A stretch of 64,000 bases of DNA from Rhodococcus sp. HM1 (GTDB taxonomy: Bacteria; Actinomycetota; Actinomycetes; Mycobacteriales; Mycobacteriaceae). The translations under genes were made by a program, and so were the position numbers. How positions within the stretch are numbered: position 1 is the first letter of the stretch; each line of letters begins with the position of its first letter. The notes beneath the pieces were generated by a model. The model ran no database searches, was not told where the DNA came from, and worked only from the letters and a program-made list of their open reading frames with translations. The stretch is from the NCBI RefSeq assembly GCF_023218075.1, contig NZ_JALPTB010000003.1:124001-188000 (forward strand). Reading direction: 5' to 3'. Positions 1-64,000 of the stretch are shown piece after piece.

Positions 1-299
1 GCGTCGGTGCGGCTGTCGGTGCCGACCAGCAGGATGTCGAGGGCGCCGTCCTCGCCACCGCCGAGTCCGAGACCGCCGATCGTCGCGAGCGAGGCCCGCA
101 GGGAGTCGATGCTCCGCCATGCGAAACCGGTCACCACCAGTGTCAACGCCGCCAGCATCGCCATCGCGATGCGCAGCGGACGACCTTCGAACACCCGCGC
201 GGCGATGCTCGGGCCACGCTGCACGGGCGCGGTCTGCTGCCTGGTCCTGCGTGGCGCCGGCCTCTCCCGATCGCTGCGGGTGGGCGGCTCTGGCGGCAC
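1..299 (-). CDS. LCP (LytR-CpsA-Psr) family cell-wall ligase, N-terminal part
   Basis: Partial gene running off the left edge; the first 99 codons are visible. A basic, Pro/Arg-rich cytoplasmic tail is followed by one hydrophobic segment at about residues 45-60 (IAMAMLAALTLVVTGFAW) and then the opening LCP motif DILLVGTDSRTDA. LCP enzymes sit in the membrane and transfer polymers such as arabinogalactan from polyprenyl carriers to peptidoglycan. The GTG start at 299 is chosen because AGGAGG lies 8 nt upstream on the minus strand. It is divergent from rmlD, the same arrangement as Rv3267/rmlD in M. tuberculosis. Family assignment is firm; the exact polymer is inferred from the context of rhamnose genes. 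Confidence 0.88.
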   Translation of the reverse strand, partial: MPPEPPTRSDRERPAPRRTRQQTAPVQRGPSIAARVFEGRPLRIAMAMLAALTLVVTGFAWRSIDSLRASLATIGGLGLGGGEDGALDILLVGTDSRTD

Positions 300-421
300 G
301 TGCAGGTCCTCCTGTCGGGTGGCTCGGATGGCGTACGCCGGGGTGGGGGCGGCGCGGAACCAAGGCTACTGCGGGCACCGGCGCATCGTCGGGAGCCTCT
401 CCGGCGTGCCAGACTTTGGCC
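300..421. promoter_or_regulatory. Divergent promoter region LCP gene / rmlD
   Basis: A 122-bp gap between two divergent genes. On the plus strand CAGACT (410-415) ends 6 nt before the rmlD GTG with no Shine-Dalgarno sequence, which suggests a leaderless rmlD mRNA. On the minus strand TAGCCT (368-363) is a candidate -10 for the LCP gene, giving a leader of roughly 55 nt that carries the AGGAGG site. Both are inferred from sequence only. Confidence 0.45.
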
Positions 422-1291
422 GTGAACACAGTTCTGATCACCGGTGCCCGCGGTCAGCTCGGCCGGCAGCTGCTCGCGCGCGGCACGGCCGCGGGTACGG
501 CGGTCCGCGGATACGGTTCCGACGAGCTCGACATCACGGATCCGCGCAGCGTCGCCGACGCCGTCCGGCCCGGGGACGTGGTCGTCAACTGCGCCGCCTA
601 CACCGCGGTCGACGCTGCCGAGACGGACGAGGACCGCGCCGCGGCGGTGAACGGTGACGGTCCGGCGGTGCTCGCCGCCGCGTGCGCCCGTGCGGGCGCC
701 CACCTCGTCCACGTCTCCACCGACTACGTGTTCGCGGGCGACGCAACCGAGCCGTACCGGGTGGACGCGCCGACCGGCCCCCGCAGCGCGTACGGGCGGA
801 CGAAGCTCGCCGGGGAACGTGGCGTCCTCGCCGCGTTGCCGTCCGCGCACGTCGTGCGCACCGCGTGGGTGTACACCGGCGACGACGGGGACTTCGTCGC
901 CACGATGCGACGCCTCGAACACGAACGCGACACCGTCTCGGTGGTCGACGACCAACGCGGATCTCCGACGTTCGCCCGCGACCTCGCGGACGCGCTGCTC
1001 GAACTGGCCGCTCGCGCGGGCGGACCGGATCCGGTGCCCGGCGGGGTGCTGCACGCCACCAACGCGGGGGAGGCGACCTGGTTCGATCTGGCCCGGGCCG
1101 TGTTCGCGGAGATCGGCGCGGACCCCGAGCGGGTGCGGCCGTGCAGCAGTGCCGAGTTCGTCCGGCCCGCCCCGCGCCCGGCGTATTCGGTGCTCGACGG
1201 CAGCGCGTGGGCCGCGGCGGGCCTGACGCCGTTGCGCCCGTGGCGCGAGGCGCTGCACGCCGCGCTGAGCACGACGGAGGTCCGTGGGTGA
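422..1291 (+). CDS. rmlD: dTDP-4-dehydrorhamnose reductase
   Basis: Last step of dTDP-L-rhamnose synthesis: NAD(P)H reduction of dTDP-4-keto-L-rhamnose in the cytoplasm, feeding the rhamnose linker of arabinogalactan. The 289-residue protein begins with the nucleotide-binding motif TGARGQLGRQL and carries the extended-SDR catalytic region STDYVF and YGRTKLAGE (Tyr-x3-Lys), plus WVY. The GTG at 422 is preferred to longer upstream openings because the Rossmann motif starts at about residue 7 and a -10-like CAGACT ends 6 nt upstream. It overlaps or abuts wbbL, the rhamnosyltransferase that uses its product. Confidence 0.95.
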   Translation: MNTVLITGARGQLGRQLLARGTAAGTAVRGYGSDELDITDPRSVADAVRPGDVVVNCAAYTAVDAAETDEDRAAAVNGDGPAVLAAACARAGAHLVHVSTDYVFAGDATEPYRVDAPTGPRSAYGRTKLAGERGVLAALPSAHVVRTAWVYTGDDGDFVATMRRLEHERDTVSVVDDQRGSPTFARDLADALLELAARAGGPDPVPGGVLHATNAGEATWFDLARAVFAEIGADPERVRPCSSAEFVRPAPRPAYSVLDGSAWAAAGLTPLRPWREALHAALSTTEVRG

Positions 1292-1398
1292 CGCGCGAGG
1301 CCGTGGAGGCCGGGCCGGACACGCACCGGCCGGGGGCGGTGTCCGAGGACGGACTGCGTGATTCGGAGCACTCGGACGCGGCCGCTAAGGTTGCCCGC

Positions 1399-2319
1399 GT
1401 GAGTGCGAAGCTGGCCGTGGTGACGGTGACCTACTCGCCCGGCGAGCACCTGGAGCATTTCCTGGCGACGCTGACGGGTGCGACGGAACTGCCGACCCAG
1501 GTGATCATGGCGGACAACGGGTCCACCGACGGGGCGCCGGAGGCCGCCGAGGCCGCGCACCCGAACGTGCGGCTGCTGCACACCGGCGGGAACATCGGCT
1601 ACGGCGGCGCCGTGAACCGCGCTGTCGCCGAGGTCGATCCGTCGGCCGAGTTCGTCGTCGTCGCCAATCCGGACGTGCGGTGGGGACCGGGATCGCTGGA
1701 CCGTCTGCTCGAGGCCGCGCAGCGCTGGCCGCGGGCCGGTGCGCTGGGCCCGCTCATCCGCGAACCGGACGGCAGCATCTATCCGTCGGCGCGCAGCGTG
1801 CCGACGCTGGTCTCCGGCGCCGGGCACGCCCTGCTCGGCACGGTGTGGCCGTCGAACCCGTGGACCCTGCGCTACCGCCAGGACAACGAGGCAGTCGCCG
1901 AACGGCCGGTGGGCTGGTTGTCCGGATCGTGCCTGTTGCTGCGGCGCGCGGCGTTCGACGCGGTCGACGGTTTCGATTCGCGCTACTTCATGTACATGGA
2001 GGACGTCGACCTCGGAGACCGACTCGGCCGTGCCGGTTGGCTCAACGTCTACATCCCGGACGCCGAGGTCACCCACGCCAAGGGGCACGCCGCCGGACGC
2101 CATCCCGAGCTGATGCTGCCTGCCCATCACGACAGTGCCTACCGGTTCCAGGCGGACCGGCACCCGCACGTGTGGCAGGCCCCGCTGCGGTGGGCGCTGC
2201 GCGCCGGCCTCGCGGTGCGCTCCAGAGTGGCGGTCGCGGCTGCGGTCCGCGAACGCGATCGAGAGAATTCCGGCACCGTGACGGACTGCCGGCAGAGTGG
2301 ATCAGGGGAGACGAGATGA
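1399..2319 (+). CDS. wbbL: Rhamnosyltransferase of the arabinogalactan linker
   Basis: A family 2 glycosyltransferase that transfers rhamnose from dTDP-rhamnose to decaprenyl-diphospho-GlcNAc, building the disaccharide linker between peptidoglycan and galactan. The 306-residue protein has the GT-A motifs VTVTYSPG, ADNGSTDG, NIGYGGAVN, VVANPDVRWGPGS (DxD-like) and the acceptor region GWLSGSCLLLRR and FMYMEDVDLGDR. GTG 1399 gives the usual family length (about 300 residues); a GTG at 1288 overlapping the rmlD stop is in frame and would add 37 residues of low-complexity sequence. Its TGA overlaps the manB ATG (ATGA), so the two are translationally coupled. Confidence 0.93.
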   Translation: MSAKLAVVTVTYSPGEHLEHFLATLTGATELPTQVIMADNGSTDGAPEAAEAAHPNVRLLHTGGNIGYGGAVNRAVAEVDPSAEFVVVANPDVRWGPGSLDRLLEAAQRWPRAGALGPLIREPDGSIYPSARSVPTLVSGAGHALLGTVWPSNPWTLRYRQDNEAVAERPVGWLSGSCLLLRRAAFDAVDGFDSRYFMYMEDVDLGDRLGRAGWLNVYIPDAEVTHAKGHAAGRHPELMLPAHHDSAYRFQADRHPHVWQAPLRWALRAGLAVRSRVAVAAAVRERDRENSGTVTDCRQSGSGETR

Positions 2320-3401
2320 CGAGTGACACCGCACCGCACACCGATGCGGTCATCCTGGTCGGCGGCCAGGGCACCCGCCTGCGGCCGCTGACGTTGTCGG
2401 CGCCGAAGCCGATGCTGCCCACCGCCGGTGTGCCGTTCCTGACGCACCTGCTGGCCCGCATCCGGGAGGCCGGGATCAAGCACGTCGTGCTCGGCACCTC
2501 GTTCAAGGCGGAGGTCTTCGAGGAACACTTCGCCGACGGCTCCGATCTCGGTCTGGAGATCGAGTACGTCACCGAGAGCGAACCGCTCGGCACCGGCGGC
2601 GGTATCCGCAACGTGCTGCCCAAGCTGCGCGCCGACAACGTCATGGTGTTCAACGGTGACGTCCTCGGTGGCACCGATCTCGGAGCGATCCTCGACACGC
2701 ACACCCGGACCGACGCGGACGTGACCCTGCACCTGGTGCGGGTCGGGGACCCCCGGGCGTTCGGTTGCGTGCCGACCGACGCCGACGGCCGGGTCACCGC
2801 GTTCCTCGAGAAGACGCAGGATCCGCCGACCGATCAGATCAACGCGGGCTGCTACGTGTTCAAGCGGGAGATCATCGAGTCCATCCCCGAGGGTCGTCCC
2901 GTCTCGGTGGAGCGCGAGGTGTTCCCGGCGCTGCTCACCGAGGGCAAGCGCGTGTTCGGGCACGTCGACGCCGCGTACTGGCGCGACATGGGTACCCCGG
3001 AGGACTTCGTGCGCGGATCGGCGGACCTGGTCCGCGGCATCGCGCCGTCGCCGGCTCTGCCGGGGCAGCGCGGCGAGTCGCTCGTGCACCCGGGCGCGTC
3101 GATCGCTCCCGGTGCGCTGCTGATCGGCGGAACCGTCGTCGGCCGCGGCGCCGAGATCGGCGCAGGGGCGCGACTGGACGGTGCCGTGATCTTCGACGGT
3201 GCGAAGGTCGAGGCCGGCGCGGTGATCGAGCGGTCCATCATCGGATTCGGCGTGCGGGTCGGACCGCGCGCGCTGATCCGCGACGGCGTGATCGGTGACG
3301 GCGCGGACATCGGCGCCCGCTGCGAACTGCTTCGCGGTGCGCGGGTGTGGCCGGGCGTGACCATCCCCGACGGCGGCATCCGGTTCAGTACCGACGTCTG
3401 A
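2316..3401 (+). CDS. manB: Mannose-1-phosphate guanylyltransferase (GDP-mannose pyrophosphorylase)
   Basis: Makes GDP-mannose from mannose-1-phosphate and GTP, the donor for phosphatidylinositol mannosides, lipomannan and mannoproteins. In the 361-residue protein an N-terminal nucleotidyltransferase domain shows GGQGTRLRPLT (about residues 13-23), FNGDVLGG and the Lys-bearing EKTQDPPTDQINAG; the C-terminal part is a left-handed beta-helix of hexapeptide repeats (GALLIGGTVVGRGAEIGAGA and following). Named manB as in M. tuberculosis (Rv3264c); other genomes use manC or mpg1. ATG 2316 overlaps the wbbL stop and has AGGGGAG upstream. Confidence 0.94.
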   Translation: MTSDTAPHTDAVILVGGQGTRLRPLTLSAPKPMLPTAGVPFLTHLLARIREAGIKHVVLGTSFKAEVFEEHFADGSDLGLEIEYVTESEPLGTGGGIRNVLPKLRADNVMVFNGDVLGGTDLGAILDTHTRTDADVTLHLVRVGDPRAFGCVPTDADGRVTAFLEKTQDPPTDQINAGCYVFKREIIESIPEGRPVSVEREVFPALLTEGKRVFGHVDAAYWRDMGTPEDFVRGSADLVRGIAPSPALPGQRGESLVHPGASIAPGALLIGGTVVGRGAEIGAGARLDGAVIFDGAKVEAGAVIERSIIGFGVRVGPRALIRDGVIGDGADIGARCELLRGARVWPGVTIPDGGIRFSTDV

Positions 3402-3442
3402 CCGCACGAGATACCTTCGACCGACTGCGTGGGTGGTGACCT

Positions 3443-4234
3443 GTGAAATTCGAACGCTACGTGGCCCTGGGGGATTCGTTCACCGAAGGAGTGGGTGACC
3501 CGGACCCGTCGCGTCCCAACGGGGTACGCGGATGGGCCGATCGGGTAGCGGACGAACTGGCCGCTGCCGGGCCGGATTTCGCGTACGCGAATCTCGCCGT
3601 GCGCGGGCGGCTCATGCGGCAGATCCTCGCCGAGCAGGTCGACGCGGCCGTCGCCCTGAACCCCGACCTGGTCACCATCTACGCCGGCGGCAACGACGTC
3701 ATGCGGCCGAAGCTGGACCTGGACGCGATGGCAGCCGACTACGACGCCGCGATCGGCCGCCTCGCCGCGACCGGCGCGACCGTCGTGATGTGGACCGCCT
3801 ACGACGTCGGATGGGCGCCGGTGTTCCGGCACCTGCGCGGCCGGATCGCGACCTACAACGAACTCGTCCGTGAGATCGCGGACCGGCGGGGTGCGACGCT
3901 CGTCGACTACTGGCGTTTCGGCGAGTACCGGGACTACCGCATGTGGGACTTCGACCGCCTGCACATGTCGCCGCTCGGGCACCGCAACATGGCCGCACGG
4001 GTGCTCGACGCGCTCGGCGTCGAGCACGGCATCGAGCCGGTCGTCCTCGAACGCATCCCGGAACCCGCGCCCGCCGAGCAGCGACGCGAGGACCTGCGGT
4101 GGATGCGGGACTTCCTGGTTCCCTGGGTCGGGCGCCGCGTCCGCGGCACCTCCTCCGGTGACGGGATCACCCCCAAACGGCCGACGCTCACGCCCGTCGA
4201 GACCGGGAACCGGGGTGGCTCGCCGGTCGCGTGA
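3443..4234 (+). CDS. SGNH/GDSL-family hydrolase
   Basis: A 263-residue esterase or lipase-like hydrolase. Block I is GDSFTEG with Ser at residue 12, block III is AGGNDVM, and block V is FDRLHMSPLGH with the Asp-x2-His pair, so the full catalytic set is present. No signal peptide or membrane segment is visible, which indicates a cytoplasmic enzyme. GTG 3443 puts the GDS motif at residues 10-12 as is usual. It lies 41 nt after manB in the same direction. The substrate cannot be told from sequence; the C-terminal 45 residues are basic and unlike the core fold. Confidence 0.86.
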   Translation: MKFERYVALGDSFTEGVGDPDPSRPNGVRGWADRVADELAAAGPDFAYANLAVRGRLMRQILAEQVDAAVALNPDLVTIYAGGNDVMRPKLDLDAMAADYDAAIGRLAATGATVVMWTAYDVGWAPVFRHLRGRIATYNELVREIADRRGATLVDYWRFGEYRDYRMWDFDRLHMSPLGHRNMAARVLDALGVEHGIEPVVLERIPEPAPAEQRREDLRWMRDFLVPWVGRRVRGTSSGDGITPKRPTLTPVETGNRGGSPVA

Positions 4235-4235
4235 G

Positions 4236-4241
4236 TAGGCT
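4236..4241 (+). promoter_or_regulatory. -10 element, leaderless start of the crotonase gene
   Basis: TAGGCT ends 6 nt before the ATG at 4248. There is only a CGGGG run between them, so initiation probably occurs at or next to the start codon. Confidence 0.5.
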
Positions 4242-4247
4242 CCGGGG

Positions 4248-5018
4248 ATGACTCCCGACACGGTCGTCGTCCGAAAAGTCGGTCCGGTCACCACGATCGG
4301 ACTGAACCGCCCGCACGTGCGCAACGCCGTGGACAGACCCACCGCCGACGCGCTCGCTGCGGCGTTCCGGGCGTTCGACGCGGATCCCGCCGCGGCGGTC
4401 GCCGTCCTCCACGGCGAGGGCGGAACATTCTGTGCCGGGGCGGATCTCAAGGCGATCAGCACTGGCGACGGCAACCGCGTCGCGCCCGACGGGGACGGAC
4501 CGATGGGCGTGAGCCGGATGCGGCTGTCCAAACCGGTGATCGCGGCGATCTCCGGGCACGCCGTCGCCGGCGGCCTGGAGCTGGCACTGTGGGCGGACCT
4601 CCGGGTCGCCGACGACGACGCGGTCCTCGGCGTGTTCTGCCGCCGATGGGGCGTGCCGCTCATCGACGGCGGCACCGTCCGGCTGCCGCGGCTGATCGGG
4701 GAGAGCCGCGCGATGGACCTCGTCCTGACCGGCCGCCCGGTCGCCGCCGACGAGGCGCTGAGCATGGGACTGGTCAACCGCACGGTTCCGGCCGGGACCG
4801 CGCTGGACGCGGCCGTCGAACTGGCCACCGAGATCGCCGGATTCCCGCAGACGTGCCTGCGGCAGGACCGGCTGTCGGTGCTCGAACAGGCGGGCCTGAG
4901 CGAGGATCAGGCGATGCTCAACGAATTCCGCCGGGGGACGACCTCACTGGCCGACGGTGCCGTGGCCGGCGCCGCCCGGTTCGCCGCCGGTTCCGGCCGG
5001 CACGGCTCGTTCGACTGA
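4248..5018 (+). CDS. Enoyl-CoA hydratase/isomerase family protein (crotonase)
   Basis: A 256-residue crotonase-fold protein. The first oxyanion-hole strand is FCAGADLKAIS and the second is AVAGGLELALWADLRVA. The segment GVPLIDGGTVRLPRLIG replaces the typical catalytic Glu-containing stretch, so hydratase chemistry is not certain; isomerase, hydrolase or decarboxylase activity is possible. It is expressed from its own leaderless-type start. Its last 75 bp overlap the convergent NUDIX gene. No pathway partner is adjacent, so its CoA substrate is unknown. Confidence 0.85.
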   Translation: MTPDTVVVRKVGPVTTIGLNRPHVRNAVDRPTADALAAAFRAFDADPAAAVAVLHGEGGTFCAGADLKAISTGDGNRVAPDGDGPMGVSRMRLSKPVIAAISGHAVAGGLELALWADLRVADDDAVLGVFCRRWGVPLIDGGTVRLPRLIGESRAMDLVLTGRPVAADEALSMGLVNRTVPAGTALDAAVELATEIAGFPQTCLRQDRLSVLEQAGLSEDQAMLNEFRRGTTSLADGAVAGAARFAAGSGRHGSFD

Positions 5019-5564
5019 GCGGGCCGCCGCCAGCGCGACCAGGTGCTCGATCGTGTCGCGCTCGGCGTCGTCGGGCAGCGCGTCGACGGGCCACCACCGC
5101 AGATCCGTGGATTCGGCACTGCGCGTCGGCACCGCGCCGGGCGGTGCCGTCACCAGGAACCGCAGGTCGAGATGCCGGGTGGGAATCCCGAGCGAGCACG
5201 TGATCGGGTGGGTGTGCGCCGACAGCAGGTCCGGATCGATGACGAGGCCCTCGATGCCCGATTCCTCGGTGGCCTCGCGCAGTGCCGCGTCGACGACGGT
5301 GTCGTCGGATTCCTCGCAGTGCCCGCCGAGCTGGATCCACCGGCCCACCTTCGGATGCAGGGTGAGCAGCACGTTGCGATGCTCTGCGTCGAGCACCAGC
5401 GACGACGCCGTGATGTGTCCCGGCGCGTGGGCGCGCAGGCAGCCGTCCGGCGCCGAGCCGAGGAACGCGAGCATCGTGTGCCGCAGCGATTCGGCGTCGG
5501 CGGAATCGGTGTCCCAGGCCAGGAGCCGTTCGGTGGCGGACTCGTGCAGCGATCGCGCCGACAT
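4944..5564 (-). CDS. NUDIX hydrolase
   Basis: A 206-residue pyrophosphohydrolase. The Nudix box is present at about residues 78-100: LGGHCEESDDTVVDAALREATEESGIEG split as GGHCE, then REATEESG, matching Gx5Ex7REUxEExGU. Substrates in the family are nucleoside diphosphates linked to another moiety. ATG 5564 is 2 nt from the fbiB stop, so it is the third gene of the fbiA-fbiB-nudix transcript. The C-terminal 25 codons overlap the convergent crotonase gene. The same NUDIX neighbour next to fbiAB is common in actinobacteria, and a link to nucleotide-derived F420 chemistry is possible but unproven. Confidence 0.88.
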   Translation of the reverse strand: MSARSLHESATERLLAWDTDSADAESLRHTMLAFLGSAPDGCLRAHAPGHITASSLVLDAEHRNVLLTLHPKVGRWIQLGGHCEESDDTVVDAALREATEESGIEGLVIDPDLLSAHTHPITCSLGIPTRHLDLRFLVTAPPGAVPTRSAESTDLRWWPVDALPDDAERDTIEHLVALAAARSVERAVPAGTGGEPGGAGHGTVGQ

Positions 5565-5566
5565 CG

Positions 5567-6937
5567 CTACAGCTCCAGCAGCGCGGCGTCGGCGGATGCG
5601 GGTTCGCGCGGCTCGGGTGCGGTGAGCGGATGCCCGACGGCGATCGCGCCGAGCGGCGACCAGTCGGCGGGCAGACCCAGTTCCTCGCGCACGACGTCGG
5701 GCGCGAAGATCGTCGATCCGATCCAGCAGCTGCCGAGCCCACGCACGGCGAGCGCGACGAGCAGCCCCTGCACGGCGGCACCGGCCGCGACCGTGAACAT
5801 GGTGGCCTCGGCCGCGGTCCGGCGCGCGTCGGGATAGGTGTGCGCGCCGTCGGGCACCCAGAACGGGACGAGCACCTCGGGGGCGTCGTAGAGAATCGCA
5901 CCGCGGGCCAGCCGGCGTTCGATCGCGGCCGCGTCCAGGCCGTCCGCCGCCAGGTCGTCGGCCCAGCGGTCGCGCATCCGGTCGAGCAGCCGGCGGCGCA
6001 CCTGCTCGGTGCGCACCCACACGAACCTCACCGGACGCGTGTGGTGCGGGGCGGGGGCGGTGAGCGCATCGGCGACCGCGTCGCGCAGATCCTCCGGATC
6101 GACCGGTTCGGCCGAGAAGGTCCGCACGGACCGTCGCAGCAGCAACGCCTCGCGACGGCCCTGCTCGAGGGCCTCGTCGGCACCGAGCCGGAACAGGTCC
6201 TCCTCGCCGCGGCGGATCAGGTCCTGGGCCGTGGAACCGTCGTCGACGGTGTCGAGACCGCGCACGACCGCCACCGGAACCCCACCGAGCTTGCCCTTGA
6301 CGAGATCGCCGGCGGCGGCGAGTTCGTCGGCGAGGGCGACGGAGGTGACGAACAGTTCGTTGCCCTGCGAATCGTGCGAGCCGGCGTAGCCGTGCAGAAC
6401 CGGCAGGCCCGCGGCGCCGATCGCGGCGTCGGTCTGGCCGACGCGCCAGGCGCGGCCCATCGTGTCGGTGACGACGACGGCGACGGTCACCCCGAGCAGC
6501 GAGCGCAAGCGCTCACGCAGTCCGGCGGCGCTGGCATCGGGGTCCTCGGGGAGCAGCGCGAGTTCGCCGGAGTCGACGTTGGAACCGTCGATTCCGGATG
6601 CGGCCTGGACGATGCCGAGCCGGTTCTCGGTGATGAGCGTGCGTCCCTTGCGGGCCAGCACGCGGACCGCCTCCTGGGTGACCAGTCGCCGCCGCAGCGC
6701 ATCGCGCGCGTCCGGGTCGGTGGGGGACTCGACGATGCGTCCCTCGGCCTTGGAGACGATCTTGCTGGTGACGACGAGGATGTCGCCGTCGACGAGCCAC
6801 GGCGCGGCGGCGGCGATCGCCTCGGCGAGATCGTCGCCGGGCCGGAACTCGGGCAGTCCGGTGACCGGAATGATCTCGATCGGCCGGCCGGGTGCGTGGT
6901 CGCGCACGTCGGTGCTGGCGGTCGCGTCGGGGGACAT
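5567..6937 (-). CDS. fbiB: Coenzyme F420:gamma-L-glutamyl ligase (bifunctional)
   Basis: Adds glutamates to F420-0 and reduces dehydro-F420-0 in coenzyme F420 synthesis. The 456-residue protein has an N-terminal CofE-like domain ([50 protein letters not shown]) and a C-terminal nitroreductase-fold FMN domain from about residue 250 ([30 protein letters not shown]), the actinobacterial fusion. ATG 6937 shares one base with the fbiA TGA, indicating coupling. Length is close to the mycobacterial protein (about 450 residues). Confidence 0.95.
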
Positions 6938-7926
6938 CACAGGCTGACTCCGGCGAGTTCGAGTGCGGCGCGCGCCATCTCGGCGGTCGCCGCGGGGTCG
7001 GTCATGAGCAGGGGAACGCTGCGGACGGCGACCCCGGGAACGTCGGCGGTGTCGGTCTCGTGGACGAGCCAGCCGTCGAGGATGCCGGTGCCGCTGCGCG
7101 CGCCGTAGTGGCGGCCGACGGCTTCTGCGGTCGATTCGATGCCGATCACGTCGAGACACGCATCGGCCATGCCGCGCAACGGCTTCCCGCCGACGACCGG
7201 GGACAGGCCGACGACCTTCGCGGAGGTGGTGCGCAGGGCGCCTCGGATGCCGGGGATGGCGAGGATCGCGCCGATGCTCACCACCGGGTTGGACGGAGCG
7301 AGGATCACCGCGTCCGCCGATTCGATCGATTCCAGCACTCCCGGTGCAGGTTTCGCTTCGTCGGCGCCGATGTGCGCGAAGGAATGGGTCTCGACCGCCG
7401 CGCGGTGCCGCACCCACCATTCCTCGAAGTGGATCGCGCGGCGTTCGCCGTCGGCGGGGTCGGTGATCACGACGTGGGTTTCGCTGCGGTCGTCCGACAC
7501 CGGGAGCAGCGTCACCCCGGGCTTCCATCGGGTGCACAGCGCTTCGGTGACCGCGGAGAGCGGATATCCGGTGCGCAGCATCTGGGTGCGGATGAGGTGG
7601 GTCGCCAGGTCCCGGTCACCGAGGCCGAACCAGTCGGGATTCGCGCCGTATGCGGCGAGCTCTTCCTTGGCGTTCCACGTTTCGTCGGTGCGGCCCCAGC
7701 CCCGTTCGGGGTCGATGCCGCCGCCGAGCGTGTACATGCATGTGTCGAGGTCGGGACAGATTCGCAGCCCGTGCATCCAGACGTCGTCACCGACGTTGAC
7801 GACCGCGGTGATGCGGTGCGGGGCGTCCACGGCGAGGTCTCGCCCGGGTTCGATGCCGAGCAGGCGGCGCAAGCCGGTGAGGAACCGGGCCCCGCCGACG
7901 CCTCCGACCAAAACTGTCACGTTCAC
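6937..7926 (-). CDS. fbiA: 2-phospho-L-lactate / phosphoenolpyruvate transferase of F420 synthesis
   Basis: CofD/FbiA family: joins the Fo deazaflavin to the activated phosphoenolpyruvate or lactate unit, giving (dehydro)F420-0. The 329-residue protein starts [17 protein letters not shown], the glycine-rich phosphate loop, and contains [19 protein letters not shown] and [13 protein letters not shown], the conserved GDP-binding and substrate regions. The GTG at 7926 follows a TAGGCT -10 element by 6 nt with no Shine-Dalgarno, so translation is probably leaderless; an alternative GTG lies two codons on. Divergent from whiB2, as in M. tuberculosis. Confidence 0.94.
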
Positions 7927-7932
7927 AGCACA

Positions 7933-7938
7933 AGCCTA
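7933..7938 (-). promoter_or_regulatory. -10 element of the fbiAB operon (leaderless)
   Basis: On the minus strand TAGGCT is separated by six bases (tgtgct) from the fbiA GTG. No ribosome binding site fits in that space. Confidence 0.55.
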
Positions 7939-7975
7939 GGGGGTCCGTTTCGTGACTGGTGAGGCACCGCCCGAT

Positions 7976-8047
7976 GGGGTGAAATGTGAGGAATGCGACA
8001 GGGTGAATTGTGCCGGATGTCACCGGGTGAATTGCCCCGAGCGTGAC
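7976..8047. repeat. Three degenerate 24-bp tandem repeats between fbiA and whiB2
   Basis: Units at 7976-7999, 8000-8023 and 8024-8047 each begin (G/A/C)GGGTGAA(A/T)T and end near (G)A(T/C)G..AC. They share the core GGGTGAAWTG. They occupy part of the 331-bp intergenic region upstream of whiB2 and downstream of the fbiA start, so they could be repeated protein-binding sites. No coding potential fits both strands well. Confidence 0.7.
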
Positions 8048-8113
8048 GCGGCCTACTCCGAAGTGCTCGATGGTAGCGAATACGTCCGTTCGGCTTGACC
8101 GCGACACGCCCAA

Positions 8114-8131
8114 CGTGTGTAATCACATACG
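8114..8131. promoter_or_regulatory. Palindromic operator-like site upstream of whiB2
   Basis: CGTGTGTAATCACATACG is an 18-bp inverted repeat with 14 of 18 positions symmetric, centred about 135 bp before the whiB2 start. It resembles sites for dimeric regulators, but the spacing is not the TGTGA-N6-TCACA of CRP. The rest of 8048-8257 is relatively AT-rich and holds TATGC/CATATAC stretches that may include the whiB2 promoter. Confidence 0.4.
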
Positions 8132-8257
8132 TGTCATTCCGACATTTCGAAACGCGGGATCGTATGCGGAATATGCATATACGACCGGCCTTCGCGGAAT
8201 GGCCCGGGGTAGATCCCCGAATGTGAAGGATGCAGCGCTGCAGGTTAGGAGGCGTGT

Positions 8258-8617
8258 ATGGCCGACGAGCGCGAATGGTTCGAGGACACTCGGATCGAGA
8301 CTGCAGTCGAGGGCATCTGTGCCGAAGGCGGGCACGACGGAGAGCCGACGTCGTCGGTGCTGAGTCTGATTGCAGGACTTTCCGATCCGTCGGACGTCGA
8401 GGAACAGTGGCAGGACCGTGCGCTGTGTGCGCAGACCGATCCGGAGGCGTTCTTCCCCGAAAAGGGTGGATCGACGAGGGAGGCCAAGCGGATCTGCATG
8501 GGGTGCGAGGTGAAGGACGAATGCCTCGAGTACGCCCTGGCCCACGATGAGCGGTTCGGCATCTGGGGTGGTCTCTCGGAGAGGGAAAGGCGGCGCCTCA
8601 AGCGGGGCATCGTCTGA
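8258..8617 (+). CDS. whiB2: WhiB-family iron-sulfur regulator WhiB2 (WhmD)
   Basis: A 119-residue redox-sensing transcription factor that in mycobacteria and Streptomyces (WhiB) controls septation and division with WhiA. Cys57, Cys80, Cys83 and Cys89 provide the C-Xn-C-x2-C-x5-C ligands for a [4Fe-4S] cluster; the GIWGG turn is at 101-105, followed by the basic tail RERRRLKRG for DNA binding. TTAGGAGGC lies 8 nt before the ATG. Its place beside fbiA and a DUF3499 gene matches Rv3260c. An extra Cys21 lies in the variable N-terminal region. Confidence 0.95.
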   Translation: MADEREWFEDTRIETAVEGICAEGGHDGEPTSSVLSLIAGLSDPSDVEEQWQDRALCAQTDPEAFFPEKGGSTREAKRICMGCEVKDECLEYALAHDERFGIWGGLSERERRRLKRGIV

Positions 8618-8676
8618 GATCGGGACCGGTCCGGTACGGGGAGTTCGGACAAGGTGGAATGCCGGTCTGTTTGGGG

Positions 8677-8725
8677 GTGAGGGTCGGGTACTCGATGGGG
8701 GTCGAGTATCCGGCCCTCACTCTTT
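8677..8725. terminator. Bidirectional hairpin terminator between whiB2 and the zincin-like gene
   Basis: Arms GTGAGGG (8677-8683) and CCCTCAC (8714-8720), with an inner paired segment GGTACTCGA/TCGAGTATC, form a long hairpin followed by TCTTTT. It sits between convergent genes. Confidence 0.7.
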
Positions 8726-8773
8726 TCCGAAGCAGCCGCCACCGACGAGCGGTCCTCGCCGGGATCAGCCGGT

Positions 8774-9268
8774 TCAGTCTTCGCCGAGATCCCCGAGTTC
8801 GGGATCGACGACCTCCGGTTCGACTCCCAGATACGTTGCGACCTGGTGCACGAGCACGTCGTGGACCAGATCGGTCAGGTCGTCGGGATCCTTCGCGCGC
8901 AATTCGAGGGGCCGGCGGAACAGGACGATGCGTGCCCGCGTGGCCGCGCCCCGACGATCGATGCCGGCCGGGACGAGCCGCGACAGCGGCACCGGACCGT
9001 CCGCGACGACCTCGTCCGGCCAGTTCACCGAGTCCGGATCCAGCGCACGGATCTTCGGGACCTCGTCGACCGCGATGTCGAGCTTCGTGAGGCGGTCGTG
9101 CCACTGCGCGTCGATCGGAGCGAACGCACCGAGCACGAGCAGGTCGAATTTCTCGGCCCGCGACTTCCACACCGGAAGGTCGTGGGGGAACATCGGCCCG
9201 CGGATTCCGCGTCCGCGACGCGCGACGGATCGGGACGTCACGGGGCGGGGCCGGCGAACGCGAGACAT
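8774..9268 (-). CDS. Zincin-like metallopeptidase family protein with degenerate active site (Rv3259-like)
   Basis: A 164-residue protein with a basic N terminus (RVRRPRPVTSRSVARRGRGIRG). The C-terminal third (DLTDLVHDVLVHQVATYLG, about residues 131-149) corresponds to the HExxH helix of the small minimal-zincin family (DUF1025), but here it reads HQVAT: the catalytic Glu and the second His are missing. I infer that it is a structural or regulatory relic rather than an active zinc peptidase. Convergent with whiB2 and divergent from the DUF3499 gene, as in M. tuberculosis. Function is unknown. Confidence 0.75.
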   Translation of the reverse strand: MSRVRRPRPVTSRSVARRGRGIRGPMFPHDLPVWKSRAEKFDLLVLGAFAPIDAQWHDRLTKLDIAVDEVPKIRALDPDSVNWPDEVVADGPVPLSRLVPAGIDRRGAATRARIVLFRRPLELRAKDPDDLTDLVHDVLVHQVATYLGVEPEVVDPELGDLGED

Positions 9269-9344
9269 GTAGGCGACACTACGACACGCGACTCGAATTG
9301 TGCCGTTCCGGTGTGTCCGGATAGTCGCGACGCGACGGGCGCGC

Positions 9345-9350
9345 TACGCT
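9345..9350 (+). promoter_or_regulatory. -10 element, leaderless start of the DUF3499 gene
   Basis: TACGCT is followed by seven bases and then the GTG at 9358; no Shine-Dalgarno sequence is possible. Confidence 0.55.
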
Positions 9351-9357
9351 CCCATCC

Positions 9358-9753
9358 GTGAGAACACTGCGTCGATGCTGCCGGCCTGGGTGCAAGAACC
9401 CTGCTGTTGCGACGCTGACCTACGTGTACTCGGATTCCACGGCGGTCGTGGGACCGCTGGCCACGGTGGCCGAGCCGCACTCGTGGGATCTGTGCGAATC
9501 GCACGGCTCGAGGATCACCGCGCCGAAGGGCTGGGAACTGGTCCGGTACGAAGGTGCGTTCTCGTCGGGCACACCCGACGAGGACGATCTGACCGCGCTC
9601 GCCGAGGCGGTGCGGGAGGCCGGTCTGGGCGATCGCGGCCACGGTCACGGCGACGCCGACGAGTCCGACGCCGCCCCGCGGCAGGTCGCGCAGCCGACGA
9701 CCCGCACCGGGCGTCGCGGACACCTGCGTGTGCTGCCGGACCCCACGTCCTGA
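9358..9753 (+). CDS. DUF3499 family protein
   Basis: A 131-residue small actinobacterial protein. The N-terminal half carries Cys pairs (RRCCRPGCKNPA, about residues 7-16) and a later LCESH (about 46-50), a layout suggestive of a zinc ribbon. The C-terminal part is acidic then basic and low-complexity. The order whiB2, zincin-like, DUF3499, phosphomannomutase is the one seen around Rv3258c. No molecular function is known for the family; co-location with mannose genes is a weak hint only. Confidence 0.85.
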   Translation: MRTLRRCCRPGCKNPAVATLTYVYSDSTAVVGPLATVAEPHSWDLCESHGSRITAPKGWELVRYEGAFSSGTPDEDDLTALAEAVREAGLGDRGHGHGDADESDAAPRQVAQPTTRTGRRGHLRVLPDPTS

Positions 9754-9847
9754 GCGCTGGGCACGGCAGTTCCGAGTACTCCACTAGGCTGATCGCTGCC
9801 GCGCTGCGGAGGGTGGCGTGCGTGTACGACGATCAGGAGCAATAACA

Positions 9848-11221
9848 GTGGCGAGATCTGCCGAATCCGTGGCCGCCGTCGTCAAGGCATACGACGTGCG
9901 GGGCGTGGTGGGTGACCAGATCGACGCGGATTTCGTCCGCGAGGTCGGTGCGTCCTTCGCCCGGCTCGTGCGCGACGGCGGGAACCCGGCGACGCGGATC
10001 GTCATCGGTCACGACATGCGCGAATCCTCGCCCGAGTTGTCCCGCGCGTTCGCCGAGGGCGTCACCGCCCAAGGGCTCGACGTCGTGCACATCGGGCTCG
10101 CCTCGACCGACCAGCTGTACTTCGCCTCCGGGCTCCTCGACGCCCCCGGCGCCATGTTCACCGCCAGCCACAACCCGGCCCGCTACAACGGCATCAAGCT
10201 GTGCCGTGCCGGCGCGAAGCCCGTCGGCCAGGAAACCGGTCTCGCCACCATCACCGCCGAACTCGTTGCCGGGGTACCCGCCCACGACGGCGCGCCGGGC
10301 ACGATCACGGAGCAGGACGTCCTCGACGAGTACGCCTCGTTCGTCCGCGGCCTGGTGGATCTGAGCGAGATGCGGCCCCTGAAGGTCGCCGTGGACGCCG
10401 GGAACGGCATGGGCGGGCACACGGTGCCCGCGGTGTTCGATGTGCTCCCCGTCGAACTCGTGCCGCTGTACTTCGAACTCGACGGCACCTTCCCGAACCA
10501 CGAGGCGAACCCCCTCGATCCGGCGAACCTCGTCGACCTCCAGCAGCTGGTGCGCGAGTCCGGCGCGGACGTCGGTCTGGCGTTCGACGGGGACGCCGAC
10601 CGCTGCTTCGTCGTCGACGAGCGTGGCGAGCCGGTCACCCCCTCCGCGGTCACCGCACTCGTCGCAGCCCGCGAGCTCGCGAAGGAACCCGGCGCGACGA
10701 TCATCCACAACCTGATCACCTCGCGGGTCGTGCCCGAACTCGTCACCGAACTCGGTGGCGAGCCGGTCCGCACCCGGGTGGGTCACTCGTTCATCAAGCA
10801 GCAGATGGCCGAGACCGGTGCGGTCTTCGGCGGGGAGCATTCCGCGCACTACTACTTCCGCGATTTCTGGGGCGCCGATTCCGGGATGCTCGCGGCCCTG
10901 CACGTGCTGGCCGCGCTGGGCGGGCAGGACCTCCCGCTCTCCGAACTGATGAGCTCCTACGAGCGGTATGCCGCGTCCGGTGAGCTGAACTCGACCGTCG
11001 ACGACGCCGCGGCACGGACCGAGGCGGTGCTCAGCGCGTTCGCGGACCGCGCCGAGTCGGTGGACCGGCTCGACGGGGTCACCGTGAATCTGCCCGGCAA
11101 CGCATGGTTCAACCTGCGCGCCTCGAACACCGAACCGCTGCTGCGCCTCAACGTGGAGGCGCGCACGGCGGAAGAGGTCGACTCGCTGGCGACGGAAATT
11201 CTGGCCATCGTGCGTTCGTGA
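9848..11221 (+). CDS. pmmA: Phosphomannomutase/phosphoglucomutase
   Basis: Interconverts mannose-6-phosphate and mannose-1-phosphate (often also the glucose forms), providing the substrate for ManB. The 457-residue alpha-D-phosphohexomutase shows all four motifs: the phosphoserine loop TASHNPARYNGIK (Ser at about 107), the metal loop DGDADRC (about 245), the sugar loop GEHSAHYYF and the phosphate loop RASNTEPLLRLNVEA. GTG 9848 is preceded by CAGGAG; a -10-like TAGGCT lies near 9784. It heads an apparent pmmA-tobH-manA transcription unit. Corresponds to Rv3257c. Confidence 0.94.
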   Translation: MARSAESVAAVVKAYDVRGVVGDQIDADFVREVGASFARLVRDGGNPATRIVIGHDMRESSPELSRAFAEGVTAQGLDVVHIGLASTDQLYFASGLLDAPGAMFTASHNPARYNGIKLCRAGAKPVGQETGLATITAELVAGVPAHDGAPGTITEQDVLDEYASFVRGLVDLSEMRPLKVAVDAGNGMGGHTVPAVFDVLPVELVPLYFELDGTFPNHEANPLDPANLVDLQQLVRESGADVGLAFDGDADRCFVVDERGEPVTPSAVTALVAARELAKEPGATIIHNLITSRVVPELVTELGGEPVRTRVGHSFIKQQMAETGAVFGGEHSAHYYFRDFWGADSGMLAALHVLAALGGQDLPLSELMSSYERYAASGELNSTVDDAAARTEAVLSAFADRAESVDRLDGVTVNLPGNAWFNLRASNTEPLLRLNVEARTAEEVDSLATEILAIVRS

Positions 11222-11262
11222 CGGCGCGCGTTCGTGGCGGAAATGTTCGTGACGGGGATAAT
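11214..11262 (+). repeat. Triple direct repeat and -10-like element before the TobH gene
   Basis: GTTCGTGACGG (11214-11224), GTTCGTGGCGG (11230-11240) and GTTCGTGACGG (11245-11255) recur at 15-16 bp spacing, the first overlapping the pmmA stop codon. GATAAT (11257-11262) follows directly, a good -10 candidate for the downstream gene. The arrangement looks like activator or repressor sites on one helical face and a half. Confidence 0.5.
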
Positions 11263-11324
11263 CGGGTGTGCCCGGGCTGCTGCGTCGGGCCGGTTCGAAT
11301 CGGCTGAAGGAAGGTGGCGCAGTG

Positions 11325-12410
11325 ATGACGGCTCCCTCGCCGCTGTTCGACTTCGATGACTCGAGCGCTCTGATCGCGGCCGACATCGACGGCATCCTGC
11401 GCATGTCGGCGCTCGGCGGCGCGCAGATCCGAGCGACGGCATCCGCGGTCGACGAACAGGCCCTGGACCGGTTGCACGACCTGCACCCGCGCAGCGTCGT
11501 CCTCGTCGGCGGGGACGCCCGCTCGGCGCGGGCCGCCGAACTGGTCGTCGCGATGCTGGCCGCGCACGCGACCGTGCCGCTGGTCGTCGCACCGACCACC
11601 CCGACCTGGGTGGGACCGCTCGATGTGGTGGTGGTCGCCGGTGACGACGCGGGCGACCCGACGCTCGTCGAATCCGTGGCCGCCGGGCTGCAGCGCCGCG
11701 CCGAAGTGGTCGTGGGCGCACCCGACGAGGGCCCGATCCGGGCCGCGGTCGCCGGGCGGGCCCTGCTGCTGCCGCCACGCATCCACCTGCCGTCCGCCTA
11801 CGCGCTGGCCCGCCACGTCGCGGTGTTCTGCGCGGTGCTGACGGCGATGGCCGCGACCAAGGTGCGCTCGCACGTGCCGGACCTCGCCGAACTCGCCGAT
11901 GCGGTGGACAACGAGGCAGCCCGCAACCATCCGTCCAACGAGGTGTTCCACAATCCGGCGAAGTCGCTCGCGGTGCGCATGTATTCGCGTCGGGTCGCGC
12001 TGGCCGGGGATTCCCCCGCGACCACCTCCCTCGCCCGCCACGGCGCGGAGATGCTGCTGCTCGGGGCCGGGATGATCGCCGCAGCCGCGTCGCTGCCGGA
12101 TACGCTCGCCGCGCGGGATCGCTTGGTGGCCACGACCACCGGGACCGGTGAACCGTACGACCCGTTCTTCCACGACGAGCAGCTCGACGGGCCGATTCCG
12201 GAGGCACCCGTGCGGGTATTCGTGCTCAGCACGGACGACGATCGACGGGCTGCGCAGCGTCGCGCAGCTGCATTACCGGATATGGAATTGGTGTCTGTAG
12301 TGGGGGAAACGGAGTCGCGGGCAGTGCCGCCCGTGTTGGAACAAGCATTGGTGCTCGCGGCCCGGATCGAGATGGCCGCCGCGTACCTGCGTTTGGCCGG
12401 AGGCCGGTAG
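11325..12410 (+). CDS. TobH-like protein with SIS-type sugar-phosphate isomerase fold
   Basis: A 361-residue protein homologous to Rv3256c, often labelled TobH. The N-terminal Rossmann-like part (SVVLVGGDARSARAAEL, LVVAPTTPTW, DVVVVAGDDAGDP) resembles tandem SIS domains of the bifunctional phosphoglucose/phosphomannose isomerase type, but a clear catalytic signature is not visible. It sits between pmmA and manA and shares a base with the manA start, so a role in mannose phosphate metabolism is likely by context. ATG 11325 has GAAGGAAGG upstream; GTG 11322 is equally possible. Confidence 0.78.
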   Translation: MTAPSPLFDFDDSSALIAADIDGILRMSALGGAQIRATASAVDEQALDRLHDLHPRSVVLVGGDARSARAAELVVAMLAAHATVPLVVAPTTPTWVGPLDVVVVAGDDAGDPTLVESVAAGLQRRAEVVVGAPDEGPIRAAVAGRALLLPPRIHLPSAYALARHVAVFCAVLTAMAATKVRSHVPDLAELADAVDNEAARNHPSNEVFHNPAKSLAVRMYSRRVALAGDSPATTSLARHGAEMLLLGAGMIAAAASLPDTLAARDRLVATTTGTGEPYDPFFHDEQLDGPIPEAPVRVFVLSTDDDRRAAQRRAAALPDMELVSVVGETESRAVPPVLEQALVLAARIEMAAAYLRLAGGR

Positions 12411-13645
12411 TGCGCCGACTCGAAGGTGCGCTGCGTTCCTATGCCTGGGGCTCGCGCACCGCGATCGCAGAGTTGTGCGGGCGCCCGGTGCCGTCCGATC
12501 ACCCGGAAGCGGAGCTGTGGCTCGGCGCGCATCCGGCAGATCCGGCCAAGGTGCTCTCGGAGGACGGGGAGGCCCCGGTGTCGCTGCTCGACGTCGTCGA
12601 GTCCGACCCGCACGGGCAGCTCGGATCCGGGACCGTCGACCGGTTCGGCGCCCGCCTGCCGTTCCTGCTCAAGCTGCTCGCGGCGGAGGAGCCGCTGTCG
12701 CTGCAGGCGCATCCGAGCGCGGAGCAGGCCGCGCAGGGCTACGCCCGCGAGCAGGAGCTGGGGGTGCCCCTCGATTCCCCGATCCGCAACTACCGGGATC
12801 CGAATCACAAACCGGAGCTCGTGGTCGCGCTCACGCGCTTCGAGGCGCTCGCCGGATTCCGGGATGCGGCACGCACCGTGGAGCTGCTCGAGGCGCTCGG
12901 CGTGCCGGAACTCGATCCGTACGTGGGCCTGCTGGCCGGTCAGCCCGACTCGGGTGGGCTGCGTGCCCTGTTCACCACGTGGATCACGTTGCCCCAGCCG
13001 GTACTGACGTCGCTGTTGCCGCGCGTGCTCGACGGCTGCGTGACCTACCTGGCGACCAACGGGCGCCCGCGGGTGTTCGCGGAGGAGGTGCGGACGGCCC
13101 TCCAGCTGGCCGAGTTCTATCCCGGCGACGCCGGTGTGCTCGCGTCGCTGCTGCTCAACCGCATCACCCTCGAACCGGGACAGGGGCTGTACCTCGACGC
13201 CGGCAACCTGCACGCCTATCTGAGCGGCATGGGGGTCGAGATCATGGCGAACTCCGACAACGTGCTGCGCGGGGGACTGACGCCCAAGCACGTGGACGTG
13301 CCGGAGTTGCTCAGGGTTCTGGACTTCCGGTCCCCGGACGTGCCGATCCTCGAAGCCGTCCCCGTGGGCGAGGCCGAGGTCTGCTACCGCACCCCGGCGC
13401 CGGAGTTCGCGCTGTCGCGTCTGGAACCCGAGCCGCACACGAAGGTGTCGCTCGCGCCGTGCGGCCCGCAGATCCTGTTGTGCACCGCCGGCGCGGCGCA
13501 CCTGGACTGCGGCGGTGCCGGCCTCGACCTGACACCCGGCCACTCGGTGTGGATCTCGGCGGCCGATCCCGAACTGACCGTCGAGGCGCTGACCGCCGGG
13601 ACTCAGGTGTTCCGGGCCTGTCTCGGCGACCGATCCGCCCTGTAG
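12410..13645 (+). CDS. manA: Mannose-6-phosphate isomerase, class I
   Basis: Zinc enzyme converting fructose-6-phosphate to mannose-6-phosphate, the entry to GDP-mannose. The 411-residue cupin protein has the family motifs YAWGSRTAIAEL near the start, FLLKLLAAEEPLSLQAHPS (zinc ligands Gln and His, about residues 92-102), NHKPELVVAL (zinc Glu) and YLDAGNLHAYLSGMGVEIMANSDNVLRGGLTPKH (zinc His and catalytic Arg), which I give here in two parts: LHAYLSGMGVEI and NVLRGGLTPKH. The GTG start overlaps the previous stop by one base. Corresponds to Rv3255c. Confidence 0.94.
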   Translation: MRRLEGALRSYAWGSRTAIAELCGRPVPSDHPEAELWLGAHPADPAKVLSEDGEAPVSLLDVVESDPHGQLGSGTVDRFGARLPFLLKLLAAEEPLSLQAHPSAEQAAQGYAREQELGVPLDSPIRNYRDPNHKPELVVALTRFEALAGFRDAARTVELLEALGVPELDPYVGLLAGQPDSGGLRALFTTWITLPQPVLTSLLPRVLDGCVTYLATNGRPRVFAEEVRTALQLAEFYPGDAGVLASLLLNRITLEPGQGLYLDAGNLHAYLSGMGVEIMANSDNVLRGGLTPKHVDVPELLRVLDFRSPDVPILEAVPVGEAEVCYRTPAPEFALSRLEPEPHTKVSLAPCGPQILLCTAGAAHLDCGGAGLDLTPGHSVWISAADPELTVEALTAGTQVFRACLGDRSAL

Positions 13646-13665
13646 CCGTCACCACGGCGGCCGGT

Positions 13666-13681
13666 TGTGGTCTCTGCCACA
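13666..13681. promoter_or_regulatory. Inverted repeat upstream of the TetR gene
   Basis: TGTGG-N6-CCACA, a 16-bp inverted repeat, lies 57 bp before the TetR start codon and 20 bp after manA. It may be an autoregulatory operator; no clear -35/-10 pair could be assigned. Confidence 0.35.
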
Positions 13682-13738
13682 CGCTGCACGCCACCCACGG
13701 CGTTGACGCGGCGTGTCGCAGCGTGGCAACGTCGGCGC

Positions 13739-14398
13739 ATGTCGATCGTGCACGAGCCAGCGTCCGCAGACGACTCCGATGTCGCGCCCCGCGATGGAAG
13801 GCGGCGTGTGCAGTTCCACGAGGCCAGCCGGATGCTGTTGCGCAACTCCGTGCTCGATGCGATGAGGGACCTGCTGACCGTGCGGGACTGGTCCTCGATC
13901 ACGATGACCGACGTCGCGCGCCGCGCCGGGGTGAGCCGCCAGACGCTCTACAACGAGTTCGCGTCCCGTCAGGGGCTGGCCCAGGCGTACGCGCTGCGAC
14001 TGGCCGACCAGTTCGTCGACGCCGTCGACGATGCGGTCTACTCGAACGTCGGCGACGCCCGGCGGGCATTGGCGGTCGGTTTCGCCGCGTTCTTCGCGGA
14101 CAGCGGTTCCGATCCGCTCGTGCAATCGCTGCTGCGTGGGGACGCCAAACCGGACCTGCTGCGACTGATCACCACCGAATCGGCACCGCTGATCGACCGG
14201 GCGTCGGGCCGGCTCGTCGAGACGTTCCGGCGCAGCTGGGTGCAGGCCTCGGAGACCGACGCGACGATCCTGGCGCGGGCGATCGTGCGCATCGCCATGA
14301 GCTACATCGCGATGCCGCCGGAGTCCGACCGGGACGTCGCCGCGGACATGGCGTATCTGGTCGGTCCGTTCCTGGACCGCGTCACCGGCGGACAGTGA
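13739..14398 (+). CDS. TetR/AcrR family transcriptional regulator (Rv3249c/AlkX-like position)
   Basis: A 219-residue regulator. After an acidic N-terminal tail of about 25 residues comes the helix-turn-helix (SSITMTDVARRAGVSRQTLYNEFASRQGLAQAYALR, core TDVARRAGVSRQTLYNEF at about 57-74), then an all-helical ligand domain. In M. tuberculosis and many rhodococci the regulator in this slot ends the alkB-rubA-rubB alkane hydroxylase operon; those genes are absent here, with the regulator directly after manA. Its ligand and targets are therefore unknown; nearby sahH is a possible target. Confidence 0.88.
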   Translation: MSIVHEPASADDSDVAPRDGRRRVQFHEASRMLLRNSVLDAMRDLLTVRDWSSITMTDVARRAGVSRQTLYNEFASRQGLAQAYALRLADQFVDAVDDAVYSNVGDARRALAVGFAAFFADSGSDPLVQSLLRGDAKPDLLRLITTESAPLIDRASGRLVETFRRSWVQASETDATILARAIVRIAMSYIAMPPESDRDVAADMAYLVGPFLDRVTGGQ

Positions 14399-14452
14399 CC
14401 GTCCCCGCACGGATACCGGCGGGTACGGCAGCGGCACTCCGCGGCGTGGTTG

Positions 14453-14483
14453 TATAGCCTGTTCGACAAAACGACTGTCAACA
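14453..14483 (+). promoter_or_regulatory. sahH promoter with overlapping inverted repeat
   Basis: TATAGC/TAGCCT (14453-14460) is a good -10. TGTTCGACA (14460-14468) and TGTCAACA (14476-14483) form an inverted repeat with one bulged base that would straddle the start of transcription, so it could be an operator or a short 5' hairpin. AGGAGAGG follows at 14484-14491. Confidence 0.45.
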
Positions 14484-14499
14484 GGAGAGGCGCTCACAC

Positions 14500-15969
<1,470 letters not shown>

Positions 15970-15992
15970 TCGGGGTCGGGAACCGAAGCAGC

Positions 15993-16658
15993 ATGGGCGT
16001 TCTCATCGTCGTCGAGGGACTCGACGGGGCCGGTAAGCGGACACTGTCCGCCGGTCTCGTCGAGTCCTGGCGGGCCGCGGGTGCCCGCGTCGCCACGCTC
16101 GCATTTCCGCGCTACGGGCAGTCCGTGCACGCCGATCTCGGCGCCGAGGCCCTGCGGGGCCGTCACGGGGACACGGCGTCGAGCGTCGAGGCGATGGCCC
16201 TGCTGTGGGCGCTCGACCGTCGCGACGCGGCCGACGAGTTGCGGAAACTCCTGGCCGACAACGACATCGTGCTGCTGGATCGTTACGTGGCGTCGAACGT
16301 CGCGTACACCGCGGCCCGCAGGCACGAGGGAGCTTCGGGACCGGCGGCCGAGTGGGTGCGCGAGATCGAGTTCGACCGGTTCGGATTGCCGGTGCCCGAT
16401 CTGCAGTTGTTGCTGAAGGTTCCCGTCGAGCTCGCGGCACAGCGGGCGCGGGACCGCGCCACCGCCGACGCGACCCGCGACCGGGACGCGTACGAACGCG
16501 ACGGGGACCTCCAGATCCGTACCGGTGAGGTGTACGACCAGTTGGTGCAACAGAACTGGATGTCGCCGTGGATGGTCGCCGGACCCGACACCGATCCGGT
16601 ACAACTCGCCGCGCAGATCTCAAATCAGCTTCAGCACGGTGAAGGAGTGACACGATAG
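15993..16658 (+). CDS. tmk: Thymidylate kinase
   Basis: Phosphorylates dTMP to dTDP. The 221-residue protein has the P-loop EGLDGAGKRTL at residues 8-18, with the mycobacterial-type sequence, the dTMP-binding FPRYGQS, the DR motif LLDRYVASN and the LID region. ATG 15993 is 23 nt after the sahH stop; the sahH-tmk-mtrA-mtrB-lpqB order equals that of M. tuberculosis Rv3248c-Rv3244c. No ribosome binding site stronger than a GAAGCAG is seen. Confidence 0.94.
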   Translation: MGVLIVVEGLDGAGKRTLSAGLVESWRAAGARVATLAFPRYGQSVHADLGAEALRGRHGDTASSVEAMALLWALDRRDAADELRKLLADNDIVLLDRYVASNVAYTAARRHEGASGPAAEWVREIEFDRFGLPVPDLQLLLKVPVELAAQRARDRATADATRDRDAYERDGDLQIRTGEVYDQLVQQNWMSPWMVAGPDTDPVQLAAQISNQLQHGEGVTR

Positions 16659-16663
16659 ACGGT

Positions 16664-17341
16664 ATGAAGCCGAGGATTCTCGTCGTCGACGACGACACCG
16701 CGCTGGCCGAGATGCTCACGATCGTCCTGCGGGGCGAAGGTTTCGAACCTTTTGTGGTCGGGGACGGCACACAGGCACTCGGTGCCGTGCGCGAGATCCG
16801 GCCCGACCTCGTTCTGCTCGACCTGATGCTGCCCGGCATGAACGGCATCGACGTGTGCCGCGTGCTGCGGGCCGATTCGGGTGTGCCGATCGTCATGCTC
16901 ACGGCCAAGTCGGACACGGTCGATGTTGTGCTCGGGCTCGAATCGGGCGCCGACGACTACATCGTCAAGCCGTTCAAGCCGAAGGAACTCGTCGCCCGCG
17001 TGCGGGCACGGTTGCGTCGGACCGAGCAGGAACCCGCCGAGATGCTGTCGATCGGTGAGATCACCATCGACGTCCCGGCGCACAAGGTCAGCCGCGGCGA
17101 GGAACTCATCTCTCTCACCCCGCTCGAGTTCGACCTGCTGGTGGCACTGGCCCGCAAACCGCGGCAGGTGTTCACTCGTGAGGTGCTGCTCGAACAGGTC
17201 TGGGGTTACCGCCACGCCGCGGACACGCGCCTCGTCAACGTGCACGTGCAGCGGCTGCGCGCGAAGGTCGAGAAGGATCCCGAGAATCCCGAGGTCGTGC
17301 TGACGGTGCGCGGCGTCGGCTACAAGGCCGGACCGCCGTGA
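16664..17341 (+). CDS. mtrA: Two-component response regulator MtrA
   Basis: Essential OmpR/PhoB-type regulator of cell division, peptidoglycan remodelling genes and replication in actinobacteria. The 225-residue protein has an N-terminal receiver with the acidic pocket VVDDD, phosphoacceptor Asp in LLDLMLPG (about residue 53-56) and Lys in VKPFKPKEL, and a C-terminal winged helix ([30 protein letters not shown]). Starts 5 nt after tmk. The last bases overlap mtrB (GTGA). Confidence 0.96.
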
Positions 17342-19038
17342 TCCGTGCTTACCGACTGCGGCGGCGGATCACTCGTAGGACTCTGCCGCTGCTGAGGTGG
17401 TCCCGTTCGCTGAGCAGCTGGCTCACCCACACGTGGCGCCGGTCGCTCCAGCTGCGGGTCGTGGTGTCCACCCTGACACTGTCGCTGGTGGTGATGCTGG
17501 TGCTCGGCGTGGTGCTGACCAGCCAGATCACCGATCGTCTGCTCGAAGTGAAGATCAACGCGGCCACCGAGGAGATGGAGCGATCCCGGGCGCTCGTCGA
17601 AGGCCAGCTGGCCGGCGCCGACGACACCGGATCGCTGAGCGTCCGGCTCGACAGCGCCCGGGCCACGCTCACGAACCGTGGCAGCGACGCCGGTCAGGAC
17701 ACCGGTGTCGCGGGTACCTTCGATCCGGTGCTCATCGTTCCCGGCGACGGGCCGCGCGCACCGACGTCGAGCGGCCCCGCCGATCAGATCCCGCAGAACC
17801 TGCGCGCCTTCGTGCAGAACGGCCAGATCGCCTACCAGTTCGCGACCGTCGACGACCCCGACGGCTACTCCGGCCCGGCGCTGATCGTCGGCAGCCCGAC
17901 GTCGTCGAACATCGGCACGCTCGAGCTGTACCTGGTGTTCCCGCTGGCGGGAGAGGAGAGCACACTCGCGCTCGTGCGCGGCACCCTGCTCGTCGGTGCG
18001 CTGGTCCTGCTGGTGCTGCTCGCCGCCATCTCGATGATCGTCGCCCGTCAGGTGGTGCTGCCCATCCGATCCGCGTCGCGGATCGCGGTGCGCTTCGCCG
18101 ACGGCCGCCTCAAGGAACGCATGCCGGTGCGCGGCGAGGACGACATGGCCCGGCTGGCGATGTCGTTCAACGAGATGGCCGAGAGCCTGTCGCGACAGAT
18201 CACCCAGCTCGAGGAGTACGGCAACCTGCAGAAGCGGTTCACCTCGGACGTCAGCCACGAACTGCGGACCCCGCTGACGACCGTGCGGATGGCGGCGGAC
18301 CTGATCCACGACGGCAGCGACGAACTCGATCCGTCGCTGAAACGCGCCTCCGAACTGCTGGTCGCCGAACTCGACCGGTTCGAGAGCCTGCTCGGCGACC
18401 TGCTCGAGATCAGCCGGCACGACGCCGGTGTCGCCGAACTCGCCGCCGAGCAACTCGATCTGCGGATGTGCGCGCGGGCAGCGGTGTCCACGGTCCGGCA
18501 CCTGGCCCGCGAGACCGGAACCGAACTCATCGTGGATCTGCCGAACGAGCCGGTCATGGCCGAGGTCGATCCCCGGCGCGTCGAACGTATCCTGCGGAAC
18601 CTGCTCGCCAACGCGATCGATCACGGTGAGGGCAAGCCGATCCTGCTGCGGCTGCGCGCCGACGACGCCGCGGCGGCGTTCGTCGTCCGCGACCAGGGCA
18701 TCGGCCTGCGGCCGGGGGAGGAGAAGCTCGTGTTCAACCGGTTCTGGCGCTCCGACCCGTCCCGGGTGCGACGGTCCGGCGGCACAGGTCTGGGACTGGC
18801 GATCAGCGTGGAGGACGCGAACCTGCACAAGGGCAAGCTCGAGGCCTGGGGCGAGCCCGGGAAGGGTGCGTGCTTCCGGCTGACGCTGCCGCGCGAGCTC
18901 GGACGCAAGGTGGGACGCAGTCCACTGCCGCTCGTGCCGACGAACGGGCACGCGGTGCAGGGCAAGACGCCCCCCGCCGCCGAGGGCGCAGCGCCGACGG
19001 TCGTGGAATCCGTCCCGCCCGAGGGAGCGACCCCGTGA
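17338..19038 (+). CDS. mtrB: Sensor histidine kinase MtrB
   Basis: Membrane kinase for MtrA. In 566 residues: a basic N terminus, first membrane helix at about 38-60 ([20 protein letters not shown]), a periplasmic domain to about 215, second helix ([19 protein letters not shown]), HAMP, HisKA with the phospho-His in [16 protein letters not shown] (about 307), and HATPase_c with N box [11 protein letters not shown]1 VVRDQGIGL and G2 [11 protein letters not shown] Pro/Ala-rich tail of about 45 residues ends the protein. GTG 17338 overlaps the mtrA stop and the last codons overlap lpqB, so all three are coupled. Confidence 0.95.
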
Positions 19039-20816
19039 GCAGTTCGCTGTCGCGGCGCGTCGCCGGGCCGGTTCTGCTGCTGGCGCTCCTGCTCGGGGTC
19101 TCCGGCTGTGCGAGCCTGCCGGATTCGTCGTCCCCGCAGGCGATCGGCACCATCGCCCGTCCCCCCGCGACCACGGAGGTCGCCGCGCCCGCGCCCGGCC
19201 GCGAGCCGGATCTGCTGCTGCGCGACTTCCTCCTCGCGAGCACGGACCCCACCAACAGGCACCAGGCGGCGCGCCAGTACCTCACCCCCGAGATGACGAG
19301 TCGCTGGGACGACGCGGCCAGCGCCACGATCGTCGAGAAGGTCGACGTGCTGCCGGAATCGCGCAGCGGCGACCGTGCCACCTACGTGATCCGGGCGACC
19401 CGCGTCGGCTTCCTCGAGGAGGGCGGCGTCTACCGCGCGGACCAGGGTCCCTTCGAGGAGAAGGTCACCCTCGTGCGGTCCGACGGCGAATGGCGGATCG
19501 ACGATCTGCCGCCCGGCGTCGTGATGGACCGGCCGCAGTTCCTCAACACCTACCAGCGACGCTCGCTGTTCTTCGTCGACCCCTCCGGGCAGACGGTCGT
19601 GCCCGATCCCCGCTGGATCGCCGGCACCCAGGAACAGACCGCCTCCCAGCTCATCGAGCTGCTGGTGGAGGGCCCGAAGCCGTCGCTGGAGCCGGCCGTG
19701 CGCAACCTCCTCCACGACGTCGACGTCATCGGTCCCATCACCAAGGCGGACGGTCGCACCGCGCAGGTCGGTGTCGGACTCGGCGGCATCCGGGTGGACT
19801 TCCAGGGCGCGACCGGGCTGGCCAAGCAGGACCGGGAGCTTCTCGCGGCCCAGGTGATCTGGACGCTGGCGAACGCCGAGATCTCCGGTCCGTACGTGTT
19901 GCTCGCGGACGGGCAACCGCTCGACGAACGGTTCCCGAACGGCTGGACCACCGCGGACGTGGCGTCGACGAATCCGCTCGCCACCTCGAGCGCGACCATC
20001 GGCCTGCATGCGGTGCGTGGCGGTGGGCTGGTCGCCGTCGCCGAGACGGGTGTCACGCCCGTGCCCGGCTTCTTCGGCAGCACCACCGGCCTGCAGTCCG
20101 TCGCGATCTCGCACGACGGACAGCTCGTGGCCGGTGTCCTCGGAACCGGACGGCCGGAGCCGGAACCCGCCGCCGAGCTGATGATCGGCGGGTACGGGGA
20201 CGGGGCAGCGGTGCATGCGGCGGAAGGCAGCTCGATCAGCAGACCGTCGTGGTCGGTCGACGACAACTCCGTGTGGGCGGTCGTGGGTGGCACCTCCGTC
20301 GTGCGGGCGATCCGGGAACCCGGTACCGGACGGGTGACGGTGGTTCCGGTCGAGGCGGGCGCCATCCTGGAGTTGGGCGACCGGATCACCGAGTTGCGTC
20401 TGTCGAGGGACGGTGTCCGCGCGGCGCTCATCGTCGACGGCCGGGTGTACACGGCGATCGTGGTGCAGTACCCGAACGGCGAGTTCGCGCTGACCTCTCC
20501 GCGCGAGATCGCCATCGGGCTCGGTAGTCCCGCTCTCTCGCTCGACTGGAGTACCTCGGACACGGTGGTCGTGGCGCGGGCGGCGTCCGACATCCCCGTC
20601 GTCCAGGTCGCAGTGGACGGTTCCCGGATGGACGCGCTGCCCAGCCGCAATCTGACCCCGCCGGTGGGTGCCGTCGAGGCGTCGACGACCACCGAGTTCG
20701 TGGCCGATTCACGCGCGGTGTTCCAGCTCAACAACAGTGATCCCGCCGGCGACCGCTACTGGCGTGAGGTTCCGGGCCTGGCGGGACTGACCGCGATTCC
20801 GGTGCTGCCCGGCTGA
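19035..20816 (+). CDS. lpqB: MtrAB-associated lipoprotein LpqB
   Basis: A 593-residue secreted lipoprotein that modulates MtrB signalling. Signal peptide [19 protein letters not shown] with lipobox VSGC (lipidated Cys25) is followed by the N-terminal LpqB domain, a GerMN domain at about 200-300 ([15 protein letters not shown]) and a C-terminal WD40-like beta-propeller domain. The GTG start overlaps the mtrB stop (GTGA). Corresponds to Rv3244c. Confidence 0.95.
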
Positions 20817-20850
20817 GCGCCTGTCGGTGCCGTAGGGCACAGTGCGCCGC

Positions 20851-21498
20851 ATGTTGCACGTCTTGCTGGATCTCGTGCTGCCGGTGGATTGCGGCGGCTG
20901 CGGCCGGCCCGGCGTCCGATGGTGCCGTCACTGCGCCCGCGACCTCGCCGATGCGCCCGCGACCGTACGGCCGCGTGTCGATCCGGGTGTTCCCGTCTGG
21001 GCGCTCGGGTCGTACCGGGGTGCCCACCGGCGCGCGGTGATCGCCGCGAAGGAGCAGGGTCGTCGCGACCTCGCGGAGCCGCTGGGGGTGGCACTGGGGG
21101 CGGCGATCGTGCGGCTGCGCCGGTGGGGTGAGCTTCCGGCCGGGCCGTTGGGCGTGGTGCCCGCGCCGACCCGGGCGCGGGCGGCGCGAGCCCGGGGCGG
21201 CGACCCGGTCACGCGGGCCGTGCGCGCCGCTGCGGCGCACGATCGCGCGTTGCGTGTGATGCCGATCCTCGAGACCGCTCGGGGGGTCCGGGACTCCGTG
21301 GGACTGTCCGCCGCGCAGCGGCACCGGAACCTCGCCGGACGGGTGCGGCTGCGCCGGGGAAGCGGCGTGCCGCGCGGGTTCCCGGTGCTCGTCGTGGACG
21401 ACGTGACGACCACCGGCACGACCGCGGCGGAGTCCGTGCGAGTGCTCACGGCAGCCGGCTTCTGTCCACGGGGAGTGCTTGTGATTGCTGCCGCGTAA
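20851..21498 (+). CDS. ComF-family phosphoribosyltransferase-like protein
   Basis: A 215-residue double-zinc-ribbon phosphoribosyltransferase homologue (Rv3242c-like). The N-terminal zinc finger is CGGCGRPGVRWCRHC (about residues 15-29). The C-terminal PRT domain has the PRPP loop VLVVDDVTTTGTTAAE (about 178-193), and ACR-type AQRHRNLAGR. In competent bacteria ComF assists DNA uptake; no competence genes are present here and the role in actinobacteria is unknown. A GTG at 20842 is in frame; ATG 20851 fits homologues better. It probably ends the mtrAB-lpqB operon. Confidence 0.88.
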   Translation: MLHVLLDLVLPVDCGGCGRPGVRWCRHCARDLADAPATVRPRVDPGVPVWALGSYRGAHRRAVIAAKEQGRRDLAEPLGVALGAAIVRLRRWGELPAGPLGVVPAPTRARAARARGGDPVTRAVRAAAAHDRALRVMPILETARGVRDSVGLSAAQRHRNLAGRVRLRRGSGVPRGFPVLVVDDVTTTGTTAAESVRVLTAAGFCPRGVLVIAAA

Positions 21499-21520
21499 GT
21501 GTGCGCGAGTGAAATTCAGC

Positions 21521-21544
21521 GGAACGGTGGCACTCGCGGAGGTT
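21521..21544 (+). promoter_or_regulatory. SigH/SigR-type promoter candidate for hpf
   Basis: GGAAC (21521-21525) and GTT (21542-21544) are separated by 16 bp, matching the -35 and -10 core of promoters read by SigH-type stress sigma factors. A housekeeping -10 candidate TACCGT (21551-21556) follows. Either would place the start of transcription upstream of the structured leader. Confidence 0.4.
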
Positions 21545-21596
21545 ACGTACTACCGTCGCCCTCAGACCCGGAAAACACTGGTAGACGGGTGGAAAC

Positions 21597-21688
21597 GTTC
21601 GATCCGCCGGTTCCGGGCGGAGCGCTGATGCGCTCATCGAACATGCCGGTGCGCGGGCTGCACCGGCCGTACTCGGGAGGTACGAGTG
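21597..21688 (+). ncRNA. Structured 5' leader of hpf (three-way junction, hairpin and RBS hairpin)
   Basis: An outer helix GTTCGAT (21597-21603)/ATCGAAC (21636-21642) encloses two hairpins: CCGCC/GGCGG (21604-21608, 21616-21620) and AGCGC/GCGCT (21621-21625, 21630-21634) with a TGAT loop. A third hairpin GCCGGTGC/GCACCGGC (21645-21652, 21660-21667) follows, then ACTCG/CGAGT (21671-21675, 21683-21687), whose loop holds the GGAGG ribosome site and whose 3' arm includes part of the GTG start. Almost no base is left unpaired between elements. I predict a cis-acting RNA controlling translation of hpf; conserved RNAs before raiA/hpf genes are known in actinobacteria, but I cannot confirm a match. 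Confidence 0.6.
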
Positions 21689-22351
21689 ACGACCCCTTCG
21701 AAGTCCAAGGTTTCCGCTGCAGGTCTCGATGGCGAAGCCGCCGGCCCCAAGGCTGACATCGTCGTCAAGGGACGCAACGTCGAGGTTCCGGACCACTTCC
21801 GGATCTACGTGTCCGAGAAACTCGCCCGATTGGAGCGATTCGATCCGACCATTTTCCTGTTCGATGTCGAACTGCAGCACGAGCGCAACCGCCGTCAGAT
21901 GAAGAGTTGTCAGCGCGTCGAGATCACCGCCCGGGGCAAGGGCCCGGTCGTCCGTGCCGAGGCGTCCGCCGACAGCTTCTACGCGGCCTTCGAGTCGGTT
22001 ACCGACAAACTCGAATCCCGTCTGCGGCGTACCAAGGAGCGTCGCAAGGTCTCCTACGGTGACAAGACTCCCGTTTCCGTTGCCGCCGCCACTGCGGCGC
22101 TCGCTCAGGACGATTCGCTCGGCATCTCGCGGGATCTGGCGCAGGAATTCGAAGCGGAAGACAAGTCCGGTCCCGGCCGGATCGTCCGGACGAAGGAGCA
22201 CAAGGCCGAGCCGATGACCGTCGACGACGCCCTGTACGAGATGGAACTGGTCGGCCACGACTTCTACCTGTTCCACGACAAGGAAACGGACAGGCCGTCG
22301 GTCGTCTACCGTCGGCACGCGTTCGACTACGGCCTGATCAGCCTGGTCTGA
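21686..22351 (+). CDS. hpf: Ribosome hibernation-promoting factor, long form
   Basis: Binds 30S subunits and drives formation of inactive 100S or protected ribosomes in stationary phase or stress. The 221-residue protein has an N-terminal S30AE domain ([23 protein letters not shown], core [12 protein letters not shown], through about residue 125), a variable linker and the C-terminal dimerization domain ([20 protein letters not shown] and [13 protein letters not shown]). GTG 21686 with GGGAGG at 21676-21680. Corresponds to Rv3241c. The leader is unusually structured (see adjoining feature). Confidence 0.94.
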
Positions 22352-22360
22352 ATGCCCGGT

Positions 22361-22388
22361 CGGAGCGGTCGCAATCGCAACCGCTCCG
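22361..22388 (+). terminator. Hairpin after hpf
   Basis: CGGAGCGGT (22361-22369) and ACCGCTCCG (22380-22388) form a 9-bp stem 10 nt after the hpf stop. There is no T-run, so it may be an intrinsic terminator of the actinobacterial type or an mRNA-stabilizing stem. Confidence 0.5.
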
Positions 22389-22398
22389 GCCGAACGCC

Positions 22399-22449
22399 TA
22401 CCATGGAATCCGGCCGGGGACCGACGAGGCCCTCGGCCGGATTTTCTTG
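22399..22449 (+). promoter_or_regulatory. Terminator-like hairpin with T-tract in the secA1 leader
   Basis: AATCCGGCCG (22407-22416) and CGGCCGGATT (22434-22443) form a perfect 10-bp stem, continued by three more possible pairs, followed by TTTTCTTGT. A -10-like TACCAT (22399-22404) lies just before it, which would put the hairpin at the very start of the secA1 transcript. It is either the hpf terminator or an attenuator for secA1. Confidence 0.5.
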
Positions 22450-22485
22450 TCCGTGCACGAACCCGAGATTGAGGACGAACACCCA

Positions 22486-25293
<2,808 letters not shown>

Positions 25294-25327
25294 ACGCCGA
25301 TCGTCGGCTGTCGGTCGTCGCGCCGGA

Positions 25328-25831
25328 TCAGCCCAGCCACAGCGAGGTGATGAGCCAGCCGTGCGGGGCCCGGCGCGATGGCGCGACCCGGCTGATGCGA
25401 CCGGCCAGCGCGAGAACGCGATGGCCACGCGTGTAGGAACCGAACAGTTCCGCGGTGTCGGCGTCGACGGCACGCAAGCGGGTGCGCAGCAACGTCGCAC
25501 TGCCCGCACCCGGGGATGCCGACCGTGCGGGCGCCATCGCGTCGCGCAGGACGGGATCGAGCACCGTCTCCAGTTGCGTCTCCGGCCGCCGCCGGTCGAG
25601 AACTTCGAGCACCAGCCGCACCGCGCGTTCGGCGAATGCGCTCGCCGTCGGATCGATTGCCGCTGTGTGCGGAGGAGTGGCCGGCCCCGACCGGGCCGGG
25701 CGGGGTGATCTGCCGTCGTGCGTGGTGGTGCGCCGCGTCGCGTACCGGCGGGGCCGATCGCAGTTGTGCCGGGCGGGTGGCTCGTACGGAGGGATCCGCA
25801 GGACGTGGCGGATCCCGGGGTTTTCGGACAT
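25328..25831 (-). CDS. Rv3235 family protein (DUF6459)
   Basis: A 167-residue actinobacterial protein of unknown function. The N-terminal 60 residues are Pro/Arg/Thr-rich and probably disordered; the C-terminal part (AERAVRLVLEVLDRRRPETQLETVLDP, then LLRTRLRAVDADTAELFGSYTRG) is a small conserved domain followed by RVLALAGRISRVAP and ending WLITSLWLG. It is convergent with secA1 and the family is often found beside secA in actinobacteria. ATG 25831 has GGGAGA just upstream. No enzymatic motif is visible. Confidence 0.82.
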   Translation of the reverse strand: MSENPGIRHVLRIPPYEPPARHNCDRPRRYATRRTTTHDGRSPRPARSGPATPPHTAAIDPTASAFAERAVRLVLEVLDRRRPETQLETVLDPVLRDAMAPARSASPGAGSATLLRTRLRAVDADTAELFGSYTRGHRVLALAGRISRVAPSRRAPHGWLITSLWLG

Positions 25832-25999
25832 GCATCTCCCTGGTGACGTGCGTGACGGTCGCGACCCGCGACGGTGCACGGGTCGACCCCGGGAGAGGAC
25901 GGAGCCGCGGTCATCGTGCCACAGCTGCGGCGCGTGTGCCCGTCGAGACACTCCGTGCCCGCCGGGACGCTCCTGTCGCAGAGACCGGCGCACGAACTC

Positions 26000-26005
26000 T
26001 AGGGT
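26000..26005 (+). promoter_or_regulatory. -10 element, leaderless start of the HAD gene
   Basis: TAGGGT is followed by six bases and the GTG at 26012. Confidence 0.55.
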
Positions 26006-26011
26006 GGATAC

Positions 26012-26500
26012 GTGCGGGGATTGGTCTTGGATTTCGGTGGGGTGCTCGCGGGACCCGGCACGGACGGGCGTGCGCTCGCAGGCGTGGTGGCCGCGTTGCG
26101 CGGACGAGGTGTGCGGACGGCGATCCTCAGCAACGACCCGGGTGGGCCCGGAGCGGACCGGCTGCGCGAGCTCGGCGGTGGGCGCTTCGTCGACGAGGTG
26201 GTGCTCTCCGGTGACGTGGGCGTGGCCAAACCCGACCCGCGGAGTTATCTGCTCGTGGCGCAGCGACTGGGACTGGAACCGGCGCAGTGCGTCTTCGTCG
26301 ACGATCTCGTCGTGAACGTGCGCGCAGCGGCCGCCACCGGGATGGTGGGAGTGCACCACGAGTGTCCGGATGCCGTTGTGGCAGAACTGACCGTACTCTT
26401 CGAGCTGAGCGCCGACGAGGCGCCCGTGACCTCGGCGCCTGAGACCTCGGCGGCAGGGGACACGGTCACGGACCGGGGTGAGGGGGACACTCGCAGATGA
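26012..26500 (+). CDS. HAD-IA family hydrolase, minimal
   Basis: A 162-residue haloacid-dehalogenase-like protein. Motif I is LDFGGVLAGPG (nucleophile Asp at residue 7, with Gly in place of the usual acid/base Asp two residues on), motif II is ILSNDPGG (about residue 45), motif III Lys is in VAKPDPRSY, and motif IV is VFVDDLVVNV. There is almost no cap domain, so a protein or large substrate is likely. The last 50 residues are unstructured. Its end overlaps the acyltransferase start (ATGA), so the two are coupled. Substrate unknown. Confidence 0.83.
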   Translation: MRGLVLDFGGVLAGPGTDGRALAGVVAALRGRGVRTAILSNDPGGPGADRLRELGGGRFVDEVVLSGDVGVAKPDPRSYLLVAQRLGLEPAQCVFVDDLVVNVRAAAATGMVGVHHECPDAVVAELTVLFELSADEAPVTSAPETSAAGDTVTDRGEGDTRR

Positions 26501-27915
26501 CGACCCGCATGACCGCGCAGGACGCATCGTTCTACTTCCTGGAGACGACGAACACGCCGATGCACATCGGGTCGCTGGCGATCCTCTCCGAACCGGAGGG
26601 CGGCTTGGACTTCGAGACGCTGCTGCAGCTCGTGGAACGCCGTATCTCGGAGGTACCGCGGTATCGGCAGAAGGTGCGGGAGGTGGCGCTGGGACTGGCG
26701 CGGCCGGTGTGGGTGGACGACCGCGACTTCGACATCGCCTACCACGTGCGCCGTTCGGCGCTGCCCCGCCCCGGATCGGACGACCAGTTGCACGATCTGC
26801 TGGCGCGGCTGATATCGCGTCCGCTGGACCGGACCCGCCCGCTGTGGGAGATGTACCTCGTCGAGGGGCTCGAGGGAAACCGGTGTGCGCTGTTCACGAA
26901 GTCGCATTCGGCGCTCGTCGACGGTGAGGACGCGCTGGACATCGGGCAGGTTCTCTTCGATTCCGATGTCGAACCCCGGCAGGTGCCCGAAGAGCTGTGG
27001 ATGCCGGAGCAGGAACCGTCGGACACCGCGCTCGTGGTCGGTGCGCTCGCCGACCTGGTCGCGCGACCGGGAGAGGGCATCGCGCTGCTGCGTTCGGCCG
27101 TGGGCAACCTCGCCGCCACGGCGACCGAGGCCGTCGACGTGGTCGGGCGCCTGGCGCGGACCGCCGCACAGTCGGCGCCGGAGAGCCCGCTCAACGAATC
27201 GATCTCGCGCAGCCGCCGGTTCGCGGTGGTGCGGTCCGATCTGGAGTTGTACCGCAAGATCCATTCCCGGTACGGCTGCACCATCAACGACGTCGTGCTC
27301 GCGGTGATCTCCGGGGCGTTGCGCTATTGGCTGCTCTCGCGCGGCGAACCGGTGACCGAGGCGTCGGTGGTGCGCGCGATGGTGCCGATGTCGGTGTACA
27401 CGCAGGATCCGGCGGACGCCGACGACGCCGACGGTGCCGAGACGATCCAGGTGCACCCGCAGGGGGAGGTGTCGACCTTCCTCGTCGACCTGCCGGTGGG
27501 GGAGCCGAACGCGGTGGTGCGGTTGTCGCACATCGCGCACGCCGGTGAGGCCTACGCGCGGCAGCGCCGCCGCATCGCGGCGCAGGCCATGATCCGGTTG
27601 TCCGGTTTCGCACCGGCCACCATGCACGCGGTGGGGGTGCGGGTGGCCAGCGGCTTCTCGCAGCGCATGTTCAATCTGATGATCACCAACGCACCCGGCC
27701 CGCAGCACCCGCTCTACCTGGCCGGCATACCGGTCCTGGAGATGTACCCGGTGTCGCCGCTGCTGAAGAACCAGGCGTTGAGCATTGCGCTGACGTCCTA
27801 CGACGGGTCCGTCTACTACGGTTTGAACGCGGACCGCGATGCGATGCCCGATGTGGGGGTCCTGACGTCGCTGCTCCAGGAAGCACTCGAGGAGTTGTTG
27901 GATGCCAGTAGGTAA
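26497..27915 (+). CDS. Wax ester synthase/diacylglycerol acyltransferase family protein with altered active site
   Basis: A 472-residue WS/DGAT (Tgs) homologue, the family that makes triacylglycerol and wax esters at the membrane. The N terminus MTTRMTAQDASFYFLETTNTPMHIG is typical (core DASFYFLE.TPMHIG), as are the PLWEMYLVEGLEG region and the C-terminal NLMITNAPGPQHPLYLAG. The HHxxxDG active-site motif reads HSALVDG at residues 137-143, so the second, catalytic His is Ser138. This predicts low or no acyltransferase activity, or a changed function. Matches the position of Rv3234c/Rv3233c. Overlaps the next gene by 14 nt. Confidence 0.88.
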   Translation: MTTRMTAQDASFYFLETTNTPMHIGSLAILSEPEGGLDFETLLQLVERRISEVPRYRQKVREVALGLARPVWVDDRDFDIAYHVRRSALPRPGSDDQLHDLLARLISRPLDRTRPLWEMYLVEGLEGNRCALFTKSHSALVDGEDALDIGQVLFDSDVEPRQVPEELWMPEQEPSDTALVVGALADLVARPGEGIALLRSAVGNLAATATEAVDVVGRLARTAAQSAPESPLNESISRSRRFAVVRSDLELYRKIHSRYGCTINDVVLAVISGALRYWLLSRGEPVTEASVVRAMVPMSVYTQDPADADDADGAETIQVHPQGEVSTFLVDLPVGEPNAVVRLSHIAHAGEAYARQRRRIAAQAMIRLSGFAPATMHAVGVRVASGFSQRMFNLMITNAPGPQHPLYLAGIPVLEMYPVSPLLKNQALSIALTSYDGSVYYGLNADRDAMPDVGVLTSLLQEALEELLDASR

Positions 27916-28447
27916 GGGCAAGACGCGGGTCTACGTGCCGGCCACGATCGACATGCTGCAGCGGCTGGTGGCCGACGGCGAGGTCGAAGCGGTGAACCGC
28001 ACGGCGTTCGCGGTGACGGCCGCGCTGCGCGAGGCCTACACGTCCGGGGACGACGACGAACTCGCCGAGGTCGCCATGGCGGAGGCCGCCCGGGCCTCGC
28101 TGCGGCTCCTGGCGGCACGGGTGGACGACGAATCGGCCACCGACGAGTCGGCGAAGGATCTGCCGGTGCGTCGGGTGGTGGTGGCCGCGGACGTCGAGGA
28201 GGCCACCCCGCGTCCGGATCTCGACGATGCGGTCGTCCGCCTCGCCGCGCCCGTCACGCTGAAGTCGGTGGCGTCGGTGCACGTCGACCTCGAAGGAGCC
28301 GAAGCGGACGTGGCGCGGGCCGTCGAGGTCATCGACGCCGCGGACATGGGTGACGAGGAAGCCGAGTTCGTGCTCGGCGACGCGGAGGACCACCAGCTCG
28401 CCTGGTATGCGCCGCAGGAGTTGCCGTTCCTTCTGGAACTGCTCTAG
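27902..28447 (+). CDS. Conserved actinobacterial protein (DUF6912, Rv3231c-like)
   Basis: A 181-residue soluble protein beginning [24 protein letters not shown] and [16 protein letters not shown], the most conserved part; acidic C-terminal half. No catalytic motif is recognised. It overlaps the acyltransferase gene by 14 nt and precedes the desaturase reductase, the same order as Rv3231c-Rv3230c. Function unknown; an association with lipid metabolism is inferred from location only. Confidence 0.8.
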
Positions 28448-28485
28448 TTCCGGATCCGTTCCAGCTGTTTGTCGACCACGTGTCC

Positions 28486-28531
28486 GTAACCTACGCCACC
28501 GTAGCTTTCTGGTAACCTACGGCACCGTAGG
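28486..28531. promoter_or_regulatory. Double operator upstream of the desaturase reductase gene
   Basis: Two related boxes: GTAACCTACGCCACCGTAG (28486-28504) and GGTAACCTACGGCACCGTAGG (split here as GGTAACCTACGG and CACCGTAGG, 28511-28531). The second contains a perfect palindrome CCTACGG-CA-CCGTAGG (28516-28531). The same core reappears at 31011-31038 before the second desaturase. TGAGGAG (28541-28547) is the ribosome site of the downstream gene. Confidence 0.65.
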
Positions 28532-28556
28532 CATACCGGGTGAGGAGAAGTGGTCG

Positions 28557-29687
28557 ATGGGTTTGAAGGAGTGGATCGAGCGTCCCGCGGCGCACGTCTC
28601 GGCGTCCGAGCGATCCGTGTCGAATCTCGTACGAGGCGCGGTCGCGCGATTCACGACCCCGCTGCTGCCCGACGACTATCTGCACCTGGTCAACCCGCTG
28701 TGGTCTGCGCGTGAGCTGCGTGGCCGCATCGTCGAGGTGCGCCCGGAGACGACGGATTCGGCAACCCTCGTCATCAAGCCCGGCTGGGGATTCGACTTCG
28801 GCTACAACCCGGGTCAGTACATCGGCATCGGCCTGCACATCGACGGCCGGTGGCACTGGCGGTCCTACTCGCTGACATCGTCGCCCACCTGGAACGACAA
28901 GCTCATCTCGATCGCGGTCAAGGCGATGCCGGAAGGCTTCCTGTCGAGCCACCTCGTCACCGGCGTGCCCGCGGGCACGATCGTGCGGCTCGCGGCACCG
29001 AAGGGCGACTTCGTGCTGCCCGACCCGCCGCCGGAGCGGATCCTGATGCTCACCGCCGGCAGTGGGATCACCCCGATCATGTCGATGCTGCGCACGCTCG
29101 ACCGTCGCGCGGTCGACCGCGCCGTCGAGCTGCCCGACGTCGTGCACGTGCACTCGGCGCCGACCGCGGACGACGTGATGTTCCGTGCCGAGCTCGAGAA
29201 GTTCGACGCCACGCACGACCGGTTCCGGTCGCACGTCCAGCTCACCCGCTCGCAGGGGAAGTTCACCCTGGACCGGCTCGACGAGGCCTGCCCCGACTGG
29301 CGTGAGCGTCAGACCTGGGCGTGCGGACCGCAGCAGATGCTCGACGACATCGAGGCATTCTGGAAGAAGGCCGGCATCGAGGATCGTCTGCACCTCGAGC
29401 GGTTCGCGGTCACCCGCGCCGACACCTCCGGTTCCGGCGGCACCGTGACCTTCGCGAAGTCGGGCAAGACCGTCACCGTCGACGGCGCGACCACATTGCT
29501 CGAGGCCGGTGAGAGCGTCGGCGCACTGATGCCGTTCGGATGCCGGATGGGGATCTGTCAGACTTGCGTGGTCCCGCTCGAGAAGGGGCACATCGTCGAT
29601 CTGCGGTCCGGCCAGGAACACGCCGAGGGTGAGCGTGTCCAGACCTGCATTTCCGCGGCTGCCGGGGACTGCACTCTCGACGCCTGA
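28557..29687 (+). CDS. Ferredoxin reductase-type electron donor for acyl desaturases
   Basis: A 376-residue three-domain flavoenzyme (Rv3230c-like) that passes electrons from NAD(P)H to the DesA3-type desaturase. FAD-binding domain: [13 protein letters not shown] (RxYS motif, about residues 100-112). NAD(P)H domain: [19 protein letters not shown] and [13 protein letters not shown]-terminal plant-type [2Fe-2S] ferredoxin: [16 protein letters not shown] and a fourth Cys in RVQTCISAA, i.e. Cys-x4-Cys-x2-Cys-xn-Cys with the first in FGCRMGIC. It leads an operon with the desaturase 33 nt downstream. Confidence 0.92.
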
Positions 29688-29720
29688 CGCCCACCGCCCG
29701 TTCCACAGCAAGGACCCTGA

Positions 29721-30977
29721 GTGGCCATCACCGACATCCGCGCGTTCGCGCACCTCAGCGATTCGGACATCGAAGCGCTGGGTCGTGAGTTCGACGCGAT
29801 CCGCCGTGACGTCGAGGACTCGCGCGGGGTGCGGGACGCCCGCTACATCCGCAACACGATCCGGCTGCAGCGGGTGCTCGAGCTCGGTGGGCGGGCGGTG
29901 CTGTTCGGCTCCCGCCGACGTCCGTTGTGGGTGCTGGGTGCCGGGATGCTCTCGCTCGCGAAGATCATCGAGAACATGGAGCTCGGGCACAACGTGATGC
30001 ACGGGCAGTGGGACTGGATGAACGACCCGGAGATCCACTCCACGTCGTGGGAGTGGGATCAGACGGGGCCGTCGGCGCACTGGAAGCGTGCCCACAACTA
30101 CGCGCACCACACGTACACGAACATCGTCGGCATGGACGAGGACGTGGGATTCGGGATCCTGCGGATGACCCGCGACGAGGCGTGGCGGCCGCGCAACCTG
30201 CTCCAGCCGATCGCGAACGTGATCCTCGCCGCGACCTTCGAGTGGGGCATCGCCCTGCACGACCTGTCGGCGCAGAAGGAGGCCGACGGGGTTCCGCACA
30301 TGCAGTGGAATTCGCAGCCCAACAAGGACTTTGCGCGCAAGGCGGCCCGTCAGGTCGTCAAGGACGTGGTGTTGTTCCCCGCGTTGACGGGCCCGGCCTG
30401 GCGCAGCACGCTGTCCGCGAATCTCACCGCGAACCTGGTCCGGAACCTGTGGGCGTACGCGGTGATCTTCTGCGGGCACTTCCCGGACGGGGCCGAGAAG
30501 TTCACCGTCGACCAGTTCGAGAACGAGACGCACGCGCAGTGGTATCTGCGGCAGCTGCTCGGCAGCGCGAACATCTCCGGCGGTCCGGTGATGGGATTCC
30601 TGACGGGGAACCTGAGCTACCAGATCGAGCACCATCTGTTCCCGGATCTGCCGAGCAATCGGTATCCGGAGATCGCGGCCCGGGTGCGCGCGCTGTGCGC
30701 GAAATACGACCTTCCGTACACGACCGGTTCGCTCGGCCGGCAGTATCTGCTCGCGTTGCGGACCATCCACAAGCTCGCGTTGCCGGACCGGTTCCTGCGC
30801 GCCACGTCGGACGACGCCCCGGAGACCTCGTCCGAGCGCAAGTTCTCGCGGGTGCAGGGCGCCTGGGCCGCGGAGCTCGCGGTGGATCCGGTGACGGGCC
30901 GGCGCCGGGGTCTGCTGACGGCGTTGCGCGCCCAGGCGGAGGCGAAACTCGCGGCTCGCCGCGCGAAACGATCTTGA
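29721..30977 (+). CDS. Membrane fatty acyl desaturase, first copy (DesA3-like)
   Basis: A 418-residue di-iron membrane desaturase that inserts a delta-9-type double bond in long-chain acyl-CoA. The His boxes are HNVMHGQW (about 93-100), HNYAHHTYTN (about 128-137) and QIEHHLFPDLPSNRYPEI (core QIEHH at about 305). Hydrophobic segments flank the boxes (LWVLGAGMLSLAKII, NVILAATFEWGIAL). GTG 29721 has AAGGA upstream. Cotranscribed with the reductase gene. Compared with the next gene it shares most of its sequence, showing a tandem duplication; the single M. tuberculosis equivalent is desA3. Confidence 0.9.
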   Translation: MAITDIRAFAHLSDSDIEALGREFDAIRRDVEDSRGVRDARYIRNTIRLQRVLELGGRAVLFGSRRRPLWVLGAGMLSLAKIIENMELGHNVMHGQWDWMNDPEIHSTSWEWDQTGPSAHWKRAHNYAHHTYTNIVGMDEDVGFGILRMTRDEAWRPRNLLQPIANVILAATFEWGIALHDLSAQKEADGVPHMQWNSQPNKDFARKAARQVVKDVVLFPALTGPAWRSTLSANLTANLVRNLWAYAVIFCGHFPDGAEKFTVDQFENETHAQWYLRQLLGSANISGGPVMGFLTGNLSYQIEHHLFPDLPSNRYPEIAARVRALCAKYDLPYTTGSLGRQYLLALRTIHKLALPDRFLRATSDDAPETSSERKFSRVQGAWAAELAVDPVTGRRRGLLTALRAQAEAKLAARRAKRS

Positions 30978-31010
30978 TTGTGATTCCCCTCACAGCGCGG
31001 ATCCGGCTAA

Positions 31011-31038
31011 CCTACGGAGCCGTAACCTACGGTAGGGT
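31011..31038. promoter_or_regulatory. Operator and leaderless promoter of the second desaturase
   Basis: CCTACGGAGCCGTAA (31011-31025) runs into CCTACGGTAGGGT (31026-31038). The -10 TAGGGT (31033-31038) overlaps the second box and ends 6 nt before the ATG at 31045. The boxes match those at 28486-28531, so one repressor could block both promoters. Confidence 0.65.
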
Positions 31039-31044
31039 AGCCGC

Positions 31045-32280
31045 ATGGCCATTTCGGACATCAAAGAGTATGCGCACCTGACGGAGGCCGACGTCGAGGC
31101 CATCGGCCGCGAACTCGACGCCATCCGCCGCGACATCGAGGAGGCGCGCGGCGAGCGGGACGCCCGCTACGTGCGCAACACGATCCGGCTCCAGCGTGGA
31201 CTCGAAGTCGGCGGGCGCGCAGTGCTCTTCGGTTCCCGCAAGCGCTCGCTGTGGGTCCTGGGCACCGCCATGCTCTCGCTCTCGAAGATCATCGAGAACA
31301 TGGAGCTCGGGCACAACGTGATGCACGGGCAGTGGGACTGGATGAACGACCCCGAGGTGCATTCGGCGAACTGGGAGTGGGACAACGTCGATCCGTCGGC
31401 GCACTGGAAGCAGACCCACAACTACCTGCACCACAAGTACACGAACATCCTCGGCATGGACGACGACGTGGGATACGGGCTGCTGCGCGTGACCCGCGAC
31501 CAGCGCTGGAAGCCGTTCTACCTCGGCAACGTCGCCTACAACGCGATCCTCGCGTCGCTGTTCCAGTACGGCATCGCGATCCAGCTGCTCGAGCTCGGCA
31601 AGGTCATCCAGGGTCGCGACGACCGCGAGCGCACCAAGGAACTCGGTAGCGAGGTGCTCGTCAAGCTCGGCAAGCAGACGCTCAAGGACTACGTGGTGCA
31701 CCCGGCGCTGACCGGCAAGGCCTGGAAGTCGACGCTCACCGCGAATGCGACCGCGAACTTCGTGCGCAACATCTGGACCAACGCCGTGATCTTCTGCGGG
31801 CACTTCCCGGACGGTGCCGAGAAGTTCACCAAGGCAGACGTCGAGAACGAAACGCGCGCCGAGTGGTACCTGCGGCAGATGCTCGGTTCGGCCAACATCT
31901 CCGGTGGCCGCGTCATGGACTTCATGACCGGCAACCTCAGCTACCAGATCGAGCACCACATCTTCCCGGACCTGCCGTCCAACCGGTACCACGAGATCTC
32001 GCTCCGGGTGAAGGCGCTGTGCGAGAAGTACGACCTTCCGTACACCACGGGTCCGCTCGCGGTGCAGTACTGGAAGTCGTGGCGCACCATCGCGAAGCTG
32101 TCGCTGCCCGACAAGTACCTCAAGGACACCCGGGACGCCGCTCCCGAGACGGCATCGGAACGCGGTTTCGGCGGCAAGGCCGAGATCGATCCGCTCACCG
32201 GTCGCCGGGTCGGACTGGCCACCGCGATCGAGAAGACCCGCAAGCGCGGATTCGTCCGTCGCGTCCTGGGGATGCGCTGA
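31045..32280 (+). CDS. Membrane fatty acyl desaturase, second copy (DesA3-like)
   Basis: A 411-residue paralogue of the gene before it, with the same His boxes: HNVMHGQW, HNYLHHKYTN and QIEHHIFPDLPSNRYHEI (core QIEHH). The N termini align from the first residues (AISDIKEYAHLTEADVEAIGREL against AITDIRAFAHLSDSDIEALGREF in part). The middle segment between the second and third boxes differs most (LLELGKVIQGRDDRERTKELGSE region), which may alter substrate or membrane topology. It has its own promoter with operators, so it can be expressed apart from the reductase. A strong terminator follows. Confidence 0.9.
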   Translation: MAISDIKEYAHLTEADVEAIGRELDAIRRDIEEARGERDARYVRNTIRLQRGLEVGGRAVLFGSRKRSLWVLGTAMLSLSKIIENMELGHNVMHGQWDWMNDPEVHSANWEWDNVDPSAHWKQTHNYLHHKYTNILGMDDDVGYGLLRVTRDQRWKPFYLGNVAYNAILASLFQYGIAIQLLELGKVIQGRDDRERTKELGSEVLVKLGKQTLKDYVVHPALTGKAWKSTLTANATANFVRNIWTNAVIFCGHFPDGAEKFTKADVENETRAEWYLRQMLGSANISGGRVMDFMTGNLSYQIEHHIFPDLPSNRYHEISLRVKALCEKYDLPYTTGPLAVQYWKSWRTIAKLSLPDKYLKDTRDAAPETASERGFGGKAEIDPLTGRRVGLATAIEKTRKRGFVRRVLGMR

Positions 32281-32295
32281 GCGACTCTGCTGCTA

Positions 32296-32338
32296 CGGAT
32301 CGGCCCCCGGCTCCTTTTCGGAGCCGGGGGCCGATCCG
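32296..32338. terminator. Strong bidirectional terminator between desaturase and rsgA
   Basis: A perfect 19-bp stem (32296-32314 with 32320-32338; left arm CGGATCGGCCCCCGGCTCC) with a TTTTC loop lies between convergent genes. Confidence 0.85.
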
Positions 32339-32340
32339 CG

Positions 32341-33366
32341 TCACCAGGCTTCGTTCTCGGTGAGCGCCGTGAGCAGTCCCCGCACGGCCTGGGCGCGGCG
32401 CAACGACTTGCCCTCGAGGTTGTCGAGCGCGCACTCCGGGTCGGCCGGGGGGCCGAGGTGGGTGCACCCGCGCGGGCAGTCCTCCACCGCCTCGGCCAGG
32501 TCGGAGAACGCGGCGACGACGTTCTCCGCGGAGATGTGCGCGAGCCCGAACGAGCGGATGCCGGGGGTGTCGACGACCCAGCCGCCGCCGGGCAACGGCA
32601 GAGCGACCGATTGGGTCGAGGTGTGCCGGCCCTTGCCGACGCCGGAGACCTCGCCGGTCGCGCGGGCCGCGTCCGGCACCAGCCGGTTGACCAGCGTCGA
32701 CTTGCCCACGCCGGAGTGCCCGATCAGCGCCGTCACCGAATCGGTGATCAGCTCGGTGAGCTCGGTCAGGTCGTCATCCTTGCCGACCAGCATCACCGGC
32801 AGGTCCAGATCCGCGAACTGGGCGGTGAACTCGGCGGGGTCGGCGAGATCGGACTTCGTCAGGCCCAGCACGGGGGTCAGTCCGCCGGCATAGGCCGCGA
32901 CCAGCGCACGTTCGACCAGACCGGTCCGCGGCGGCGGATCGGCGAGCGCGACGACGATGAGCAGCCGCTGCGCGTTCGCGACTACGATCCGCTCGAACGG
33001 ATCGGTGTCGTCGGCGGTGCGTCGCAGCACCGTCTCGCGGTCGTGGACCCGCACGATCCGCGCGAGCGTGTCAGGACGGCCCGACAGGTCGCCGACGACG
33101 CCGACGCGATCACCGACCACGATCGGGGTGCGGCCGAGTTCGCGGGCGCGCATCGCCACGATCGGGCGGTTCGGGTCGCCGCCGAGCACCACGCCCCAGC
33201 GACCGCGGTCGACGGAGACGACCATGCCCTCGACGGCGTCGAGGTGGGCGGGTCGATCCTTGGTGCGCGGCCGCGAGCCCTTGCCCGGGCGGACCCGGAC
33301 GTCGGACTCGTCGTACTGGCGGCGCCGCCGGTTCAGGAGCGCGCTCCCGTCAACATCGCCGCCCAC
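32341..33366 (-). CDS. rsgA: Ribosome small-subunit-dependent GTPase A
   Basis: Circularly permuted GTPase that acts in late 30S maturation. The 341-residue protein has an N-terminal OB domain ([14 protein letters not shown]), then permuted G motifs: G4 LTKSDL, G1 [16 protein letters not shown]3 VDTPGIRSF, and the C-terminal zinc site ([16 protein letters not shown]). The conserved start region [17 protein letters not shown] is clear, but no ATG lies just before it; GTG 33366 is the nearest usable start and overlaps the aroA end by 34 bp. The true start could differ by some residues. Corresponds to Rv3228. Confidence 0.9.
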
Positions 33367-34601
33367 AGCGACTCGAATCCGGGCAGCGTCTTGGAGGTCG
33401 TGCCGATGTCGTGGACGTCGACGTCGTCGACGACGAGACCGATGATCGCCCCGGCGGTGGCCATGCGGTGATCGGCGTAGGACTGCCACTGGCCGCCGTG
33501 CAGGGTGGCCGGTTCGATACGCAGTCCGTCCTCGGTTTCGGTCGCCGATCCGCCGAGCCGGGCGATCTCGGTCACCAGCGCCGCGAGCCGGTCGGTCTCG
33601 TGGCCGCGCAGGTGCGCGATGCCGCGCAGCTGCGACGGGGTCGTCGCGAGAGCGGCGAGGGCCGCGACGGTCGGGGCGAGTTCCCCGACGTCGTGCAGGT
33701 CGATGTCGATGCCGGTGAGCCGCTCGGGGCCGCGCACCGTCAGGGTGCCGTCCGACCAGGTGACGGTCGCGCCCATCCGCTCGAGAATGTCGCGGATCGC
33801 GTCTCCGGCCTGCGTGGTCGACTTCGGCCACATCGGGACCGACACCGCGCCGCCGGTGACGGCCGCGGCGGCGAGGAAGGGCGTCGCGTTCGACAGGTCC
33901 GGTTCGACCTCGACGTCGATCGCCCGGATCGGGCCCGGCGCCACACGCCATGTGTTCGCGTCGGCGGTGTCGACGTCGACACCGGCGGCGCGCAGCATCT
34001 CGACGGTCATGTCGATGTGCGGCATCGACGGCACCGGCTCGCCGCTGTGCCGGACGGTGACGCCCTCGTCGTAGCGGGCGGCCGACAGCAGCAGGCCGCT
34101 GACGAACTGCGAGGACCCGGACGCGTCGATGGTGACGGTTCCGCCGCGCAGTGCGCCGGCGCCGTGCACGGTGAACGGCAGCCGCTCGCCGTCGATGTCG
34201 GCGCCGAGGGAACGCAGGGCGTCCAGGACGGTTCCCATCGGCCGGGTCTTGGCCTGCTCGTCGCCGTCGAAGAAGACGTCCCCGTCGGCGAGTGCCGCGA
34301 GCGGCGGCACGAACCGCATGACGGTGCCGGCGAGCCCGCAGGCGACCTCGCCGCCGTGCAGGTCGCCGGGAGCGACGTCGAGGGTGGTGCCGCCGTCACG
34401 CTCGGTGATCGTCGTGCCCAGTCCGCCCAGGGCAGCGATCATCAGGTCGGTGTCGCGGCTGCGCAGGGCCCCGGTGATCGTCGAGGGACCGTCGGCGAGG
34501 GCGGCGAGGATCAGCGCGCGGTTGGTGATCGACTTGGATCCGGGCAGTGTCACGATCGCGTCGACGGGGGACTCGGCTCGGGGGGCTCTCCACAGACTCA
34601 C
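33333..34601 (-). CDS. aroA: 3-phosphoshikimate 1-carboxyvinyltransferase (EPSP synthase)
   Basis: Sixth step of the shikimate pathway, joining phosphoenolpyruvate to shikimate-3-phosphate. The 422-residue two-domain protein has [22 protein letters not shown] (core [11 protein letters not shown]), [15 protein letters not shown] (LxGNAGTAMR-like), [14 protein letters not shown], and [11 protein letters not shown] and [18 protein letters not shown] 34601 ([14 protein letters not shown]) has GGGAGAAG upstream and matches the usual N terminus; an in-frame ATG at 34619 would add six residues. Divergent from the SRAP gene. Confidence 0.93.
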
Positions 34602-34682
34602 CCGACCATCTTCTCCCATCGTCGCAGCCGGGTGTGCACCCGGCGCGTCCGACGCGGGGAAGTGGTCGTCGGAGCCGGCTGT

Positions 34683-34688
34683 CAGACT
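34683..34688 (+). promoter_or_regulatory. -10 element, leaderless start of the SRAP gene
   Basis: CAGACT ends 6 nt before the ATG at 34695. The 93-bp aroA/SRAP divergent gap must hold both promoters. Confidence 0.45.
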
Positions 34689-34694
34689 CGCCCT

Positions 34695-35468
34695 ATGTGC
34701 GGCAGGTATGCGACGACGGCGGACCCGGCGACCCTCGGGGCGGAACTCGACGCGATCGACGAGACGGGCGGGGGAGGAGACGGTAGCGACAGCACCACCG
34801 ACTTCGACGCCGTCAATTTCAACGTCGCCCCGACGACCCGGGTGCTCACCGTCGTCGCCCGGCACGATCGCGAGAATCCGGACGAGCCGGTCACGCGGCG
34901 GATCCGTCGCATGCGGTGGGGTCTCGTGCCGCCGTTCGCGAAGGAGATCGGCAGAAGCGCGCCGCTGTTCAATGCCCGCTCCGAGTCGGTGGCCACGAAG
35001 CCGTCGTTCGCGCAGTCGCTGCGGTACAAGCGCTGCCTGGTGCCGATGGACGGCTGGTACGAGTGGCAGGTCGAACCGACACCGGACGGGAAGACCTCGA
35101 AGGTGCCGTACTACATGTCCCCGGAGGACGGTTCGCGGATCTGCATGGCGGGCCTGTGGGCGGTGTGGCGCGACCCGAAGGTTCCCGACGCGGCGCCGCT
35201 GGTCAGCACCACGATCCTCACCGCCGACTCGGTCGCGCAGTTGCGCAACGTCCACGAGCGGATGCCGCTGATCCTGCCGCCGGACCGGTGGGACGCCTGG
35301 CTGGACCCGGACAGCCTGGGGCATCCGGACCTGATCCGTCCGAGCCTCGAGGCGGTCTCGGCGATCTCGGTCCGCCGGGTCTCCCCGAAGGTCAACAGCG
35401 TGCGCAACAACGGTCCCGAGCTGCTCGTGCCCGACGACGGGAGCGGCGAGCAGATGGCTCTCTTGTAG
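34695..35468 (+). CDS. SOS response-associated peptidase (SRAP, HMCES/YedK family)
   Basis: A 257-residue protein that crosslinks to abasic sites in single-stranded DNA and protects them. Starts MCGRYA: Cys2 becomes N-terminal after Met removal and forms the thiazolidine link. Other active-site parts are [10 protein letters not shown] (Asn), DGWYEWQ (Glu, about residue 118-122) and [16 protein letters not shown] preceded by VHE (His). A glycine/serine-rich insert follows residue 22 ([13 protein letters not shown]). Corresponds to Rv3226c. Its stop is 3 nt from the stop of the convergent TetR gene. Confidence 0.93.
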
Positions 35469-35471
35469 ACG

Positions 35472-36140
35472 CTAGGTCAGCCGGAGCAGGTGCGGGTACC
35501 GCGCGCGACGGTCGGCGGGCACGATCGAGTTCAGCACGAACCGGATCTGCAGGGTCGTGTACTCGTCGAGTGTGTAGTGCCGGCCGAAGTGCCACTGCTT
35601 CAGCGCCCACCCGTGGGCGAGGAGCATGAAGTCGAAGACGATGAGGTCGACGTCGACCGGGCTGAACTCCCCGGACGCGATGCCGGTTTCGAGGGTGGCG
35701 CGCAGCGGTGCCGCAGTGGCGACCTCGAGTTCCTTGATACGTTCCCGGCCCGTCTTGTCGAGCGTGCGGCTCTCCCGGTAGGTCAGGACCACCGCGTCGA
35801 GGTTGGTGTCGACGACCTCGAGATAGCGCCGCATGCCCGCCGCCAACCGCTCGACCGGGTCGTCGCCGACGGCGTCCATCGCCGGTTCCAGCTGGTCGCG
35901 GAAGGCGTCGAGGATCGAGGTGACGGTCGCGAGGAGCACGTCCTCCTTGCCGCCGAAGTACTTGTAGATCAGGCCGACGCTGACCCCCGCCTCGTCGGCG
36001 AGGGCCTGCATCGACATCTGGTGGAATCCGGTCTGTTCCATCAGGCGCACCGCGGCCTCGAGCACCTGCTTGCGACGCGAGTGGGCGCGCACGGCGCGCA
36101 CGGCCTCGTCGACGTTCAGCGCGTCGTCTCGGGTGGTCAT
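35472..36140 (-). CDS. TetR family regulator of the cyclohexanecarboxylate operon
   Basis: A 222-residue regulator. HTH at about residues 40-62 (MSMQALADEAGVSVGLIYKYFGGKEDVLL, core QALADEAGVSVGLIYKYF); the rest is a helical ligand domain of the FadR/KstR-like type. It is the last gene of the six-gene minus-strand operon, 61 nt after the hydratase gene. I infer that it represses the operon by binding the palindrome at 41522-41535, with an acyl-CoA intermediate as inducer. Being last in the operon it regulates would give negative autoregulation. Confidence 0.85.
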   Translation of the reverse strand: MTTRDDALNVDEAVRAVRAHSRRKQVLEAAVRLMEQTGFHQMSMQALADEAGVSVGLIYKYFGGKEDVLLATVTSILDAFRDQLEPAMDAVGDDPVERLAAGMRRYLEVVDTNLDAVVLTYRESRTLDKTGRERIKELEVATAAPLRATLETGIASGEFSPVDVDLIVFDFMLLAHGWALKQWHFGRHYTLDEYTTLQIRFVLNSIVPADRRARYPHLLRLT

Positions 36141-36201
36141 GGTGGGTGCTCCTCGTCGCCGATGGGTGGATTCACAGTACCGATCGGGCGGATGGGCCCG
36201 G

Positions 36202-36954
36202 TCAGCGTGCGGCGGTCACGAACCGTTCGAGCAGCCGGGCCGTCTCGTCGGTCTCGATGAGCCGGCCGATCTCGTCGATCTCGGTGGCGAAACCGTCGGT
36301 GCCGCGTGCGGCGGCGATGCAGCGCTTGGCCGCGCCGTAGGCGGCCGGAGGCAGTGCCGCGAGCCGCTGCGCGTGCCGCATCGCAGCCTCCTCGACACCG
36401 CCGTCGACCACCCAGTGCACGATCCCGAGCCGGTGCGCCTCCGCTCCGTCGACGAGTTCGGCGCCGAGGACGAGCCGGGTGGCGACGGCGGGCCCGGCGA
36501 TCCGGGTCAGCCGCTGGGTTCCGCCGGCGCCGGGTAGCAGCCCGAGCCCGACCTCGGGCAGGCCGATCCGGGAGGACGTGCCGGCGATGCGGAAGTCGCA
36601 GGCCAGCGCCAGTTCGAGGCCGCCGCCGGTCGCGGCGCCGGTGATCGCCGCGATCGACGGTTTCGGCAGCTCCGCCAGCGTCTCCAGAGCTTCCTGGAGG
36701 CTCTCGGCGAAACGGGCGAGACGTTCGCGGCGATCGGGGGCGGTCCGCCAGGAGTCCATCATCGCGATGTCGGCTCCACCGCAGAAGTGCCGGCCCACCC
36801 CGCGGATCAGCAGCGACCGCACGTGGGTGTCGGCGCCGAGTTCCGCGACCGCCGCGGCGAATCCGGCGGTCTGCTCCTCGTCGAACGCGTTCACGGCGGG
36901 ACGGTCGAGGGTGATGATGCCGACGTGGCCTTCGCGTCCGACGAGGACAGTCAT
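36202..36954 (-). CDS. badK: Enoyl-CoA hydratase, probable cyclohex-1-ene-1-carboxyl-CoA hydratase
   Basis: A 250-residue crotonase. Oxyanion-hole strands FCGGADIAMM and ATGGGLELALACDFRIA; catalytic segment GLPEVGLGLLPGAGGTQRLTRIAG includes the Glu in LPEVGLG and the second Glu position is Gly-rich, as in bacterial hydratases. By operon context it would hydrate cyclohexene-carboxyl-CoA to 2-hydroxycyclohexanecarboxyl-CoA. Sequence alone only supports enoyl-CoA hydratase. ATG 36954 with GGAGAAG upstream. Confidence 0.8.
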   Translation of the reverse strand: MTVLVGREGHVGIITLDRPAVNAFDEEQTAGFAAAVAELGADTHVRSLLIRGVGRHFCGGADIAMMDSWRTAPDRRERLARFAESLQEALETLAELPKPSIAAITGAATGGGLELALACDFRIAGTSSRIGLPEVGLGLLPGAGGTQRLTRIAGPAVATRLVLGAELVDGAEAHRLGIVHWVVDGGVEEAAMRHAQRLAALPPAAYGAAKRCIAAARGTDGFATEIDEIGRLIETDETARLLERFVTAAR

Positions 36955-37013
36955 GGCTTCTCCGTTTCCGATGGTGGATCGTGTTGTTCCGGAACGCAAT
37001 TCGCCCGGTAGTC

Positions 37014-38162
37014 TCAGATGCCCAGGTCCTTGGCGACGATCGTCTTCATGATCTCGGTGGTGCCGCCGTAGATCGTCTGGATGCGGGCGTCGACGAACGC
37101 GCGGGACACCGCGTATTCGCGCATGTATCCGTAGCCGCCGTGCAGTTGCAGGCAGCGGTCCGCCACGCGCACCTGCAGTTCGGTCGTCCACCACTTGAGC
37201 CGCGCCGCGCGGGCCGCGGACAGCTCACCGGCGACGTGCTCGGCGATGCAGTCCTCGAGGAAGGTGCGGGCCAGATCCAGTTCGGTGGCCAGTTCCGCGA
37301 GCACGAACCGGGTGTTCTGGAAGCCGGCCACCGGCTTGCCGAACGCCTTGCGTTCCTTGACGTACTCGACGGTCTGCGCGAACACCCCCTCCGCGGCGGC
37401 GACTGCGCCGATCGACAGCGAGAGTCGTTCCTGCGGCAGGTTGTGCACGAGCTGGTGGAAGCCCTGTCCCTCCTCGCCGAGCCGGTTCGCGACCGGCACA
37501 CGCATGCCGGTGAAGGTCAGCTCGCTGGTGTCCTGGGCGTGCAGGCCGATCTTCTCGAGGTTGCGTCCGCGGGAGAACCCGGGGGTGTCGGCCTCGACGA
37601 CGAGCAGCGTCAGCCCGTTGTGCGGGTCGGGCGAGGTGCGGGTCGCGACGACGAACAGGTCCCCGTTCTGTCCGTTGGAGATGAACGTCTTGGCTCCGTC
37701 GACCACGTAGTGGTCGCCGTCGCGGACGGCGGTGGTGCGGATGCCGGTCAGGTCGCTGCCGGCGCCGGGCTCGGTCATCGCGATGCCCAGCACCGTCTCG
37801 CCGGTCACGACGCCGGGCAGCCATCGGGCCTTCTGCTCGTCGTCGGTCATGTCCGTGAGATAGGGCAGGACCACGTCGTTCTGCAGGGAGAATGCGATGC
37901 CTGCGGCGGCGTTCCCGGCGCGGTTGACTTCGTCGATGAGGATGGCGTTGTAGCGGAAGTCGTCGACGCCGGGGCCGCCGTACTTCTCGTCGACGGAGAA
38001 ACCGAGCAGCCCGAGTTTGCCGGCGTCGGTGAACAGGGACCGGTCGAGGCGCGACGCCCGTTCCCAGTCCTCGTGCACCGGGGTGATCCGGTCCCGGACG
38101 AAGTCGCGGGCGACCTCGCGGAACTGCCGGTGTTCGGAGTCGTATTCCAGTCGTGCGTTCAT
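37014..38162 (-). CDS. aliB: Acyl-CoA dehydrogenase, probable cyclohexanecarboxyl-CoA dehydrogenase
   Basis: A 382-residue FAD-dependent dehydrogenase. Motifs: GIAMTEPGAGSDLTGI and FISNGQNGDLFVV for FAD and substrate, RKAFGKPVAGFQNTRF, and C-terminal LQLHGGYGYMREYAVSRAFVDARI (core QLHGGYGYM) with YGGTTEIMK. The short-chain catalytic Glu (YEGT) is Gly here, but a Glu in LPQERLSLS fits the base used by long-chain and isovaleryl-type enzymes. In the pathway it would desaturate the ring of cyclohexanecarboxyl-CoA. Specificity is inferred from the neighbours. Confidence 0.82.
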   Translation of the reverse strand: MNARLEYDSEHRQFREVARDFVRDRITPVHEDWERASRLDRSLFTDAGKLGLLGFSVDEKYGGPGVDDFRYNAILIDEVNRAGNAAAGIAFSLQNDVVLPYLTDMTDDEQKARWLPGVVTGETVLGIAMTEPGAGSDLTGIRTTAVRDGDHYVVDGAKTFISNGQNGDLFVVATRTSPDPHNGLTLLVVEADTPGFSRGRNLEKIGLHAQDTSELTFTGMRVPVANRLGEEGQGFHQLVHNLPQERLSLSIGAVAAAEGVFAQTVEYVKERKAFGKPVAGFQNTRFVLAELATELDLARTFLEDCIAEHVAGELSAARAARLKWWTTELQVRVADRCLQLHGGYGYMREYAVSRAFVDARIQTIYGGTTEIMKTIVAKDLGI

Positions 38163-38194
38163 GGTGTCCGTCCTTGGCCCGGGTGCGGCGGTGC

Positions 38195-39865
38195 TCACCG
38201 GGCGATCTTCGAGGCCGTGGGGGTCGTGAACAGGCCGGCGGCGTACTCGCCGGCGGCGGTGTCGGTCGCCCGGTAGTGGAGTTTCTTGCCGGTCGCGCTG
38301 ACCGGCAGCGACTCGACGAAGCGGTAGGCGCGCGGTCGTTTGAACGACGACAGCATCGGGTGGTCCCGGCAGTGGGCGTCGAGGGCATCGGCGGTCAGGG
38401 TGGGTTCCTCGGCGACGATGTAGGCCACGACGATCCGGCCCCACGTGTCGTGGGGAACGCCGACGACGAGCGAGTCACGCACCTGGGGATGGGCGTTGAG
38501 GGCTTCTTCGACCTGCACCGGGTGGACGTTCTCCCCGCCGGAGACGAGCATGTCGTCCTTGCGGCCGACGACGGTGACGAATTCGTCGGCGTCCCACGTG
38601 CCGAGGTCGCCGATGTGCAGCCATCCGCGGTGGAACTTCGCCTTCTCCTGATCGGGGGAGTCGAAGTAGGCGTTGGCGCACTTGGGGGAGCGGACGATGA
38701 TCTCACCGACGTCCTCGTCGTCCTTGGCGACCACGTCGTCCGGATCCGCGAGCCGGTCCGCGTACACGCGGACCACGCGGACGTCGTCGTCGGTGCAGGC
38801 GCGGCCCGCACTGCCGGCCCGGTCGGGCAGGTCCGCCGGCCGCAGGAAGGTGTTCCAGAACCCTTCGGTGCTGCCGTAGCCGTTGAAGATCCGGGGGTTG
38901 AGCACCTGCTGGTAGCGCAGCGCCGCTTCGCGTTCGAGCGGGGCGCCCATCGTCACGATGCCGCGCAGGCTGGACAGGTCGCGCGGGCGTGCCTCCTGGG
39001 CGGTGGCGAGCATCGCGAGGTTGGTGGGGGCGCCGATGAGGAACGTCAGTCCGCGCTCGGCGACGAGATCGAGCACCCGGTCCGCGTCGAACGTCCGCAG
39101 CGGCACCACCTCACCGCCGACGTAGAACACCGGGTTCGGGCCGCCGGAGTACAGGCCGCCGCGGTGGAACCACGGCGTCATGTTGAGCGTCCGGTCCTCG
39201 GGGGTCAGCGGGAAGTGCATGATCACGTCGTGCGCGCTGAAGACCTCGATCATGCTGTTGAGCGGCACGCCCTTCGGCATTCCGGTGGTGCCGGAGGTGT
39301 AGAGGCGGGTGGTCTCGTCCCACACCGTGCGGTGCAGCGGCGGCAGGGCCACGCGGTCGGCGGCCAGGTGACCGTAGCGGATCACGGTGACGCCGTCCGC
39401 TTCGACGGGGTCGCCGTCGCCGACCGCCACGATCACCTTCGGGGTGTGCTGCGCGAGCCGTAACGCCTCGCGCACCGTGTCGGTGAGTTCGGTGTCGTAG
39501 ACGAACACCGTCGGCGCGCTCTTGTCCAGCACGAAGGCCGTCTCCCCGGCGGCGAGGCGGTAGTTCACCGGTGACCCGACCGCGCCCACGGCCTGGGTGG
39601 CGAGATACAGCTCGGCGAATTCGACACCGTTGAACAGCTGGTAGGCGACGACGTCCCCGGCGACCACCCCGGCGTCCGCGAGACCGGTCGCGATGCGGTC
39701 CACCCGTGCACCGAGCTGGGCGTAGGTCCACTGCTGTCCGGTGTCCGGATCGCTGACGGCGATCCGGTTCCCGAACCGCCCGGTGTTGCGCCGGAAGCCG
39801 TTGAGGTACGTGAAATCGTTCTCGAAGTACTCCCGGTAGGCCCGGGCGTTGTACGACGCGGTCAT
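38195..39865 (-). CDS. aliA: Acyl-CoA synthetase, probable cyclohexanecarboxylate-CoA ligase
   Basis: A 556-residue ANL-superfamily ligase. AMP-binding P-loop RLYTSGTTGMPKGVPL (about 193-206), adenine motif FNGYGSTEGFW, hinge GWLHIGDLGTWDADEF and VVGRKDDMLVSGGENVHP, and the C-terminal catalytic Lys in VSATGKKLHYR. It would activate the imported ring acid with ATP and CoA, the first step of the pathway. Start ATG 39865 has AGGAGGG 8 nt upstream. The substrate is assigned from operon context, not from the sequence alone. Confidence 0.8.
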   Translation of the reverse strand: MTASYNARAYREYFENDFTYLNGFRRNTGRFGNRIAVSDPDTGQQWTYAQLGARVDRIATGLADAGVVAGDVVAYQLFNGVEFAELYLATQAVGAVGSPVNYRLAAGETAFVLDKSAPTVFVYDTELTDTVREALRLAQHTPKVIVAVGDGDPVEADGVTVIRYGHLAADRVALPPLHRTVWDETTRLYTSGTTGMPKGVPLNSMIEVFSAHDVIMHFPLTPEDRTLNMTPWFHRGGLYSGGPNPVFYVGGEVVPLRTFDADRVLDLVAERGLTFLIGAPTNLAMLATAQEARPRDLSSLRGIVTMGAPLEREAALRYQQVLNPRIFNGYGSTEGFWNTFLRPADLPDRAGSAGRACTDDDVRVVRVYADRLADPDDVVAKDDEDVGEIIVRSPKCANAYFDSPDQEKAKFHRGWLHIGDLGTWDADEFVTVVGRKDDMLVSGGENVHPVQVEEALNAHPQVRDSLVVGVPHDTWGRIVVAYIVAEEPTLTADALDAHCRDHPMLSSFKRPRAYRFVESLPVSATGKKLHYRATDTAAGEYAAGLFTTPTASKIAR

Positions 39866-39891
39866 GGTGTCCGTCCCTCCTGGTTGCCGGT

Positions 39892-40623
39892 TCAGCCGGC
39901 CATGGTGAGGCCGCCGCTGACGCTGATCACCTGGCCGGTGATGAACGACGCGGATTCCGATGCGAAGAACAGGACGGGCGCGGCGACCTCCTCGGGCCGG
40001 GCGAGCCGGCGGAACGGAATCGCTTTGATCAGTGCTGCCTTGAGCTTCTCGTCCTGCGCCTGGAACAGCGGGGTGTCGGTGGGGCCGGGGCAGACGCAGT
40101 TGACGGAGATGCCGTGGCGGGCCATCTCTCGTGCGAGCGACTTGGTGAGGGCGATGACGCCGCCTTTCGCGCCCGCGTAGATGGACTCGCCGGAGCTGCC
40201 GACGCGGCCGGCGTCGGACGCGAGGTTGATCACGCGGCCCCCGTTGCCCGCGTCGATCATGCCGGGGAGGAAAGCGCTGCAGACGTGCACCGGGCCGAGG
40301 TAGTTGATCGCTACGACCTTCTCCGCGAATTCCGGTGTCGCGTTGAGGAATTGGTCGGTCCGGTCCCAGCCGGCGGCGTTGACGACGACGTTGGGGACGC
40401 CTACCTCGGCGAAGGTCCGATCGCGCAGTTCGTCGACCTGGGCGCGGACCGAGATGTCCACCGGCAGAGCGGTGATGAGTTCGGTGTTCTCCTTGGCGGT
40501 GGCTTCGGCGGCGGCGAGATCGAGGTCGGCGGCGATCACTCGGTCGCCCTGCGCGGCGAACGCCAGCGCGATGGCCTTGCCGATACCGGAGCCGGCGCCG
40601 GTCACCAATGCGATGTTGCCCAT
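39892..40623 (-). CDS. badH: Short-chain dehydrogenase, 2-hydroxycyclohexanecarboxyl-CoA dehydrogenase
   Basis: A 243-residue SDR. NAD motif VTGAGSGIGKAIA (residues 7-19), NAAGWD, catalytic Ser in INLASDAGRVGSSGES and YAGAKGG (Tyr-x3-Lys), then VCPGPTDT and the C terminus FITGQVISVSGGLTMAG. The stretches NAAGWD, ASDAxRVGSSGE, CPGPTDT and SVSGGLTM match, from memory, Rhodopseudomonas palustris BadH closely. It oxidizes the 2-hydroxy group on the ring to a ketone. ATG 40623 with AAAGGACA upstream. Confidence 0.87.
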   Translation of the reverse strand: MGNIALVTGAGSGIGKAIALAFAAQGDRVIAADLDLAAAEATAKENTELITALPVDISVRAQVDELRDRTFAEVGVPNVVVNAAGWDRTDQFLNATPEFAEKVVAINYLGPVHVCSAFLPGMIDAGNGGRVINLASDAGRVGSSGESIYAGAKGGVIALTKSLAREMARHGISVNCVCPGPTDTPLFQAQDEKLKAALIKAIPFRRLARPEEVAAPVLFFASESASFITGQVISVSGGLTMAG

Positions 40624-40658
40624 TGCGGAATGTCCTTTCGAGGGGTGTGACCGGCGGA

Positions 40659-41453
40659 TCAGGCGTTGACGTACTTGGCGAAGTCGGCGGGGCGCTTCTC
40701 CGCGAAGGCCTTGGCTCCCTCGAGTCCTTCGTCGGACTTGCCGAACAGGTCGAGTGCGGACATCGCGAGATTGCTCAGCCCGGCCTGGTGGTCGGTGTCG
40801 GCGTTGAACGACTGCTTGAGGAATCGGATCGCGGTGGGGCTCTTCTCGGCGATCTCGGCGACGATCGCCTTGGCCTCCTCGAGCAGCTTGTCCTGCGGGA
40901 CAACCCAATTCACCAGACCCCAGCGCTCGGCGGTGGCGGCGTCGTACTGGCGGCACAGGTACCAGATCTCGCGGGCGCGCTTCTCTCCGACGACGCGGGC
41001 GAGGAAGGCGGAGCCGAAGCCGGCGTCGAACGAACCGACACGCGGGCCGGCCTGGCCGAACTTCGCGTTCTCCGAGGCGATCGTCAGGTCGCACAGGACG
41101 TGCAGGACGTGACCGCCGCCGACGGCGATGCCGTTGACCGCCGCGATGACGGGCTTGGGGACGTCGCGAATCAGCTTGTGCAGGTTGCCGATTTCGAACA
41201 TGCCGGACTCGGTGGGGCCGTAGTCGCCGGTCTCGGCGCGCTGTTTGACGTCGCCTCCGGTGCAGAACGCCTTCTCGCCCGCGCCGGTGAGGATGATCGC
41301 GGCGACACGGCTGTCGGCCCAGGCGGAGCGGAACGCCTTGATCAGTTCTTCGACCGTCTTGCCGCGGAAGGCGTTGTAGCGCTCCGGGCGGTTGATCGTG
41401 ATGATCGCGGCGTGGTCTTCGACCTCGTAGGTGATGTCTTCGAATCCGGACAT
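40659..41453 (-). CDS. badI: 2-ketocyclohexanecarboxyl-CoA hydrolase (ring-opening crotonase)
   Basis: A 264-residue crotonase of the BadI/MenB type. NRPERYNAFRGKTVEELIKA, FCTGGDVKQR, GGGHVLHVLCDLTIAS, PRVGSFDAGFGSAFLARVVGEKRAREIWYLCRQYDA (core VGSFDAGFGSAFLARVVG) and FNADTDHQAGL are the diagnostic parts. It hydrolytically opens the 2-keto ring to pimeloyl-CoA. MenB (naphthoate synthase) is the main alternative because the two share these motifs; BadH and the other ring genes downstream favour BadI. First gene of the operon; ATG 41453 with GAGGAG upstream. Confidence 0.84.
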   Translation of the reverse strand: MSGFEDITYEVEDHAAIITINRPERYNAFRGKTVEELIKAFRSAWADSRVAAIILTGAGEKAFCTGGDVKQRAETGDYGPTESGMFEIGNLHKLIRDVPKPVIAAVNGIAVGGGHVLHVLCDLTIASENAKFGQAGPRVGSFDAGFGSAFLARVVGEKRAREIWYLCRQYDAATAERWGLVNWVVPQDKLLEEAKAIVAEIAEKSPTAIRFLKQSFNADTDHQAGLSNLAMSALDLFGKSDEGLEGAKAFAEKRPADFAKYVNA

Positions 41454-41495
41454 GGTGACTCCTCGTCGGCTCGGGTTCGCGGGGTGTTTCGCGAT

Positions 41496-41553
41496 GTGAA
41501 TGAATGCCCCTTCACTGTGAGTGAATGTACATTCATTCCCGAAGGTGTGTCAA
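41496..41553 (-). promoter_or_regulatory. Promoter and operator of the badI-badH-aliA-aliB-badK-tetR operon
   Basis: On the minus strand, a perfect -35 TTGACA (41553-41548) and -10 TACATT (41529-41524) are 18 bp apart. The -10 lies inside a perfect 14-bp palindrome TGAATGTACATTCA (41522-41535). A weaker copy, TGAATG-N4-TTCA (41501-41514), lies just past the expected transcription start. This is a classic repressor-over-promoter design. The leader to the badI ATG would be about 64 nt. Confidence 0.7.
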
Positions 41554-41608
41554 CCATCACAGAGATCGCGACCCGTCGCGACGGGTGGAGGATCGGGCAG
41601 GGAAAGGG

Positions 41609-42106
41609 CTACGGGCCTGCGGTGATCGGGGCCACGACCGCGCCGGTCAGCCGGATCAGATCGGCGGGCGCCAGTTCGATTTCCAGCCCGCGGCGGCCCG
41701 CGCTGCACAGCACCTGCTCCCAATTCTGCGCGGACGAATCGACGACCGTGCGCAACCGGCTGCGCTGGCCGAGCGGAGAGATCCCGCCGAGCACGTACCC
41801 GGTGGCGCGTTCGGCGTCGGCGCGTTCGGCCATCACCGCCTTACCGCCACCGAGTGCCCCGGCCGCGGCCTTGAGGGAGAGCTTGGCCGGCACCGGGATC
41901 ACCGCGACCGCGAGTTTGCCGTCGGACAGCTTCACCACCAGCGTCTTGAAGATCTGCGCGGCCTCGACGCCGAGCCGCTCGCCCAGCACGTCGACGGCCT
42001 CGGTGCCGTACGACGCGGCGCGGGCGTCGTGGTCGTATTCGTGAACCCGGTGCGACACCTTCTCCCGGGTCAGCAGTTTCGTCGCGGGCGTGGAGGTCGA
42101 GGCCAT
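41609..42106 (-). CDS. ybaK: Aminoacyl-tRNA deacylase, YbaK/EbsC (Cys-tRNA(Pro)) type
   Basis: A 165-residue trans-editing domain protein that hydrolyses mischarged tRNA. YbaK signatures: THRV-like SHRVHEYDHD, ASYGTEAVDVLG, QIFKTLVVKL (catalytic Lys), VAVIPVPAKLSLKAAAGALGGGKAVMAER and TGYVLGGISPLGQRSRLRTVVD. A TAGAGT -10 (42119-42114) ends 7 nt before the ATG, indicating a leaderless mRNA. It is upstream of and codirectional with the ring-degradation operon but separated by 155 bp with a strong promoter. Confidence 0.9.
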   Translation of the reverse strand: MASTSTPATKLLTREKVSHRVHEYDHDARAASYGTEAVDVLGERLGVEAAQIFKTLVVKLSDGKLAVAVIPVPAKLSLKAAAGALGGGKAVMAERADAERATGYVLGGISPLGQRSRLRTVVDSSAQNWEQVLCSAGRRGLEIELAPADLIRLTGAVVAPITAGP

Positions 42107-42152
42107 GCCGGACACTCTAGGGCCGCACGTTCCAGGACAGCGCCGGCCACGG

Positions 42153-42178
42153 GGAACAACTCGCCCGGACGCGTTGTT
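42153..42178 (+). promoter_or_regulatory. SigH-type autoregulatory promoter of sigH
   Basis: GGAACA (42153-42158) is followed after 17 bp by GTT (42176-42178; a second GTT at 42173). This matches the core recognised by SigH/SigR itself and would give a leader of about 130 nt before the GTG at 42318. Confidence 0.6.
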
Positions 42179-42221
42179 GATCCGGGGTGGCCGCCCCCGG
42201 TCGGGGGACGACCGTGAACGA

Positions 42222-42243
42222 CGAACAGTGATCGAACAGTGAT
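42222..42243 (+). repeat. 11-bp tandem repeat in the sigH leader
   Basis: CGAACAGTGAT occurs twice without a gap (42222-42232 and 42233-42243), between the SigH-type promoter and the gene. Confidence 0.6.
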
Positions 42244-42317
42244 CGGAGTACCGCGTGCCTGTGCTGTGCCCACCGCGGCCGGTAGCCTTCACGGATACGG
42301 CAAGTGAAGGGATCGGT

Positions 42318-42962
42318 GTGGTCGAAGAGTCAGGTGCGGAGCTGGCCGAACGGTTCGAGCGTGACGCGCTGCCGATGCTGGACCAGCTCTACGGCGCGGC
42401 CCTGCGGATGACCCGCAACCCGTCGGACGCGGAGGATCTGGTCCAGGAGACGTTCATCAAGGCGTTCTCGGCGTTCGCGTCGTTCAAGGAAGGCACCAAC
42501 CTCAAGGCGTGGTTGTACCGGATCCTGACGAACACCTACATCAACTCGTACCGCAAGAAGCAGCGTCAACCGGCGCAGTATCCGACGGACGAGATCACCG
42601 ACTGGCAGCTCGCCGCGACCGCCGAACACATGTCCACCGGTCTGCGGTCGGCCGAGGTCGAGGCCCTCGACGCGCTGCCGGACGACGCGATCAAGCAGGC
42701 GCTGCAGGAACTTCCCGAGGAGTTCCGGATGGCTGTGTACTACGCCGACGTCGAAGGATTCCCCTACAAGGAGATCGCCGAGATCATGGGCACGCCCATC
42801 GGCACGGTGATGTCGCGCCTGCATCGCGGACGCAAGCAGCTGCGCGGCCTGCTCGCCGACGTGGCGCGTGAACGGGGATTCAACCGGGACGGCGCGGTCG
42901 ACGCCGCCGTCGCCGCGGCAGCAGAAACGAAGACCGCGAACGAGAAGGGGGGAGCTCGGTGA
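42318..42962 (+). CDS. sigH: Redox-stress ECF sigma factor SigH (SigR)
   Basis: A 214-residue ECF sigma factor controlling the thiol-oxidative and heat stress response (thioredoxins, sigB/sigE, proteases). Region 2 is [30 protein letters not shown] and [24 protein letters not shown] (cores [20 protein letters not shown]); region 4 is [45 protein letters not shown] (core [11 protein letters not shown]). GTG 42318 with AAGGGA 7 nt upstream; an in-frame GTG at 42255 would give a 21-residue extension like the long SigR isoform. The stop overlaps rshA. Confidence 0.95.
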
Positions 42963-43240
42963 GCGAGCCGACCGAATTCGAACCGATCGACTGCTCCGCG
43001 GTGATCGCGGACGTGTACCTGCTGCTCGACTCCGAGTGCGACGAGACGTCCCGCGCGCGGCTGGAGCATCACCTGCACGAGTGCGGCCCGTGCCTCGAGG
43101 CGTACGGCATCGAGGAGAAGATCAAATCGTTGCTCAGCCGCAAGTGCGGGGGCGAGCACGCTCCCGAAGGGCTGCGGGAACGCCTGATGATCGAGATCCG
43201 CCGGAACGTCGTGGTGAAGCGCACCGAGACGGAGGGCTGA
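42959..43240 (+). CDS. rshA: Zinc-binding anti-sigma factor RshA (RsrA)
   Basis: A 93-residue ZAS-family anti-sigma factor that holds SigH and releases it on disulfide formation. The redox core is His38-x3-Cys42-x2-Cys45 ([10 protein letters not shown]) with Cys12 and Cys27 in the N-terminal part; a further Cys is in SRKCGGEH. The GTG start overlaps the sigH TGA, so the pair is made together. Followed by a strong hairpin. Confidence 0.94.
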
Positions 43241-43274
43241 CGGCCGAAGGCCGATCGAACCGCCCGAGAACCAT

Positions 43275-43312
43275 CGAAGGGGCCGGAAAGCGTGTGCTTT
43301 CCGGCCCCTTCG
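43275..43312. terminator. Terminator between rshA and the bL37 gene
   Basis: Perfect 17-bp stem, left arm CGAAGGGGCCGGAAAGC (43275-43291), loop GTGT, right arm 43296-43312. It separates convergent genes and can serve both. Confidence 0.8.
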
Positions 43313-43329
43313 ACGTCTGTGCCTACGCC

Positions 43330-43404
43330 TCAGGCGTTGGGACGCTTACCGTGGTTGGCGGCGTTACCCTTGCGGCTGCGCTTCTTGCGGCCTCGCTTAC
43401 CCAT
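43330..43404 (-). CDS. 50S ribosomal protein bL37 (AURKAIP1/COX24-domain micro-protein)
   Basis: A 24-residue ORF: it opens MGKRGRKKRSRKG and closes NHGKRPNA, so about half its residues are Lys or Arg. Such tiny proteins are known from mycobacterial 50S structures as bL37 and are encoded near sigH. AAAGGAG lies 9 nt upstream of the ATG at 43404 and the stop is next to the terminator. Easily missed because of its length. Confidence 0.88.
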   Translation of the reverse strand: MGKRGRKKRSRKGNAANHGKRPNA

Positions 43405-43499
43405 GGTCGGGACTCCTTTCTCGTTCATTACAGTGTTTCACGTGTGGTTGGGTGGGCCTGTCGGCAGGTCCACCGTCACGTCCACGGATTGGGGTTTCG

Positions 43500-43715
43500 A
43501 TGGCTGAAGACGTACGCGCCGAGATGGTTTCCACCGTCTTCGAGGTGGTGGTGAGCAAGGGGGACGTCGTCGACGTGGGCGACACCCTCGTGATCCTCGA
43601 ATCGATGAAGATGGAGATCCCGGTCATCGCCGAGTCCGCCGGCACGGTCACCGCGCTCGATGTCGCCGTGGGTGATGTCATCCAGGCGGGCGATCTCATC
43701 GCAGTCATCTCCTGA
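43500..43715 (+). CDS. Biotinylated mini-protein TB7.3 (biotin/lipoyl attachment domain)
   Basis: A 71-residue stand-alone biotinyl domain. The attachment motif is ESMKMEIPV with Lys37, and the fold is two symmetric halves (VSKGDVVDVGDTL and VAVGDVIQAGDLI). It is too short to hold any catalytic part, so it must work with separate carboxylase subunits or as a carrier. The ATG at 43500 is used because it gives exactly the family length (Rv3221c, 71 residues). 14 nt before pdtaS. Confidence 0.92.
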   Translation: MAEDVRAEMVSTVFEVVVSKGDVVDVGDTLVILESMKMEIPVIAESAGTVTALDVAVGDVIQAGDLIAVIS

Positions 43716-43729
43716 ACGGCGGGAAACCG

Positions 43730-45208
43730 GTGTCCACACTCAGTGCCCTGCTCGCCCAGCACACCGACCTGCCGGGTGCGGCGGTGGACCATCTCCAGCG
43801 CGTCGTCGGGGAATGGCAGTTGCTCGCGGATCTGTCGTTCGCGGACGTGCTGCTGTGGGTCAATGCGGAACCCAGCGACATCGTGTGCGTCGCCCAGTGC
43901 CGGCCCACCACGGCCTCGACCGTGCTGCCCGAGGACTCCGTCGGGACGATCGTGTCCGAGGACGAGCACCCGTACGTCCGGAAGGCGTTCGAGAGCGGAA
44001 AGATCGTCGTCGCGGACGTCGATCCGAACGACCCGGTGCCGCTGCGCCGCCAGGCCGTGCCGGTGCGCTGGGACGGCAAGGTCATCGCGGTGCTGAGCCG
44101 TGATGCGGCGCGCGTGTCCCGTCGTTCGACGAGTGCGCTCGAGACCGCCTATCTGGAATGCGCCGACGCGCTGTACCGGATGATCTGCGAGGGCACGTTC
44201 CCGACGCCGGAGTCCCGGTCGGACACCAAGTCGAGCCCGCGCGCCGGTGACGGGTTCATCCGTCTCGACCGTGAGGGGCGCGTGGTGTACGCGAGCCCCA
44301 ACGCTCTGTCCGCCTACCACCGCATGGGTCTGAACTCCGACCTGGTCGGCCAGGACCTGATCGAGACGACGAGGGCGCTGGTCACCGATCCGTTCGAGAG
44401 CGGCGACGTCGCCGACTACCTCAGCGGTGCCGTGCAGGGCCGTATCGGTCAGCGCATGGAGATCGAGGCGCGCGGTGCGACGGTGTTGCTGCGGGCGCTG
44501 GTTCTGGCACCCGGCGGCCGACTCGAGGGTGCGGCGGTGGTGATCCGCGACGTCACCGAGGTCAAGCGTCGCGACCGCGCGTTGCTGAGCAAGGACGCGA
44601 CGATCCGCGAGATCCATCACCGGGTGAAGAACAACCTGCAGACGGTCGCGGCGCTGCTGCGGCTGCAGGCGCGGCGCACCGGGAACGCCGAGGCCCAGCA
44701 GGCCCTCGGGGAGGCGGTGCGACGCGTGACGTCGATCGCGCTGGTGCACGAGGCGCTGTCGATGTCCGTCGACGAGGAAGTGGACCTGGACGATGTCGTC
44801 GACCGGTTGATCCCGATCGTCATCGACGTCGCGACGGTGGGCAACCAGATCCGGGTGCGACGCGAAGGCAGTCTCGGCGTGTTCCCGGCGGACCGGGCCA
44901 CCCCACTCGTCATGGTGCTGACCGAGCTGGTGCAGAACTCCGTCGAGCACGCATTCGAGCCGGGCGCGCACGGGACCGTGACGCTGCGTGCGGACCGTTC
45001 GGCGCGGTGGCTCGACGTGGTCGTCCACGACGACGGCAAGGGCCTGCCGGAAGGTTTCGTGCTCGAGGAGGCCGACCGGCTCGGGTTGCAGATCGTGCGG
45101 ACGCTGGTCGCTGCAGAGCTCGGCGGGACGCTGCGGCTCGAGCGGGGGGAGTCGGGCGGCACCGACGCGCATCTGCGGCTGCCGCTGGGCCGGGTGCCGG
45201 TGAACTGA
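43730..45208 (+). CDS. pdtaS: Cytoplasmic sensor histidine kinase PdtaS
   Basis: A 492-residue HisKA_2/HWE-type kinase that in mycobacteria phosphorylates the ANTAR antiterminator PdtaR and responds to nitric oxide and copper. N-terminal GAF domain (to about 150), a central PAS-like region (DREGRVVYASPNALSAYHRMG), the phospho-His motif EIHHRVKNNLQTVAALLRLQARR (core HHRVKNNLQTV at about residue 295), and HATPase_c with LTELVQNSVEHAF, VVHDDGKGLP and GLQIVRTLV. No membrane segment. The partner pdtaR is not in this window. Confidence 0.94.
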   Translation: MSTLSALLAQHTDLPGAAVDHLQRVVGEWQLLADLSFADVLLWVNAEPSDIVCVAQCRPTTASTVLPEDSVGTIVSEDEHPYVRKAFESGKIVVADVDPNDPVPLRRQAVPVRWDGKVIAVLSRDAARVSRRSTSALETAYLECADALYRMICEGTFPTPESRSDTKSSPRAGDGFIRLDREGRVVYASPNALSAYHRMGLNSDLVGQDLIETTRALVTDPFESGDVADYLSGAVQGRIGQRMEIEARGATVLLRALVLAPGGRLEGAAVVIRDVTEVKRRDRALLSKDATIREIHHRVKNNLQTVAALLRLQARRTGNAEAQQALGEAVRRVTSIALVHEALSMSVDEEVDLDDVVDRLIPIVIDVATVGNQIRVRREGSLGVFPADRATPLVMVLTELVQNSVEHAFEPGAHGTVTLRADRSARWLDVVVHDDGKGLPEGFVLEEADRLGLQIVRTLVAAELGGTLRLERGESGGTDAHLRLPLGRVPVN

Positions 45209-45291
45209 CCGGGGGTCCGTACCGCTTCTCGGGCGCTGCGTACCCGGAGTCGCCGCGTACCCGGGTCGCGGACCTGCCGCGGGCAGACAAA

Positions 45292-45319
45292 AGCCCGGCA
45301 CCCGAAATGGTGCCGGGCT
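45292..45319. terminator. Terminator between pdtaS and whiB1
   Basis: AGCCCGGCACC (45292-45302) pairs with GGTGCCGGGCT (45309-45319) around a CGAAAT loop. On the minus strand it is followed by TTTTGTC, so it mainly terminates whiB1. Confidence 0.8.
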
Positions 45320-45377
45320 GTCCTCTTGCCCTGCGACGACCGCCCCGCCGTGAGGCAGGGTGGCGTCCGTGCTCTGT

Positions 45378-45632
45378 CTAGACGGCGGTGCGGGCGCGGG
45401 TACGGGCGTTGCGACGCTTGAGCGCGCGACGCTCGTCCTCGCTCATTCCACCCCAGACCCCGGCGTCCTGACCGGACTCGAGGGCCCAGGACAGGCAGTC
45501 CGCGACGACCGGGCAGCGGTTGCACACGAGCTTGGCATCAGCAATCTGCGCGATGGCCGGGCCGCTGTTTCCCACGGGGAAGAACAGCTCCGGATCCTCG
45601 TCGCGACAGATTGCCTTGTGGCGCCAGTCCAT
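45378..45632 (-). CDS. whiB1: WhiB-family nitric-oxide-responsive regulator WhiB1
   Basis: An 84-residue [4Fe-4S] transcription factor that binds sigma A and reacts with nitric oxide; essential in mycobacteria. Cluster ligands are Cys9, Cys37, Cys40 and Cys46; GVWGG is at 58-62; the tail RRALKRRNARTRAR is basic for DNA contact. GAAGGAGAG lies just before the ATG at 45632. The order pdtaS-whiB1-DAG kinase equals Rv3220c-Rv3218. Upstream sequence carries two CRP-like sites. Confidence 0.95.
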   Translation of the reverse strand: MDWRHKAICRDEDPELFFPVGNSGPAIAQIADAKLVCNRCPVVADCLSWALESGQDAGVWGGMSEDERRALKRRNARTRARTAV

Positions 45633-45724
45633 GCTTCTACTCTCCTTCGAAGGTGCTCTGCACCGGGGTGATTGGTTGCTGCAAGTTCGTGCGCGCGTCC
45701 GACATGTGTTTCCGCGCGGTTACT

Positions 45725-45740
45725 TGTGAATGCTTTCACG
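45725..45740. promoter_or_regulatory. CRP/Cmr-like site in the whiB1 promoter
   Basis: TGTGA-N6-TCACG (TGTGAATGCTTTCACG) fits the actinobacterial CRP consensus with one mismatch. A TTGACT -35-like hexamer of the minus strand lies beside it, so bound CRP would contact or block RNA polymerase at the whiB1 promoter. Confidence 0.55.
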
Positions 45741-45845
45741 AACGAGCGTGAAGTCAATAGAATTCGCCCCGACCGTGGGCAAGCTCACGCCACCGGTGTT
45801 CAGGCATGTTGCCGATCTAACTTTTTACACCCTTGACAGCGGAAA

Positions 45846-45861
45846 TGTAACCCAATTCACA
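45846..45861. promoter_or_regulatory. Second CRP-like site upstream of whiB1
   Basis: TGTAACCCAATTCACA is TGTAA-N6-TCACA, one mismatch from consensus, 121 bp from the first site and just past the end of the DAG kinase gene. The 247-bp gap (45633-45879) holds no gene and is more AT-rich than the window average. Confidence 0.45.
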
Positions 45862-45879
45862 TAATCCCATTGTTGGAAT

Positions 45880-46818
45880 TCATCGCGCGGGAGCCACCAC
45901 ATCGAGTATTGCGGGCACCGACACGAACTCGACCTCCTCGTGAAGGCCCAGGTAGTCGCCGTCGACCTGCAGACCGATCGGCCGGGAGGAGACCACCCGT
46001 ACCCGTTCCACGTCGTCGGCCCGCAACAGATGTTTCGAACGGGGGTCGCCGTTCCGCGCAAGGAACTGTGTGATGACGCGCAGGCTCGGCAACACGGCCA
46101 TCGTGCGCATCGCGAAGACGCCCAGACCCGTGTCGAACGAGGTGCCCGGATTGGTGTGGACCGGGCGCGTGTCCAGGAACGTCCACGGGCTCGAATTCGA
46201 CACGAACGCGTAATAGACCCCGGACACCGGATCGCGGTCCGGCAATTCGACCGTGAGGGCGGGCTCGGCGCGTTTGGACGCGAAGAACTGAGCGATCGCG
46301 TGCCGCACGTACCGGGCGGTGGTGACCTTCTTGCCGCCGTCCCGGCTGATGTCGATCGCCTCACAGACCTGGGCATCGAGGCCCAGTCCGGCGTTGAAGA
46401 CGAACCAGCGGCCCACGCAGTGACCGAGCCCGATCCGGCGGTGCGTGCGCTCGGCGAGCAGTCCGAGCAGTTGCTCGGTGGCCTCCATCGGGTCGGCGGA
46501 CATTCCCAGCGACCGCGCGAACACGTTCGCGGAACCGCCCGGCACGACGGCCAGCAGCGGCAACGTCGGATCCGCAGGGTCGGACGGGGACCCCAGCAGG
46601 CCGTTGACGATCTCGTTGACGGTGCCGTCCCCGCCGTGCGCGACGATCACGTCCATGCCGTCGGCGTGGGCGGAGCGGGCCAGTTCTGCGGCGTGACCGC
46701 GATGTGTCGTGTGCGCCACGGTGAGTGCGACGGCGCCCCCGAGCGCGTGCGCGAGCCGGTCCCGGCCCGCGGGAGTGGTCGTCGTCGCATGGGGATTCAC
46801 GATCAGCAGTGCGCGCAC
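45880..46818 (-). CDS. Diacylglycerol kinase family lipid kinase
   Basis: A 312-residue DAGK-catalytic-domain protein that phosphorylates diacylglycerol or a related lipid alcohol. Nucleotide motif VAHGGDGTVNEIVNGLLG (about residues 60-75), PGGSANVFARSLG (about 93-105) and the metal/acid site GLQVDGDYLGLHEEVEF near the C terminus. GTG 46818 follows a TAGGCT -10 (46832-46827) by 8 nt. Corresponds to Rv3218. No membrane helix, as expected for the peripheral family. Confidence 0.9.
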   Translation of the reverse strand: MRALLIVNPHATTTTPAGRDRLAHALGGAVALTVAHTTHRGHAAELARSAHADGMDVIVAHGGDGTVNEIVNGLLGSPSDPADPTLPLLAVVPGGSANVFARSLGMSADPMEATEQLLGLLAERTHRRIGLGHCVGRWFVFNAGLGLDAQVCEAIDISRDGGKKVTTARYVRHAIAQFFASKRAEPALTVELPDRDPVSGVYYAFVSNSSPWTFLDTRPVHTNPGTSFDTGLGVFAMRTMAVLPSLRVITQFLARNGDPRSKHLLRADDVERVRVVSSRPIGLQVDGDYLGLHEEVEFVSVPAILDVVAPAR

Positions 46819-46853
46819 GGAGCATCAGCCTAAGTGGTCGCGATCGGGTCCAC

Positions 46854-46859
46854 TACGCT
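46854..46859 (+). promoter_or_regulatory. -10 element, leaderless start of the membrane protein gene
   Basis: TACGCT, six bases, then GTG at 46866. The divergent DAG kinase start is only 47 bp away, so two leaderless promoters lie back to back. Confidence 0.55.
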
Positions 46860-46865
46860 GGCCGG

Positions 46866-47309
46866 GTGCCCATCGAGTCCCCCCGCAGCAGCGTTCCGTC
46901 GACCGTGCGCATCGCAGGTTCCCTCGTCGTCCTCGAGGGAATCGTCGCGATCGGGTTCGCGGTGTTCTCGGTCGTGCGTGCCCTGTCCGGGACCCACGAC
47001 CAGAGCGTCACCAACGGATACGGACTGGCGTTGTGGCTGGGCATCCTGTTCGGCGGTGTGCTCGCCGCCGGGATCGCGCTGCTGCGCGGCAAGCGCTGGG
47101 GCAGGGCCGTCGCGGTCGTCGCGCAGTTGCTGCTGCTGCCGGTGGCGTGGTCGTTGCTGACCGACTCGCACCAGCTGGTGCTGGGCATCGTGTTGTCGGT
47201 GATCGTCGTGCCCGCGCTGGTGCTGTTGTTCGTACCGCAGACGACGACCTGGCTCGCGGAGGAGTACGCACCCGACGCCGAACACGGGTCGGACCCGGAC
47301 GGCCGCTGA
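46866..47309 (+). CDS. Four-helix integral membrane protein (Rv3217c-like)
   Basis: A 147-residue protein with four hydrophobic segments: IAGSLVVLEGIVAIGFAVFSV, YGLALWLGILFGGVLAAGIAL, AVAVVAQLLLLPVAWSLL and LVLGIVLSVIVVPALVLLFV, with a conserved RGKRWGRAVA loop between helices 2 and 3. A short acidic tail is cytoplasmic. No catalytic residues are recognised; function unknown. Confidence 0.85.
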   Translation: MPIESPRSSVPSTVRIAGSLVVLEGIVAIGFAVFSVVRALSGTHDQSVTNGYGLALWLGILFGGVLAAGIALLRGKRWGRAVAVVAQLLLLPVAWSLLTDSHQLVLGIVLSVIVVPALVLLFVPQTTTWLAEEYAPDAEHGSDPDGR

Positions 47310-47312
47310 CGG

Positions 47313-47795
47313 CTAGCTGCCGCCCTCCGCGCCCAGTGCGGTGAGAGCGTCGCCGGTCAGCCGGAAGGTGGTCCACTCGTCCTGCGGCACCGCGCCGAGC
47401 GCACGGTAGAACCCGATCGACGGGGTGTTCCAGTCCAGCACCGACCAACTGAGCCGGCTGTAGCCGTGTTCGACGCATTCGGCGGCCAGCGCAGCCAGCA
47501 GCGCGCGGCCGTATCCGTGCCCGCGGTGCTCGGGACGCACGAACAGGTCCTCGAGGTAGATCCCGTGCACGCCGTCCCAGGTGGAGAAGTTCAGGAACCA
47601 CAGGGCCAGTCCGACGACCTCGCCGGTGTCGGTCTCGGCGACGTGCGCGAACGCCGCCGGGTGGGGACCGAACAGCGCGGTGTGGATCTGCTGGGGCACC
47701 ACGGTGCATTCGTCGGGTGCCTTCTCGTACTCGGCGAGGCCGTGGATGAGACCGGTGACGGCATCGACATCGTCGGGGCGGGCGCGGCGGATCAC
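47313..47795 (-). CDS. GNAT family N-acetyltransferase
   Basis: A 160-residue acetyl-CoA-dependent acetyltransferase resembling the diamine/thialysine acetyltransferase subgroup. Acetyl-CoA loop VRPEHRGHGYGRALLAALAAE (R-x2-G-x-G/A), upstream FSTWDGVHGIYLEDLFV and C-terminal WSVLDWNTPSIGFYRALGA (conserved Asn and Tyr). GTG 47795 gives the start VIRRARPDDVDAV. Corresponds to Rv3216. Its stop is 3 nt from that of the convergent membrane protein gene. The acceptor is unknown. Confidence 0.88.
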   Translation of the reverse strand: MIRRARPDDVDAVTGLIHGLAEYEKAPDECTVVPQQIHTALFGPHPAAFAHVAETDTGEVVGLALWFLNFSTWDGVHGIYLEDLFVRPEHRGHGYGRALLAALAAECVEHGYSRLSWSVLDWNTPSIGFYRALGAVPQDEWTTFRLTGDALTALGAEGGS

Positions 47796-47893
47796 GGTCG
47801 GCTGCCGTCCTTTTCGGGCGAATCGGGGGTTCGGATGTGCGCGGTGTGGCCTCAATTGTCGCGTGCCGGCGCGAAGTGCGCGAGGATCGACGC

Positions 47894-48682
47894 GTGACAA
47901 CGGTACTTGCAGTGGCAAATCAGAAGGGTGGCGTCGCGAAGACGACCACCGTCGCGTCGCTGGGGGCGGCATTGGCAGGGGCGGGACAGCGGGTACTCGT
48001 CGTCGACCTCGATCCTCAGGGATGTCTGACGTTCTCGCTCGGGCACAACCCGGACCGGCTCGAACGGTCCGTGCACGACGTGCTCGTCGGGGACGCGGAG
48101 GCGAAGGAGGTTCTGCTCGACACGGACGAAGGGGTGAGCCTGCTGCCCGCGACGATCGATCTGGCGGGCGCCGAGGCGCTGCTGCTGATGCGTCCGGGAC
48201 GGGAATTCACAATGAAGCGGGCGCTGGCGCCGCTGCTTCCGAACTTCGATGTCGTGATCATCGACTGCCCGCCGTCGCTCGGCGTGCTGACACTCAACGG
48301 TCTCACCGCCGCCGAGGCGGTGCTCGTGCCGCTGCAGTGCGAGACCCTCGCCCATCGCGGCGTAGGTCAGTTGCTGCGCACGGTCTCCGAGGTCAAGCAG
48401 GTGACCAACCCCGACCTGGAACTGCTCGGGGCGCTCCCGACGCTGTACGACGCGCGCACCACGCACAGCCGGGACGTGCTCGCCGACGTCGCGGACCGGT
48501 ACGACATGCCGGTGCTGGCGCCGCCCATTCCCCGGACCGTCCGGTTCGCGGAGGCGTCGGCGTCCGGCGCGACGGTGCTCGCCGGCCGCAAGAACAAGGG
48601 CGCGCAGGCCTATCGCGAGCTCGCCGAGAACCTGCTCGGGTACTGGGCCGGCAAGGAGCGGGTGACGTTCGAACCCCAGTAA
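47894..48682 (+). CDS. ParA-like P-loop ATPase (Soj-related)
   Basis: A 262-residue MinD/ParA ATPase. Deviant Walker A NQKGGVAKTTTVASLG (residues 9-24), switch VVDLDPQGCLTFSLG, Walker B VIIDCPPSLGVLTLNGL. No ParB gene is next to it and the main chromosomal parAB is expected elsewhere, so this is an orphan ParA as Rv3213c in M. tuberculosis; its cargo is unknown. GTG 47894 with GAGGA 8 nt upstream. Confidence 0.9.
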   Translation: MTTVLAVANQKGGVAKTTTVASLGAALAGAGQRVLVVDLDPQGCLTFSLGHNPDRLERSVHDVLVGDAEAKEVLLDTDEGVSLLPATIDLAGAEALLLMRPGREFTMKRALAPLLPNFDVVIIDCPPSLGVLTLNGLTAAEAVLVPLQCETLAHRGVGQLLRTVSEVKQVTNPDLELLGALPTLYDARTTHSRDVLADVADRYDMPVLAPPIPRTVRFAEASASGATVLAGRKNKGAQAYRELAENLLGYWAGKERVTFEPQ

Positions 48683-48719
48683 CCCGAACCCGGGTAGCGC
48701 GACCTGCGGCAGCCCGGCC

Positions 48720-49952
48720 TCAGCGCAGCGCGACGACCTCGTCGCCGCGCTGTTCGAGGACGGTGCTGCCCGCGACCGCCACGGCCACCGGGCCGGCCTC
48801 CTCGCGGTCGACGGGGATGCGGCCCTGCACCGTGCCGGACGCCGGGTCGACGACCGCGAGGGCGTCGTCCACGGGCAGCAGCAGCGCACCGGCCATCGAG
48901 TCGCCCCAGCCGGTGGTGCCCGGCACGGTCCAGCGCGGCGCCAGATCCGTCGTTCCGAGACCGATGGTGGACTCGCCGGTCCACCACGTGACGATTCCGT
49001 CCCGGGTCTCGGCGGGGACGGTCGCGGCATCGGTGGCCGGACGGGGGAGTGGATATTCGGCGACGGTCTGCCCGGCTTCTCCGAAGACCTCGATGCGCGG
49101 TCCGGCCCCGGACCCGGGCGGCAGGTACAGGGCGGTGCGGTCGCCTGCGACGGCGATGACGCGTGTTCCGGGTGCGGGGGAGCCGGTCGGGTCCTGGGCC
49201 GCGTCGGCCAGCACCGACGACGCGAACTCTTCCGGTTTCTGATTGTCGTCGGGCACCGGATCGAGCAGTGTCAGCCGGTCGGCGTCCTCACCCGGGCAGT
49301 TCTCGACGACGGCGAGCCGGTTGTTGCTCGCGGCAGCGGACAGCAGCGTGCATCCGGTCCGCGGCTGCGCGTTCGGGTTGACCGGCGCGTCGACGCGCCC
49401 GTACTCGACGGTGCGGACCAGGTCCGAGCGCCACATCTCGAGGCGGGTGTCGCCCGTGGAGATCAGGTGGGTGCCGGCGTCGACGAGGACGACCGCGTCG
49501 TCGGCGTCGCTGCTCCGTTGGGCGCCCCGCGCCCCGGTGCCCGCGTTCAACTGGGTGACCTGGCTGCATCCCCGCCGGTCCCGGTAGACGGCCACGACCG
49601 TCTGCCACGCGGCGGTCGCCGCGCACAGCGGCATGTTCCGCTCGTAGATCCAGCGCTGGGCGCCGGTCTCCGGATCGCGACCGACGACGCTGCCGCCGTC
49701 GGCGGTCGCGACGGTCCCACCCACCACGAGCGGACGCGTGGTGGCGGCGCTGGCGGCACGCCACACCTCCCCGAGGGTGGCCGGAACCGTGGTCGCGGCG
49801 GCCGGGACGGTCACCGGCCCGTCCCACGTGATCGATGTCGTGCCGCGCGCATCGGATCGCAGCCAGACCACACTCGCCGCCACCACGACGGCGACGGCGA
49901 GTACGGCTGCGACGATCAGGTCGGTGCGCGTGCGGCGCTCGGGAGCGAGCAC
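48720..49952 (-). CDS. Membrane-anchored PQQ-like beta-propeller protein (Rv3212-like)
   Basis: A 410-residue protein with one N-terminal membrane helix (LIVAAVLAVAVVVAASVVWL, about 13-32) and a large extracytoplasmic domain of propeller-type repeats (RPLVVGGTVATADGGSVVGRDPETGAQRW, core VVGRDPETGAQRW; later LAVVDPASGTVQGRI). Cys pairs (MPLCAAT, RRGCSQ, RTGCTLL, VENCPGE) may form disulfides. GTG 49952 lies 10 nt after the rhlE stop; longer starts overlap rhlE. Function unknown; cell-envelope role inferred from topology. Confidence 0.83.
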   Translation of the reverse strand: MLAPERRTRTDLIVAAVLAVAVVVAASVVWLRSDARGTTSITWDGPVTVPAAATTVPATLGEVWRAASAATTRPLVVGGTVATADGGSVVGRDPETGAQRWIYERNMPLCAATAAWQTVVAVYRDRRGCSQVTQLNAGTGARGAQRSSDADDAVVLVDAGTHLISTGDTRLEMWRSDLVRTVEYGRVDAPVNPNAQPRTGCTLLSAAASNNRLAVVENCPGEDADRLTLLDPVPDDNQKPEEFASSVLADAAQDPTGSPAPGTRVIAVAGDRTALYLPPGSGAGPRIEVFGEAGQTVAEYPLPRPATDAATVPAETRDGIVTWWTGESTIGLGTTDLAPRWTVPGTTGWGDSMAGALLLPVDDALAVVDPASGTVQGRIPVDREEAGPVAVAVAGSTVLEQRGDEVVALR

Positions 49953-49962
49953 GTGGCCGCGG

Positions 49963-51588
49963 CTACTGGGCGGCCGAGGCCGAGACCGTGTCCTGCGTGG
50001 CTGCGGTGGCGTTGGAGGACGAACCGCCACGACGCCGCCGGCGACGGCGGCGGGCGGGAGCGGCGTCACCTTCCGCACCGGCTGGTGCCGCGGCGGTGCT
50101 CGGCGCGGACGCGTCCTGAGCGGCCACATCCGGGGTGCCGGCTTCGGGCGTGACGGGCCTGCCGCCGCGGGTACGACGACGCACCCGCGTGGTGGTGCGC
50201 TTCGGGCGTTCGCGGCGCGCTTCGCCGTCCGCCGCTTCGCCGGTGGCCGCGGTGCGGGCCTTGCGGACCGTGCCGGTTGCGCCCTCGGGGATGTTCAGCT
50301 CCTCGTACAGGTGCGGCGAGCTCGAGTACGTCTCGACCGGCTCCGGCATGCCCAGGTCGAGGGCCTTGTCGATGAGTTCCCAGCGCGGCACGTCGTCCCA
50401 GTCGACGAGCGTGATCGCGGTACCCGTGCGTCCGGCGCGACCGGTTCGGCCGATGCGGTGGACGTAGGTCTTCTCGTCCTCGGGGCACTGGTAGTTGATG
50501 ACGTGCGTGACGTCGTCGATGTCGATGCCGCGCGCGGCGACATCGGTGGCGACGAGCACGTCGATCTTGCCGTTGCGGAACTTGTCGAGAGCCTTCTCCC
50601 GGGCGATCTGGCCGAGGTCGCCGTGGACGGCACCGCATGCGAAGCCGCGTTCGACGAGGTCGTCGGCGACCTTCTGGGCGGTGCGCTTGGTCCGGGTGAA
50701 GATCATCGTCGCGCCGCGGCCCTCGGCCTGCAGCACACGGGCGACGAGCTCGGCCTTGTCGAGGGCGTGCGCCCGGTACACGAGCTGGTTGGTGCGCTCG
50801 TGCACCGCCGACGACTCGGGCTCCTCGGCCCGGATGTGCGTCGGCTGCGTCAGGAACGTGCGGGCGAGGGTGATGATCGGTCCCGGCATGGTGGCCGAGA
50901 ACAGCATCGTCTGACGACGGTCGGGGACCATGTTCAGGATGCGTTCGATGTCGGGGAGGAAGCCGAGGTCGAGCATCTCGTCGGCCTCGTCCATGACGAG
51001 CACGCCGATCTTGCCGAGGATCAGGTGACCCTGGTTCGCGAGATCCAGCAGGCGGCCGGGGGTGCCGACGACGACGTCGACGCCCTTCTGCAGCTGCTCG
51101 ATCTGCTGCTCGTACGGGCGGCCGCCGTAGATCGCGAGGACCTCGAGGCCCTTCTTGCCGCTGCCGGGCAGGTACTTCGAGGCGTTCTCCAGGTCGCCGG
51201 CGACCTGGATGCACAGCTCCCGGGTCGGGACGATCACCAGGGCGCGCGGGGTGCCGTCGAGGGCGGTGGTTCCGGAACCCTCGGTGGTGACGCGATGCAG
51301 CAGCGGAACGCCGAAGCCGAAGGTCTTGCCCATGCCGGTGCGGGCCTGGCCGATGAGGTCGTCGCCGGCGAGGGCCAGCGGGAGCGTGAGCTCCTGGATG
51401 GCGAAGGTGCGCTCGATGCCGTGCTCGGCGAGGGCGCGGACGATCTCCTCGCGCACACCCAACTCCGCGAAGGTGGGGGCGACGTGGGTCGAATCGAGTT
51501 GTGCGGAAACGGTGGTTTCGGTGGCGTCGTCTTCGTGGTCGACAGTGATCTTGCTCAGGGGTCTGGCCTTCCTGGTCTCGGCACGCAC
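49963..51588 (-). CDS. rhlE: DEAD-box ATP-dependent RNA helicase RhlE-type
   Basis: A 541-residue helicase for rRNA or mRNA remodelling. Q motif FAIQELTLPLAL, motif I ARTGMGKT, Ia PTRELC, II VMDEADEMLD (DEAD), III SATM, V ATDVAARGID and VI HRIGRTGRAG are all present. The C-terminal 120 residues are disordered and very basic ([27 protein letters not shown]), typical of RNA tethering. GTG 51588 is taken as start; the catalytic core begins about 40 residues in. Corresponds to Rv3211. Confidence 0.92.
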   Translation of the reverse strand: MRAETRKARPLSKITVDHEDDATETTVSAQLDSTHVAPTFAELGVREEIVRALAEHGIERTFAIQELTLPLALAGDDLIGQARTGMGKTFGFGVPLLHRVTTEGSGTTALDGTPRALVIVPTRELCIQVAGDLENASKYLPGSGKKGLEVLAIYGGRPYEQQIEQLQKGVDVVVGTPGRLLDLANQGHLILGKIGVLVMDEADEMLDLGFLPDIERILNMVPDRRQTMLFSATMPGPIITLARTFLTQPTHIRAEEPESSAVHERTNQLVYRAHALDKAELVARVLQAEGRGATMIFTRTKRTAQKVADDLVERGFACGAVHGDLGQIAREKALDKFRNGKIDVLVATDVAARGIDIDDVTHVINYQCPEDEKTYVHRIGRTGRAGRTGTAITLVDWDDVPRWELIDKALDLGMPEPVETYSSSPHLYEELNIPEGATGTVRKARTAATGEAADGEARRERPKRTTTRVRRRTRGGRPVTPEAGTPDVAAQDASAPSTAAAPAGAEGDAAPARRRRRRRRGGSSSNATAATQDTVSASAAQ

Positions 51589-51792
51589 GCACGAGGTGGA
51601 GAAGGCGACCGACTCAGCGTCTCAGCGCGAGCGTTCGGTTCAGCTCGGCGAGACGCGAGCGCGATCGGCGTCGGGTGCGCGCACATCATCGTTGAGGACT
51701 GCGGGCCGCATTGGACAGCTCGAAGCGCAGTCTTCCAGGACGATTGTACCGGTTCCGGCGAACGATACCCCGCGGTACTACGCTTTGTCGTC
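51589..51792. promoter_or_regulatory. Divergent intergenic region rhlE / ferritin-like gene
   Basis: 204 bp without a gene. TACGCT (51779-51784) ends 8 nt before the plus-strand ATG at 51793, a leaderless-type start. The rhlE side could have a long leader, as is frequent for cold-shock helicases, but no clear -10 or hairpin was assigned. Confidence 0.4.
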
Positions 51793-52497
51793 ATGGGAGC
51801 CGAAACGTCGCCGTCCGCAGCATCATCCGAACCGACCATCGCACAGGCGCCGGTTCCGGCCGATCACCCGGGTGTCGCGGACCTGTTCGCGGTCCTCGCC
51901 TACGGTGAGATCTCCGCGTTCTACCGTCTCGCCGAGGACGCGAAACTGTCCCCGACCCTGCGCGGCCGCGTCGCGCTGGCGAGCATGGCCGCCGCCGAGA
52001 TGAGCCACTTCGAGACGCTGCAGGAGGCGCTCGAGGCCCGCGGCGTCGAGATCTACGCGGCGATGGAGCCGTTCCGGCGGTCCCTCGACGCCTATCACGC
52101 GTGCACCACCCCGTCGACGTGGCTCGAATCGCTGGTCAAGGCGCACGTGGGCGACGGCATCGCCGCCGACTTCTACCGCGAGATCGCCGGCACCCTCGCA
52201 CCGGAGGTCGCCTCGGTCGTCCGGGAGGTCCTCGCCGAGACCGGGCACTCGGACTTCGTGATCCACGAGGTGCGCGCCGCGGTCGAGAAGAGCAGCCTCG
52301 AGAAGGACCGGCTGATGCTGTGGGGACGCCGGCTGCTCGGTGAGGCGATCACCCAGGCCCAGTACGTGATGGCACAGCAGGAGAATCTCGCCGAGCTGGT
52401 CATCACCGCCACCGGCGACCTGACGAACATCGCCGCGTTGTTCGACCGCATGCAGGTCGAGCACGCCAAGCGGATGGCAGTGCTCGGACTGCACTAA
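51793..52497 (+). CDS. Ferritin-like fold protein (Rv3210c-like)
   Basis: A 234-residue all-helical protein of the ferritin-like superfamily, distantly like the MiaE tRNA hydroxylases. Candidate di-iron ligands occur on four helices: GEISAFYRLAED, MAAAEMSHFETLQEALE (E-x2-H), FYREIAGTL and MQVEHAKRMA (E-H), with further His in ETGHSDFVIHEV. Whether iron binds cannot be told. It starts a two-gene unit with DUF3107. Function unknown. Confidence 0.85.
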   Translation: MGAETSPSAASSEPTIAQAPVPADHPGVADLFAVLAYGEISAFYRLAEDAKLSPTLRGRVALASMAAAEMSHFETLQEALEARGVEIYAAMEPFRRSLDAYHACTTPSTWLESLVKAHVGDGIAADFYREIAGTLAPEVASVVREVLAETGHSDFVIHEVRAAVEKSSLEKDRLMLWGRRLLGEAITQAQYVMAQQENLAELVITATGDLTNIAALFDRMQVEHAKRMAVLGLH

Positions 52498-52542
52498 CCT
52501 GACGGAGACAGCTGTAGAGCACTGAGATTTCGGAGGTCCACC

Positions 52543-52773
52543 GTGGAGGTCAAGATCGGTGTCGCGGACAGCCCGCGCGAACTCACCGTGGTCAGCGACC
52601 AGACGCCCGACGAGGTCGAGGCGCTGGTGACGACCGCCCTGGCCGGCGGTAAGGACGGGGTGCTCGCCCTCGTCGACGAGAAGGGCCGCAAGCTCCTCGT
52701 CCAGGCATCGCGCATCACGTACGTGGAGATCGGCCCCGCCGACATCCGCAAGGTAGGGTTCGCGGCCGGCTGA
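52543..52773 (+). CDS. DUF3107 family protein (TB9.4)
   Basis: A 76-residue small protein beginning VEVKIGVADSPRELTVVSDQ and ending ITYVEIGPADIRKVGFAAG. It is a compact alpha/beta domain conserved throughout actinobacteria (Rv3208A); no enzymatic motif. GTG 52543 with CGGAGG 8 nt upstream. Lies opposite the TetR gene Rv3208 homologue, as in M. tuberculosis. Confidence 0.9.
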   Translation: MEVKIGVADSPRELTVVSDQTPDEVEALVTTALAGGKDGVLALVDEKGRKLLVQASRITYVEIGPADIRKVGFAAG

Positions 52774-52789
52774 CCGGGGCGAGACGAAC

Positions 52790-52820
52790 GAAGGGCCGGG
52801 GCGAGACGCCCCGGCCCTTC
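52790..52820. terminator. Bidirectional terminator between DUF3107 and TetR genes
   Basis: GAAGGGCCGGGGCG (52790-52803) pairs with CGCCCCGGCCCTTC (52807-52820) around a 3-base loop AGA, followed by CTCGTTTCC. Convergent genes flank it. Confidence 0.8.
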
Positions 52821-52857
52821 CTCGTTTCCGGTGTCGCTGCTGTCGGTGGCCCGGCTG

Positions 52858-53610
<753 letters not shown>

Positions 53611-53734
53611 TTACAGGCAGGGCACCTTGCGGGTGCGTACCGCCCTACCGACGAGTATCCCCGCGGCGGGTACTTCAAGCGGGCCGAGGAGCGACTTCAC
53701 CGACGAATTTGCGCGATGTGACATTCTGGCATCC

Positions 53735-54751
53735 GTGACCGACCGAGGAGGATTGCGAGCGGCAGGCGCCCCACCCGACGCCCCGCAGACGCCACACCGG
53801 GCATCCGGGGAACCATCGCACCGGACGTCACACCAGCCGTTGCGCGCGCAATGGGACCCCGTCGGAGGAGCGGATCGGCCGCCCCGGCGTCCGCGGCCGG
53901 AGCGCGACGTCCGCAAGCAGTCCAAGGTGGGACGCTTCGTCTCGACCTACGGGTGGCGGGCTTACGCCATCCCTGTCCTCGTCGCCGTCACCGGCTTCGT
54001 CGTGTGGGACGCCGTGCGCGCGGTACCGGCGCAATCCGACGACCCGGTCGCTGCGGACGAGGCCACCGTGGCCGAGATGCCGCAGCCGGACGGCCTGTTC
54101 CCGGCCGGCACCGGACCCGGCGAGCTTCCCGACGGCGGACCGTTCACCGTGACCGGCGCGGGTACCTGGCACATGGTGCCGGGCACCACCGCGCAGGTCG
54201 GCGCCGGCACGAAGAAGGTGTACACCTACACGGTCGAGGTCGAGGACGGGGTGGACGCGACCGGGTACGGCGGTGAAGCCGCGTTCGGCCGGATGGTCGA
54301 CGAGACCCTCGCCAACCCGAAGAGCTGGACGAACAGCCCCGACTTCGCGTTTCGGCGGGTCGACACCGGCGACCCCGACTTCCGGGTCTCGCTCACCTCG
54401 CAGATGAGCATCCGTCAGTACTGCGGTTTCGACATCCCCCTCGAGGGATCGTGTTTCAACCCCGGCGCCGAGCGGGTGCTGCTCAACGAGGCCAGGTGGG
54501 TGCGCGGCGCGGTCGCCTTCCAGGGCGACATCGGCTCGTACCGGCAGTATCAGATCAACCACGAGATCGGGCACGCCATCGGCTTCGCCGCGCACGAACC
54601 GTGCCGGAGCCAGGGTGGCCTCGCGCCGATCATGATGCAGCAGACGTTCGGGGTCGCGAACGACGACATCGCCCGCGTCGATCCCGGGGGAGTCGTACCC
54701 GCGGACGGGCTGATCTGCCGGTTCAATCCCTGGCCGTTCCCGCGCGGGTGA
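53735..54751 (+). CDS. DUF3152 membrane-anchored zinc-peptidase-like protein (Rv3207c-like)
   Basis: A 338-residue protein: a long Pro/Arg-rich cytoplasmic N terminus (about 70 residues), one membrane helix (AYAIPVLVAVTGFVVWDAV) and an extracellular DUF3152 domain with the zinc motif NHEIGHAIGFAAHEPC (HExxHxxGFxxH, about residue 270), the metzincin-like signature. Two Cys pairs suggest disulfides. This supports a secreted-side metallopeptidase, but activity in the family is unproven as far as I know. GTG 53735 follows CATTCT by 7 nt, a weak leaderless signal. Confidence 0.86.
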   Translation: MTDRGGLRAAGAPPDAPQTPHRASGEPSHRTSHQPLRAQWDPVGGADRPPRRPRPERDVRKQSKVGRFVSTYGWRAYAIPVLVAVTGFVVWDAVRAVPAQSDDPVAADEATVAEMPQPDGLFPAGTGPGELPDGGPFTVTGAGTWHMVPGTTAQVGAGTKKVYTYTVEVEDGVDATGYGGEAAFGRMVDETLANPKSWTNSPDFAFRRVDTGDPDFRVSLTSQMSIRQYCGFDIPLEGSCFNPGAERVLLNEARWVRGAVAFQGDIGSYRQYQINHEIGHAIGFAAHEPCRSQGGLAPIMMQQTFGVANDDIARVDPGGVVPADGLICRFNPWPFPRG

Positions 54752-54826
54752 ACCCGGCGTCCGGCCCGTCGCGGCGCCTGATGTGAGAATGGGCGTCGTA
54801 CCGTCGAGCGCGCCGAGGAGCCTGTC

Positions 54827-56002
54827 GTGACCGCACTGCCACCGCTGGTGGAACCCGCCGCCGAACTGACGCGGGAGGATGTGGCCCGCTACAGCCGGCA
54901 CCTGATCATCCCGAATGTGGGGGTCACCGGACAGAAGCGGCTCCGCAACGCGAAGGTGCTGTTCATCGGCGCAGGCGGCCTCGGGTCCCCGGCACTGCTG
55001 TATCTGGCCGCGGCCGGGGTCGGCACGATCGGCATCGTCGAGTTCGACGAGGTCGACAGCTCCAATCTGCAGCGCCAGATCATCCACGGACAGGCCGACG
55101 TCGGCCGGTCGAAGGGGGAGAGCGCCCGCGAGACCATCGTCGGCATCAACGACACCGTCGAGGTTCGTCTGCACCCGGTACGCCTAGACACCACCAACGC
55201 GGTCGAGATCTTCCGGGAGTACGACCTCATCGTCGACGGCACCGACAACTTCGCGACCCGCTATCTCGTCAACGACGCCGCGATCCTCGCCGGCAAGCCG
55301 TACGTGTGGGGATCGATCTTCCGGTTCGAAGGTCAAGTGTCGGTGTTCTGGGAGGATGCGCCGGGCGGGGTGGGCCTGAACTACCGCGACCTGTACCCGG
55401 AGGCGCCGCCGCCCGGCATGGTGCCCTCGTGCGCCGAGGGCGGGGTGCTCGGTGTGCTGCCCGGCACCGTCGGGTGCATCATGGCCACCGAGGCGATCAA
55501 GCTCATCACCGGTATCGGTGACACCCTGCTGGGCCGGCTGATGATCTACGACGCACTCTCGATGACGTTCCGGACCGTCACGTTGCGCCGGGATCCCGGC
55601 CGCGTCCCGGTCACCGAACTCGTCGACTACGACGAGTTCTGCGGGGTGGTGTCCGAGGAGGGCGTGGCCGCCGCCGCCGAATCCACCGTCACCGCAACGG
55701 AATTGCGCGACATGCTCGACTCCGGCCGTGAACTCGCGCTCATCGACGTCCGGGAACCCGTCGAGTGGGACATCATGCACATCGACGGCGCCCGCCTGAT
55801 TCCCAAGGACCGCATCCTGTCCGGTGAGGCACTCGCGGAACTTCCGCAGAACGTTCCGCTCGTCGCGTACTGCAAGACCGGTATCCGGTCCGCGGAGGTG
55901 CTCGCCGCACTCAAACGGGCCGGATTCGCGGACGCGACCCACCTGCAGGGCGGGGTCGTCGCGTGGGCACAGCAGGTCGATCCCTCGCTGCCGCTGTACT
56001 GA
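54827..56002 (+). CDS. moeZ: Adenylyltransferase/sulfurtransferase MoeZ
   Basis: A 391-residue fusion of an E1-like adenylyltransferase (MoeB/ThiF) with a C-terminal rhodanese domain. It activates and thiolates sulfur-carrier proteins such as MoaD, ThiS and CysO for molybdopterin, thiazole and cysteine synthesis. ThiF part: LFIGAGGLGSPALLYLAAAGVG (core GAGGLGSP), DEVDSSNLQRQ, DNFATRYLVND. Rhodanese part from about 290: IDVREPVEWDIMHIDGA and active-site Cys in VAYCKTGIRSAE. GTG 54827 with GAGGAG upstream. Corresponds to Rv3206c. Confidence 0.94.
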   Translation: MTALPPLVEPAAELTREDVARYSRHLIIPNVGVTGQKRLRNAKVLFIGAGGLGSPALLYLAAAGVGTIGIVEFDEVDSSNLQRQIIHGQADVGRSKGESARETIVGINDTVEVRLHPVRLDTTNAVEIFREYDLIVDGTDNFATRYLVNDAAILAGKPYVWGSIFRFEGQVSVFWEDAPGGVGLNYRDLYPEAPPPGMVPSCAEGGVLGVLPGTVGCIMATEAIKLITGIGDTLLGRLMIYDALSMTFRTVTLRRDPGRVPVTELVDYDEFCGVVSEEGVAAAAESTVTATELRDMLDSGRELALIDVREPVEWDIMHIDGARLIPKDRILSGEALAELPQNVPLVAYCKTGIRSAEVLAALKRAGFADATHLQGGVVAWAQQVDPSLPLY

Positions 56003-56100
56003 GTACTGTCACGTTGTCCCCGGTCACAGAATTCTGTGGGCGCAGGATCCTGTGATCATCGACAACGGAGTGCCTTCCCGGATCGCGCCGTGCACGACGG

Positions 56101-56106
56101 TACGGT
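56101..56106 (+). promoter_or_regulatory. -10 element, leaderless start of the TIGR02569 gene
   Basis: TACGGT, seven bases, GTG at 56114. This favours 56114 over the in-frame GTG at 56105, which lies inside the -10 element. Confidence 0.5.
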
Positions 56107-56113
56107 GAGCGTC

Positions 56114-56968
56114 GTGAGCTCACTCGAACCCCCGCAGCACGTGCGCTCCACGTTCGGCCTCCGCGACGTCGAACCGGTACCGCTCGGCTCGGACTGGGAC
56201 GGCGGCTGGCGATGTGGAGACGTGGTGCTCTCTCCGGTGGCCGATCACGCCCGCGCGGCGTGGTCGGCGAAGGTCCGCGAGACACTCAGCGTCGACGGGC
56301 TGCGTCTGGCCCGCCCGGTCCGTTCCACGGACGGCCGATACGTCGTGTCCGGGTGGCGCGCCGACACCTACATCGTCGGCACCTCGGAACCGCGCCACGA
56401 CGAGGTGGTGTCGCTGTCGTTGCGTCTGCACGCCGCGACCGCGCAACTCGAGCGTCCCCGGTTCCTGATGCAGCCGCCGGTCGCGCCGTGGGCCGACGTC
56501 GACGTGTTCGTCGCCGCCGACCGGGCAGCCTGGGAGACCGTGCCGATGCGTTCGGCGCGGGCGGCCGGTGCGCCGGAGACCACCACACCGGACGGACGCA
56601 AGAGCCTGGATCTCATCAATCAGCTCGCGACCTTCCGTAAACCCGTCCATCTGCCGGACCAGCTCGTGCACGGCGATCTGTTCGGGACCGTCCTGTTCGC
56701 GGGCCGGGCCGCTCCCGGGCTGACCGACATCACGCCGTACTGGCGGCCCGCGTCGTGGGCGGCGGCCGTGGCCGTCGTCGACGCGCTGTCCTGGGGTGGC
56801 GCCGACGACGCGCTGATCGCCCGCTGGGACGATCTGCCCGAGTGGCCCCAGATGCTGTTGCGTGCCGTGATGTTCCGGTTGGCCGTGCACGCGCTGCATC
56901 CGCGGTCGACCGAGGAGGCGTTCCCCGGTCTGGCGCACACCTCCGATCTGGTGCGGCTGTTGCTGTAG
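56114..56968 (+). CDS. TIGR02569 family protein (Rv3205c-like)
   Basis: A 284-residue actinobacterial protein distantly related to aminoglycoside phosphotransferase-like kinases: LVHGDLFGTVLFAG (HGDxxxxN-like, about residues 187-200, with Thr in place of Asn) and TDITPYWRPASWAAAVAVVDAL (metal-binding D). The N-terminal half has the small lobe (PLGSDWDGGWRCGDVVL). The altered catalytic loop makes kinase activity uncertain. Function unknown. It marks the right end of the stretch collinear with M. tuberculosis. Confidence 0.84.
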   Translation: MSSLEPPQHVRSTFGLRDVEPVPLGSDWDGGWRCGDVVLSPVADHARAAWSAKVRETLSVDGLRLARPVRSTDGRYVVSGWRADTYIVGTSEPRHDEVVSLSLRLHAATAQLERPRFLMQPPVAPWADVDVFVAADRAAWETVPMRSARAAGAPETTTPDGRKSLDLINQLATFRKPVHLPDQLVHGDLFGTVLFAGRAAPGLTDITPYWRPASWAAAVAVVDALSWGGADDALIARWDDLPEWPQMLLRAVMFRLAVHALHPRSTEEAFPGLAHTSDLVRLLL

Positions 56969-57095
56969 TTCGCCCTCACAGGGTGGCCTGCGCGTGAGTG
57001 AGAAACTCTTGACGCGGAGGTCACCGCGGGCAGCACCGCGGCAACACCCACTTCCTACCTTGGGTTCATCACGAATCCGAGAGAGGTGGGGCGGG

Positions 57096-58547
57096 GTGGC
57101 TGCGACTATCGAAAACGAAACGCTGCGAGCGAAATTCGCGCGGAAGCACAACATCGAGCACTGGGACGCCGAAGACGTCGAGGCGTGGGAGTCCGGTAAC
57201 AAGGACATCGCGAAGCGGAACCTGATCTGGTCCGTCATCGCCGAGCACGTCGGTTTCTCGGTGTGGTCCATCTGGTCGGTCATGGTCCTGTTCATGCCCA
57301 CCGACGTCTACGGCATCGACGCCGCCGGCAAGTTCTTCCTGGTGGCGGTGCCGACACTGGTCGGCTCGCTCCTGCGCATTCCCTACACCGTCGCGACGGC
57401 GCGTTTCGGTGGCCGCAACTGGACGATCTTCAGCGCGCTGGTGCTGTTCGTGCCGCTGCTGGCAACGCTCTACCTGATGCTCAACCCCGGCTACTCGTAC
57501 ACCACGTTCATGCTGGTCGCCGCGATCGCCGGTGTCGGCGGCGGCAACTTCGCCTCGTCGATGACCAACATCAACGCGTTCTACCCGCAGCGACTGAAGG
57601 GCTGGGCGCTCGGACTCAACGCCGGCGGCGGCAACATCGGTGTGCCGGTCGTCCAGCTCATCGGTCTGCTCGTCATCGCCACCGTCGGCAACACCGAACC
57701 GTGGATCGTGTGCGCCGTCTACCTGGTGGCGTGCGGTGTCGCGGCGGTCGGAGCGGCGTTGTTCATGGACAACCTCGGCGGCCAGAAGGCGGACCTGCGG
57801 GCGATGGGCGAGGCCCTGAAGTTCCGCGACTCGTGGATCGTGTCCTTCCTCTACATCGGCACGTTCGGCTCGTTCATCGGCTTCAGCTTCGCGTTCGGCC
57901 AGGTCCTGCAGATCAACTTCCTCGCCGGTGGTGACACGCCCGCCCAGGCGGCACTGCACGCCGCGCAGATCGCGTTCATCGGCCCGCTGCTCGGTTCGAT
58001 CTCCCGTCCCTACGGCGGCAAGCTCGCAGACCGCATCGGCGGCGGCCGCATCACGATGGTCACCTTCGCCGCGATGGCTTTGGCGGCCGGTGTCCTGATC
58101 GTCGCCGGTGTCCTCGACGACGCGTCGGCGGGCGCCCCCACCGGCGGCATCATGACCGCCTACGTCCTCGGCTTCATCGCACTGTTCCTGCTGTCGGGTA
58201 TCGGCAACGGCTCGGTGTACAAGATGATCCCGTCGATCTTCGAAGCCAAGGCGCAGAGCCTCGACCACCTCGACCGCGCAGCCAAGGCCGTCTGGTCGCG
58301 CACCATGTCCGGCGCGCTCATCGGCTTCGCCGGCGCGATCGGCGGGCTCGGCGGCGTCGGCATCAACCTGGTGCTCCGCGCCTCCTACGCCGGCGAGGCG
58401 AAGTCCGCGACGATGGCCTTCTGGGTCTTCGGGGCCTTCTACCTGGTGTGCATCGCCGTCACCTGGCTGGTCTTCCTCCGCACCCCCCGCACGGCGGCCG
58501 TCACCGAGACCGCCGAAGCGGACCGTCCGTCCGTCCCGGTCGTCTGA
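57096..58547 (+). CDS. narK: Nitrate/nitrite transporter, NarK family (MFS)
   Basis: A 483-residue major facilitator with about 12 hydrophobic segments. Nitrate signature 1 is in MLVAAIAGVGGGNFASSMTNINAFYPQRLKG (core GVGGGNFASSM, about 145-157) and signature 2 in FLLSGIGNGSVYKMIPSIF (core GIGNGSVYKM). Conserved Arg in LLRIPYTVATARFGGR and SRPYGGKLADR bind the anion. A soluble N-terminal stretch of about 45 residues precedes helix 1. GTG 57096 has GAGAGGTGGGG upstream; TACCTT near 57056 is a -10 candidate. First gene of the nitrite assimilation operon. Confidence 0.93.
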   Translation: MAATIENETLRAKFARKHNIEHWDAEDVEAWESGNKDIAKRNLIWSVIAEHVGFSVWSIWSVMVLFMPTDVYGIDAAGKFFLVAVPTLVGSLLRIPYTVATARFGGRNWTIFSALVLFVPLLATLYLMLNPGYSYTTFMLVAAIAGVGGGNFASSMTNINAFYPQRLKGWALGLNAGGGNIGVPVVQLIGLLVIATVGNTEPWIVCAVYLVACGVAAVGAALFMDNLGGQKADLRAMGEALKFRDSWIVSFLYIGTFGSFIGFSFAFGQVLQINFLAGGDTPAQAALHAAQIAFIGPLLGSISRPYGGKLADRIGGGRITMVTFAAMALAAGVLIVAGVLDDASAGAPTGGIMTAYVLGFIALFLLSGIGNGSVYKMIPSIFEAKAQSLDHLDRAAKAVWSRTMSGALIGFAGAIGGLGGVGINLVLRASYAGEAKSATMAFWVFGAFYLVCIAVTWLVFLRTPRTAAVTETAEADRPSVPVV

Positions 58548-58596
58548 CGCCGTACCCCGGCACTGATCCACCCTGCACGAGAGAAAGCGAAATCCC

Positions 58597-61110
58597 ATGA
58601 GCCGCAAGAACGTTGTCGTCGTCGGACACGGAATGGTCGGACACCGCTTCGTCGAAGCGCTGCGTGCCCGCGACGAGCACGACACCTGGTCGGTGACGGT
58701 GTTGAGCGAGGAGACGCAGCCTGCCTACGACCGCGTCGGTCTGTCCTCCTACGTCGGCTCGTGGGATGCGAAGGAACTCGCGCTCGCCGGCAACACCTAC
58801 GACGGTGACGACCTCGTCGACCTGAAGCTCGGCACGCGCGCCGCGGCGATCGACCGCGCCGCGCGCACCGTCACCACCGACGGCGGCGAGGTGATCGGGT
58901 ACGACGCGCTGGTCATGGCCACCGGTTCGTATCCGTTCGTGCCGCCGATCCCCGGCAAGGACCTGCCCGGCACGTTCGTCTACCGCACCCTCGACGACCT
59001 CGACGGCATCCGGGCCGCGGCCGACGCCGCCGGACCCGGTGCCGTGGGTGTGGTGGTCGGCGGTGGCCTGCTCGGCCTCGAGGCCGCCAACGCCCTGAAG
59101 CTGATGGGCATGACGCCGCACGTCGTCGAGTTCGCGCCCCGGCTGATGCCGCTGCAGGTCGACGAGGGCGGCGGCAACGTGCTGGCCCGGCTCGTGACCG
59201 ACCTGGGCCTGACCGTGCACACCGGGGTCGGTACCTCGGCGATCACCGAAGGTCCCGCAGGGCTGAAGGTCGAACTGTCCGACGGTTCCGTCATCGACGC
59301 TTCGGTGCTGGTGTTCTCGGCCGGTGTCCGCCCGCAGGATGCGCTCGCCCGCGACACCGGCCTCGAGGTCGGCGCACGCGGCGGCATCCTCACCGACATC
59401 GGCTGCCGCAGCGTCACCGACGAGTCGGTGTACGCGGTCGGCGAGTGCGCGGCCGTCGAAGGCACCTGCTACGGCCTCGTCGCCCCCGGCTACAGCACCG
59501 CCGAGGTCGTCGCCGACCGTCTGCTCGGCGGCGACGCCGAGTTCCCCGGCGCCGACCTGTCCACGAAGCTCAAGCTGCTCGGCGTCGATGTCGCCAGCTT
59601 CGGCGACGCCCACGCGACCACCCCGGGTGCGCTCGAGGTGGTGCTGTCCGACGCCGCGAAGGGCACCTACGCCAAGCTCGTCGTCTCGGACGACGCGAAG
59701 ATCCTGCTCGGGGGCATCCTCGTCGGCGACGCCTCGGCGTACGGGTCGCTGCGGCCGCTCGTCGGGCGGGAGCTGCCCGGCGACCCCGCGGCCCTGATCT
59801 CCCCGGCCGGTGAGAAGCCCGGCGCCGGCTCGTTGCCGGACGACGCCGAGGTCTGCTCGTGCAACGGCGTCACGAAGGGCACGATCTGCGGCGCGATCTC
59901 GGAGGGCGCCTGCGACATCGCGCAGGTCAAGGCGTGCACGAACGCCGGTACCACCTGCGGTGGCTGCCTGCCGACCATCAAGCAGCTGCTCGCGTCGTCC
60001 GGGGTGGAGCTCAGCAAGGCGCTGTGCGAACACTTCGAGCAGTCCCGCGCCGAGCTGTTCGAGATCGTCCAGGCCACCGGAATCCGCACGTTCTCCGCGC
60101 TGATCGCCAGGTACGGCAAGGGCTCCGGGTGCGACATCTGCAAGCCGGTGGTCGCCTCGATCCTCGCCTCCACCGACTCGGACCACATTCTGCACCCGAA
60201 GCAGGCCGGTCTGCAGGACACCAACGACCACTTCCTCGCGAACATCCAGAAGAACGGCACCTACTCGGTGGTGCCGCGCATGCCGGGCGGCGAGTGCACC
60301 CCGGAACAGCTGATCGTGATCGGCGAGGTGGCCCGCGACTTCGGGCTCTACGTGAAGATGACCGGCGGCCAGCGGATCGACCTGTTCGGTGCGCGCGTCG
60401 AGCAGCTGCCGCTGATCTGGAAGCGGCTCGTCGACGCCGGCATGGAGTCGGGTCAGGCCTACGGCAAGTCGCTGCGGACCGTGAAGAGCTGCGTCGGTTC
60501 GACGTGGTGCCGGTACGGCGTGCAGGACTCCGTCGGGATGGCCGTCGACCTGGAGCTGCGCTACCGCGGTCTGCGTTCACCGCACAAGCTCAAGTTCGGT
60601 GTCTCCGGGTGCGCCCGCGAATGCGCGGAGGCCCGCGGCAAGGACGTCGGTGTCATCGCCACCGAGAGCGGCTGGAACCTGTACGTGTGCGGCAACGGCG
60701 GCCAGTCGCCCAAGCACGCGCAGTTGCTCGCCGGGGGTCTCGACGACGACACCCTCGTCAAGTACATCGACCGGTTCCTGATGTTCTACATCCGCACCGC
60801 GGACCGGCTGCAGCGCACCGCGCCGTGGCTGGAGGCGATGGAGGGCGGTCTCGACCACCTCCGTGAGGTCGTGTGCGAGGACAGCCTCGGTATCGCCGCC
60901 GAACTCGAGGCCGCGATGGCCAAGCACGTCGAGGGCTACCGCGACGAGTGGGCCGGCGTGCTCGAGGACCCGGAGAAGCTCGCCCGGTTCGTCTCGTTCG
61001 TCAACGCACCCGACGAGGCCGACCCGACCGTTCAATTCGACGAGACCGGGAAGCGGAAGGTTCCCGTCCTGGTCGGGATGCCCGCTTACCGGCCGGGAAT
61101 CTCCGGGTAA
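58597..61110 (+). CDS. nirB: NAD(P)H-dependent assimilatory nitrite reductase, large subunit
   Basis: An 837-residue cytoplasmic enzyme reducing nitrite to ammonium. Order: FAD/NAD(P)H oxidoreductase domain (VVVGHGMVGHRFVEAL; VVVGGGLLGLEAANALK; VYAVGECA), BFD-like [2Fe-2S] domain (CSCNGVTKGTICGA and CTNAGTTCGGC, about residues 424-455), ferrite half-domains, then sirohaem/[4Fe-4S] site with SCVGSTWCRYG (Cys-x5-Cys) and GVSGCARECAEA (Cys-x3-Cys). All cofactor ligands appear intact. 49 nt after narK. Confidence 0.95.
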   Translation: MSRKNVVVVGHGMVGHRFVEALRARDEHDTWSVTVLSEETQPAYDRVGLSSYVGSWDAKELALAGNTYDGDDLVDLKLGTRAAAIDRAARTVTTDGGEVIGYDALVMATGSYPFVPPIPGKDLPGTFVYRTLDDLDGIRAAADAAGPGAVGVVVGGGLLGLEAANALKLMGMTPHVVEFAPRLMPLQVDEGGGNVLARLVTDLGLTVHTGVGTSAITEGPAGLKVELSDGSVIDASVLVFSAGVRPQDALARDTGLEVGARGGILTDIGCRSVTDESVYAVGECAAVEGTCYGLVAPGYSTAEVVADRLLGGDAEFPGADLSTKLKLLGVDVASFGDAHATTPGALEVVLSDAAKGTYAKLVVSDDAKILLGGILVGDASAYGSLRPLVGRELPGDPAALISPAGEKPGAGSLPDDAEVCSCNGVTKGTICGAISEGACDIAQVKACTNAGTTCGGCLPTIKQLLASSGVELSKALCEHFEQSRAELFEIVQATGIRTFSALIARYGKGSGCDICKPVVASILASTDSDHILHPKQAGLQDTNDHFLANIQKNGTYSVVPRMPGGECTPEQLIVIGEVARDFGLYVKMTGGQRIDLFGARVEQLPLIWKRLVDAGMESGQAYGKSLRTVKSCVGSTWCRYGVQDSVGMAVDLELRYRGLRSPHKLKFGVSGCARECAEARGKDVGVIATESGWNLYVCGNGGQSPKHAQLLAGGLDDDTLVKYIDRFLMFYIRTADRLQRTAPWLEAMEGGLDHLREVVCEDSLGIAAELEAAMAKHVEGYRDEWAGVLEDPEKLARFVSFVNAPDEADPTVQFDETGKRKVPVLVGMPAYRPGISG

Positions 61111-61165
61111 CTCGCCCGAAACACCGGACCCGGATGATTTCGTCAGTACTTTCGAGGGAGGACCT

Positions 61166-61591
61166 ATGACCGTCATCGAGATGCATGGCGCAGCGGGAAC
61201 GACGCGCCAGAGCGTGTTCGACGGCCGCTTGGAATGGACGTCTGCGTGCCCGCTCAGCCGGCTGGTACCCGGCTGTGGAGTCGCGGTACTGCTGCGCGGG
61301 GGCGAGCAGGTGGCGCTGTTCCTGCTCGACGACGGCACGCTGCGTGCCGTCGGCAACATCGATCCGTACGCCCGCGCCGCGGTGATGTCGCGCGGACTCG
61401 TCGGGGACCGGGCGGGCGAGCCGACCGTGGCCTCCCCGCTGCTCAAGCAGGTGTTCTCGCTCAACGACGGTCGCTGCCTCGACGACCCCGAGGTGTCGCT
61501 GCCGGTGTACGACGTGCGCGTCTGGGCCGGCGTGGTGCAGATCCACAGCAAGCGGATGACGGGCGCCGCCGACGCCGGCGAGCTTTCGTGA
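61166..61591 (+). CDS. nirD: Nitrite reductase small subunit
   Basis: A 141-residue Rieske-fold subunit that pairs with NirB. WTSACPLSRLVPGCGVAVLL at the N terminus and VFSLNDGRCLDDPEVSLPVYDVRVWAGVVQI at the C terminus (core LNDGRCLDDPEVSLPVYDVRV). As usual in NirD the Rieske [2Fe-2S] Cys-His ligands are missing, so it is structural. ATG 61166 has GAGGGAGGACC just before it. Overlaps the next gene by four bases (GTGA). Confidence 0.94.
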   Translation: MTVIEMHGAAGTTRQSVFDGRLEWTSACPLSRLVPGCGVAVLLRGGEQVALFLLDDGTLRAVGNIDPYARAAVMSRGLVGDRAGEPTVASPLLKQVFSLNDGRCLDDPEVSLPVYDVRVWAGVVQIHSKRMTGAADAGELS

Positions 61592-62724
61592 GCGACGGCA
61601 CCGAGCCGTTGCGGGGATTCACCATCGGGGTGACCGCGTCGCGCCGCGCGGAGGAGTTCACGACGCTGCTCACCCGCCGCGGCGCGGAGGTCGTCCTCGC
61701 CCCGGCGATCCGCATCATCCCGCTGTCCGACGACACCGAGCTCGAACGGGTCACCCGCGACATCATCGCGAACCCGCCGGACATCACGGTCGCCACCACG
61801 GCGATCGGATTCCGGGGCTGGATCGGTGCGGCGGAGGGCTGGGGCCTGTCCGAGGATCTCACCGAGGCCCTCGGCGGCAGCCGGATTCTGGCGCGCGGCC
61901 CGAAGGTGACCGGCGCGATCCGCGCCGCCGAGCTGCGGGAGGAGTGGTCCCCGGCATCGGAATCGTCGGCCGAGGTGCTCGCCCACCTGCTCGCCGAGGG
62001 CGTCGAGGGGCAGCGCATCGCGGTGCAGCTGCACGGCGAGCGCACCGAATGGGAACCCGGCGCCGACCTGTGCGAGGAACTGCGCGCGGCCGGTGCCGAG
62101 GTCGTCGCCGTCCCGGTCTACCGGTGGACCCCGCCGGAGGATCCGACCGCGCTGGACCGGCTCATCGAACAGATCGCCGACTACGGGCTCGACGCGGTCA
62201 GCTTCACCAGCGCACCGGCTGTGGCGTCCCTGCTGATGCGGGCCAAGCAGACCGGGATGCTCGAACTGGTGCTGCGCGCGATGCGCAGCGGCGTCACCGC
62301 CGTGTGCGTCGGCCCCGTCACGGCCGCGCCGCTCGCCGCACTCGACGTGCCGGTCACCATGCCGGCCCGGGCCCGGCTCGGTTCCCTGGCCCGGCACCTC
62401 GCCGAAGAACTACCCCGCCGGGCGGTCCGCATCGAAGCCGGCGGGCACGTCCTGGGTATGCGCGGACGCTGCGTCATCGTCGACGAGGAGAAGCGCTGCC
62501 TCGCCCCGGCCGGAATGGCCCTGCTCCGCACGCTCGCGTCCCGTCCCGGACGGGTCGTCGCGCGCGAGGAGCTGCTCGCCGCTCTTCCCGGCGGTGGGGG
62601 AGACACCCACGCGGTCGAGACCGCCGTGGCACGACTGCGGTCGTCGCTCGGCGCGCCTGCGATCGTGCAGACCGTCGTCAAGCGGGGTTACCGCCTCGCC
62701 GTCGACCCGGAGGATATGCGCTGA
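61588..62724 (+). CDS. Uroporphyrinogen-III synthase-like/winged-helix fusion regulator
   Basis: A 378-residue fusion. Residues about 10-255 resemble HemD (GFTIGVTASRRAEEFTTLLTRRGAEVVLAP, VATTAIGFRGW, VSFTSAPAVASLLMRA), the enzyme making uroporphyrinogen III. From about 275 a PhoB/OmpR-type DNA-binding domain follows (LAPAGMALLRTLASRPGRVVAREELLAALP, then HAVETAVARLRSSLG and VKRGYRLAVD), without a receiver domain. Such proteins accompany nirBD in actinobacteria (Rv0260c). It may sense a tetrapyrrole and regulate the operon, or still act as a synthase. Confidence 0.88.
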   Translation: MSDGTEPLRGFTIGVTASRRAEEFTTLLTRRGAEVVLAPAIRIIPLSDDTELERVTRDIIANPPDITVATTAIGFRGWIGAAEGWGLSEDLTEALGGSRILARGPKVTGAIRAAELREEWSPASESSAEVLAHLLAEGVEGQRIAVQLHGERTEWEPGADLCEELRAAGAEVVAVPVYRWTPPEDPTALDRLIEQIADYGLDAVSFTSAPAVASLLMRAKQTGMLELVLRAMRSGVTAVCVGPVTAAPLAALDVPVTMPARARLGSLARHLAEELPRRAVRIEAGGHVLGMRGRCVIVDEEKRCLAPAGMALLRTLASRPGRVVAREELLAALPGGGGDTHAVETAVARLRSSLGAPAIVQTVVKRGYRLAVDPEDMR

Positions 62725-63452
62725 TGACTCGACCCCAGTTGCTGCTCGTCGCCCACGGCACCCGCAATCCGCGCGGTGTCGACATGATCGCCTCGCTCGC
62801 CGACGCCGTCGCCGGGCGGGTCGGCTCCACCCGCGTCGCGTTCGTGGACGTGCTCGGTCCGTCGCCGGCGGAGGTCCTGCGCGACTCGTCCCGCCCCACG
62901 GTGCTGGTGCCGGCGTTCCTCGCGTCCGGCTACCACGTGCACAGCGACGTGCCGCAGGAGGTCGCGGCGAGCGGGCACACCGCGGTGTCGGTGACCGGAG
63001 CCCTCGGCCCCGACCCGATCCTTGCTCAGGTGCTCGTGCAGCGGCTCGAGGCCGCCGGATGGCGCCCCGGGGACGCAGTGGTCCTCGCCGCCGCCGGATC
63101 GTCCGATCCGCGTGCGCTGCGCGACGTGCGCAGCGCCGCCCGCATGCTGTCCTCGCTGGTCCGCACCACCGTGCGCATCGCATATGTCGCCACCGGTTCA
63201 CCCCGGGTCCCCGAGGTGGTCGACACCCTGCGCGCGCAGGGGGCGCGCAGGGTGTTCATCGCCTCGTATCTGCTCGCGCCCGGTCTGTTCCATTCCCGGC
63301 TCGCCGACGCGGGTGCCGACGGGGTCGCCGCGCCGCTCGGCGTCACCGATTCGATCGTCGATCTCCTCGCGCAGCGCTACCACGAGGGCGCGCGGCTCGT
63401 CGGTGGGCCTGCGGCCCCGGTGTCTCTTTATGGCGGTCCCAACCGCCACTAG
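62724..63452 (+). CDS. Sirohydrochlorin chelatase (CbiX/SirB-type)
   Basis: A 242-residue class II chelatase, Rv0259c-like, inserting iron (sirohaem) or cobalt into sirohydrochlorin. The N-terminal half has LLVAHGTRNPRG with the metal His at residue 11 and PAFLASGYHVHSDVP with the second His pair; the C-terminal half repeats the fold (VVLAAAGSSDPRALRDV and YLLAPGLFHSRL) so the protein is a fused two-domain form. It provides the sirohaem needed by NirB. ATG 62724 shares one base with the previous stop. Confidence 0.88.
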   Translation: MTRPQLLLVAHGTRNPRGVDMIASLADAVAGRVGSTRVAFVDVLGPSPAEVLRDSSRPTVLVPAFLASGYHVHSDVPQEVAASGHTAVSVTGALGPDPILAQVLVQRLEAAGWRPGDAVVLAAAGSSDPRALRDVRSAARMLSSLVRTTVRIAYVATGSPRVPEVVDTLRAQGARRVFIASYLLAPGLFHSRLADAGADGVAAPLGVTDSIVDLLAQRYHEGARLVGGPAAPVSLYGGPNRH

Positions 63453-63465
63453 TGCACACCGGCAA

Positions 63466-64000
63466 TCACCGGGGCAGCGGCACGATCTCGACGAGATCGC
63501 CGTCGGCCGCGCCCGGTGGAACCAGCGCGATCGCCTGCCGGTCGATCAACCCGGCGAGGTGCGCTGTCCGGATCGCGTTGTCGCACAGCCATGTTCCGTC
63601 GGGAAGTCGGCGCGCGGGCAGCAGTCGGGTCACGTCTCCGACCACCTCCGAGGCGTTCGCCAGTGGGGCCGTCCACGGCACGGCCGGGGTCCGGCAGGTG
63701 CGACCGTCGATCACCGCGGGCAGCATGACCAGCAACGTGGCGATCGCCGCGACCGGGTTGCCGGGCAGGCCCAGCACCGCTCGGCCGTCCGGCAGCGCCG
63801 CAGCGACCTGGGAACCGCCCGGCTTGCACCGGACACGTTCGACGGCGATGTGTGCGCCGGCGCGGGTCAGCGCACCGCGTAACTGATCGGCGGCGCCCCC
63901 GCCGGTGGCGCCGACCACGACGATCGCGTCGACGTCCGTGGTTTCGTGCAGCAACCGGTCGAACCCGTCCTCGGTGTCGCGCAGGTGCGCCTCGCTCACC
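63466..64000 (-). CDS. moeA: Molybdopterin molybdenumtransferase MoeA, C-terminal part
   Basis: Partial gene, its start lies beyond the right edge; about 178 codons are visible. The MoeA/MogA-type fold shows VVVGATGGGAADQLRGAL (where TGGxSxGxxD is usual, so degenerate), VRCKPGGSQVAAALPDGRAVLGLPGNPVAA (core KPGGSQVAA and GLPGNPVAA) and the C-terminal beta-barrel domain (CDNAIRTAHLAGLIDRQAIALVPPG). MoeA inserts molybdenum into molybdopterin for nitrate reductase. Convergent with the chelatase gene (13-nt gap). Confidence 0.85.
   Translation of the reverse strand, partial: VSEAHLRDTEDGFDRLLHETTDVDAIVVVGATGGGAADQLRGALTRAGAHIAVERVRCKPGGSQVAAALPDGRAVLGLPGNPVAAIATLLVMLPAVIDGRTCRTPAVPWTAPLANASEVVGDVTRLLPARRLPDGTWLCDNAIRTAHLAGLIDRQAIALVPPGAADGDLVEIVPLPR

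Follow-up and report, generated by a model that had tools for sequence, protein, structure and literature searches.

A probable conserved structured leader RNA upstream of hpf in the Rhodococcus/Nocardia branch of the Mycobacteriaceae

The window analysed here, a stretch of 64,000 nucleotides from Rhodococcus sp. HM1 (contig NZ_JALPTB010000003.1), carries a long-form hpf gene whose GTG start codon (21686) is separated by 187 bases, promoter region included, from the upstream open reading frame at 20842-21498; counted from the predicted transcript start (21564), the leader of hpf is approximately 120 nt long. Proteins of the S30AE family bind ribosomes, and HPF decides whether ribosomes go into storage. 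A protein search of the genome of this strain using HPF gave no further match. At the nucleotide level a 57-nt stretch elsewhere in the same genome (G000:C110:155234-155290; L002) matches part of the coding sequence of hpf with 82% identity (E 1.5e-4). The upstream reading frame had no Pfam match at 1e-3, and from its phosphoribosyltransferase-like motif VVDDVTTTG we take its product to be probably ComF-like. The window also encodes a SigH-like ECF sigma factor, as the initial annotation had stated, directly followed by a 93-aa open reading frame with an HxxxCxxC motif (42959-43240). The features referred to below are:

21521-21544, + strand, ECF (SigH-like) promoter pair GGAAC-N16-GTT with a 16-nt spacer, identified by sequence
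21528-21556, + strand, conserved promoter resembling the SigA type: TGGCAC at 21528-21533 (or GTGGCA 1 base upstream), a 17-nt spacer and TACCGT at 21551-21556
21567-21617, + strand, arm P1: 21567-21572 (CCCGGA) with 21612-21617 (UCCGGG), mean pairing probability 0.992
21597-21642, + strand, competing closing helix of the earlier fold: 21597-21603 with 21636-21642, mean pairing probability 0.004
21620-21635, + strand, hairpin P2 (GAGCGC UGAU GCGCUC), probability 0.995, at the position of H2 in other genera
21636-21644, + strand, linker joining P2 to H3, without pairs when the full leader is folded
21645-21667, + strand, hairpin H3, 9 bp, probability 0.954
21670-21688, + strand, Shine-Dalgarno (SD) hairpin: 21670-21675 with 21683-21688, probability 0.597
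21675-21680, + strand, Shine-Dalgarno sequence GGGAGG; GGAGG is invariant in 56 rows (alignment A1)
21686-22351, + strand, hpf, long form with both S30AE domains (Pfam PF02482, 3.2e-23; PF16321, 4.6e-25)
42255-42962, + strand, SigH-like ECF sigma factor gene (Pfam Sigma70_r2, 7.9e-19; Sigma70_r4_2, 1.7e-18)

SigH-type promoters have GGAAC/T and GTT approximately 16 to 20 nt apart, and a pair of this kind is present at 21521-21544 as originally described; the window has two exact copies of GGAAC-N16-GTT when both strands are counted. A GGAAC...GTT site also lies approximately 100 nt 5' of the SigH-like gene (42153-42255) and would fit self-control of the latter. Among 96 unique hpf promoters the complete pair was found in 17, 15 of them from the genus of the window, and it is lacking in the remaining 79; SigH as the sole or general hpf promoter was therefore rejected, while control by SigH is possible in the window's genus as an addition to the conserved promoter. 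The latter, a TGGC plus TAnCGT block with constant spacing, was present in 160 of 168 loci (96 unique), where the search pattern itself required TGGC and CTA, and is also carried by mycobacterial hpf loci; judged from its sequence this widespread promoter looks like one of the SigA type. In addition, the motif GAAC just 5' of the SigA-type -35 element (21515-21533 in the window) is kept letter by letter in 84, 95, 93 and 80 of the 96 promoters. Since GAAC is retained in most promoters, even those without the ECF -10 GTT, a regulator or a different sigma factor may recognise it.

The leader was folded (RNAfold) from two strand starts, 21597, as chosen in the initial annotation, and the predicted transcript start (21564-21688). 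Starting at 21597, the best fold is the structure that had been described, a three-way junction followed by two hairpins, at -51.2 kcal/mol (z -2.14, reached by 6 of 200 shuffles). With the start at 21564 the best fold has -58.7 kcal/mol (z -2.68, reached by 3 of 200 shuffles), a modest excess over shuffled sequences, and the three-way junction is gone. In its place arm P1 encloses inner pairings including a hairpin, H1, around 21586-21601. P1 was missing from the earlier fold because the start at 21597 cut it off. Forcing the closing helix of the junction on the full leader costs 3.6 kcal/mol (-55.1 vs -58.7), and we rejected the junction as the main fold given that P1 (0.992) replaces the closing helix (0.004), which is paired in 61% of the cells in 12 rows of the genus and 49% in 56 rows. 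The claim that nearly every base fits one structure thus holds for the stretch chosen: the pairings can form from 21597, but 21597 is unlikely as a 5' end, and for the strand from 21564 the claim fails.

The two hairpins closest to hpf fared differently. The hairpin at 21645-21667 is conserved, with nine rather than the eight base pairs first counted; folded alone, H3 had a z of -2.42, which 3 of 200 shuffles reached. The final hairpin, which presents GGAGG in its loop and has the GTG start codon in its stem, can form (z -1.88 when folded alone; 13 of 200 shuffles as good) but is not conserved, as in 56 rows 70% of its cells are paired and no pair shows a change on both sides.

To compare relatives we gathered leaders from 80 named hpf loci plus further genomes. 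A total of 156 loci gave a leader, 105 of them unique (88 outside and 17 inside the window's genus), a set from which loci without the SD/start pattern, e.g. those of mycobacteria, were excluded. Alignment A3 comprised 39 selected rows, and A4 100 of the 105 unique leaders (94 distinct; L044, L080, L124, L165 and L182 were left out). Within the genus, P1 had 94% and H3 97% of the cells paired (12 rows), and the best fold contained P1 in 12 of the 17 unique leaders and was without it in the other five. Across 56 rows 85% of H3 was paired and seven of its nine pairs had changed on both sides. In 39 rows from outside the genus H2, which is replaced by a different hairpin (P2) in the window's genus, was 91% paired and H3 80%, and both-sided changes were seen in 12 of 17 pairs (five of eight in H2); the covariation score of H2/H3 was reached by none of 500 shuffles, and sliding the structure along this alignment lowered the pairing to 31-45%. 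The fitted alignment of 100 rows gave both-sided changes in 14 of 17 pairs.

Independently of any chosen structure, we scored every possible helix on alignments built from sequence alone. A pairing of at least 80% was reached by 15 of 5,151 six-bp helices in the 88 outside leaders; ten of the 15 are registers of H2 and H3, and it is these that score highest for compensatory change. When the outside leaders were aligned in a second way, 13 of 5,050 helices passed, and the ten were again among them. In the 17 leaders of the genus the 80% level was attained by 95 of 6,328 five-bp helices. H3, P1 and H1 rank near the top of these, with two unrelated helices above them, and the earlier closing helix is absent among the best 25 of the 95. 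At the level of single pairs, an R-scape-like test with a custom-written tree-based null (not R-scape itself) gave no pair at E < 0.05 in either the 88 outside or the 17 genus rows. By raw covariation score the H3 pairs 74-90, 75-89 and 73-91 rank 1, 2 and 8 of 6,216, intermixed at the top with unpaired columns that mark clades. The compensatory changes lie mostly between clades and therefore represent few independent events; the raw signal is there nonetheless. The predicted compensatory changes were thus borne out for H2 and H3 as hairpins, and not for single pairs against the tree-based null. Taken together, we consider it very probable that hpf of the Rhodococcus/Nocardia branch has a conserved structured leader RNA, for which H3 and the hairpin before it provide the firmest structural evidence from the sequence comparison.

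From its 5' end the common architecture starts with an arm or hairpin, followed by H2 (replaced by P2 in the window's genus), a brief linker, H3 and the ribosome-binding site. In an alignment fitted to the model, which is the source of these counts, the loops of H2 and H3 vary between 1 and 33 nt and between 2 and 24 nt, respectively (100 leaders), and 97 of the 100 have GGAGG at 8-9 nt from the end of H3. The variable loops suggest a constraint at the RNA level, and the constant spacing a role at the ribosome-binding site.

Two covariance models were used to follow the distribution of the leader, R1, trained without rows of the window's genus, and R2, which includes the genus; both fit P2 as H2. 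R1 detects the leader of the window with 43.4 bits (E 7.5e-9), a score to which the near-invariant SD and start codon contribute, as they do for model scores in general. It matches the 18 genomes of the window's genus and, in the family as a whole, 129 of 301 genomes from 12 of 31 genera, each of them just once. Seventy of the 129 matching loci were checked (the 30 best and 40 picked for diversity), and hpf lies downstream of the match in all 70. R2 matched 5 of 246 genomes of the class, three within the family and two weak ones outside it (E 4.2e-4 and 8.4e-4), which had no adjoining hpf and were taken as chance. A search for plasmid copies of the leader gave no match. This distribution of R1 and R2 matches argues that the leader belongs to one branch of the family, with a putative diverged form in mycobacteria that both models miss.

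Of 34 mycobacterial loci, 27 passed a promoter-to-start pattern and 18 the pattern for the helix scan. In these 18 leaders helices similar to H2 and H3 take most of the top places and one competing helix ranks fourth. The mycobacterial hpf leaders (L068, L072, L183-L212) are approximately 200 nt long and share a conserved element, GGUAGGAGGUGAG...UCGACACCU, a long way upstream. Many have no strong Shine-Dalgarno before ATG and carry AGAGAAACGAGUUG there, so that the translation start site deserves attention. The 5' UTR transcript of Mycobacterium tuberculosis Rv3241c is listed as sRNA candidate 1542, 201 nt, with Northern bands of 280 and 60 and a sigA -10 (PMC3526491), and the Rv3241c product is the hpf homologue RafS (PMC9386245). 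Both that transcript and the leader studied here belong to the 5' UTR of an hpf homologue with a sigA-like -10, and the promoter block and similar helices are seen in other mycobacterial leaders; they differ in that the transcript is 201 nt, with no structure described in the accessible part of the report (PMC3526491), and in that neither R1 nor R2 matches the Mycobacterium genomes listed.

Rfam 15 had no family at threshold anywhere in the window, and at the leader only sX9 and atpB appeared at E up to 10 (1.8 and 2.3); the same search of 19 relatives gave nothing at the leader. Specifically, the raiA motif (RF03072) had no match in the window (threshold at least 101.3 bits) and none to E 10 in 21450-21800. 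It is present in 75 of 198 sampled genomes of the phylum and in none of the 17 genomes listed for the class of the window, the genome of this strain included. To the question of the initial annotation, whether the leader is one of the RNA motifs already reported before raiA/hpf, the answer is negative for the raiA motif and for the Rfam 15 library. The raiA motif RNA occurs near comFC (74%) and raiA (66%) genes (PMC11706538); here hpf downstream is certain, and the reading frame upstream is the one without a Pfam match at 1e-3. As for the raiA motif/ModT (RF03072), a leader RNA stands directly before a gene of the same protein family, but the model of that motif has 209 positions, compared with 187 bases, promoter included, between the reading frames in the window. 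With its S30AE product, a ribosome-binding protein, and a conserved structured leader, hpf agrees in these two traits with genes that have a leader of the ribosomal-protein type. Such leaders (PMC7247131), like the one predicted here, are structured, limited to one lineage and precede a gene for a ribosome-binding protein; the accessible main text of that survey does not mention hpf, raiA, hibernation or S30AE. A word search of the literature, mostly outside subscription journals, found no published description of this hpf leader.

The leader is likely a post-transcriptional control element, and control would be at translation. As to how, we tentatively propose, at somewhat below even chance, that it acts in cis as an operator. 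It would be transcribed from the conserved SigA-type promoter, with the ECF site as an addition in the window's genus, and a factor reporting the state of the ribosomes (HPF itself, a ribosomal protein or another RNA-binding protein) would bind H2-linker-H3. On H3, 8-9 nt before GGAGG, this factor would either hinder or promote 30S subunit loading, and HPF output would thereby be set after transcription. It is the position of H3 near GGAGG that points to a protein-bound operator. In Streptomyces, HPF was up in ribosome fractions (3.0 and 7.6) with an RNA-seq value of 1.0, as given in the accessible part of the report (PMC7157823); by analogy this fits post-transcriptional control, but may reflect binding only.

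The initial annotation had proposed RNA-gated translation through the SD. As a general switch by sequestration this is not supported, since upstream complementarity to the SD is hardly beyond that of dinucleotide-shuffled leaders (mean z -0.25 for the 17 genus leaders and -0.38 for the 88 outside) and accessibility is likewise near the shuffled values; single species might still use such a switch. A two-state version, in which an upstream strand, e.g. CUUCC in the P1 arm, alternates between the SD and the arm in a riboswitch-like manner, was kept as a rival because five of the 17 genus leaders (L005, L009, L012, L090 and L091) lack P1 in their best fold and have the SD paired to a segment further upstream instead. 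The fraction of leaders with a complementarity z below -1, 26% outside the genus, speaks for it as well, yet this fraction is 6% within the genus, the means are just those given above, the window's leader holds P1 at 0.99 and the SD hairpin is not conserved outside the genus; we regard such a switch as improbable. Two further ideas were dropped by eye: kissing between the H2 loop and the SD, as the loop is not C-rich in Nocardia, and an upstream reading frame starting in GGAGGTG, as frames and lengths vary between clades.

Alternatively the leader could be passive, its hairpins shielding the 5' region of the mRNA from ribonucleases and keeping the ribosome-binding site free, with no regulation. 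Strong stems, variable loops and the fixed distance from H3 to the SD would suit this, as would a mean SD openness slightly above shuffled (0.45 vs 0.34 in the genus; 0.35 vs 0.31 outside). Openness exceeds the shuffled mean in just 53% and 55% of the leaders, however, and is thus not clearly selected, and the conservation of position and architecture across genera would seem to exceed the needs of a generic stem; we consider a purely passive role somewhat less likely than the operator. Far less probable still is that the leader mainly provides a free small RNA acting elsewhere, as raiA-motif RNA does: the similar gene neighbourhood of that motif (PMC11706538) and the M. tuberculosis Northern bands (PMC3526491) agree with it, but the conserved unit reaches into the SD at a fixed distance and the leader precedes hpf in every one of the 70 loci examined.

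Beyond the cis-operator proposal, an extended SD-like GGAGGUG is present in the 5' hairpin, far upstream of the start codon, in 63 of the 88 outside leaders and in none of the 17 from the genus. It is a long shot that the leaders form a new class of leader RNA for hibernation factors, with related forms in Mycobacterium, Nocardia and Rhodococcus, which senses the state of the ribosomes via GGAGGUG; if true, the 5' GGAGGUG could catch idle 30S subunits via the 3' end of 16S rRNA and so tie HPF output to free ribosomes. The part of the literature reached by our search held no account of how HPF levels are set post-transcriptionally in actinobacteria. With a compact, defined leader before hpf in many relatives of Rhodococcus and Nocardia, and a similar one in mycobacteria, post-transcriptional control of HPF becomes testable by experiment.
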